From: Candidatus Woesebacteria bacterium
GTDB lineage: Bacteria > Patescibacteriota > Microgenomatia > UBA1400 > UBA1396
NCBI GenBank assembly: GCA_021208605.1
Contig: JAJOJK010000008.1
Coordinates: 1-36,833, forward strand
Direction: 5' to 3'
Length of the DNA stretch: 36,833 nucleotides
Part shown: positions 1 to 36,833 of the stretch, piece after piece
Layout of the letters: each line of letters begins with the position of its first letter
Position numbering within the stretch: the first letter of the stretch is position 1
The notes under the pieces: model-generated
Seen by the model: the letters and a program-made list of their open reading frames with translations, nothing else
Told to the model about the DNA's origin: nothing
Databases searched by the model: none
Translations under genes and position numbers: made by a program

Positions 1-840
1 GTTCTCGGCGAGTGTGAAGGACTCAGTGGCAGTGTAGAGCACTTTTTCTTCATCAGGTGAGAAGTAGACATTCACCGCACTTTGGGTGGCAATTTGCTGT
101 ATTTCAGCCGGAAAGACGGCCAAACGTTCGCGGTCGCGGAGGTACATTTCTTCTTCCCATTGGCTCAGAATAGTATTGAGCTGGAAGCTAATATCTGTGA
201 GTTCATTGAGGTCGTTTAAACGAGACGGGTCGAGTAATACGGCTTTGTATGGAGAGATAAGAATAAGCTGTGAGCTATTTGGTGACCACAGCATCTGCGT
301 CTCTTCTGCTGGGAAGAGCTCAGAAACTTGCGCAATTTGGCGTGAACCACGTTGGAAAGCCAGCGGATTATCTGACAATTCATGCACGTAGTACCCATTT
401 TTGGTTTGCGCAGAAGAGGAAGCGGAGTAAAAGGCAATGCGTTGGCCATCTGGAGAAGGAGCTAAATGTTCAGCGCCAGAAAAAGTAAGCGGTGAGAGAC
501 TCGGTGCGGTGGGGAACAGTAAGGCATTGGCTTGGGTGACCAGTTCTTGTTCCACTTGCACGGTTTTGTTCCATGTAAAGTAGCCATCTTTTTGGATGCT
601 GACGGTGTATTCGCCGGGATCGAGGTAGAGGGTGTCATCGGTTGCAGTGGTGAAGCGATCGTTAATAAATACGCGCGCTCCTTTTGGGGTGGAGTTCACC
701 ACCAACAAGCCGTTCCCAGCCACCAAGCGATCGCGCGAGGGGCGGTACCCCTGGGCAAAGCGGATGGCGATGAGTGTTCCTGAAACAATCGAAACTACTG
801 CAAACAGGGTCCATAATATTCGACTACGAGCATTGGTCAT
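1..840 (-). CDS. PEGA-domain surface/lipoprotein-like protein, C-terminus truncated by window edge
   Basis: Minus-strand frame from ATG at 840 stays open to the window edge: MTNARSRILWTLFAVVSIVSGTLIAIRF..(TM)..LLVVNSTPKGARVFINDRFTTATDDTLYLDPGEYTVSIQKDGYFTWNKTVQV. This is a TM anchor plus a typical PEGA repeat. Confidence 0.8.
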   Translation of the reverse strand, partial: MTNARSRILWTLFAVVSIVSGTLIAIRFAQGYRPSRDRLVAGNGLLVVNSTPKGARVFINDRFTTATDDTLYLDPGEYTVSIQKDGYFTWNKTVQVEQELVTQANALLFPTAPSLSPLTFSGAEHLAPSPDGQRIAFYSASSSAQTKNGYYVHELSDNPLAFQRGSRQIAQVSELFPAEETQMLWSPNSSQLILISPYKAVLLDPSRLNDLNELTDISFQLNTILSQWEEEMYLRDRERLAVFPAEIQQIATQSAVNVYFSPDEEKVLYTATESFTLAEN

Positions 841-845
841 AAGCG

Positions 846-859
846 TATACAATTATACG
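846..859. promoter_or_regulatory. Divergent overlapping -10 elements between the PEGA gene and the MreB-like gene
   Basis: TACAAT at 848-853 (+) lies 10 nt before ATG 864. TATAAT on the minus strand (ATTATA 852-857) lies 11 nt before ATG 840. Confidence 0.5.
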
Positions 860-863
860 TGAT

Positions 864-1646
864 ATGTTTCAAAATGTCTGGCAGTGGTGGCAATCCGATG
901 TATTCGTTGTTCCAACCGCCACAATCACGTATGTAACTGGATCGGAAGGCGCTGTATATCGGGTGCCTACTAGGATTTTAGTGGAGATGCCCTCGTATAA
1001 AATCGTCGCTTTTGGCGATGACGCGCGCGAAGTAGAGCACGCTGGTCTCGGTGAAAGTAAAGTCATCAAACCGTTTGGAGCTCTGGAAGTGTTTGACGAA
1101 GTGGGGAGTGTCGTTTTCTTGCGATCGCTTTTCCGACTGGTACTGGGTTCGCGCTTCATTTTGAAACCCCACGTTGTGGTGAGCTTGTCGGACGAAGTAT
1201 CTCCGTTTATGCAAGAAGTCTGGCAACAAGTGGCGTACTCGGCAGGCGCCCGCCAAGTGACCTCGGTGCATCCTTTGTTGGCTGTAGCCGCGGGCGCCGG
1301 CCTTCCGCACCACACCGCGCACGGATATGCCGTTGGTATTGTCGATAGCGCTGGAATTGCGTTTGGTCTGGTCGCTTTCGGACATGTGCAGTACAGTACT
1401 TGGCTAGATTGGGAAAGTATTCCTGAGGGAGACGAGTTGACTGAGCAGATTCAGGAACAGTGGCAGCGCTTTTTGTCGACCATTCCGGTAGAATTCATGA
1501 CCACAATCACTTCTGAAGGGTGTGTTTTAGCCTGGGAAGAAGCGCCAGTGAATGCCGCCCATATTTTGTCACCCGCCCTGGAAACACCCATGGTGGTGGT
1601 GCCGCGGACGGTGGAAGTACTGGGGCTCCGCAGCCTGCGCGAGTAA
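864..1646 (+). CDS. Degenerate MreB/actin-like protein
   Basis: 260 aa; KIVAFGDDAREV, HVVVSLSDEVSPFMQEVWQQVAYSAGARQVTSVHPLLAVAAGAGLP resembles the MreB core (..VGEEA..., ..AGAREVYLIEEPMAAAIGAGLP). The phosphate-binding motifs look lost. Confidence 0.6.
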   Translation: MFQNVWQWWQSDVFVVPTATITYVTGSEGAVYRVPTRILVEMPSYKIVAFGDDAREVEHAGLGESKVIKPFGALEVFDEVGSVVFLRSLFRLVLGSRFILKPHVVVSLSDEVSPFMQEVWQQVAYSAGARQVTSVHPLLAVAAGAGLPHHTAHGYAVGIVDSAGIAFGLVAFGHVQYSTWLDWESIPEGDELTEQIQEQWQRFLSTIPVEFMTTITSEGCVLAWEEAPVNAAHILSPALETPMVVVPRTVEVLGLRSLRE

Positions 1647-1678
1647 GACGGATTAGGAATCAGAAAAAAAGAGAGACC

Positions 1679-2497
1679 ATGACCAATCAGCACACTCAGA
1701 AAATTGCCGCACATACTGCGGAAGTATTACAGCGTATCTACACACCTGGTATGGCACAGTTTCAGCGTGATTTTTTAGACTGGGTGAACGAGAAGAAACT
1801 CGTTACCATTGCCACCCCTAATCCAGAACACATGGTGCAAAGTGCCGACGACGATGCCTTTTGGCAGGCGCTCCAGCGATTTGATGTTTTGCTGCCGGAT
1901 GGTGTTGGGTTAGTGCTGGCGAACCGTTGGTGGCGCTGGCGAGGTCGCGAGCATAATTTACCTACAAAAATGCACCGTATTTCTGGCCGAGAAGCGGTGG
2001 AGTGGTGGTTGCGTCACCTCGAACAACTGCCAGAAAACCAAAAGCACAAAACACTGTTGCTAGGTGCTGGAACTGGTATCGCCGAGCAACTGGCGCGCAC
2101 AGTAGATGAGACCTCAAATTGGTGTCTTGGTTTGGAAGGGTACACCAAAATATCCGATCTTTTTGCCTCGCAACCATCTGAAAAAACGCAGCAAGAACAT
2201 GCGTTTGTTATGGACCTTATTCAGCAAGAAAAACCAAAAGTAGTTTTTGTGGCTTTTGGCGCGCCGCACCAAGAACGCTGGATTCAAACGTATCGCCAAG
2301 AGCTCGAAAAGAGCGGCGTAAAAGTAGCCATGGTGTGTGGCGGTGCATTTGATTATTTGGTGGGAGAGGCCAAAATGGCACCCGCTTGGATTGCGAGCCT
2401 CGGATTTGAGTGGCTCTGGCGACTCATTCTGCAACCATGGCGCTGGCGGCGGCAGCTGCGGTTGGTGGCATTTTTGCGAGGAATTTTATGGGGATAA
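1679..2497 (+). CDS. WecG/TagA/CpsF family glycosyltransferase
   Basis: ATG at 1679 in the 1520 ORF frame; LVTIATPNPEHMVQS..LLPDGVGLVLANRW..RISGREAVEW..KPKVVFVAFGAPHQERWI..VAMVCGGAFDYLVGEAKMAPAWIASLGFEWLWRLILQPWRWRRQ is characteristic of the family. Confidence 0.9.
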   Translation: MTNQHTQKIAAHTAEVLQRIYTPGMAQFQRDFLDWVNEKKLVTIATPNPEHMVQSADDDAFWQALQRFDVLLPDGVGLVLANRWWRWRGREHNLPTKMHRISGREAVEWWLRHLEQLPENQKHKTLLLGAGTGIAEQLARTVDETSNWCLGLEGYTKISDLFASQPSEKTQQEHAFVMDLIQQEKPKVVFVAFGAPHQERWIQTYRQELEKSGVKVAMVCGGAFDYLVGEAKMAPAWIASLGFEWLWRLILQPWRWRRQLRLVAFLRGILWG

Positions 2498-3567
2498 ATA
2501 AAAGAATTATTGCTCTGGATGTAACCCGTATAACGGCGCTTTTCGGTGTTATTCTTTTACATACATTGCTTGATTTTACTCTCCGAGCTGACTTTTTTAG
2601 AACTCCTGTATGGTTTCTATTGGAACCAATAATTGTTCTTTCCCGAACCGGAGTACTCCTATTTTTTTTCATCAGCGGATATTTGGTGGTGGAGAAAAAT
2701 CGCTCACTCGGTGATAATTGGCGAAAATTAATCCGGCGTATTGGTATCCCATTACTCACTTTTCAAATACTATTATTGATATATAGATATTTCGCCTTCT
2801 CAACTACAAATTTGCACACTTTCTTTCTACGCGAGGTTCTTAGAATGACAACATTTTTGAATTCTCATCTTTGGTTCTTGGAAGTATTGTTTGTTTTGTA
2901 TCTTTTTAATCCAGTTTGGCAACTTATATTTGCGCCACGAAATAAACGACTTGCCCAGTATATAACTGGGATTGCTTTTCTTTTTTCTCTTGTTACTACT
3001 GCGGTAAGCACTTTCCTTTCGTTTGACGCATTTACAGTTTTTACGGCATGGACAGGATTTGTGTGGATATATCTCTACGGCGCATTGGTAAAAAGAAAAT
3101 GGGCTCCTCAGGTTCGTTTGCCAGTATGGGCAGGAGTGCTGTTTTTTTCTGTGTGTATGGGAATACTCGGTGATTACGTTGGTAGATTGAGTATGGCTCA
3201 TGGAGTTATCAGCAATTTTTCAATCTATACAATGAATTATTTGAGCTTGAATGGAGCATTCGCTGCTTTAGCAATTTTTCACATTCTACTGAAGGTAGAG
3301 TATAAAAAGTATCTCCAGGTGCTTCCTCAGAAAATAGGATATCGTATACTCGAAAAAATGGCTGAACTTTCTTTTGGCATATATCTTATCCATCCGTTTG
3401 TCATTGGGTTACTCACTGATGGGATTGGTTTCCGTTTTGATAATTCCGAAATGAATCTGTACTTATACATTTTGATATTTGTATCCGCTGTTTTGGGAAC
3501 GAGCATTCTCCTAACGATGGGTATAAAAAGACTACCTATTTTGAAGCAAAGTATTGGATTTTGGTAG
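2488..3567 (+). CDS. Acyltransferase family 3 membrane protein
   Basis: Start ATG 2488 (MGINKRIIALDVTRITALFGVILLHTLL); multiple TM segments, FFISGYLVVE, SFGIYLIHPFVIGLL. Confidence 0.85.
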   Translation: MGINKRIIALDVTRITALFGVILLHTLLDFTLRADFFRTPVWFLLEPIIVLSRTGVLLFFFISGYLVVEKNRSLGDNWRKLIRRIGIPLLTFQILLLIYRYFAFSTTNLHTFFLREVLRMTTFLNSHLWFLEVLFVLYLFNPVWQLIFAPRNKRLAQYITGIAFLFSLVTTAVSTFLSFDAFTVFTAWTGFVWIYLYGALVKRKWAPQVRLPVWAGVLFFSVCMGILGDYVGRLSMAHGVISNFSIYTMNYLSLNGAFAALAIFHILLKVEYKKYLQVLPQKIGYRILEKMAELSFGIYLIHPFVIGLLTDGIGFRFDNSEMNLYLYILIFVSAVLGTSILLTMGIKRLPILKQSIGFW

Positions 3568-3578
3568 AGAAATGGCAA

Positions 3579-3842
3579 TTACTCTTCATTCACATCAATT
3601 CCCAACAACCACAACACCGCTTCCTTGCGATAGCGACGGTCGCCGCGAGAGTTAATGCGAATCGCGGGCAGTTTGCCGCGTTTGCCCCAGCGTTTGACGG
3701 TGAGGGGAGAGACGCGCAGGAGTTCGGCTACTTCGCGGACAGTCAGCAGATCGGGCAAATTGTCCAGACTGACGTCTTTCTCGTTTTTTTGTGCGGAAGC
3801 ATTCGTGTTTCCTGTTGATCCGGTATCGGACTGCGCGGCCAT
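3579..3842 (-). CDS. Small helix-turn-helix (excisionase/MerR-type) DNA-binding protein
   Basis: DLLTVREVAELLRVSPLTVKRWGKRGKLPAIRINSRGDRRYRKEAVLWLLG. AAAGGAG ribosome-binding site before ATG 3842. Confidence 0.8.
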   Translation of the reverse strand: MAAQSDTGSTGNTNASAQKNEKDVSLDNLPDLLTVREVAELLRVSPLTVKRWGKRGKLPAIRINSRGDRRYRKEAVLWLLGIDVNEE

Positions 3843-3885
3843 GGGGGATTCTCCTTTGGGTTGTTTCTGTATCAGTCTGTACAAA

Positions 3886-3915
3886 AGAATAGCAGAGAGA
3901 TTAAAAGGGAGTCAA
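3886..3915 (-). promoter_or_regulatory. Promoter of the HTH gene
   Basis: Minus-strand TTGACT (3910-3915), 18-bp spacer, TATTCT (3886-3891). Confidence 0.5.
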
Positions 3916-3933
3916 TGGGGAGGGAGTCCTTGT

Positions 3934-4017
3934 AAGGTTACCTTTCAATTTAATTACCTCAAGAAGGGGAGACTTAAGGTAACCTTTCTTGAGGTGGTTA
4001 TCAATTAGGGTAACCTT
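3934..4017. promoter_or_regulatory. Three 11-bp palindromic sites (AAGGTWACCTT type), candidate operators
   Basis: AAGGTTACCTT 3934-3944, AAGGTAACCTT 3976-3986, AGGGTAACCTT 4007-4017, upstream of the HTH promoter. Confidence 0.55.
3957..3994 (+). repeat. 38-bp hairpin element copy 1
   Basis: CCTCAAGAAGGGGAGACTTAAGGTAACCTTTCTTGAGG; same length and 30/38 identical to the copy at 14652-14689. Confidence 0.65.
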
Positions 4018-4034
4018 CGAAAGCAAAAGGGTAC

Positions 4035-4058
4035 AAAAAAGGCCGCAACCGCGGCCTT
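4035..4058 (-). terminator. Rho-independent terminator of rplL
   Basis: Minus strand AAGGCCGCGGTTGCGGCCTTTTTT. Confidence 0.85.
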
Positions 4059-4080
4059 CCTTGTTGTGTGTTGTAAAGTC

Positions 4081-4479
4081 TTACTTGAGTTCGACTTCGG
4101 CGCCAGCTTCTTCGAGAGCAGCTTTGGCTTTTTCGGCGGTTTCCTTGTCGGCACCTTCGAGAAGGGTGACAGGAGCGTCTTCGACCAATTTCTTGGCTTC
4201 AGCCAAACCGAGGTCAGATTTGATACCGCGAACGGCTTTAATAGCAGCAATTTTGTTGCTACCACCAGATTTCAAGACAACGTCAAATTCGTCTTTCTCT
4301 TCAGCAGCTTCAGCACCACCAGCAGCAGGCATCATGCCAGCAGCCATGACTGGAGCGGCGGAAACACCGAATTCGTCTTCCAAAGCGGAAACGAGTTCAG
4401 ACACTTCCATGAGAGAGAGTTCTTTAACGGCGTCCACGATTTTCTGGACTTTTTCAGACAATGTTTTTTCGTCTGCCAT
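4081..4479 (-). CDS. rplL: Ribosomal protein bL12 (L7/L12)
   Basis: [85 protein letters not shown]. Confidence 0.97.
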
Positions 4480-4494
4480 GTTTTCTCCTTATTT

Positions 4495-4547
4495 ATCCAA
4501 AAGGACCATCTTTCAACGTGTAACCCGCAGGGAAGGATGGTCCTTTT
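4495..4547 (-). promoter_or_regulatory. Conserved hairpin upstream of rplL (candidate cis-regulatory RNA motif, copy 1)
   Basis: RNA sense: AAAAGGACCAUC-CUUCCCUGCGGGUUACACGUUGAAA-GAUGGUCCUUUU. 12-bp perfect stem; loop shared with 10953-11006. Confidence 0.7.
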
Positions 4548-4626
4548 CCGTATTGGGTGTGTTGAAATATTTTCTTTTGAATTGTTTTCTTTTATCTCCT
4601 GTTAGGATTCTTTTTTATTTGCTGAT

Positions 4627-5142
4627 TTATTCAGCTTTCTTTTTGTCGGCAATAGCGTTTAGTGCGTAGACCAAGTTACGAGGACCGGCTTCGAGAACGT
4701 TACGCAAACCGTAGGCTGGGCCTTGCAGTTGGCGCAGCAACATACCAACGAGTTCTGGCTTGCTTGGCATGCTGGCGAGTTTCTCGACTTCGGCAGTGGT
4801 AATAACTTTTTCTTCAAAGTAGCCACCGCGAATTTCTGGTAAACCTTTTTCAGCGATGAAATCTTTCAAAGCTTTGAAGGCGGACACAGCGTCGTCATAA
4901 GAGAAGAGGGTTAAGAGCTGCTCTTGGAGCATTTCACCCAGGCCTTCTGGACGGTTCAAAGCAACGTCAACCAAACGGTTACGAGCAATAATAACTTCAC
5001 CACCAGCTTCTTTGATTTTGGCGCGGAGTTCGTTCTGTGTTTTTACGTCCATGCCAGAATATTTGGCAAAGGCGATAGATTTAGCGCGACCGGCCTTGTC
5101 TTGCAGATCAGCGACAACAGTGACTTTTTTCTGACTTGGCAT
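4627..5142 (-). CDS. rplJ: Ribosomal protein uL10
   Basis: MPSQKKVTVVADLQDKAGRAKSIAFAKYSGMDVKTQNELRAKIKEAGGEVIIARNRLVDVAL..; GGAG 6 nt before ATG 5142. The ORF-track start at 5154 is a TTG. Confidence 0.93.
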   Translation of the reverse strand: MPSQKKVTVVADLQDKAGRAKSIAFAKYSGMDVKTQNELRAKIKEAGGEVIIARNRLVDVALNRPEGLGEMLQEQLLTLFSYDDAVSAFKALKDFIAEKGLPEIRGGYFEEKVITTAEVEKLASMPSKPELVGMLLRQLQGPAYGLRNVLEAGPRNLVYALNAIADKKKAE

Positions 5143-5284
5143 TGTATTCTCCAATTTCTTATTCTTCGTTACAGAGTGGAATCAAGATAAGCAGGGAAAT
5201 CGAGGAAAGAAACTGACCGCGCGGGGTCAAAAAACAAAATATGTGTTTCCTCGGCACGATTCCGGTGCTGTCTCTGGATTCAAG
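5143..5284 (-). ncRNA. L10 leader (autoregulatory 5' UTR of rplJ-rplL)
   Basis: Leader RNA contains GAGACAGCACCGGAAUCGUGCCGAGGAAAC..GUUUCUUUCCUCGAUUUCCCUGC, matching the recalled L10-leader pattern (ACAG..hairpin..GCCGAGG with a pairing UUUCCUCG strand). -10 TATACT on the minus strand at 5291-5296. Confidence 0.7.
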
Positions 5285-5332
5285 AGATTTAGTATATCAC
5301 AGTTTGAAAAAAAACCAACTCGGATTCTTTGG

Positions 5333-5666
5333 TTATGCAGCGGAACTAGCTTGAATACGCCGAGTTAGATAGGAATCAATATCTATTTTCTTGAAATTGT
5401 AGTGACCCTTCCACCAGCTATCTCCATATAATTTATTCAGCGTGTAATCGATAGATCTATACTCGTTTTTTAATTGATCATCATCATGAGATCGATCATT
5501 ATCATCTTTATTAGTAACATACCGAAAAAGCATACTGATTTCTTGAAAATTCAATGTTGAAAATTTTCGGCAAATAGTTGGTATAATTCTGTGACTGATT
5601 TTCTCGAAAGAGAGGTATTTTTTTTAATTCTTCTATAAGCGGATTGAAATCTGTTTCTGGAGGCAT
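5333..5666 (-). CDS. Small hypothetical protein, apparently frameshifted
   Basis: MPPETDFNPLIEELKKIPLFRENQSQNYTNYLPK.. (ATG 5666) continues in another frame as ..LNFQEISMLFRYVTNKDDNDRSHDDDQLKNEYRSIDYTLNKLYGDSWWKGHYNF.. if one base of AAAATTTT (5560-5567) is removed. Confidence 0.4.
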
Positions 5667-5722
5667 TTTTTCCCTTTCTGCATGTATTGTTATTGTACCG
5701 CAAGTGAAATAATTAGAAATAG

Positions 5723-6127
5723 TTATTCCGCTTCCAAAAAACGATAGTACGCGTCAATATGGTGGCGATAGGTTTTGAGCTCCTCGGGAGGGAAGCCTCT
5801 CAGTCGTGCTTCTTTTTCGAAAGCAGCGATGAGGATTGTTTTGGGGGGAGTCATGAGTTGGCGAAGTTTGTGTTCTGAGTGGGGCAGCAGAGAAGAATGG
5901 TGCAAGATTTGCTCTAAGCGGTTGGCTTCCAGGCTGGCTTCCACCGCTCGGCGTAGGGTGTTGAGGGAATCGTAATTTTCGGCTGGATCAGAAGAGACCT
6001 GCAGAGAATCCACCTGAGTCTTCAACCGATCCTGTTTGCCTTGGGTAGCGTTCAATTTTGAAAGGAGAAATTTCCGGATTTTCTGGGATGACTGCTTGTG
6101 GCTGTCGTCTAGAATTCGAATTGGCAT
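5723..6127 (-). CDS. Hypothetical helical protein
   Basis: 134-aa ORF MPIRILDDSHKQSSQKIRKFLLSK..; -10-like TATACT 12 nt upstream. Confidence 0.6.
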   Translation of the reverse strand: MPIRILDDSHKQSSQKIRKFLLSKLNATQGKQDRLKTQVDSLQVSSDPAENYDSLNTLRRAVEASLEANRLEQILHHSSLLPHSEHKLRQLMTPPKTILIAAFEKEARLRGFPPEELKTYRHHIDAYYRFLEAE

Positions 6128-6187
6128 TGTTCAGTGCTTAGTATAGCACAGGGCAGTGGAGCAGTGGGTGAGCTGAAGATCGCTTTG

Positions 6188-7099
6188 TTATCTATAGTAG
6201 GAGGAGTATTTGTAAGTGTGTTGGTACGAAACCGTGGCAGCCTTGGGGAACTGCATGGGAGATTCTTCTATAAGCAGTATACACTTGGAAACCATTTCCA
6301 AGGCTTGGCGGTAGTCATTAAGAGGAGCTTTGTAGTTGTTTACCACCCAATCTTCAGCAGAGTTAGCTTTCCAGTCTATATTGTTTCGCAAACCGTTCTG
6401 AACTGTTTTAAGCGTTCTGATCAACGGAAGAATATGTGTTTTCTCGTACTTTGGAAAGTCGTAAAAAGAAACCGCTGAAGCCGCTTGGATATGCGCTCGG
6501 ATTTGCTCCATAATCAACAGGGTGAGCTGCACCGCAGTTGGAGCGGCTGGAATAGACTCCCAATCCTCTGGTTTGAGGAACCACGAAAGCATTCCCGGAT
6601 TCGCGGCGGCGTAGGCCTCACCATTAACCCAAGGATAGGGAGTTCGGAGTGGTTGCATGCATCTTGTCCTGCGGTAGTAAAGAGTATGAATACCATCGCT
6701 GAATTGTGGCGTAGGCGTATACAGCATCATCGCGCTAAAGCTGGCGACTGCCCGAGTGAGTGGATGATCGGTGATTTGGTTATTGGAGTCTCTGGAGTTG
6801 CTGTAGTTGCTGATTTGCCAGAGGAAACATTTGTTATAGAGTTCCTGTAATGTCTCTTCGAGAAAGACTATCATCTGTTTTTTTTCTTTGTTGTCTCCCA
6901 GCCGAATGGGAACTTTTTCCAACACTTTTTCGACAATTTGCGTGAACAGTTGTTCGGCCTGTGGTAAAAATTCTTGTTCAGAAGGTTCCAGTTTTTTAAC
7001 CTGCTCAGAGATGTCAGCAATCTCTGCTGGCGGTTCGTAGACTTCCACTGGTGGAAGGGAAGCGATTTCAGTTTGTTTTTTTCTTCTAAAAGGCCACAT
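6188..7099 (-). CDS. Hypothetical protein (orphan)
   Basis: Start at 7099 (MWPFRRKKQTEIASLPPVEVYEPP..); minus-strand TATACT (7106-7111) 6 nt upstream argues against the longer 7165 start. Confidence 0.65.
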   Translation of the reverse strand: MWPFRRKKQTEIASLPPVEVYEPPAEIADISEQVKKLEPSEQEFLPQAEQLFTQIVEKVLEKVPIRLGDNKEKKQMIVFLEETLQELYNKCFLWQISNYSNSRDSNNQITDHPLTRAVASFSAMMLYTPTPQFSDGIHTLYYRRTRCMQPLRTPYPWVNGEAYAAANPGMLSWFLKPEDWESIPAAPTAVQLTLLIMEQIRAHIQAASAVSFYDFPKYEKTHILPLIRTLKTVQNGLRNNIDWKANSAEDWVVNNYKAPLNDYRQALEMVSKCILLIEESPMQFPKAATVSYQHTYKYSSYYR

Positions 7100-7122
7100 T
7101 TCGAAAGTATACACCATACTTG

Positions 7123-7152
7123 CGAAAAGAGCAGCTGTAGCTGCTCTTTTCG
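7123..7152 (-). terminator. Terminator downstream of rplK-rplA
   Basis: 14-bp perfect inverted repeat CGAAAAGAGCAGCT-GT-AGCTGCTCTTTTCG. Confidence 0.7.
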
Positions 7153-7195
7153 ACAAATTTGACAAAATTGTTGTCTAAAATAGGATGGCCGGTGA

Positions 7196-7975
7196 TTACA
7201 AACTGACTTTTACTCCAGGACCCATGGTCGGAGCGATGGTGAGTTTGAGCACGGAACCTGACTGAGTTGCCGCAGCCAGGATCGCAGCCAAGTTTTCGGC
7301 AATTTCTTGCGTTGGTTGGCTGGTTTTTCCAATCGTGACGTGCACGAGAGGAGCCTTGCGCTCAGAACGCAGGGTCATGCTGCCGCCTTCCAGAGCCGCT
7401 TTCTTGGCTTCTGGATCGGTGGTGATGGTGCCGGTTTTTGGATTTGGCATCAAGCCTTTTGGACCGAGCACGCGAGCGTACTTCGCGACTTTCTTCATCA
7501 TGTCTGGAGTGGCAATGAGAATGTCGTAGTCGAAGTTACCAGCGTCGAATTCAGCTAGCAAAGCGTCATCGATAATACCAACGCGCACTTTTTTACCAGC
7601 GGCGTGAGGCATTTTGACATCGGTTGGCTTGAGTTCTTTTTTCATGTTGATGTGCGCGGTAATCGTGCCGTCAAAAGCAGAGTAGGAAGTGCGTTTGACG
7701 AGTTCGATCGCGTCTTCAACAGAGTAGAACTGAGTGCGGTCGACCATGCTGCGAGCTTGGACATACTTGGCACTGCGTTCGCGCTTCACCTTGGTAGGTT
7801 CAGCGGCAGGAGCTTCGGCGTTCTCTTCAGCGGAGTCGCCCGACAAAGAAGCTTCGCCAGCGGCTTCGACTTCAGCCTGCTCTTGAGAAGCACGACGAGA
7901 CTTACCGGTATCCATGGCCATTTTGGCGGCCAATTCTTCTGGATCAATGTTGAGTACTGTGTTGTTATCTGCCAT
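7196..7975 (-). CDS. rplA: Ribosomal protein uL1 with acidic/low-complexity N-terminal extension
   Basis: KVRVGIIDDALLAEFDAGNFDYDILIATPDMMKKVAKYARVLGPKGLMPNPKTGTITTD; about 65-aa extension EQAEVEAAGEASLSGDSAEENAEAPAAEP. Confidence 0.95.
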   Translation of the reverse strand: MADNNTVLNIDPEELAAKMAMDTGKSRRASQEQAEVEAAGEASLSGDSAEENAEAPAAEPTKVKRERSAKYVQARSMVDRTQFYSVEDAIELVKRTSYSAFDGTITAHINMKKELKPTDVKMPHAAGKKVRVGIIDDALLAEFDAGNFDYDILIATPDMMKKVAKYARVLGPKGLMPNPKTGTITTDPEAKKAALEGGSMTLRSERKAPLVHVTIGKTSQPTQEIAENLAAILAAATQSGSVLKLTIAPTMGPGVKVSL

Positions 7976-7983
7976 GTGTCTCC

Positions 7984-8406
7984 TTATTCCGTCTTTACAC
8001 CCATGCTGCGAGCCGTACCGCGCACCATTTGCATGGCGGCTTCGACGGTGGTGGCATTGGTGTCACTCATTTTTTCTTCAGCGATTGTACGGATTTGGTC
8101 TTCGGTCAAAGTGCCTTTAACTTCCGTCTTGACGTTGCTCGCACCTTTTTGCATGCCGAGTTCTTTCATGATCATGGCTGCCATAGGAGCTTTTTTGAGT
8201 TCAAATTTGAATGAACTGTCTTCAAAAACGGTGACTTCCGCTGGAATGACTTCACCACGACGGTCTTGGGTAGCGTCGTTATATTGTTTACAAAATTCCA
8301 TAATGTTAATACCGGCTTGACCCAAGATAGGACCAACTGGAGGGGCCGGGTTGGCCGCACCACCACGCAGGTTTAACTTCAGGACTGTTTTGACTTTTTT
8401 AGCCAT
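7984..8406 (-). CDS. rplK: Ribosomal protein uL11
   Basis: MAKKVKTVLKLNLRGGAANPAPPVGPILGQAGINIMEFCKQYNDATQDRRGEVIPAEVTVFEDSSFKFELKKAP. Confidence 0.97.
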   Translation of the reverse strand: MAKKVKTVLKLNLRGGAANPAPPVGPILGQAGINIMEFCKQYNDATQDRRGEVIPAEVTVFEDSSFKFELKKAPMAAMIMKELGMQKGASNVKTEVKGTLTEDQIRTIAEEKMSDTNATTVEAAMQMVRGTARSMGVKTE

Positions 8407-8571
8407 CTGTTCCTTTCAGATACCTTATATATCAATATTTTTTACACTTATCAGAGAAAACGAGAAATTGCTAAAATAGCTTTTGCAGCCATAAAAAGTA
8501 AATATTTCGCGTTTCCGCTGCTTCTTCTCGGGAGCGTTCTAATGGTAGCTCGTCGAGTGAAGTAGAGGGTT

Positions 8572-8614
8572 ATTATAGCATATATTCGTATTTTTGCGTC
8601 AGAAAGTTTATAAT
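8572..8614. promoter_or_regulatory. Divergent -10 elements for rplK (-) and the 8653 ORF (+)
   Basis: TATAAT on the minus strand at 8572-8577; TATAAT on the plus strand at 8609-8614. Confidence 0.5.
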
Positions 8615-8652
8615 GGTAGAAACGTAAAAGAGTATTTGAAATAAAGGGAAAT

Positions 8653-9621
8653 ATGGCACATATGCACTTCGAAGAATTAATCTATTTATTTGCAGAGAGA
8701 GCAGAGTCAGTTTTTGAAGCCGCTCGACAAGCAGAGCAAGCTGTATTTCCATTAATAAAAGCGCAAAAAAATAGCGAAAGATTTGATCGAGAAGAATTGG
8801 TTCGAAGGAGTCGAGATGTTGTTCTGACGCATCTATCAGCGGCTCATCATTCGCAAAGTATTGCCACCGCCTTGCCATATATAACTCGAGTGTACTCTAC
8901 AATCACGAGTGCGTATCCAATTGGAGAGACCGCCAATGTACGGGCTCGTACCTGGGAAAATGTGTATGAGGAAGAAACGAGTCAGGTTTTATACCAAGAT
9001 TTCAGTCAATTTTTGGACATAATTATTCCGTTAGTTTCGGTGATGAGTCCACATCATAATTTGGCCGAGAGCGATCAATCGGTAGAACTCGTATCTGCGT
9101 TGCAAGAAATGCGTAAAAAAGTTGAAATTCTTCGGTCAGAAGTGAAAGAAAAAGAAGATAAGAAGAAGTCCCAAGCGTTAGGAACAATTCGTGGAGGAAG
9201 CTGGGGGGAGAGTGGAGTCTCACATGCTGAGGAAACTATATCCAGTCGTGACGTGCGGGGAGTCTACCTTGAGTCAGTGAGAGAATTTGGTGATGATTAT
9301 GAGTATTTGACACAAGCTCACTCGGCGGCATTCCTGCGAGAAATGGCGGCCGGGAATAGAGTCGAAGCAATAATTGCTCTCTACCAAGCCCTAAAAAACC
9401 GCGGAAAACGAGTACAACAACGGGTTTCATCGGCTATGAATTCTGTGGAGGACGCGTCTCGCACTCGTCATTGGGTGCAGGAATTGGAGAAGGATGCCTT
9501 GCGCCAGAAAACACATTTTCCAGATATAGTTACTCTGCGTCTTATTCCGATGCAGTGGAAGACTTTGGCGTATGGACATAACAAGCTTCTGTTGTTGCAT
9601 GATCAGGAATTTGTGCGATAG
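8653..9621 (+). CDS. Hypothetical helical/coiled-coil protein (orphan)
   Basis: 322-aa ORF; charged helical EMRKKVEILRSEVKEKEDKKKSQ. Confidence 0.7.
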   Translation: MAHMHFEELIYLFAERAESVFEAARQAEQAVFPLIKAQKNSERFDREELVRRSRDVVLTHLSAAHHSQSIATALPYITRVYSTITSAYPIGETANVRARTWENVYEEETSQVLYQDFSQFLDIIIPLVSVMSPHHNLAESDQSVELVSALQEMRKKVEILRSEVKEKEDKKKSQALGTIRGGSWGESGVSHAEETISSRDVRGVYLESVREFGDDYEYLTQAHSAAFLREMAAGNRVEAIIALYQALKNRGKRVQQRVSSAMNSVEDASRTRHWVQELEKDALRQKTHFPDIVTLRLIPMQWKTLAYGHNKLLLLHDQEFVR

Positions 9622-9650
9622 CGTAGAGCAGTATTGTGTATGATGGTTCT

Positions 9651-10273
9651 ATGCCAGCACGCATCCCTGATACCGAACGCCAACAAATATTAGCAAGACT
9701 CCAGAGTGAAATTACGTATGATCGATTGATTGATGATCCGGTTGTTCGGGAAATCCAGCAATTATCTGAAGATCATTGGCGCAAATATCGTTGCAACTCG
9801 ATGGAAAAGATGAGAGTTCGCTGTACGATTTCTTTTTCGGAGAAGGAAACGATGATCTTAAAGATGGAATGGTTATTCCTTTTCTGATTCACTCGTATCC
9901 TGATATAGTAGTGAAAATTCTGGATTCCTATACTATTAATCTCAATCAAGATGAGTGGAACACGTTACTGGCATTTTATACTCCTGAATACCAATCAAGC
10001 CGCCTCAATATGTGGTTTGATATTTCGGTGCGGAAGTTGGTTGGTTTGTATGAAACTATTACTGCTTCGGCGAATAGAGTGCGTTCTTTACAAGAGCATG
10101 ACTATGTATTAAATGAGTTTCGTCGGGATTTAGTGAATATTCGCGGATACCTTAAAACGGCTCAAATACATCTTGATAGAGGCATGACAATGTCGCGCGA
10201 AATAGCGAAAGCACGCGCTGGAATCCAACAACTCACGCAAGATATGCAGGAATTTGTGGCGGAAAAACTATAA
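9651..10273 (+). CDS. Hypothetical protein, probably frameshifted
   Basis: ATG 9651 (MPARIPDTERQQILARLQSEI..QQLSEDHW) ends at 9887 while the other frame continues ..QLDGKDESSLYDFFFGEGNDDLKDGMVIPFLIHSYPDIVVK.. to 10273. Confidence 0.5.
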
Positions 10274-10286
10274 TTTTTTAAGAAAT

Positions 10287-10949
10287 TTACAACTTACTCA
10301 CCTGCAAGAAATCCAGTTCCACTGGCGTCTCGCGACCAAAGATGGAGACCAGGACGGTAACTTTGCCTTTGTCTTCGTCGATGCTGTCGACGGTGCCGAT
10401 AAAGTCGTTGAAAGGACCATCCACGATGCGGACAGCTTCGCCAACAGTGAAGTTTGCCTTGTAGGTGGTCACGCCCTGAGACATGAATTTCTTAATCGCT
10501 TCAACTTCGTGCTTTGGAAGTGGAGAAGGCTGGTTGCCAACGCCCACAAATCCGGTCACACCTTGGGTGGTGCGGACACAGAGCCAAGCTTCGTCGGTGA
10601 GGTTCATGCGAACCATAATGTAGCCTGGGAAGATCTTTTCGCGAACTTGTTGCTTGTTGCCGCGACGAATTTGGATTTTTTCTTGGGTAGGAATTAAGAC
10701 TTCGTAGATTTCGCCGGTCAAGTTCATGGTTTCGGCACGTTGCTTGAGGGTTTCGGCAATACGATTTTCGTGGCCAGAGTAGGTATGCAAAACGTACCAC
10801 TTGGCTTTGCGTTGCTTGGCTGGATCATCGCTGATGTCGCCAATAATGACGTGGCTCGGATTGGACTGTGTAACTTCTTGCACCTCTGGAGGAGTGACCT
10901 CGTCTTGGGTGTCATTCACGGTTATATTTTGTTTTGCGTTGTCTGCCAT
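10287..10949 (-). CDS. nusG: Transcription termination/antitermination factor NusG
   Basis: KWYVLHTYSGHENRIAETLKQR..EVLIPTQEKIQIRRGNKQQVREKIFPGYIMVRM..GVTGFVGVGNQPSPL..VRIVDGPFNDFIGTVDSIDEDKGKVTVLVSIFGRETPVELDF. Confidence 0.96.
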   Translation of the reverse strand: MADNAKQNITVNDTQDEVTPPEVQEVTQSNPSHVIIGDISDDPAKQRKAKWYVLHTYSGHENRIAETLKQRAETMNLTGEIYEVLIPTQEKIQIRRGNKQQVREKIFPGYIMVRMNLTDEAWLCVRTTQGVTGFVGVGNQPSPLPKHEVEAIKKFMSQGVTTYKANFTVGEAVRIVDGPFNDFIGTVDSIDEDKGKVTVLVSIFGRETPVELDFLQVSKL

Positions 10950-10952
10950 ATA

Positions 10953-11006
10953 TATCCAAAAGGTCTGTCTTTCAACGTGTAACCCATCGGGAAGGACAGT
11001 CCTTTT
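10953..11006 (-). promoter_or_regulatory. Conserved hairpin upstream of nusG (candidate cis-regulatory RNA motif, copy 2)
   Basis: RNA sense: AAAAGGACUGUC-CUUCCCGAUGGGUUACACGUUGAAA-GACAGACCUUUU; same loop as 4495-4547, stem with compensatory changes; stem ends 8 nt before the start codon. Confidence 0.7.
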
Positions 11007-11068
11007 CCCGCCTGGGTTTGTTTGTTGTGAGTTCCTTTTCCTCTATATTTTCGTTTTTTTCTCAGTTT

Positions 11069-11269
11069 TTATCCCAGTAACACCTGGGTCATGCGGGTGA
11101 AGATGAAGTCGATCGCCCCGACAAAAACGGTAGCGATGGCGACGATGATCACCACGGCGACAGTCAGTTGGCGTGTTTCTTGCCACTCTGGCCAGTCGAT
11201 TTTATGAAACTCTTCAATTACCCCTCGAGGATAGTCCTTTACAGCCGAGAGAAATGTGGAGAGATTCAT
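11069..11269 (-). CDS. secE: Preprotein translocase subunit SecE
   Basis: 66 aa, single TM: FLSAVKDYPRGVIEEFHKIDWPEWQETRQLTVAVVIIVAIATVFVGAIDFIFTRMTQVLL; adjacent to nusG. Confidence 0.88.
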   Translation of the reverse strand: MNLSTFLSAVKDYPRGVIEEFHKIDWPEWQETRQLTVAVVIIVAIATVFVGAIDFIFTRMTQVLLG

Positions 11270-11375
11270 CGAAGCGTTAGTATACCATATTTATTTTGGC
11301 GGTGTTGAGGAAAGAGGCATATTGGGGAACGAGAAATAGAGAAGCCGTTTCTTACAGTCGAAGGGCACAATCTGC

Positions 11376-11484
11376 TATACTGACTGCGTACAAAGTATGA
11401 GCCGTGCCCAATACTCGGCTTTTTGCTTTCACTGAGTGCTGGAACACTTCCGGCACTGACAAAAAACATATAAAGGTGCGAACT
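11376..11484 (+). promoter_or_regulatory. Promoter and structured leader of galU-type gene
   Basis: Extended -10 TGCTATACT (11373-11381); AGCCG..CGGCT followed by TTTT (11400-11424); hairpin AGTGCTGGAA-CAC-TTCCGGCACT (11435-11457); small ORF MSRAQYSAFCFH (11397-11435). Confidence 0.45.
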
Positions 11485-12372
11485 ATGTCGAAAACGATTC
11501 GCAAAGCAATTATTCCCGCCGCCGGTTTCGGTACGCGGTTTCTCCCGCAAACGAAGGCCATGCCGAAAGAAATGCTGCCGATTGTCGATAAGCCAGTAAT
11601 CCAAATTATTGTGGAAGAACTCGTGGAAGCGGGCATTACCGAGATCGTCATCGTGACTGGGTACCACAAGCGCAGTATTGAAGATCATTTTGACAACAAC
11701 TACGAGCTGGAAGCCCAGCTGCAAAAACCGGGCAAAGAAGAGCTGTTGGACGAAGTCAAACGCATTAGCAACATGGCGAATTTCTACTACCTGCGCCAAA
11801 AGGGTCCCAAGGGAAATGCCACACCAATCCTGAACGCCCGCGAAATTATGGGTGATGATCCTTTTGTGGTGCTTTGGGGTGACGACTTTATTAAAGCCAA
11901 TCCAAAGTCTCGTGTGCAGCAACTGATTGAAGCCTACGACAAATATGGTACGACCATTTTGGGTGGTATCACCGCCAAAAAAGAAGAAGACTACGATCGC
12001 TACGGCTTTGCCGCCGGTGAAGATATGGGTGACGGCGCCATTCGCGTTGACGACCTGATCGAAAAACCAGGCAAGGACACGGCGCCGTCTGATTTGGCAA
12101 TTGTGTCTGGCCAAGTCTACAATCCTGACATTTTTGAAGCCATTGAGGAAGCGGAGCGCCGTCGCGAATCAGGCGAGTTGGTGTATATTGACGCCATCAA
12201 TGTCTTGCGCGAGCAAGGTCAGCAAGTGCACGCCGTGCCGATCAAAAATGGCGTCTACTACGATTGTGGAAACATTCTGGAGTACATGAAAACCATCGTC
12301 GAACTCGGCATGGAGCACGAGAAGCTCGGTGAAGAGTTCAAGGAGTGGGTGCGTTCTTTGAATCTGGAATAG
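11485..12372 (+). CDS. galU: UTP--glucose-1-phosphate uridylyltransferase
   Basis: KAIIPAAGFGTRFLPQTKAMPKEMLPIVDKPVIQIIVEELVEAGITEIVIVTGYHKRSIEDHFD..; ATG at 11485. Confidence 0.93.
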   Translation: MSKTIRKAIIPAAGFGTRFLPQTKAMPKEMLPIVDKPVIQIIVEELVEAGITEIVIVTGYHKRSIEDHFDNNYELEAQLQKPGKEELLDEVKRISNMANFYYLRQKGPKGNATPILNAREIMGDDPFVVLWGDDFIKANPKSRVQQLIEAYDKYGTTILGGITAKKEEDYDRYGFAAGEDMGDGAIRVDDLIEKPGKDTAPSDLAIVSGQVYNPDIFEAIEEAERRRESGELVYIDAINVLREQGQQVHAVPIKNGVYYDCGNILEYMKTIVELGMEHEKLGEEFKEWVRSLNLE

Positions 12373-12416
12373 ATGACAACGTAAAAACTTCGTAAGAGTT
12401 TGCGAACAGAGAAGAG

Positions 12417-12446
12417 GCGGGATTTTGATAAAAAATCCCGCTTTTT
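12417..12446 (+). terminator. Rho-independent terminator of galU
   Basis: GCGGGATTTT-tgata-AAAATCCCGC followed by TTTTT. Confidence 0.9.
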
Positions 12447-12529
12447 CGTTTCTTTTTTTGATAATCGAACAACACTTTTCCTCTGGTACAGGCTAGAAAA
12501 GCTGGTTTTTGAGTGGTATAGTAATTCTG

Positions 12530-12742
12530 GCCCGTCAAAGCGTGTTGGGAATTTAATTCCTCGATACTTTACATACGGGAGGAGCCGTACTTTCTGCTCG
12601 TGGGCAGAGGTCGTCCACCCACTCTGGATTACTCCAGGGGAAACGCACCGACACGTTGACGGGATCCACAGAGGGTCGGACCTCTTGGTTGATGAGTAGC
12701 GCTGGGAAAGTGCCTCGTCGATCGAGAGGTCCGACCCTTTTT
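12530..12742 (+). ncRNA. Structured non-coding RNA, family not assigned
   Basis: Extended -10 TGGTATAGT (12514-12522) just upstream; closing stem CCCGTCAA-ag-CGTGTTGG (12531-12548) pairs with CCGACACG-TTGACGGG (12648-12663); 3' terminator with 13-bp stem GGGTCGGACCTCT..AGAGGTCCGACCC then TTTTT. Confidence 0.7.
12673..12742 (+). terminator. Long terminator hairpin of the ncRNA
   Basis: GGGTCGGACCTCT (12673-12685) / AGAGGTCCGACCC (12725-12737) plus T5; internal GATGAG/CTCGTC and GCGCT/AGTGC helices. Confidence 0.8.
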
Positions 12743-12827
12743 CATGGCAAGGTACTGGAGTGCGGCCAGGGAAGAGAAATTCTTCTACCGTCGTGGTCAG
12801 ACTCTGGTATAATCGTCGTCATCACTT

Positions 12828-12899
12828 GCCTCCATAGCTCAGTGGTAGAGCGCATTCTTGGTAAGAATGAGGCCCTGGGTTCAATTCCCAGTGGAGGCT
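12828..12899 (+). tRNA. tRNA-Thr(GGT)
   Basis: GCCTCCA acceptor pairing TGGAGGC, GCTCAGTGGTAGAGC D-arm, CATTC-TTGGTAA-GAATG anticodon arm (GGT), CTGGG-TTCAATT-CCCAG T-arm; no encoded CCA; TATAAT at 12808-12813 upstream. Confidence 0.96.
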
Positions 12900-12901
12900 C
12901 T

Positions 12902-13011
12902 GTTTCTTTGCAAAAAAAGCCGGTGTGCGCCGGGAGCCCTGGCTTCCACATATGGTGTGTACCATATGTTCCAACCATCCCTAAGCACACCAACTTTTTT
13001 TGCAAAGAAAC
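12902..13011. repeat. Long inverted repeat immediately downstream of tRNA-Thr
   Basis: GTTTCTTTGCAAAAAAAG (12902-12919) is the perfect reverse complement of 12994-13011; pairing extends through GGTGTGC/GCACACC. Nested palindrome CATATGGT-GTGT-ACCATATG at 12949-12968. Confidence 0.9.
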
Positions 13012-13121
13012 TGTAGTTAACACCACCCCTAAGCGATATACATCAGCTAGGTTTTCCGTTCGAAGGGAATCATTTTTCCAGCCATCCCTAAGCACACCAA
13101 CTTTTTTTGCAAAGAAACTGT
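12975..13121 (+). repeat. 40-bp perfect direct repeat, two copies 107 bp apart
   Basis: CCATCCCTAAGCACACCAACTTTTTTTGCAAAGAAACTGT at 12975-13014 and 13082-13121. Confidence 0.93.
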
Positions 13122-13194
13122 TTGGCAGGGTTTCCTTTTTTTATTTCAATTTGTGACTCTCTTGTTTAGTGTTTTTTTGCTATGCTAGATGCAT

Positions 13195-13551
13195 ATGGCG
13201 GCATCATCTCGAAAACAAAAGTCGGTGAAGAAGAGCAAAACAGTTGCGGCGGCACCACTGCAGAATGTGTCTTTGACGGAAGCACGCCGCATATTGCAGA
13301 ATTCTTACACCATGCATCTTATTTTGTTGGTGATTATGACCGCGTTAGCGGCTTTTTTATTAGTTGTGGTGGTGAAGCAGCAGTACACGATCGATAGTCT
13401 TGACTTTCAGCTCCGATTTATCCGGAAACGGTACGAGTACACGAAAGATTGGAATGGTGAGTTGCTCGAGTCTCGCAGCGCGGGAGAAGAAGCAGACACC
13501 ACCGAAGATGGCTTTCCTTTTGCCCCTGAGAAGCAAGAAATTTCTGAATAA
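13195..13551 (+). CDS. Small single-TM hypothetical membrane protein
   Basis: MAASSRKQKSVKKSK..MHLILLVIMTALAAFLLVVVVKQQYTIDSLDFQLRFIRKRYEYTKDW; TATGCT 8 nt before ATG 13195. Confidence 0.65.
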   Translation: MAASSRKQKSVKKSKTVAAAPLQNVSLTEARRILQNSYTMHLILLVIMTALAAFLLVVVVKQQYTIDSLDFQLRFIRKRYEYTKDWNGELLESRSAGEEADTTEDGFPFAPEKQEISE

Positions 13552-13570
13552 CTTTTATTTTTTTTTGACT

Positions 13571-14206
13571 TTACAGCAGTGGATTTACTCTCATGAGAAA
13601 GAAGAGTATTCCTTCGACCAGGCCGATAACCGGGCCAATCAAGTAGCTCACCGCTGATGTTCCTCCGGCGACTGGGAAGACGAGTAAAAGAAGTACCCAG
13701 ATTCCATACTGTTCGAGCGCGGCGTCGTACTCGCGGGCGAGTTCGCGCGGCAACAGTCCGGAGAGGATTTTTCCACCGTCCAGCGGGTGGATAGGGACTA
13801 AGTTGAAGATGGCGAGCATGATATTGACGGAAATAATTACTTGAATAAGCGCCAGTGGAATGGGCAGAAGCGGAGCGATCAAAGCGAGGAGAGTCGCCAA
13901 AAGAATATTCGAGAGAGGGCCCGCACCAGCAATCAGAAGCGTGTCGCGGCGGTGATTATCGAGGTTATACGGATCAAATACCACTGGTTTCCCCCAACCG
14001 AAACCAAAGAAGAGTAGCGCTAACGTGCCGACCGGATCAAGATGCGCCAGAGGATTGAGCGTGACACGATCTTGCAAGCGTGGAGTTGGGTCGCCGAGCC
14101 GATCAGCCATCCAGGCGTGTGCAAATTCGTGGAGAGTGATCGAGATGACCAGTGCCAGCGCGAGGGTAATAAAAGCGAGGGGGCTGCTGAGGAGGAGTGA
14201 AATCAT
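13571..14206 (-). CDS. Site-2 protease family (M50) membrane metalloprotease
   Basis: [42 protein letters not shown] (HExxH) and [15 protein letters not shown]. Confidence 0.92.
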
Positions 14207-14308
14207 ATCTGCCTATTTTAGCATTTTCGTGTTTGCGCATCTCGTGGTATACTATCTCCTCGATTGAACTACGCATTTTGCGGGTTCAAAAACTGGAGGA
14301 ATGAAATC

Positions 14309-14611
14309 ATGCCACAAACATATAGCTTAGTCAAAAAAAATAGCAAAGCCCATCAGGATGCTTTGACTTCTCGTTTTGTCCAAAACCGCGACATTTTCGC
14401 TGTGGGTGAGGCACATGTTTTGATTCCTCACACTCGTGAAGCCAACTTTGGACACAACGTTTCTCACGCTAAGAACCGTACCAATCGTTTATTCCGTCCT
14501 AACCTGCGCACTATGACGCTGGATGTTGAGGGCGAAAAGAAGTCTTTCAGCATAACGAATCGTGATGCTCGTACGTATAAGAAGATTATGGCTTCTTACG
14601 TGCAGGAATAA
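14309..14611 (+). CDS. rpmB: Ribosomal protein bL28
   Basis: FGHNVSHAKNRTNRLFRPNLRTMTLDVEGEKKSFSITNRDARTYKK; GGAGG RBS; ATG 14309. Confidence 0.88.
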   Translation: MPQTYSLVKKNSKAHQDALTSRFVQNRDIFAVGEAHVLIPHTREANFGHNVSHAKNRTNRLFRPNLRTMTLDVEGEKKSFSITNRDARTYKKIMASYVQE

Positions 14612-14651
14612 TTTTTTCCTATTCCGCTCGGTTTCTCCTCATTTTTATTTT

Positions 14652-14689
14652 CCTCAAGAAGGAGAATCCTAGGGTACACCTTCTTGAGG
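14652..14689 (+). repeat. 38-bp hairpin element copy 2
   Basis: CCTCAAGAAGGAGAATCCTAGGGTACACCTTCTTGAGG, 30/38 identical to 3957-3994; similarity continues downstream (TGnTTATnAAnnAGG). Confidence 0.65.
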
Positions 14690-14715
14690 TGTTTATGAAA
14701 CAGGAGAAACCCAGT

Positions 14716-15132
14716 TTATTTTTTAATCTGCCGAAACACAAACGGCACATGAATCAAAAATACCGGACCGCCGACCAAAATCATCGCCAGAGCGGTGGCA
14801 TAGGTGCGTTTGCGGTTTTCGAGTTCGTAGTCAATTTTTGAGTCCTCTTCGAGCCATCGTTGGTAGTCTTGTTCCCATTGATCGAGGAGCTGTTGTTCTT
14901 CAACCGTGAGTCCTTCGGCATCGCTGACGGTTTTTTGCAGTACGTAGGGCACTGGTGGGGCAGAAGTACGTGGCTGGAGCGGAAAGACGTACTGGCTCAG
15001 GAGTGCATTGAGGCCAACAGAGCTCCCGATAATTAAAATGACCAGACCAACAAGACTGGCCAACACAAAATAGAGCTGGATCCACATGGGTGTGGTGGTT
15101 TCTTTGTCTGAAGAGGATTTTTTGCTGGGCAT
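14716..15132 (-). CDS. Hypothetical two-TM membrane protein
   Basis: 138 aa; TM segments IQLYFVLASLVGLVILIIGSSVGL and ATALAMILVGGPVFLIHVPFVF. Confidence 0.65.
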   Translation of the reverse strand: MPSKKSSSDKETTTPMWIQLYFVLASLVGLVILIIGSSVGLNALLSQYVFPLQPRTSAPPVPYVLQKTVSDAEGLTVEEQQLLDQWEQDYQRWLEEDSKIDYELENRKRTYATALAMILVGGPVFLIHVPFVFRQIKK

Positions 15133-15141
15133 GATTCCAGT

Positions 15142-16119
15142 TTACTGGATTTGTTTCACTTTTTCACCGTCGTATTGCCAGCGAGTAATGCGGAGGAGTT
15201 CGGAGTTGGGGTCGATCTCGACACCGAGAATTTTGCGACGCACGTTTTGCCGACCCCTATATTCTGGCTCGAGAGTCCATACGCTTGGCCACGGGTCAAA
15301 GGCGCGGACGGCGCGATCGATTAACGTGCTAGCAGAAAGAGATTGATTTTCTAAAACGGTTTGCAGCGCTGAGCCGAGTTGTGAGCGCCAATTTTCGAGT
15401 ATGGTGGCGTGTGGGTCTGTTTGAGCGGCGGCCAGCATTTCAAAGGGAATGAAGCCGTCCTGTTTGCTGAATCGATCGGCTGTAGGCGTGGGAGATTGTG
15501 TGGGTTGCGGTTGTTCTTGGTCGCGTTGGTAGGTGAGGAGTGTGGCGGGTAGCGTTTCTTCGGCAATGTGGAAACCAACGTCGTAATACGTAGCTTGGGT
15601 GGCGCGAGGATCAACGGCAAAAGGAATTTGACGAATGATGGGCCCGGTATCCAAACCAGCATCCATGCGCATGATGGTCACGGCGGACTCAGTTTCGCCC
15701 AAAAGCAGAACGTACTGGCCAGGGGAACTGCCGCGATATTTTGGCAGTTCGGAAGGGTGGATGTTGACGGCGGCTTGATTCGGTAAGTCAAGGAGCCACT
15801 GTGGAATTAGGTAGCCAAAGTCGACTACCAGCAAAAAGTCGATCGGAAGTTCGGCTTGGCGTGATTCGAGTTGGTCGCGCACTTCTCGCAAGGATTTTTC
15901 AACATGTATAACCGGAATAGAGTGTTTGTGCGCCCAGGTTTCAAGTTCAGATGGCGTGATGTCCTGATGTCGGCCCACAGGACGTGGTGGTGGTGTGACC
16001 ACCCAGGCGATCTCAAAATTTCCATTTTGGTGTAAGGATTCGGCGCAGCGAACAGTGTTGGCGGTGGTGCCACAGATACCAATGATTTTTTTTGGTGATT
16101 TTGTTGATGGAGTCGACAT
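15142..16119 (-). CDS. fmt: Methionyl-tRNA formyltransferase
   Basis: DFLLVVDFGYLIPQWLLDLPNQAAVNIHPSELPKYRGSSPGQYVLLLGETESAVTIMRMDAGLDTGPIIRQ. Confidence 0.92.
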   Translation of the reverse strand: MSTPSTKSPKKIIGICGTTANTVRCAESLHQNGNFEIAWVVTPPPRPVGRHQDITPSELETWAHKHSIPVIHVEKSLREVRDQLESRQAELPIDFLLVVDFGYLIPQWLLDLPNQAAVNIHPSELPKYRGSSPGQYVLLLGETESAVTIMRMDAGLDTGPIIRQIPFAVDPRATQATYYDVGFHIAEETLPATLLTYQRDQEQPQPTQSPTPTADRFSKQDGFIPFEMLAAAQTDPHATILENWRSQLGSALQTVLENQSLSASTLIDRAVRAFDPWPSVWTLEPEYRGRQNVRRKILGVEIDPNSELLRITRWQYDGEKVKQIQ

Positions 16120-16140
16120 GTGACCTGTATTGTAGCGCGC

Positions 16141-16722
16141 TTAGTAGACGCGAATGAAATCGAGATCTTTCACCGGGAAAAGATCGCCATGATCTTCGCG
16201 GTAGAGCGGTTGGCCTTGTTCAAGGATGTAGTCGGTGAATAAAACGCCATTCAGGTGGTCAAGTTCGTGCTGAATGACCCGTGCCGGGAAATCAAAAAAG
16301 GTCTCGGTGTGCCAGTCGGTGAGTTGGCCATCGGTGGTCATCTCCTGCCAGGTGAGTGTGACCCATTCGGGTCGCTTTACTGGACCATACAAAAAAGGAA
16401 TGGAGAGGCAGCCTTCAAGATCGGGATTGCGCGGGTTGGTGCCGACGACTTGTTTGTCGGCGACATCAGTAATGCGGGGATTGAGGTAGAGGCGAATTTG
16501 CAGGCGGTCGGTATGGGGATTTTCCAGCTGTGTGGTGAAAGCACGATATGGTTTGTCGATCTGTGGCGCAGCCAGACCCACGCCAGGAGGATTGTTGGTG
16601 TGCTGCAGCGTGTACTGCAAAGTTTCCAAGTACTGTTTCACCTTGGCGTCGATGGCGGTAATGGGATCGGAAACGGTTCGAAGCGCTTTGTGAGGCGCGC
16701 GAACGATATCTGCAGATTTCAT
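16141..16722 (-). CDS. def: Peptide deformylase
   Basis: NPPGVGLAAPQIDKPYRAF, DLEGCLSIPFLYGPVKRP, ARVIQHELDHLNGVLFTDYI; TATAAT 6 nt before ATG 16722. Confidence 0.95.
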   Translation of the reverse strand: MKSADIVRAPHKALRTVSDPITAIDAKVKQYLETLQYTLQHTNNPPGVGLAAPQIDKPYRAFTTQLENPHTDRLQIRLYLNPRITDVADKQVVGTNPRNPDLEGCLSIPFLYGPVKRPEWVTLTWQEMTTDGQLTDWHTETFFDFPARVIQHELDHLNGVLFTDYILEQGQPLYREDHGDLFPVKDLDFIRVY

Positions 16723-16753
16723 GGAAGTATTATACCGTGGATTTCCAGAGGGG

Positions 16754-19241
16754 TTAGTTGGCTTGGTCGGTGGCTGAGTCTGAGGTTTCGGGAGATGGCG
16801 TGGCAGCTGGCGCAATTTCCGCACTCATGGTGGCGGTGAGGGCGTTGAGTTTTTCGGTGGCGGTTGGGGCAGTCGGGTTTAAGTTTTCTAAGATATAGCG
16901 ATATTGCTCGGCAGCGGCAGCGTAGTCTTGTTGACGCTCGAGGAAGTCGGCATAGCTGTTACGGGCGTCTTCGTAGTCTGGTTTGAGGGCGAGGGTGTCT
17001 TGGTAGGCTTCTCGCGCTTGGTCTGTTTCCTGCAGGGCATCGAGGACCAGTGCAATGTTGTAGAGGAGTTTGACATCGGTGGGGGCGAGTTCACGTCCGC
17101 GGTGGAGTGATTCGAGCGCTTGGACGTAGTAGCGCTGGTCAATGGTGGCTAGCATGATGAAAACACGGGCGCGATTTTTCCAGAAATTAACGTGGACCGG
17201 ATTGAGTTGTACGGCGCGATTCGAGGCATTCACGGCCTCATCAGCCAGCTGCGCTGCGGTGGTGGCGTCTTGCGAGTAGGTGCCGGCGGCGAGTCGAGCG
17301 AGAGTGACGGCTTGTTGGTCGACAAAAGTTGGTTCGAGCGGTGCTTTTTTGACTAAGTCAGTAATGGTGACGTAGGCAGAGTAGCCTTGGCCTTGGGCGA
17401 GATAGGCCTTGCTGGTGGCAAGTTGCACATCGTGGCGCCACATTCCCCAAATTCTCATTAGCAAGAATAGGGCTGTTATACCGACGCCCAAAAGTGCCCA
17501 GCTGCGCTTGTCCCAGGTGAACTCCTGATTTTTTGCTGCATTCGAAGTGAGTCTTTTTGTTTTATGTGCTGAGGATTTTTTCTGTGTGACGTAGGTGGAT
17601 TTGTGTTTTTTTGTTTCTTTTTTGTGCGTTTTGGATGGTGTACTGGTTGCGTTGAGTGAGTTTTGTTTTTCGGGTGGAGTAGCGGGTTGGCGCAGGATTT
17701 CCCACCAAGCTTTGTAGAGAAAGAACAGTGCTCCCACAACCACAGTCGAAAAACCAAAGAAATTGGAGATGGCGAGTCCGCCATATCCGGCTAGGAGGGC
17801 GAGGAAAAAGATAAGTGGTAAATCAGTGACTGAATCGGACTGAATATTGCCAGAGGATGTGAGGTCAGTGGCGTCTTCACCGGACAATGTCCAGATATCT
17901 CGGAGCACGGCGAAAATGAATACTCCCATCAAGAGGAGCGTGGCCCCAAAACCGATGATTCCGGTCGTAGCGAGAATATTGAGAAATTCATTGTGGGCCC
18001 GGTTATAGAGAAAGTCCCACTCGGAAACTTGATTGTGTTCGAGCGGGCGATCTTGGTAGTAGCTGTACGCAAACGTGTCCAATCCGGAACCAAACAGTGG
18101 GTAGCGTTGCCAGACTCGCACCGCACCCTCCCAGACGATGCGGCGAATAGCGCCGGAGTCTGTGCCGCCATTTTCGAGCACGGTGCCTGTTGTCGGCGCA
18201 GGTGTGGTGGTAGGAGCTGTAGAAGGAGTTGTTTCACTCACTTCTGCGTTGGTCGGCACAATTCGTTGAATGAGTTCCCCTACAGAGGGAGTAAACGGTG
18301 AACCAAGGATGCCAATGCTGAGTACGATAGCTGTCAAACTGCCGGTGAGGACAGGAAAGAGTGACTGTTTCCAATGGGCAAGAGAAGCTTGGTGGCGTTT
18401 TCTCCACCAAATGAACATGATGCTCACGAACAGGAAGCCGATTTCTGCAGCCAAGCCCAAAAATCCTGATCGCGAACGAGTGTAGAGGAGCGTAATCGTT
18501 CCCAGAATGAGCGCGCTCGCTCCGAGTGTGATATCGGCTAGCGCAACGGTTGGAAGCGAAGTGGCGTTGGACGTTTTGGTGTGAATGAGCGTATCAGTTT
18601 TTTTCTTGCTGGTGGCGCCATGCTTGCCAGGCTCCTGCCAGATACCACCAGGCAAGTGGCAGCATCATCAGAATGTATGCCGCTAACCAATTGGGTTGAC
18701 CAAACGTGGCAAAGACACGGGTTTGGACATCTTGCACCCAACACCCCACAGAGAACTCACCGGTAATCAAAATACAGCTGGGGGAAACACCAAAGTGTTC
18801 AGGAATGGCATAGAGGGAGACACCGATGGTGGCAACTAAACTGGTCCGAATCAAAGCGCGAAGTTCTTCGTGTCGCACCGTATTGATGAACGCAAAAAAC
18901 AAGCTGATGTAGGTCAGTGTAGAAAGGAGTCCTCCATGGAACCGTGAGTAGTAACCAAAAATACTGGTGTGTGGATGGACAGAAAAAGCCGTCGCGAGTA
19001 AGTGACTAGCGGCATACGCCATGATGGGCCAGAAGAGAATCGTGGACTGCCAGATGATTTCTTTTTTCCAAATCATGCGCGCAATCCAGAGTGTTGTCAC
19101 TATGACCGCGATGGCATACGTAAAGATCATTTTGTTGAACTCAAAGAGCTCATCATTTACAGCGGTAAACACGAACGGCACGACCAAAAGCCAGAAGTGG
19201 AAGAGCCAGAGAGTTGCTTTGCGTAGGTAGGTGTCAATCAT
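16754..19241 (-). CDS. O-antigen ligase (Wzy_C-like) membrane protein with C-terminal TPR region, split by a frameshift
   Basis: N-part 18594-19241 (multi-TM, VFATFGQPNWLAAYILMMLPL); C-part 16754-18655 (YTRSRSGFLGLAAEIGF, PLFGSGLDTFAYSY, AHNEFLNILATTGIIGF, then TPR-like repeats). Frames join at A7 (18598-18604). Confidence 0.8.
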
Positions 19242-19294
19242 AGGAACGATAGCGCCAGAGTATCAGATTCAACAATCGAGTACAATGGAAAGGT

Positions 19295-20239
19295 ATGCCA
19301 TTGTTTGGAATGCCGACTGTTCGCTTGTCTTTGGGTGGTGCCTTTTTCCGCTTGTGGGCGGATGGGCATGGTTTGCTTACTGAATTACCAAGTTGCGTGA
19401 TTCGCAATCGTGATACGGGGGCTCTTGTTGCCTTCGGAGAAGAGGCCCAATCCATGGAAGGCCGGGTGCCCGAGCACCTAGAATTTGTGCGACCATTTGC
19501 TGAAGACGCTTTGTACGATCGAGCTTTGTTTCGAGCATTGGTCGAGCACATAGTGCTCTCGAATCAACAGTCACTGTCACCATGGCAGCGCGTCGCCGAT
19601 TTTTCTCGTTACCATATAGCCGTGCCACCTACCGTGCCGGCGCTCCACAAGACCTGGCTGCAGCGAACCCTTCGTGAGGCTGGGCTGTGGCAGTGGCAGC
19701 CGTATGATCCTTTCTTATCGGTAGCCCAACGAGTGACGCAGCGTTCGCGTTCCGCCCAAGTAGTGGGTGTACTTGATGTGGGTTTTTCTGCCGTGCGAGC
19801 AGCATTGTATGTTGGCGACGAAGTGGTTGCGGCTCAGCGCAGCTCGCAGCTTTCACTGCGAAATTTTTGTCAGCAACTCACGCAAGAGGAACAGAAACGA
19901 CACCAAATCCAGTTTTCACCGAGCATTTTGTACGATCAGCAGTGGTTTGTTCAGCATGTGGGGTATAACGAAACGCAACAACGTGCCGTGACAGCGCCCG
20001 TACACAAAGATACCTTCACGGCAGTGCAAAAACGCTACACGAATCAGCTGCACCAATTCTTAGTTGGTGTTATGAATACGACCGCGCCCGATATTCAAGC
20101 CAGCATGCAGTACCACGGTTGGACGGTGATTGGGGGTGGGGCAACCATTCCAGGTGTTTTGGATGCCTTTTCTGCTGCCGATGGAGTTCCTATAAAAATG
20201 TACAAGCATACGCGGTATGCCGATGTTCGGTTGGAGTAA
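19295..20239 (+). CDS. MreB-like actin-family protein, degenerate N-terminal phosphate motif
   Basis: LPSCVIRNRDTGALVAFGEEAQSMEGRVPEHLEFVRPFAEDALYD, VVGVLDVGFSAVRAALYV, GWTVIGGGATIPGVLDAF; immediately upstream of mreC. Confidence 0.8.
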   Translation: MPLFGMPTVRLSLGGAFFRLWADGHGLLTELPSCVIRNRDTGALVAFGEEAQSMEGRVPEHLEFVRPFAEDALYDRALFRALVEHIVLSNQQSLSPWQRVADFSRYHIAVPPTVPALHKTWLQRTLREAGLWQWQPYDPFLSVAQRVTQRSRSAQVVGVLDVGFSAVRAALYVGDEVVAAQRSSQLSLRNFCQQLTQEEQKRHQIQFSPSILYDQQWFVQHVGYNETQQRAVTAPVHKDTFTAVQKRYTNQLHQFLVGVMNTTAPDIQASMQYHGWTVIGGGATIPGVLDAFSAADGVPIKMYKHTRYADVRLE

Positions 20240-21089
20240 TCAGCGTTCTGAGAAAGCGCTTCGTTCACGCGAGGTGTCGTTTTCGCGCTCGTGGAGCGTA
20301 ATTGTTTTAGCAGCTCTCTTTATCCTTCTGTGGGAGCAGGCCGGCACCGCGAATCAGCTCCGCCAAGCTGCGCAAATCGTGACGCAGCCGAGCATTGAGG
20401 TCGCGCTTCGGGTGAGAAGTTTCGTGCAAGGTGTGCAAACGTGGTGGCAATTCACGAGTAATGGAGCAGAACACATTACTCGTTTAGAAGAGGAAGTGCA
20501 GCAGTTGTATTTCGATCGGACTCGGGTACAAGTGTTAGAAGCAGAAAATGCGGCCTTGCGCGAAGAACTTGATCAGCCACTTCGTGACGATCGTGGTTTG
20601 GCCCAGTGGTATGGAAGTGACCAGCAGTGGTTTATCGATATTGGGTGTCAGTCAGGTGTGCAGCCAGGCAATTTAGTTTCTTACGAAAATGCCTTTGTCG
20701 GAATTGTCGAGCGTGCGTATCCATCGTATAGCGAAGTGCGAACTTGGGACGATCCCGATTGGCGCTTGGCGGTGAAAGTCGGCACAGCCTCGGCATATGG
20801 CGTCTTTTCTGTTGCGCGTAGTTTGCCAGAGGTCGAAGAAGTGACCGGCGCAGCTGCCAACCCGACACTGCTGCAAGATGCACTCGTCGTCACGGCTGGA
20901 CAGCAGTATGTGTCACCGAATTATGTTGTCGGGAAAGTTCAGGAAGTCATTGCTGAAGAGGGATTTGGAACCGTGCGTTTAGTTGTCGATCCCGTTATTG
21001 ATTTGCGAAAATTACAGTTTGTACGCGTAGTAAAAAAGAGTGAGGACGTATGTCAGGAGCAAAACAGCCTCGAAACTGGCGCCAGGTAA
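20217..21089 (+). CDS. mreC: Rod shape-determining protein MreC
   Basis: N-terminal TM, coiled coil RLEEEVQQLYFDRTRVQVLEAENAALREEL, FIDIGCQSGVQPGNLVSYENAFVGIVERAYPSYSEVRTWDDPDWRLAV. Confidence 0.85.
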   Translation: MPMFGWSNQRSEKALRSREVSFSRSWSVIVLAALFILLWEQAGTANQLRQAAQIVTQPSIEVALRVRSFVQGVQTWWQFTSNGAEHITRLEEEVQQLYFDRTRVQVLEAENAALREELDQPLRDDRGLAQWYGSDQQWFIDIGCQSGVQPGNLVSYENAFVGIVERAYPSYSEVRTWDDPDWRLAVKVGTASAYGVFSVARSLPEVEEVTGAAANPTLLQDALVVTAGQQYVSPNYVVGKVQEVIAEEGFGTVRLVVDPVIDLRKLQFVRVVKKSEDVCQEQNSLETGAR

Positions 21090-21499
21090 TTGCCAATGTA
21101 TCGTTGATCGCACTGGCCGCCATAATTGCCCCGCTAAGTACTTGGTGGGCACTGCCGGTGTTTTTTTGGCTGGTAGGTCGCTTGTTGGTGCAACGATTAC
21201 GCGGGTTTTGGCTTTTCGTGTTAGTAATTCTTGTATCGTTGCAGGTTGCGGTGGTGTGGTCACTGTGGGTAGGCGTGTCACTTTTGGGGGTGGCGGGCGT
21301 GTTTTGGAGTTGGGAGTGGATCATTCGAGTGCGGCAGTACGTCTGGCGGTGGCTGTTGGAAATCGGACATGGCTTGGTGGCAATTACCGTAATGTTAGGA
21401 GGAATGAGCCAATTTTCAGTGGAGAAAATGTTACTCAACATCTTAATACTGTTGGTTGGAATTGCGGTCCTGATCAGTATTGAACAAAGGTATGAATAA
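21050..21499 (+). CDS. mreD: MreD-like integral membrane protein (positional)
   Basis: 149 aa, multi-TM, between mreC and PBP2. Confidence 0.5.
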   Translation: MSGAKQPRNWRQVIANVSLIALAAIIAPLSTWWALPVFFWLVGRLLVQRLRGFWLFVLVILVSLQVAVVWSLWVGVSLLGVAGVFWSWEWIIRVRQYVWRWLLEIGHGLVAITVMLGGMSQFSVEKMLLNILILLVGIAVLISIEQRYE

Positions 21500-21502
21500 A
21501 TA

Positions 21503-23251
21503 ATGCAGAAGAAATCGATAGTTTCACCACGAGAAAGTGCTTTGCGGCGGGCTCCGTGGATTTTGGGTGCGTGCGCGTTCGTATTTTGGGTGGTGATGGT
21601 CGGTCGCGTATTTTGGTTGCAGGTGTGGAAGTCGGTGGAGTGGAGTGCTTTGGCGGAGCGGAATCGCACTGTGCGAGTTGTGCAGCGTGCTCCACGCGGT
21701 TTGATTACGGATCGATACGGAAAAACGCTTGCTGGCAATACGGTGCTCTACACGCAAGTGGTGACATCAGGAAGTGAACTCACAGAGCGTATCCTTTCTG
21801 AGCAAGAAGCGAGTGTTCTCATGGCTACCGCGCCCACGCAAGTGCGAAAAAGTTATGTTCGCCGGTATGCCTATGGACCGGTTTTTTCGCATTTAGTGGG
21901 CTATATTCAAAAGCCCATGTACTCGAGTGATATCGTGTTCGGTCGCTATGGAATGGAGAGAGAGTATAACGCTACCTTGGCTGGAACTGATGGGTACGTA
22001 GTGTATGAACGCAATGCACAGGGGCAAGCGCGTCGAGTATTGCGCCGCGAAGAGCCAGTGGTCGGTTCGCCTTTAGAGACGACACTAGACGCCGAACTTT
22101 CGGAAGTAGCGTTTCGCGCTTTGGGAGCCCAGCGGGGAGCCGTGTTGGTCAGTAATCCGAAAACTGGCGAAGTTTTGGCAGCGGTAACATCGCCGAGTTT
22201 TTTGCCGCTTAACTCGGAACAAGATGATCCAGTTTTGTCGGAAAACTGGTTGCCGGCGGTGGCAACAGGGAGTGTGGCTCCAGATATTTCGAGTGCTCTC
22301 GAGATGGAACATACGCCATTTCTTTTCCGACCTACCGCAGCGGTGTATCCACCTGGCTCAATCTTCAAAATTATTACTGCGTTGGCCGGCTTGGAGCGGG
22401 AAGTCATTGATGGCGATACGACTGTTTTAGATGAGGGAGTTTTAACCGTGGGCGATTTTACGTATGAAAATTGGTACTGGCGTCAGTTTGGACGAGTAGA
22501 GGGCGAGGTCGATGTAGTCAAAGCCTTGGCGCGGAGTAACGACATTTACTTTTATAAGTTGGCCGAGTGGATTGGTCCCAAAAATTTAGCTGATTTTGCG
22601 CATTTGTTTTCTTTGGGTGAGCGAACTGGTATTGGCATTGTCAGCGAGAGCACCGGCTTGATTCCTGATCCAGCCTGGAAACAACAGTATTTTGGCGAAC
22701 GGTGGTTTTTGGGCAATACGTATCACATGGGAATTGGGCAGGGTGATGTCTTGGTGACGCCGATTCAGATGCAGGTGTTGATGAGCACGATTGCCTCCCG
22801 CGGGCGAAAGTGTCAGCCACAAGTGGTGCGTGACGCTGCGCAGGTGTGTCAGGAACTTTCTTTACAGCCTGAGTCATTAGGACTCGTGATCGAAGGTTTG
22901 CGCCAAGCGTGTAGTGCGGGCGGAACGGCCTATCCGTTTTTTGAAACCGAGTATGACGTGATGTGCAAAACCGGTACGGCGGAGTTCGGCGAGGAAAACG
23001 AACAGGGGTATCGGCCGACCCATGGATGGTTCACCGTGGCCTTGAGTGCTGATGGCCGCCAAGAGCCCACTTCCACCGAGTTTTTGGGAGATGTGGTTAT
23101 TACGGTGTTTGTCGAGTCAGACGAGCAAAAGCGATATAAAGAAGGCTCGGGTGACGCCGCACCAATCGCGCGTGAAATTGCCGACTGGTGGTGGGAAAAT
23201 CGAGCCACCCGCCCGTCGAGCGAGTCCGTTGTCCCCACCGAAACTGAATAA
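21503..23251 (+). CDS. mrdA: Penicillin-binding protein 2 (peptidoglycan transpeptidase)
   Basis: RGLITDRYGKTLAGN, YPPGSIFKIITALAGLE (SxxK), ARSNDIYFYKLA (SxN), CKTGTAEFGEENEQ (KTG). Confidence 0.93.
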   Translation: MQKKSIVSPRESALRRAPWILGACAFVFWVVMVGRVFWLQVWKSVEWSALAERNRTVRVVQRAPRGLITDRYGKTLAGNTVLYTQVVTSGSELTERILSEQEASVLMATAPTQVRKSYVRRYAYGPVFSHLVGYIQKPMYSSDIVFGRYGMEREYNATLAGTDGYVVYERNAQGQARRVLRREEPVVGSPLETTLDAELSEVAFRALGAQRGAVLVSNPKTGEVLAAVTSPSFLPLNSEQDDPVLSENWLPAVATGSVAPDISSALEMEHTPFLFRPTAAVYPPGSIFKIITALAGLEREVIDGDTTVLDEGVLTVGDFTYENWYWRQFGRVEGEVDVVKALARSNDIYFYKLAEWIGPKNLADFAHLFSLGERTGIGIVSESTGLIPDPAWKQQYFGERWFLGNTYHMGIGQGDVLVTPIQMQVLMSTIASRGRKCQPQVVRDAAQVCQELSLQPESLGLVIEGLRQACSAGGTAYPFFETEYDVMCKTGTAEFGEENEQGYRPTHGWFTVALSADGRQEPTSTEFLGDVVITVFVESDEQKRYKEGSGDAAPIAREIADWWWENRATRPSSESVVPTETE

Positions 23252-23283
23252 TTTTTGTTTATTTTGCTTGCTACTGTGTAACC

Positions 23284-24519
23284 ATGATTTGGGAAACATC
23301 GTTTCCAACCGTAACAGACCGCGTGTGCATTCGCTGGCTTTCTGAAGTGGGGCGTTTACCATGGTGCGCAATTCATCCTCTTCTTGAGTGGGGGAGTGAG
23401 CGCGAGTGGTCCGAGGTGCAAGCTGTGTTGCGGGGAGATGTGGAGGTTGAAGATTCATTGAAAGAATCTTGGGAGGCCAGTGGCTGGACGATAGTTCGAC
23501 GACAACGATTTTTAGTCTGGTTGCAGCGACATGTTTCTGAGTTATCCGTTTCTGATGTAGCCGAGTGGATTGCCGCTCAGAAGGAGGTCTGGCCGTGGTA
23601 CGTACCAACCGATCCAGAGTATCCCGCGCGCTGGCGAGAACTGGAAGATCCGCCCCCAGTGGTGTGGTGTTCGCAAGATTTGGCGGCTTGGCAAGCCAGG
23701 AGTTCACCGCGATCTTTGGCGGTCGTTGGCTCTCGACGACAGTCTCCCTATGGGCGTTTGGCTACGCAGGATTTTGTTCGTACCAGTGTAGAAAATTACC
23801 AGGCGACGATTGTCTCTGGTGCTGCCTATGGCGTTGATATGACCGCTCACCTAAGCTGTCTGCGCAGCGGAGGAAAGACAATTGCGGTTCTGCCCCAGGG
23901 CTGTGCGCAAATTCCCACTCGTTTGACGGCCTTATTAGCGGAACCAAATTGTTTAGCCGTGACAGAATATCCGCCGCACACCGCGGTGAAGCGATGGCAC
24001 TATGCCCAACGTAATCGACTCATTTCTGGATGGGCGGAAGCCGTTTTAGTGGTAGAAGCCACGAAGCAGAGCGGCACGTTTCTGACTGCCGCGGCCGCTT
24101 TTACGCAGGGGAAAGAAGTCTTCGTAATTACGCAACCACGGCATCACGCTCAGGCGGAAGGGGTGTGTCAACTGGTTGAGAACGGTGCCCACTTAGTGTG
24201 TGATCCGCACCAAATGTGGAAGGAGATAGCAGTGTCGAGTGCTTCTCAGCAAAGTTTGTTTTCAGGAGTCCTGCCATTGCACAACAGATCGGCCCAGTCG
24301 CTGCTTGCGCTTTTTGCTCGGGCGAGTACGGAGTTAGAAAAAGCCATTATTCGTTTTGTATGGGAGCACGATGGGCAGTGTTTTGCGAGTGAGTGTCGGG
24401 CTGCAGTGGCAGAAAAGTTGGCTGCAACCAGCGAATGGGCTCGTGCGGTGTACACATTAGAGCTGAAAGGGATCATTCGGCAAGAGTTAGGACTGCTGCA
24501 CTTGCAGGGTGATGTATGA
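23284..24519 (+). CDS. dprA: DNA-processing protein DprA
   Basis: YPARWRELEDPPPVVWC..SLAVVGSRRQSPYGR..IVSGAAYGVDMTAHLSCLRSGGKTIAVLPQGCAQI..YAQRNRLISGWAEAVLVVEATKQSGTFLTAAAA. Confidence 0.93.
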   Translation: MIWETSFPTVTDRVCIRWLSEVGRLPWCAIHPLLEWGSEREWSEVQAVLRGDVEVEDSLKESWEASGWTIVRRQRFLVWLQRHVSELSVSDVAEWIAAQKEVWPWYVPTDPEYPARWRELEDPPPVVWCSQDLAAWQARSSPRSLAVVGSRRQSPYGRLATQDFVRTSVENYQATIVSGAAYGVDMTAHLSCLRSGGKTIAVLPQGCAQIPTRLTALLAEPNCLAVTEYPPHTAVKRWHYAQRNRLISGWAEAVLVVEATKQSGTFLTAAAAFTQGKEVFVITQPRHHAQAEGVCQLVENGAHLVCDPHQMWKEIAVSSASQQSLFSGVLPLHNRSAQSLLALFARASTELEKAIIRFVWEHDGQCFASECRAAVAEKLAATSEWARAVYTLELKGIIRQELGLLHLQGDV

Positions 24520-24533
24520 TACAGTCGTTACTT

Positions 24534-26589
24534 ATGCAACTGGTCATCGTCGAGTCACCAACCAAAGCGAAGAAGCTCACCCAATATCTCGGGAAGGGAT
24601 TTGTGGTGGAAGCTTCGCGTGGTCACGTGCGCGATTTGCCGAAGAGCAAACTCGGAGTAGACGTCGAAAACAATTTTGAGCCCACCTACGAAACACTTCG
24701 TGGTTCAGGGAAAACAGTCACGCAACTCAAGAAACTCGCCAAACAAGCCGACAAACTCTACTTGGCCACTGACCCGGATCGAGAAGGAGAGGCAATTTCG
24801 TGGCATCTGTTGGAAGCCTGGGATGACAAAGAGATCAACAAGAAAGCGGAGCGGGCCGTTTTCCACGAAATTACGAAAGAAGCCGTTCTCAAAGCTATTC
24901 AAAATCCCAAAACTATCAATGATGCCATGGTCGATGCGCAGCAGGCTCGTCGTGTGCTCGATCGTTTAGTGGGGTACAAACTTTCGCCTGTCCTCTGGAA
25001 GAAAATTCGCCGCGGTTTGTCAGCCGGACGCGTGCAGTCAGTTGCGCTGCGCTTAATTGTCGAGCGCGAAGACGAGATCGAAGCCTTTGAACCAGAAGAA
25101 TACTGGGAAGTCGATCTCGAGTTGTCCACGGATGGCAAAGAATCTATCACCGCGCGTGTAATTGGCCTGAATGGTAAAAAGTACGAGCCGCACTCGCAAG
25201 AGGATGTCGACACAGTGCAGTCATGGGCCAAAGATGGCGAGTACACGGTCAAAAGTGTGGAGAAGCGTCAGCGCAGCCGCAAGCCGTACGCACCGTTTAC
25301 AACTTCTACTTTGCAACAGCAAGCTTCCAGTCGTTTGGGAATGAGTGCCAAACGCTCCATGGCTTTAGCGCAACAGCTCTACGAAGAAGGTCTCATTACC
25401 TACCACCGTACTGACTCTACCAATCTTTCGAGTCAAGCGGTGTCGATGGCGCGTGAGTACATTACTTCCCAATTCGGCGAGAAGTATGTGCCGAGTAAAC
25501 CGAATGTCTATTCATCCAAAAGTAAGAATGCGCAAGAAGCTCACGAAGCGATTCGTCCGACTGCCGCGAAACCAAGCATCCCTGCCAAAGGCAAGATTAC
25601 TGAGTCTCATGCCAAGTTGTATGACCTTATTTTCCGTCGCTTTGTGGCCAGCCAGATGACTGTGGCCAAGTATGACATCACCACCATTTTGGTGAGCGGA
25701 AAACAGGGCAAAAACGAGCTTGAAGCGCGTTGTTCTGGTTCTATCATCACGCACGATGGTTGGATGAAGTTATTCCCCGGAAGCGAAGACACCATTTTGC
25801 CGGATGTTTCCGAAAAAGAAACTCTCAAGTACGAAGACATTATTACGCAACAAAAATTCACGCAGCCGCCGACCACGCTACAACGATGCCTCCTTGGTGA
25901 AAGAACTGGAAAAACGCGGCATTGGTCGTCCAAGTACGTTTGCGAGCATTATCTCGGTGATTCTCGCTCGCGGGTACGTGGAACGCGAAAGCAAAGCCTT
26001 CAAGCCAACAGAAGTCGGGAAGACAGTCATCCGTTTCTTGCTCAAAAATTTCGACGGCATTATTGACTACGATTTCACCGCCAACATGGAAGATGATCTT
26101 GACGAAATTTCTTTAGGCAAAAAAGAGTGGCGCGCCGTCATGAAAGAGTTCTACGGTCCCTTCGAAAAGAAACTCGAAAAGGTGGAAGACAAAGCCGAAC
26201 GCATGCAAGTGCCGGTCGAACCACTCAACAAACCGTGTCCCGAATGCGGTCTCAAAGAGAATGAGTTTGCCAAAGCCATGGAGCAGGGCAAAACCATGAG
26301 CACCATGACTTCCGAGCAGCGTGCCGAAACCGTCTGGCGCGAGACGCCTAAAGGCGAGCTCGTAATTCGCACCGGTCGTTTTGGGAAGTTTATTTCTTGC
26401 TCTCGCTATCCTGAGTGCGAGTTTACTGACCGCTACCAACAAAAAATCGACATGCCATGTCCACAATGTGGCGAAGGCGATGTCGTTGTCAAGAAAAGCC
26501 GCAAGGGTCGCACGTTCTACGGTTGTTCCCGCTATCCAGACTGTGACTGGGCCAGCTGGAGCAATCCAATGAACCAAGAGCAAGAGTAG
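24534..26589 (+). CDS. topA: DNA topoisomerase I, interrupted by a frameshift near 25872
   Basis: MQLVIVESPTKAKKLTQYLGKGFVVEASRGHVRDLPKSKLGVD..YLATDPDREGEAISWHL..GLITYHRTDSTNLS.. then [29 protein letters not shown] and C-terminal zinc fingers in the second frame. Confidence 0.93.
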
Positions 26590-26622
26590 TTTTCCCAAGT
26601 GGGTTCGTGATATATTTGAGCT

Positions 26623-27543
26623 ATGAGTGGAGAAGGAAACGATCGTAGATTTAGGTTTGGTGATTTTTTTGGGGGTGAATCCAAGCAACCGATTCCAGAT
26701 ACTGGGCGCTCTGAGTCAGAGAATCTGGCTCCTTCAGATGACGACGCTACCGATGAATACCTCGTACCTCCAGACATGTCTCTCCTGAGTTGGGTGGAGA
26801 CAGAAATGAGTACCCCTGAATCTGGAGAAATGGAGAATGGGGCCGGTTTTGCCTACATTACCAAAATTGGTCGCGGAAGAAAAGAGCAGCAAGATGCTCT
26901 TGTGATTCACCAAGAGGGTCCCAATGGGGCAACTCGTAACATCGTCGCCGTTATCGATGGCATGGGAGGTCATGTAGGTGGGAAGCAGGCTGCACAAACA
27001 TTCGCGCGTTCTCTGCTTGAGTCGTATCAAAGTGGTGTTTCTGATCCGTATGATCGTTTCACCCAAGGGGAGGAAGCATTACGAAGAGAAAATAGCGTGC
27101 CAGAGAAAGCTGGCCTAGTCTATGTTGAGCTCGATATCGATCAAAACAAGCCAGATATCAAGATTACGGTTCGTGGTGATGCCCAAGTGCAGCATTTTGA
27201 TAATCAGGGAAACGCACTAAGCGCAACAAACTTGCAAGAAAACTTACAGGGACAAGTTACTCGGCCAGTTTTAAAAGGAAATTCGCCACTGTTCCAACAA
27301 AGCCAAGATATCACGGCTTTTCCAAGGGTTTCTGGTCATGTGTACATAGCAGCCTCTGATGGAATATGGGATATGGTCGATCCAGCATTTGTTTCTGAAG
27401 CTGTTCTGTTATCACAACGCTTTGATTCTCCCAAAAAAAAGGCACAGTATATAGTTGACTTGTTATCTCAAAAAGCACTTGAGAATATGCAATCTGGTAG
27501 AGGAAAAGATAATATCACTCTGTACGTGCATGTAGAGCCATAA
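26623..27543 (+). CDS. PP2C-family serine/threonine phosphatase
   Basis: KIGRGRKEQQDALVIHQ, VIDGMGGHVGGKQAA, VRGDAQVQHFD, IAASDGIWDMV, GKDNITLYV. Confidence 0.85.
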   Translation: MSGEGNDRRFRFGDFFGGESKQPIPDTGRSESENLAPSDDDATDEYLVPPDMSLLSWVETEMSTPESGEMENGAGFAYITKIGRGRKEQQDALVIHQEGPNGATRNIVAVIDGMGGHVGGKQAAQTFARSLLESYQSGVSDPYDRFTQGEEALRRENSVPEKAGLVYVELDIDQNKPDIKITVRGDAQVQHFDNQGNALSATNLQENLQGQVTRPVLKGNSPLFQQSQDITAFPRVSGHVYIAASDGIWDMVDPAFVSEAVLLSQRFDSPKKKAQYIVDLLSQKALENMQSGRGKDNITLYVHVEP

Positions 27544-27590
27544 AAAAGTTTTTCATACACGTTTTTTATGATCTGCGTTACAATGCGTTT

Positions 27591-28415
27591 ATGGCTCTAG
27601 AAACGCGCCAATACCCGCGACGAGAAGACTTACGAACCCGTCCCTGGCCGAGAAGTGTCGATTGGGTTGAGACGGAGATTCCTGTTGAGCGAATGCTTCT
27701 TGGCATGACACCTTATGGCGCTCACTATGGAGCAATAACACAGGTGGGTAAGAGAGAGCGACAAGAAGATGGCATTGTAGTTCATTCCAATCGCGATACT
27801 TGGCAAACACGGGTTTGTGTTATCGATGGAATTCACTCGGCGAGAGACGGCGACGTGGCCACGCATATTTTTGGCAATGTGATGTCTCATATATACCGCA
27901 CTCGGTACCAGTTGCATCATCCATCGAATCGCGCGAGGTATGCGCAACAACATTTAGCAGTTTCACAGGACCTTACCCATGAAGACAGCGGTGTAGTGTA
28001 CGCTGAAATGTGTCTCTGTCCGCGCGGTCGGATAGAAGTCGACTATATGGGGGACGTGCAAGCGGCTCACTTTGACTCTGGAGGCCGATTAGTAGAGTGT
28101 ACTCAACCGCATCGCGAGAAAGACGGACGTGGAGTAACGCGAGCGGTTACACACCAACAATATGATCAAGTGGAGAAAAAATATTTCCGCAGACAGTCTA
28201 GACATGTTTATATCCTTGCTTCTGATGGCCTTTGGGACTCAGTATCACCGGCAGTTATTTCCGAAATTTTACAAGTGACCAGCGCCACTGATTCGATATC
28301 GAAACGTGTGCAAGAGATCGTTCGCCGCCTCAATACAGCTGTGCAAGTTCAACAAGCCAACCTGGGAGAAGACCAGGGTGACAACTATACACTCTTTGTC
28401 TCGATCGAGCCCTAG
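27591..28415 (+). CDS. Diverged PP2C-like protein, tandem paralogue
   Basis: QVGKRERQEDGIVVHS, CVIDGIHSARDGDVA (DGMGGH lost), YMGDVQAAHFD, ILASDGLWDSVS, GDNYTLFVSIEP. Confidence 0.75.
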   Translation: MALETRQYPRREDLRTRPWPRSVDWVETEIPVERMLLGMTPYGAHYGAITQVGKRERQEDGIVVHSNRDTWQTRVCVIDGIHSARDGDVATHIFGNVMSHIYRTRYQLHHPSNRARYAQQHLAVSQDLTHEDSGVVYAEMCLCPRGRIEVDYMGDVQAAHFDSGGRLVECTQPHREKDGRGVTRAVTHQQYDQVEKKYFRRQSRHVYILASDGLWDSVSPAVISEILQVTSATDSISKRVQEIVRRLNTAVQVQQANLGEDQGDNYTLFVSIEP

Positions 28416-28459
28416 GGTATGATGGACACCGACGAGTGACACTCCCAAGGAAGGAAACC

Positions 28460-28891
28460 ATGCCACAGCTCAAAATCAAACTGTTTGACTCAACTTTGCC
28501 AGTTCCCGAATACCAAACAAACGGCGCGGTCGCCTTTGATTTGTATGCGCGCGAAACCACCGTGATTCCTTCGGGTGCAGTGGCAAAAGTTCCGCTCAAT
28601 GTGGCCATCGAACTGCCGGAAGGGCACTGGGCGCTGTTAGCCGCGCGGAGCTCCTTACACAAAAAGAGCCTGCAACTGGCCAATGGCATCGGCGTGGGTG
28701 ATGCAGACTTTTGCGGAGATAACGATGAATATCAGGCTGCTTTGCGTAATTTTAGTACTCAGGATGTAACTGTCGAAAAAGGGGAGCGAATTGTGCAGAT
28801 GATCATTTTGCCGTATGCGCGTGTCGACATTGATGTCGTGGAGTCACTCGGAAATGATGACCGCGGTGGCTTCGGTTCTACTGGCAAATAA
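28460..28891 (+). CDS. dut: dUTP diphosphatase
   Basis: GAVAFDLYARE, LLAARSSLHKKSLQLANGIGVGDADFCGD, EKGERIVQMIILPY, DRGGFGSTGK; AAGGAAACC before ATG 28460. Confidence 0.88.
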   Translation: MPQLKIKLFDSTLPVPEYQTNGAVAFDLYARETTVIPSGAVAKVPLNVAIELPEGHWALLAARSSLHKKSLQLANGIGVGDADFCGDNDEYQAALRNFSTQDVTVEKGERIVQMIILPYARVDIDVVESLGNDDRGGFGSTGK

Positions 28892-28951
28892 TCCTGCAAA
28901 AATTGCCAAAAAAGTTGCTTTTTTTCGCCAAATTCAAAAAACGTTGATAGG

Positions 28952-28980
28952 GCTGCATTCCGTTATTTTTGCAGCTTTTT
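28952..28980 (+). terminator. Candidate terminator after dut
   Basis: GCTGCA..TGCAGC followed by TTTTT. Confidence 0.5.
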
Positions 28981-28987
28981 GATCCAG

Positions 28988-29016
28988 TTGACACCCGTTT
29001 CCACAACATCTAGTGT
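28988..29016 (+). promoter_or_regulatory. Candidate promoter upstream of the 29054 ORF
   Basis: TTGACA (28988-28993), 17-bp spacer, TAGTGT (29011-29016). A second -10 TATAGT at 29041-29046. Confidence 0.45.
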
Positions 29017-29053
29017 ATGTCAGTGACCGAAACAACTAAATATAGTAGGGACT

Positions 29054-30196
29054 ATGGGAACGTTTTCAGACGCGAGTACAGTTGAACGCCATTTACGAGT
29101 CAGTGCAGCACAAGCAGCCAGTTGGGAACGTGCACGTGGATTTGGGTATCACAAAACCCAAGAGGAAGGCAATTTACAGCGGCAAGTAGCCAGTTTGGGC
29201 GAGACTATTCAAGGTTTGCCAGTTCATTTGCGAGTGCAAATTCATCCCGTTTTTCAAGAATTACAGGCTGCAACCCACACCTCAGAACGGCCCGCGGTCA
29301 ATTTAGTGGATGCGCTCCATGCCATGTTGGGCGAGTGGCTGGAGCTCTACGAATCTATTCTCCATCCCAAACCGATGGCTTCGATTGTTTCTGAAGCCGG
29401 TGACATAGCCGCGTATGGTTTCCAGAACTATTTGGCATTTGTGGCTGCTCGCGATGAAGATGGGGCGGCATACAGTGAGTCTGATGTCGAGCAGTTTGGA
29501 CCGCAATTTACGCAAGCCATCCTTGGTGCGAGTAAGGGCGAAGAAGGAACATTGCATGAGTTACCAGAGAGAACGCCAGAAGCCATTGAAGATCTCTTGG
29601 CTGATTTGCCGGAGATCGGTCGAGCTATTGTACGGACACATGCTGTTTTAGTGGGTGCTGAGTTCAATGAAGAAGAAATTACCGATTTGGTCACGTATAT
29701 CGATACGTTGGCCAAAGCAATGCTCAGCGAAGGTCGATTTATGACCGATGCTCAAGTAGACAGTTTGGTTCGACTCATGACAAAACCAATCATTCAGGCG
29801 AGTCCAAAGGTAGACAAAGAGCAGGGCTATCAAACACCAGTGAGTGAATCAGTTGAGATGGCTGATGTTCTTAGATTATTCATGGCGCTCGACCAGTTTT
29901 CTCAAAGGCATTTTGCGTATCCATCCATTGTTTTGTTGGCTGGGAGTTTTTATGCTGATGGAGGAAAGAATGCGCTCAATTATCCCAATCCACTGCCTGC
30001 GGGCTATGACACCGCGCGTGATTTCAAAACCCAAGTGCGTTCGCGATTCGCAGATAGGCAAATCCCTCCAGGTTTTAATGCTGAGACAGACGATGTAGAT
30101 ACATTTTTAGCGCAGTGGGAAGAAGAGCACGGAAGCCCATATACCGGCATACCAGTGATTCCTGTTTTTGCTACAATCGAAGAAGAATTACGCTAA
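29054..30196 (+). CDS. Hypothetical helical protein (orphan)
   Basis: 380-aa ORF between dut and tmk; no recognised domain. Confidence 0.75.
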   Translation: MGTFSDASTVERHLRVSAAQAASWERARGFGYHKTQEEGNLQRQVASLGETIQGLPVHLRVQIHPVFQELQAATHTSERPAVNLVDALHAMLGEWLELYESILHPKPMASIVSEAGDIAAYGFQNYLAFVAARDEDGAAYSESDVEQFGPQFTQAILGASKGEEGTLHELPERTPEAIEDLLADLPEIGRAIVRTHAVLVGAEFNEEEITDLVTYIDTLAKAMLSEGRFMTDAQVDSLVRLMTKPIIQASPKVDKEQGYQTPVSESVEMADVLRLFMALDQFSQRHFAYPSIVLLAGSFYADGGKNALNYPNPLPAGYDTARDFKTQVRSRFADRQIPPGFNAETDDVDTFLAQWEEEHGSPYTGIPVIPVFATIEEELR

Positions 30197-30214
30197 GCTA
30201 CCACAGGAGAAACT

Positions 30215-30850
30215 ATGCCAAATCAAGGACACCTCATTTCATTCGAAGGCGGCGAGGGAGCCGGGAAAACAGTGCAGATTAAACGCTTGCGTGATCGCTT
30301 ATATGCCTGTGGCATGGACGTAGTTGTTTTGCGCGAGCCCGGTGGAACTACTATTTCAGAGCAGATTCGTGAAGTTGTGCTGTCCGCCAAAAACATTGGC
30401 ATTGCCTATACGACCGAAGTTTTGTTGTTCCAAGCGGCACGAGCACAGTTGTATCGGGAAATTATTCTGCCGAGTTTGCAGGTGGGCAAAGTGGTGTTAA
30501 TGGACCGCACGCGCGATTCATCCGTCGTTTATCAAGGGAAAGTGCGTGGATTTGGCGAAGAACTGATCGAACAGCTCAATGATATTTCTACCGAAAATAC
30601 CTATCCAGATATTACTTTCTTGTTGGATGTTCCACCGGAAATCGGCATAAAACGACGACAAGGAACAGACAAAATGGATCGGCTCGACATGGAGTCACTC
30701 GATTTTCACCAGAAAGTGCGCGATGCCTACCTCGAAGTAGCTAAACGCGACGATCGCGACCGCTGGACGATTGTCGATGCCGCCCAAGATATCGACACCA
30801 TTGAAGAAAAGATTTGGGAAGAAATTCAGGCGAGAGGTGTGTGTGCCTGA
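30215..30850 (+). CDS. tmk: Thymidylate kinase
   Basis: LISFEGGEGAGKTVQIKRL, VLREPGGTTISEQIREVVL, VLMDRTRDSSVVYQG; AGGAG RBS. Confidence 0.95.
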   Translation: MPNQGHLISFEGGEGAGKTVQIKRLRDRLYACGMDVVVLREPGGTTISEQIREVVLSAKNIGIAYTTEVLLFQAARAQLYREIILPSLQVGKVVLMDRTRDSSVVYQGKVRGFGEELIEQLNDISTENTYPDITFLLDVPPEIGIKRRQGTDKMDRLDMESLDFHQKVRDAYLEVAKRDDRDRWTIVDAAQDIDTIEEKIWEEIQARGVCA

Positions 30851-30904
30851 GGGAAAAATAACACTAATATATATGCAGAATAACCAAGGTTACAAGGAGA
30901 GCAA

Positions 30905-32209
30905 ATGAGTACCAGTGTTCAAGATTTGATTACCCAAGAACAAGAACGCCAAGAATCAACGATTCAATTGATCCCTTCCGAAAACTACACCACGCCGGAA
31001 GTCATGGCGGCGGTCGGTTCGGTTTTCATGAACAAATACTCCGAAGGCTATCCGCACAAACGCTACTATGAAGGCAACGAGATTGTCGATCAAATCGAGC
31101 TGCTGGCGCAAGAACGGGCCAAGGAGCTTTTCCATGTGCCGCATGTAAACGTGCAGCCCTACAGTGGCAGTCCCGCCAACGCCGCCATCGAGATGGCACT
31201 CATGGAGCCGGGAGATACGTTCATGGGCTTGCAACTGGCCAGCGGCGGACACCTCACGCATGGTCACCCCAAAGTAACTTTTGGCGGGAAATTTTTCCAC
31301 TCCGAACAATTCGGCCTCAACGACGAAGCCCGTATCGACATCGAAGGACTGCGCAAGTTAGCCAAAAAGGTCCAGCCCAAAGTGATCATTATTGGCAACA
31401 CGGCTTATCCATTTGAACTCAATTTTGAAATCTTTGCCGAGATCGCTGAAGAAGTGGGCGCTTGGTTGGTGGCCGATATTTCGCACGTGGCTGGCCTGGT
31501 CGTTTCTGGAGAACATCCTGACCCTGTGCCATACGCGCATGTCGTTATGACTACCACGCACAAAACTTTGCGCGGACCACGCGGCGCCATGATTTTGGTC
31601 ACCGAAAAAGGTCTCGACCGCGATCCCAAACTCGGCGACAAAATTGACAAAGCTGTTTTTCCAGGTTTGCAAGGTGGGCCACACAATAACACCACGGCCG
31701 GAATTGCGATCGCGCTGGAGCAGGCCGCCCAGCCAGCGTTCAAAGAATACGGACAACAGATTCGTAAAAATGCGCGCGCTTTGGCTGCCAGACTGCAAAC
31801 CAATGGTTTGAAACTGGTTGGTGACGGCACGGAAACCCATCTCATGATTATCGACGTGCGCGAGTGGGGCGGCGGAACGCAGCTCGCCTATGCCATGGCG
31901 CAAGCCGGTTTAGTCGCCAACAAGAATACGGTCCCTGACGAACCAAACTCGCCGTTTTACCCATCTGGAGTGCGAATCGGCACACCATCAGTCACCACTC
32001 GTGGCATGAAAGAAGCAGAGATGGAGCAGATTGCTGACTGGATTACCGAAATCGAGAAACTGACTCGTCAATTTGATCTCCCCAAAGACAAGACTCAGCG
32101 CAAGATGATTTTGCAGGCTGCCCGCGAATGGGCGGAGCAGGCTCCGGAATTGAAACGCATTCGTGAAGAGGTGCGCGAGTTGTGTGCACAGTTTCCGATG
32201 TATGAGTAA
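30905..32209 (+). CDS. glyA: Serine hydroxymethyltransferase
   Basis: LIPSENYTTPEVMAAVGSVFMNKYSEGYPHKRYYEGNEIVDQIE..VQPYSGSPANAAIEMALMEPGDTFMGLQLASGGHLTHG..TTTHKTLRGPRGAMILV; AAGGAG RBS. Confidence 0.97.
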   Translation: MSTSVQDLITQEQERQESTIQLIPSENYTTPEVMAAVGSVFMNKYSEGYPHKRYYEGNEIVDQIELLAQERAKELFHVPHVNVQPYSGSPANAAIEMALMEPGDTFMGLQLASGGHLTHGHPKVTFGGKFFHSEQFGLNDEARIDIEGLRKLAKKVQPKVIIIGNTAYPFELNFEIFAEIAEEVGAWLVADISHVAGLVVSGEHPDPVPYAHVVMTTTHKTLRGPRGAMILVTEKGLDRDPKLGDKIDKAVFPGLQGGPHNNTTAGIAIALEQAAQPAFKEYGQQIRKNARALAARLQTNGLKLVGDGTETHLMIIDVREWGGGTQLAYAMAQAGLVANKNTVPDEPNSPFYPSGVRIGTPSVTTRGMKEAEMEQIADWITEIEKLTRQFDLPKDKTQRKMILQAAREWAEQAPELKRIREEVRELCAQFPMYE

Positions 32210-32620
32210 TTAAGCAAAAGGATTTACCACAGCGATCTCGCTATACTTACCGAGATGTTTCGTGTTGTCTGTGGCGACGGTGGTGTGTTGATGCGAGAGG
32301 GCAGTGGCCACAAAATAAGCATCAAAGACTTCATTTCCGCGGATGGCGTACTTTTCAATCAGTTTTTGCGCGAGATAGATAGTTTCTGGGAGCGGAGAAA
32401 GAATCGTAGCATTGTGCAGTATGTCATTGAGCAGTGCCGTGGCCTCACTTGTTGAAAACGGATGGGGAAAGCGGGTGTGCGTAATAATGCGCAGAGTTTC
32501 CATAATGTTTTGTTGAGTGAGAAACAGCTGTTTTTGCTGAGAGATATACTCTGCAGCCTGTTTTTGCTTTGGCGAACTGGTATTCAACGCATAAATCAGG
32601 ATATTGGAATCAATCAGCAT
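32210..32620 (-). CDS. vapC: PIN-domain toxin, VapC-like
   Basis: MLIDSNILIYALNTSSPKQKQAAEYI..GNEVFDAYFVATALSHQHTTVATDNTKHL; overlaps the upstream antitoxin stop. Confidence 0.85.
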   Translation of the reverse strand: MLIDSNILIYALNTSSPKQKQAAEYISQQKQLFLTQQNIMETLRIITHTRFPHPFSTSEATALLNDILHNATILSPLPETIYLAQKLIEKYAIRGNEVFDAYFVATALSHQHTTVATDNTKHLGKYSEIAVVNPFA

Positions 32621-32840
32621 AGATATCTTCTCGGGTTAATGAGTCGAGTGGAGTCCCGATGTCTTTCGCGTGCGTGATGATTTGAGATGCATTTTGCTGG
32701 TGTTTTTGAGACAGATAAGACTGCAGGGCTGTTTCCACCAGTTTTTGAAAACTTATGTTCATCTGGAGGGCTTGCTGTTGTACATTATTTTTCAGTGTTT
32801 TTGGCAAACGAATGGTTGTTCTTACTCTGGTATCAGACAT
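32610..32840 (-). CDS. vapB: Ribbon-helix-helix type antitoxin, VapB-like
   Basis: MSDTRVRTTIRLPKTLKNNVQQQALQMNISFQKLVETALQSYLSQKHQQNASQI..; start ATG 32840. Confidence 0.75.
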   Translation of the reverse strand: MSDTRVRTTIRLPKTLKNNVQQQALQMNISFQKLVETALQSYLSQKHQQNASQIITHAKDIGTPLDSLTREDIYAD

Positions 32841-32851
32841 AAGAGTAGTAT

Positions 32852-32865
32852 GACATAAATATGTC
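32852..32865. promoter_or_regulatory. Palindromic operator candidate upstream of vapBC
   Basis: GACATA-AA-TATGTC, perfect 6-bp arms, 12 bp upstream of the vapB start; extra GACAT half-site at 32836-32840. Confidence 0.5.
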
Positions 32866-32960
32866 TTTTTGTCGAAGAATTCTGAAAGTGGTGCTGGTTT
32901 TGGCATAGTGAAAAGAATGGTATCGTACAAAAAGCACAGAATGCTTACAAATACACAGAA

Positions 32961-33821
32961 ATGAGTCTTATGCGACGAGTCGGAGCCCATCTTTCCACCG
33001 CCGGTGGATATACCAAAGCAGTCGATCGAGCGATCGATATTGGTGCTAATGCCTTGCAAATCTTTTCGGGTTCTCCACGGACCTGGAAACGAAAACCGAT
33101 CAATAACGAAGAACTCCAAGAATTGACACAATACGCATTTTCAAAAGATGTTCGGCCTTTATTCGTTCACGCTTTGTATTTAGTAAACCTTGTGAGCGAT
33201 AATACAGAAAGTGTTCAGAAGTCAAAAAATGTTATTATTCATGAATTAGAATTTACTTCTAAAATTCAGGGCGCTGGGCTGGTGGTGCACGTTGGATCTC
33301 ATCAGGGCCGGGGGTGGGAGGCTGTCAAAGAAGATCTCTTTCTGCTACTCAAAAATATCTTTTCCGAAGCCTCTGGAGATGCACCATTTTTAATTGAGAA
33401 CTCCGCCGGTCAAAAAGGGAAGCTCCACAGCGATTTGGGTGAAGTTCGGGAAACGCTCGACGCCGTCGACAGCCCGCGCCTCGGTTGGTGCTACGACACC
33501 TGTCACGGTTGGGCCGCAGGATATTCGGCCACCGAACAAGACGATCCCGATCGCCAAGATCTCTTCGCCGCCCTAGAAAAATATGATCTGTGGGATTCGC
33601 TGAAATGCATTCACGTCAATGACTCGCGCGATCCCTTCAACTCGCATCGCGACCGTCACGAAAATATTGGCGAGGGGAGTATTCCTGCGGAAGAGCTGGC
33701 CGCTATTTTGAATCACCCCAAACTCAAGGATGTTCCGATTATTACCGAGGTGCCAGGGTTTGATGGAAAAAAAAGTCCGGATGCGGAGAATATTTCTCGA
33801 TTGAGGAATATTGTTCAATAG
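32961..33821 (+). CDS. nfo: Deoxyribonuclease IV (AP endonuclease)
   Basis: RVGAHLSTAGGYTKAVDRAIDIGANALQIFSGSPRTWKRK, FLIENSAGQKGKLHSDLGEV, LGWCYDTCHGWAAGY, CIHVNDSRDPFNSHRDRHENIGEGSI. Confidence 0.95.
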   Translation: MSLMRRVGAHLSTAGGYTKAVDRAIDIGANALQIFSGSPRTWKRKPINNEELQELTQYAFSKDVRPLFVHALYLVNLVSDNTESVQKSKNVIIHELEFTSKIQGAGLVVHVGSHQGRGWEAVKEDLFLLLKNIFSEASGDAPFLIENSAGQKGKLHSDLGEVRETLDAVDSPRLGWCYDTCHGWAAGYSATEQDDPDRQDLFAALEKYDLWDSLKCIHVNDSRDPFNSHRDRHENIGEGSIPAEELAAILNHPKLKDVPIITEVPGFDGKKSPDAENISRLRNIVQ

Positions 33822-33841
33822 TAACGGGTATAATTGCCCCT

Positions 33842-34855
33842 ATGGCAAAAAGAAAGAGACCAGAAAATCCAAATCGTTCAACCGAACGTATGAGTGAAGA
33901 TCACATAATTCGTCATTTTTTAACAGCTCAAGAACTTAAGAGCAAGAGAAGAGGGGTCGATCAAACGATTCGTGAACTTCAGGCTTTGTTTGTCGATTTT
34001 TTAGGGCAGGAGTTTGTTGGAAATGAAAAAAAGATTCAATCCATGCAAGCATCGATTCGGTCTCTTGTTTTGTTTCGTGATTCTGTTGAACACCAACCCA
34101 ATGTTTTTAATGAAACAGAACTTGCAAACATCAAGCGTACACTTCAAGATTTTGCCCGCTTGTTGTTTGTTTATCGAAAACGCGCAGAGATTTCTGGATA
34201 TGAAGAGGCCTTTACATTTTTTGATACGGCAATGAAATATTTTCCACTAGATGGCTCCGAGAATGAGCCCACTATTATCTTGCAGTATGTGGAAAATACA
34301 TTTGGTTCTCGGAGAAGTGAGTATCCCAAAAAAATTGATTCCTATTTTCGGGAAGAAGAAGCCGCTGAAGCAACTGGACTTATATGGGTCTTAGAAGCCT
34401 ACTGTGATCTGTATGATTTGCTTCAAAGTCAAGGTATGCGTTTTGATGAGATTGGGGAAGCTCTGTACAGTATGCATAAATCTTTTGTGATGGTATATGA
34501 GCTGGAACCAGAAAAAGCCCGTACTGTTTTGCAAAGACATCCATTAGCAGCGGCTTTTTTAAGACCGTTATTTGCTTCAAAGTCAGATTTCTATTGGTCC
34601 AAAGATGACTGGAAGCCATTCTACACAAAACAAAGAAATGCTTTGCGATCCGGGCGTAATATTGAAGCTACTATTCGGAAACTCGCTCACTACACGGCAA
34701 TTATGCGTCGTCAGCTTTCGGTTCAAGAGCAAGATGTATATGAAGAAGCTCGGAAGTATGCTGTTAATAAATTAGAAATAGTTTCTAAAGATATTGGTCG
34801 AACCCCGGAAGAAACTCAACTCATTACAGCTTTTCTTGCCGAACCGCTTCGATAG
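33842..34855 (+). CDS. Hypothetical helical protein (orphan)
   Basis: 337-aa ORF; TATAAT (33829-33834) 7 nt before the ATG. Confidence 0.75.
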   Translation: MAKRKRPENPNRSTERMSEDHIIRHFLTAQELKSKRRGVDQTIRELQALFVDFLGQEFVGNEKKIQSMQASIRSLVLFRDSVEHQPNVFNETELANIKRTLQDFARLLFVYRKRAEISGYEEAFTFFDTAMKYFPLDGSENEPTIILQYVENTFGSRRSEYPKKIDSYFREEEAAEATGLIWVLEAYCDLYDLLQSQGMRFDEIGEALYSMHKSFVMVYELEPEKARTVLQRHPLAAAFLRPLFASKSDFYWSKDDWKPFYTKQRNALRSGRNIEATIRKLAHYTAIMRRQLSVQEQDVYEEARKYAVNKLEIVSKDIGRTPEETQLITAFLAEPLR

Positions 34856-34886
34856 GGAGCATGTTCTCGTGCAGTATAATGCCTCC

Positions 34887-35799
34887 ATGGCAACACGATT
34901 CGATGGAAAGACTTTTGGTGCGGCGAAATTAGCGGCGCTTGATGATCAGGTCGCGCAGTTTCAAGAGCGTGTTGGTCGTGTGCCGACTATTTTGTCTATT
35001 TTCCCCTACGAAGACACCGCCAGTGTTCTGTACACCAAACTCAAACGCCAGGACGCCCAGTCGGTGGGCATGAAGTACGCCACGCAACCGCTCTCGATGA
35101 AAGAAGATATTGATGTCTGGATGCGCGCCGTGCAAGAGGCCAACGCTAATCCAAAAGTCGATGGCTTGATTGTGCAAAAACCGGCCCGTGGCGAATTTCT
35201 GAAAGTGACTGGCAAGTCAAAAGAGCAGTACTACTCGTGGTGGTCGGCCATTGTGGAGTCGATCGATGTGAGCAAAGACGTCGACGGCTTGAGTCCGCAT
35301 ACCTTATTAGAGTTAGCGCGTTTTGTCGGACCGCGTGAATCGCGGCACCGATCAGCCACATGATTCTCTGGATGCAGTTGTTTTACCGGCGACCGCACAG
35401 GCGATTATCGATGTGGCTTTGGAAGCGGTGAACAATGATGTCGAAACGCTCCGCCAGAAAAAAGTGGTTTTGTTGGGGACGTCTGTGATTGTTGGTCGAC
35501 CGGCCACCTACGGTTTTTGGATGCTGGGAGTAGAGGCCGAGATGCATGGTTCGAACGCCGATCCGGCCGAAGTTTTGCCGTCGGCCGATATTGTGGTTTC
35601 GGCCACGGGCCAGACTGATTTGATTTCTCCAAAATGGATCAAAGATGGTGCTATTTTGCTCGACGTCGGCGCTCCCAAAGCAGAGTTTCAAGCAGCCTGC
35701 TATGAAAAGGCGAGCTTTTACACGCCAGTTCCCGGCGGCATTGGTCCGGTGACACGGGCGTGTTTGCTGGAAAATGTTTTGAAGAAAAAAGAATGGTAG
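34887..35799 (+). CDS. folD: Methylenetetrahydrofolate dehydrogenase/cyclohydrolase FolD, interrupted by a frameshift near 35321
   Basis: ATG 34887; PTILSIFPYEDTASVLYTKLKRQDAQSVGM..VDGLIVQKP..KDVDGLSPHTLLEL.. then KKVVLLGTSVIVGRPATYGFWMLGVEAEMHGSN..SADIVVSATGQTDLISPKWIKDGAILLDVG..PVPGGIGPVTRACLLENV in a second frame. Confidence 0.88.
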
Positions 35800-35809
35800 A
35801 ATACGGCTT

Positions 35810-36833
35810 ATGCCACAAGGAAATGAACCACTAAGAAACAGTAACGAAGTTACGGAGAGAATCGATTTCTCTGAGAAGATTGCACAAGCCTATGATGAAT
35901 TGGCTGATCTTACTCGTTCTTTTAAGAATGTGTCTGATTTTCTTAACTTTATTGCTCAATGGGATTTCGATTCCCAAGTAGATCAGAGGAAAAGACAGCA
36001 ATATATTGAGGGGCTCCGTACTATTTATGATGAGTATTCTGACCTCAGGATTCTTGATTTAGCGAGTATACAAGAGACAGCCGAGCGAAATAAAGCTCGG
36101 GATGTTCGAGCTGCTCTATTATTTACCGAGACATATCAACAGTATACTCAGATTCGTGAGAAGATTGACGGAGAGCCTTTTATTGCGAGCAGTCGTGCAG
36201 AGAAGTATCTCGGTTTATCAGTAAATACTTTGCAGCAAAAATTTGGGCTGAAGAGATTACCGAACGATGTGAAAAATTTTATATACGAGAGTTATCTTTC
36301 TGATATTGTGAAATCACTTCAAGAACATGCTGAGTATTCTGCTACAGCATTCCAATTGCTTAGAGATGCCTATCCCGTAGTAAAAAGAGCGAGCGAAATT
36401 TTGAACTATGAAACATATGATTCTGACTACTCACAGGCGGTTCTACCACTCAAACAGGATACTGAAGTATTAACCACAAGTTGGGTTGCTGGAGTACGAG
36501 CTGTAGAAGCAAATGAATTTCCTAGTCTGAAACCAGTAGAGCAAGAGCTTGTTCGACTTGGTTTTGAGCATGCGCCCCTTGAGGAAACAGTACAAAAAAT
36601 TGTTAATAATATTGCGCTGGTATGTGAATATGATTATGATAAACGGCAAAAATTCTTATTTGTATTGCGAAGGGTGAGCGAATCTCAGGAAACTTCTTTC
36701 TCAGGTGCTTTAATCGAGCGAATAGGCAATGCTATTAAGAAGCTAGAGGCCAGTGTAACAATTCTTCCAGATACTGTGAGTAGTTATTCTGACCTAAGAA
36801 ACTTTCTCCAAGTTACCTCTAGTGAAAATTTGG
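35810..36833 (+). CDS. Hypothetical helical protein, C-terminus truncated by window edge
   Basis: Open frame from ATG 35810 (MPQGNEPLRNSNEVTERIDFSEKIAQAYDELADLTRSFKN..) to the window end; TAGAAT 7 nt before the ATG. Confidence 0.7.
   Translation, partial: MPQGNEPLRNSNEVTERIDFSEKIAQAYDELADLTRSFKNVSDFLNFIAQWDFDSQVDQRKRQQYIEGLRTIYDEYSDLRILDLASIQETAERNKARDVRAALLFTETYQQYTQIREKIDGEPFIASSRAEKYLGLSVNTLQQKFGLKRLPNDVKNFIYESYLSDIVKSLQEHAEYSATAFQLLRDAYPVVKRASEILNYETYDSDYSQAVLPLKQDTEVLTTSWVAGVRAVEANEFPSLKPVEQELVRLGFEHAPLEETVQKIVNNIALVCEYDYDKRQKFLFVLRRVSESQETSFSGALIERIGNAIKKLEASVTILPDTVSSYSDLRNFLQVTSSENL

Follow-up and report, generated by a model that had tools for sequence, protein, structure and literature searches.

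Bacterial ribosomal proteins are usually controlled operon by operon, each operon by its own protein. At the level of initiation, the Escherichia coli rpsA start region works efficiently without a linear Shine–Dalgarno (SD) sequence and contains hairpins; it is an isolated example, linked to S1 and AU-rich loops, with no motif common to several genes. Described ribosomal protein leaders include the L10(L12)4 leader of rplJL (PMC4538822) and 20 further candidates, in a report that mentions neither nusG nor Parcubacteria (PMC7247131). Split ribosome-binding sites are established for T4 genes 25 and 38, in which RNA structure in the SD–AUG interval assists initiation and shortens the SD–AUG distance from 27 to 11 nt (gene 25) and from 22 to 5 nt (gene 38) (PMC3014915). 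Ribosomal protein leaders and structure-dependent ribosome-binding sites are both known.

Here we analyze a hairpin from a probable member of Patescibacteria, a group with few cultured members and largely unknown regulation, starting from a 36,833-nt stretch of DNA (the window). As in the described leaders, a structured RNA lies in ribosomal protein mRNA leaders, where it is likely to serve feedback or coordinated control; known leaders, however, normally pair one operon with its own protein, whereas here one motif precedes eight genes. Identity with the L10 (rplJL) leader was rejected: that element precedes rplJ, whereas the present hairpin lies in the rplJ–rplL gap, upstream of rplL rather than of rplJ, and has no Rfam match. 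As far as tested in the open-access literature, one motif for eight translation genes of different operons, without an Rfam match, is new; it would amount to a common switch.

Hairpin copies in the genome

The initial annotation placed a structured motif at 4,495–4,547, before rplL, and a second copy before nusG. The rplL copy is present, although its stem ends lie at 4,499 and 4,547, on the minus strand (4499..4547). Its arms, AAAAGGACCAUC and GAUGGUCCUUUU, form a perfect 12-bp pairing around an inner UUC:GAA and the apical sequence CC-UGC-GGGUUACACGUU; the element scores 78–86 bits and folds at −22.8 kcal/mol (z = −3.35). The nusG copy (10958..11006, minus strand) is of similar length (48–49 nt each), and the reported loop identity was reproduced: 22 positions of the 25-nt apical sequence agree, and the loop pattern is expected 0 times in shuffled sequence. 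The nusG stem carries an A-A mismatch, and with upstream sequence included its minimum-energy fold is a different structure. Pfam agrees with the gene identities, rplL (ribosomal protein L7/L12; 4081..4479, minus strand) and nusG (10287..10949, minus strand).

Covariance models built from four and then six sequences were searched against the organism's own 1.08-Mb genome, in which contig C13 (2544 bases) consists of N throughout and lay outside the search. The four-sequence model returned nine matches, which the six-sequence model repeated. One of these, at C8:2821, is an ordinary terminator with a U6 tail and was excluded; the other eight precede rplL, nusG, rpsJ, rpsE, rpsC, fusA, glyS, and dnaJ (products checked by Pfam). 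Copies before further ribosomal genes, whose absence the initial annotation had named as refuting its proposal, are thus present in this genome, and the regulon is wider than the ribosomal and transcription genes first proposed, with fusA, glyS, and dnaJ among its members. Six copies score 75–81 bits, dnaJ 39.8, and rpsC 29. Six copies keep the apical sequence CC-NNN-GGGUUWCRC; the dnaJ copy has the same arms with a different loop, and the rpsC copy is degenerate, so that its main hairpin hardly forms. A hairpin scan without loop constraint found no additional family member in this genome.

Each of the eight copies has the sense orientation and precedes a start codon, and none lies elsewhere in the 1.08 Mb. 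The stem ends 8 nt before the ATG in nusG, rpsJ, rpsC, and fusA, 10 nt in rpsE, 11 in dnaJ, 18 in glyS, and 19 in rplL. Translation genes account for seven of the eight (P about 1e-7 to 2e-6, assuming 80–130 such genes among 1116 ORFs). Most copies occupy intergenic gaps inside operons—rplJ–rplL, rplV–rpsC, rplR–rpsE, and dnaK–dnaJ—as would suit an element for mRNA processing or stability between cotranscribed genes, for example a target of a double-strand RNase or a shield for the message 3′ of it, and rplL is required at a higher dose than its neighbors. We consider this reading improbable: it leaves unexplained the fixed 8–11 nt spacing to AUG in six copies and the SD halves described below, and rpsJ seems to open its transcription unit.

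The initial annotation had proposed a translational or attenuation switch. Attenuation, in which the hairpin plus UUUU would terminate transcription unless an antiterminator formed, could draw on the GC core and U run, on the existence of alternative folds, and on T-box-like sequence upstream of glyS. It is nonetheless very improbable. Every copy reads CCUUUU followed by RG, against about six U in terminators of this genome (such as the rplL terminator at 4039–4058 and C8:2821); the stem runs up against the start codon; and the T-box-like leader of glyS already has its own terminator upstream. An intrinsic terminator was likewise rejected, no copy having a long U run directly after a GC stem. 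The anatomy suggests an element of the ribosome-binding site.

Covariation, distribution, and palindromes

Pairing in the arms covaries across copies, in line with the stem compensation first noted between rplL and nusG. In the six-copy alignment, both partners have changed in six pairs (2.0 in shuffles), and none of 500 shuffles reaches six; the fusA change from UUC:GAA to UGC:GCA is one of them. The arms of a copy also pair better with each other than with those of other genes (P = 0.002). The proposed CCC/GGG mini-helix is less secure: as a CC(UNCG)GG inner fold it may form in all copies, but its six bases never vary. The alternative 3-bp NNG:CNN inner helix is supported by four copies but cannot form in fusA or glyS, and was dropped as a family feature. 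All evidence is computational and drawn from paralogues within a single genome, so that conservation through recent descent cannot be told apart from selection with the help of orthologues; on that evidence, the hairpin is a selected structured RNA, common to rplL and nusG, whose arms vary with compensation.

Searches elsewhere gave no true homologue in 53 relatives (no other member of the organism's own family being among those listed), 88 genomes of the order, 374 of the class, and 380 of the phylum (overlapping sets, with ∼800 genomes across order, class, and phylum), nor in viral contigs or 25 S10-region loci of other phyla. Equivalent hairpins before nusG, rpsC, and rpsJ were absent in 29 same-order genomes each. 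One covariance-model match, in genome G590, was assigned neither to the hairpin family nor to palindromes; matches in G008, G020, G532, and G725 are plain palindromes rather than homologues. The assignment to Patescibacteria follows the initial annotation; the size of the genome is consistent with it, as are its best L3 relatives (Microgenomates, Woesebacteria, and WWE3). The hairpin is hence no widespread Patescibacteria family, and the lack of homologues in the other genomes searched implies that it arose in this lineage. Judged from sequence, the family is a lineage-specific regulon of translation genes.

Rfam bears out the initial view that no known leader family is involved. Rfam 15 returned only a tRNA in the window, chance-level matches for the rplL element under permissive filters, and nothing at the gathering threshold for the other copies; a Phe_leader match (30.5 of 55 bits) lies elsewhere in its locus.

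A mobile palindrome, REP- or MITE-like, that landed before these genes by chance is already disfavored, and we regard it as quite improbable. Genome G532, of the same phylum, has dispersed palindromes with very similar arms (AAAAGGACAGUCCUU...AAGGACUGUCCUUUU), and the organism's own genome has Y1 transposase genes and a separate GGTTACC palindrome family. The present eight copies, however, all read in the sense direction upstream of start codons; seven belong to translation genes, free copies are absent, and the arms are compensated rather than identical. A REP-type palindrome was rejected on the same footing, many dispersed copies in both orientations not being found.

Several repeats were observed alongside. 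Clustered AAGGTTACCTT / AAGGTAACC palindromes with a REP-like look form a second repeat family, at window positions 3934–4020 and at C15:23569–23620, C15:24147–24228, C4:69375–69456, and C4:136286–136368; it neighbors the rplL terminator and the rpsJ leader. In the distant genome G532, perfect palindromes AAAAGGACAGTCCTTCAGCGCGTTAAAGGACTGTCCTTTT at C5:55703 and C5:79773 (L149 and L152) have arms like those of the hairpin family and are not tied to start codons. A Y1 transposase-like gene lies in the rRNA region of the organism's own genome (C4:113358–113696, minus strand), with the 16S 3′ end about 1 kb upstream of it.

Shine–Dalgarno anatomy around the hairpins

The 16S tail reads CCUCCUUUCU, and most neighboring ribosomal genes carry a linear SD such as UAAGGA. 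Within a list of translation genes, a linear SD is present in 20 of 24 without the hairpin vs. 2 of 8 with it (Fisher P = 0.005). The two are rplL and glyS, each with its own SD after the hairpin (AAGGAG and AAAGGA); that of rplL (4485..4490, minus strand), 3′ of the hairpin, pairs with the 16S anti-SD at −8.2 kcal/mol. The remaining six—rpsJ, rpsE, rpsC, nusG, fusA, and dnaJ—have no SD at a normal linear distance from the start codon. Genome-wide, a linear SD is found in 261 of 971 genes (about 27%); since most genes do without one, these six could initiate without any SD. The arrangement resembles E. coli rpsA in having hairpins in the initiation region and no linear SD.

Each of the six SD-less genes has a predicted stem with an SD half immediately 5′ of it and RGRU immediately 3′. 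For rpsJ, rpsE, fusA, and dnaJ, UAAGG directly precedes the 5′ arm and AGRU directly follows the 3′ arm. The rplL and glyS copies read UACGG and UAAUG where others read UAAGG; the rplL 5′ flank (4548..4555, minus strand), CAAUACGG, has lost the half-SD where other copies have the SD-like half UAUAAGG. The nusG and rpsC copies have no UAAGG at the inner arm. The nusG 3′ flank, GGAUAUAU (10950..10957, minus strand), spans the 8 nt from stem to AUG, contains no linear SD, and is the proposed 3′ half-SD. Farther upstream, Box 1 (AGGAAAAGGA; 11033..11042, minus strand) is a second copy of the 5′ arm, at −93 in nusG and −94 in fusA, rpsJ, and rpsC; in nusG it follows UAUAG, and it could serve the CCUUUU strand as another 5′ arm (conformation B). 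Predicted minimum-energy folds of nusG and rpsC use this arm, with AGAGG or UAAGG before it. Gene specificity of the upstream:loop helix in conformation B is weak (P = 0.04 and 0.11). Around the Box 1 region, nusG and fusA have a longer upstream stretch, GAAAATATAGAGGAAAAGGAA, in common.

Joining the flanks across the stem strengthens anti-SD pairing in the six genes from between −0.4 and −3.8 kcal/mol to between −5.1 and −12.7 kcal/mol, and the SD so formed is predicted to lie 8–11 nt from AUG. Random joins reach −8 kcal/mol in 2.5% of cases and −5 in 12%; rpsE and dnaJ attain only −5.1 kcal/mol, which 12% of random joins match. These energies do not amount to an independent test, since the pattern was recognized only on looking at the flanks and the motif that located Box 1 already contained GG.

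Proposed split ribosome-binding sites and rival regulatory readings

We tentatively favor, at somewhat under even chances, cis-acting hairpins inside ribosome-binding sites, with a split SD in six genes and one trans-acting factor controlling all. In the six SD-less genes the hairpin would be the spacer of a split site, with the SD half (UAAGG or GAGG) abutting the 5′ stem base and RGRU-N4-7-AUG the 3′ base. Folding would assemble the SD at normal distance from AUG, and unfolding would remove it. For rpsJ, rpsE, fusA, and dnaJ, the folded leader would read UAAGG-AGAU...AUG, an ordinary ribosome-binding site; for nusG and rpsC, the Box 1 arm would make the join in conformation B. Because rplL and glyS carry the hairpin and need no split SD, the shared loop must serve something besides SD assembly, most simply the binding of a putative common factor. 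The conserved loop suggests a candidate trans-acting ligand; binding of one such factor to the apical sequence would control folding and switch translation of the whole gene set together.

As in T4 genes 25 and 38, an SD far from AUG would be brought to working distance by RNA structure. Unlike the T4 cases, six chromosomal genes belonging to a single pathway would share the predicted arrangement, the inserted element measures about 48 nt and has a conserved apical sequence, and several copies are predicted to have the SD itself cut in two by the stem. If the split-SD reading is true, RNA folding would be required for initiation of cellular core genes, a requirement reported so far from a few phage genes.

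The main competitor inverts the sign: a ribosomal or other protein would bind the apical sequence and stabilize the hairpin, and the stem, ending 8–11 nt from AUG, would block the 30S, so that the folded state is OFF. This is the classical design of ribosomal protein leaders, and it fits a loop conserved while arms vary freely with compensation, stem ends within the usual 30S footprint in six genes, and targets from one pathway. Yet six of the genes have no linear SD to hide; the rplL and glyS stems end 18–19 nt before AUG, 5′ of the SD, and would hardly block; it would be unusual for one ribosomal protein to govern eight transcription units, fusA, glyS, and dnaJ among them; and the element matches the organism's own rRNA in neither sense. 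We hold such a repressor operator to be rather unlikely, and folding is accordingly graded as a plausible ON signal under the split-SD reading and a less likely OFF signal under this one. In either direction, the hairpin is predicted to control ribosome loading and probably does so on these mRNAs. The full proposal—that a single hairpin family coordinates EF-G, NusG, S10, S5, S3, L7/L12, GlyRS, and DnaJ in a Patescibacteria lineage, with folding assembling the split SD and one loop ligand switching all eight—is more doubtful still.

Other readings of the conserved sequence were dropped. A leader peptide has a candidate frame (KGxSFPxGYTLK..), but five of the eight copies lack an in-frame start and three shift frame. 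rRNA mimicry found no match in the organism's own rRNA region, and loop pairing with 16S helix 23, prompted by the rpsE copy, was no better for the set than for shuffled loops. A promoter reading (TTGAAA...TATATATG) fails in glyS, which has no TATA, and in fusA, which reads CTGCAG.

Two leaders hold further elements. Upstream of rpsJ, TTGGCA-N17-TATAAT (C15:23520–23560, minus strand; read by eye) comes close to the sigma-70 promoter consensus; transcription from it would begin the rpsJ leader about 110 nt 5′ of the ATG. Directly 5′ of the glyS hairpin copy (L015:1459–1522, minus strand) lies a T-box-like 3′ part, GGGUGGAACCGCG plus a terminator, which scores 18.2 bits against the Rfam T-box cut-off of 93 and matches positions 161–216 only; glyS would carry two leader elements in tandem, T-box-like and hairpin.

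Follow-up and report, generated by a model that had tools for sequence, protein, structure and literature searches.

Known 6S RNAs and the locus under study

6S RNA resembles an open promoter and thereby blocks the RNA polymerase of bacteria. In the 6S/SsrS family (RF00013), the RNA is a rod composed of a closing stem, a central bubble and an apical stem, and it is encoded by a single gene with its own promoter. The 6S RNAs of E. coli and B. subtilis are the models for the mechanism proposed here (PMC8876501; PMC9130861), and a 3′-bubble hairpin has been described in free B. subtilis 6S-1 RNA (PMC8876501). Ms1 of Actinobacteria is a polymerase-binding RNA that is structurally related to 6S RNA and was identified by its synteny, not by its sequence (PMC9130861).

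The locus described here lies in a stretch of 36,833 nucleotides (the window), which forms contig C2 in the 1.08 Mb genome of a Candidatus Woesebacteria bacterium. Comparative sequence analysis makes it highly likely that this locus encodes the 6S (ssrS) RNA of a Patescibacterium. It has the rod shape, promoter and single copy of 6S/SsrS RNA, and relatives at the homologous place are matched by RF00013. However, the window RNA is too divergent for a direct match, its body is shorter, it lies between galU and tRNA-Thr, and its 5′ bubble keeps the option of a GGAA/UUCC hairpin. As in B. subtilis 6S-1, the free RNA is already predicted to form a 3′-bubble hairpin, whereas the body measures about 140 nt against about 190-200 nt in 6S-1, and its refolding after pRNA synthesis is a modelled one. 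Ms1, in contrast, binds the core polymerase and is found in another lineage, with other neighbours. The features of the locus are collected in Table 1.

Table 1. Features of the candidate 6S RNA locus (window coordinates)
Feature	Position	Strand	Basis or remark
galU (UTP-glucose-1-phosphate uridylyltransferase-like)	11488-12372	+	ORF; conserved upstream neighbour
Weak -35 element, TAGAAA	12494-12499	+	consensus scan
Extended -10 element, TGG-TATAGT	12514-12522	+	sequence, consensus scan
Structured RNA gene	~12528-12742	+	between galU and tRNA-Thr
Probable 6S RNA body	12528-12667	+	full-length match of model R2, 38.2 bits, E 4e-6 in window
P1 closing stem, 5′ strand	12531-12538	+	pairs with 12656-12663; fold; family helix 1
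P2 inner closing stem, 5′ strand	12541-12548	+	pairs with 12648-12655; fold, partner-swap
Central bubble, 5′ side	12549-12576	+	sequence, family alignment, folds
Apical stem-loop (GGGAGGA ... UCCACCC)	12577-12620	+	fold; family helices 2-4 covary
Hairpin, 3′ side of central bubble	12622-12639	+	fold; family helices 5-6
P2, 3′ strand	12648-12655	+	fold; partner-swap test
P1, 3′ strand	12656-12663	+	fold; pairs with 12531-12538
Long intrinsic terminator hairpin with T5	12673-12742	+	sequence and fold
tRNA-Thr (GGT)	12828-12900	+	Rfam tRNA match; conserved neighbour, common to most relatives

Database searches and lineage-specific models

The first-pass annotation had left the RNA unassigned, considering it compatible with a 6S-like RNA and expecting it to be neither RNase P, SRP nor tmRNA. 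In the Rfam scan that it proposed, no family besides tRNA reached its cut-off in the window, RF00013 did not match the RNA even at E 10, and the region searched up to E 10 returned nothing meaningful, with no tmRNA, RNase P or SRP family among the matches, as had been expected. A weak match to Xoo2 was discarded because it rests mainly on the terminator, and matches to mir families were discarded as chance hairpins. A nucleotide BLAST search with the RNA in 53 genomes of the order recovered only the RNA itself, with no copy in the 52 others. When RF00013 was run over these genomes, it matched two: G003 with 53.7 bits, above the cut-off, and G020 with 31.3 bits, below it. On the exact loci found with model R1 (see below), L018 reached 49.2 bits, again above the cut-off, and L019, L028, L026, L016 and L022 were also matched; besides G003 and L018, six further relatives match below the cut-off. 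Since 20 of the 22 relatives' loci scanned remain under the gathering score and 2 pass it, the missing RF00013 match in the window marks the limit of that model. A direct match, which the window sequence does not give, is a matter of the database rather than of biology.

Plain MAFFT did not align the 3′ half of the window RNA correctly with that of two relatives, and covariance models were therefore used. The first of them, R1, was trained solely on G003 and G020, and its structure was deliberately left incomplete. In an unfiltered search of the window, the best site that it found was 12527-12668, matched over the full length (E 0.01; next site 0.88). Across the 53 genomes of the order, it found matches in 28, the two training genomes included, and under the stricter filters of that search the window's own genome was missed. 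The second model, R2, was derived from 22 further aligned loci, with the window, G003 and G020 excluded, and recovered the window RNA (Table 1; next best site E 0.06), which was its only match in the whole genome (E 1.2e-4). R2 matched in 33 of the 36 genomes searched, this one included, and beyond the order, under strict filters, it gave matches at E <= 0.001 in at least 18 more genomes out of 192 sampled from the phylum. The order seems to take in isolate UBA1449, as the match coordinates of G026 and G059 are identical. Among named whole genomes, matches were obtained in Amesbacteria, Daviesbacteria, two Saccharibacteria and others; those of Bacillus, Ktedonobacter and Kineococcus gave none, so the model is lineage-specific. 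A search around galU in the named genomes found no syntenic 6S RNA. R1 and R2 also gave weak antisense matches, which were set aside because they mirror the rod. A shared origin with recognised 6S RNAs is thus traced in two steps, RF00013 recognising L002, L018 and others, and the relatives' models recognising the window RNA. Of the 39 aligned sequences, the window RNA has the lowest score, and its body is shorter, at about 140 nt compared with 145-170 nt. The homologue of genome G008 (L012, 1501-1714) is enlarged by an insertion of about 50 nt, which folds into additional hairpins next to the apical stem.

Gene neighbourhood

The placement between galU and tRNA-Thr given by the first-pass annotation was recovered, and galU possesses its own terminator-like hairpin at 12411-12447, 3′ of its end. 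G003 and G020 show the same order: the RNA follows a galU-like gene and precedes tRNA-Thr, all on one strand. Among the 26 relatives' loci found with R1, tRNA-Thr is present in the fetched flanks of 21, usually together with tRNA-Tyr, and a complete galU-like gene lies upstream on the same strand in 12, a count in which some of the 26 loci are truncated by contig ends. The synteny check suggested earlier therefore shows neighbours that recur across the order, and the conserved place within the lineage is as expected of a 6S RNA gene.

Other features of the window were also observed. Just 3′ of tRNA-Thr, the region 12902-13121 contains a long inverted repeat, with arms at 12902-12935 and 12978-13011 (85%). 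The same unit forms a direct repeat of 46 nt (12969-13014 and 13076-13121, 98%), and it is absent elsewhere in the genome. A topoisomerase I-like gene (24516-26589) is apparently split into two overlapping frames (24516-26066 and 25804-26589), by either a sequencing error or a real frameshift, and a folD-like gene (34794-35799) is apparently split in a similar way (34794-35363 and 35323-35799).

Predicted structure and covariation

The closing stem with an AG bulge and both internal hairpins of the first-pass annotation are present in the sequence: the bulge (12539-12540) separates the 5′ strands of P1 and P2, and the hairpins TCTGC...GCAGA and CTGGA-TTAC-TCCAG lie at 12593-12608 and 12624-12637. 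In P2, CGUGUUGG pairs with CCGACACG at -14.7 kcal/mol. The 3′ bubble reads CACCCACCUGGAUUCGUCCGGGGAAA in G003 and CACCCACUCUGGAUUACUCCAGGGGAAA in the window. In the 5′ bubble, UUCCUC (12557-12562) can pair, as UUCC, with GGAA (12548-12551) according to the folds, and by inspection it has an alternative partner in GGGGAA (12637-12642). The modelled architecture, with a closing stem, a central bubble bearing a 3′ hairpin, and an apical stem, corresponds to that of 6S RNA. The segment 12528-12746 folds at -111.4 kcal/mol versus -73.1 +/- 5.5 for shuffled sequences (z = -7.0). Without the terminator, z falls to -3.2, indicating that much of the excess stability belongs to the terminator, and the body is still more stable than all 200 shuffles.

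Covariation among relatives, which had been proposed as a check, was evaluated over 30 pairs in 39 sequences including the window. In this set, 93.9% of cells were paired, against 67.4% in shuffled and 40-54% in slid alignments, changes on both sides occurred in 24 of the 30 pairs, and the covariation score was 0.697 versus 0.203, all in an alignment fitted to the model structure. Both-sided changes were seen in 7 of the 8 pairs of P1; family helices 2-4, which form the apical stem, covary, and helices 5-6 correspond to the 3′-bubble hairpin. Due to this fitting of the alignment to the structure, P2, which had been left out of the model, offers the cleaner test. The 5′ region following P1 and the 3′ region preceding it were exchanged between sequences in 2000 swaps, and own partners paired at a mean of -19.5 kcal/mol, compared with -11.3 +/- 0.46 for swapped ones (lowest -12.8). 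For the window itself, the P2 3′ strand reached at best -12.4 kcal/mol with the 5′ regions of other sequences, and the P2 5′ region reached -16.1 kcal/mol with one foreign partner, as good as with its own. The rod shape expected of 6S RNA is thus supported by the folds, by covariation and by the P2 swap.

Promoter and terminator

The promoter attributed to the RNA in the first-pass annotation is present in the sequence: an extended -10 element is accompanied by only a weak -35 element, and the consensus scan found one promoter-like site where 0.7 were expected by chance. A -10 hexamer that agrees with the consensus at 5 or more of its 6 positions precedes the RNA by 3-6 nt in 13 of the relatives' 26 loci, often with TTGAC upstream of it. 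The -10 elements and the single match in its own genome are consistent with a promoter of its own and one gene per genome, as in 6S RNA. The terminator hairpin (12673-12737) and the following T5 (12738-12742) were likewise found, although the stem exceeds the 13 bp originally given. The terminator is unusually long for an intrinsic one and folds with an extra apical stem; in two relatives read by eye (L002 and L003), no comparably long hairpin directly follows the RNA.

Alternative identities

An RNA related to 6S but functionally distinct, which like actinobacterial Ms1 would bind core polymerase without sigma, is an improbable alternative. Ms1 is itself structurally 6S-related and was discovered through synteny (PMC9130861), and the binding partner of the window RNA is a predicted one; on the other hand, the relatives match RF00013 itself, two of them above the curated cut-off. 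In favour of the 6S reading, the genome contains a 380-aa ORF with a strong match to sigma70 region 4. It is less probable still that the locus is a lineage-specific structured RNA, or a long leader or trailer, unrelated to 6S and stable mainly through its terminator. The drop in folding z and the lack of a nucleotide-level homologue in BLAST would fit such an RNA, but the body without the terminator yields full-length model matches, one hit per genome, covariation and synteny, and this explanation is strongly disfavoured by the model matches.

The similar length and the long-range closing stem would also suit another housekeeping RNA, namely tmRNA, RNase P RNA or SRP RNA, an identity whose probability is negligible. 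The absence of any Rfam match to these RNAs in the region up to E 10 argues against all three; tmRNA was rejected since RF00023 has no match here and the tmRNA of this genome sits at C14:12438-12829, while neither RNase P RNA nor SRP RNA was located in the genome. The match to the 6S family refutes this identity in practice. The 6S reading, in contrast, is backed independently by homology traced through relatives, by covariation, by synteny and by the position of the promoter, so that the label "unassigned" can be dropped and the 6S-like character considered earlier is upheld.

Proposed mechanism

If it works like the 6S RNAs of E. coli and B. subtilis, the window RNA would mimic an open promoter: its apical stem would take the place of the promoter DNA upstream, its central bubble that of the melted -10/start region, and P1/P2 that of the duplex downstream. 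When growth stops, RNA polymerase with the primary sigma factor would be held away from promoters. When NTPs return, the polymerase would start a short pRNA in the 5′ bubble and copy into P2, whose 5′ strand would be the template, for instance from opposite 12554 towards 12541, giving about 5′-AAAUUCCCAACACG, the exact start being a guess. This synthesis would open P2, the bubble would refold, and the enzyme would be released. Polymerase binding and pRNA synthesis are thus inferred from the described 6S RNAs. In an in silico fold with 12541-12554 blocked, as if bound by pRNA, P2 opens and the bubble and apical stem rearrange. A rather speculative extension is that the 6S RNAs of Patescibacteria are a subclass of their own. 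Their P2 template strand (GAGGAA-type) might pair with either its downstream partner or the adjacent UUCCUC of the 5′ bubble, a built-in hairpin switch that might tune polymerase binding or release in another way than in E. coli and B. subtilis.

Significance

The window RNA is very probably a new, divergent member of a known family, and since 6S RNA is widespread, the surprise is modest. In the open-access literature searched, 6S RNA was not found together with the candidate phyla radiation or Saccharibacteria, and the search for 6S RNA and Patescibacteria returned only SRP work; an earlier mention elsewhere is possible. The value lies in the finding that most 6S RNAs of this order of Patescibacteria escape Rfam, and in practice a search model and a synteny marker are gained for recovering those that the Rfam model misses. 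Patescibacteria (CPR) have very small genomes and lead largely host-dependent lives, and, to our knowledge, their global transcription control has been little studied. That nearly every genome of an order has a 6S RNA suggests that hibernation of the polymerase is important to these bacteria.
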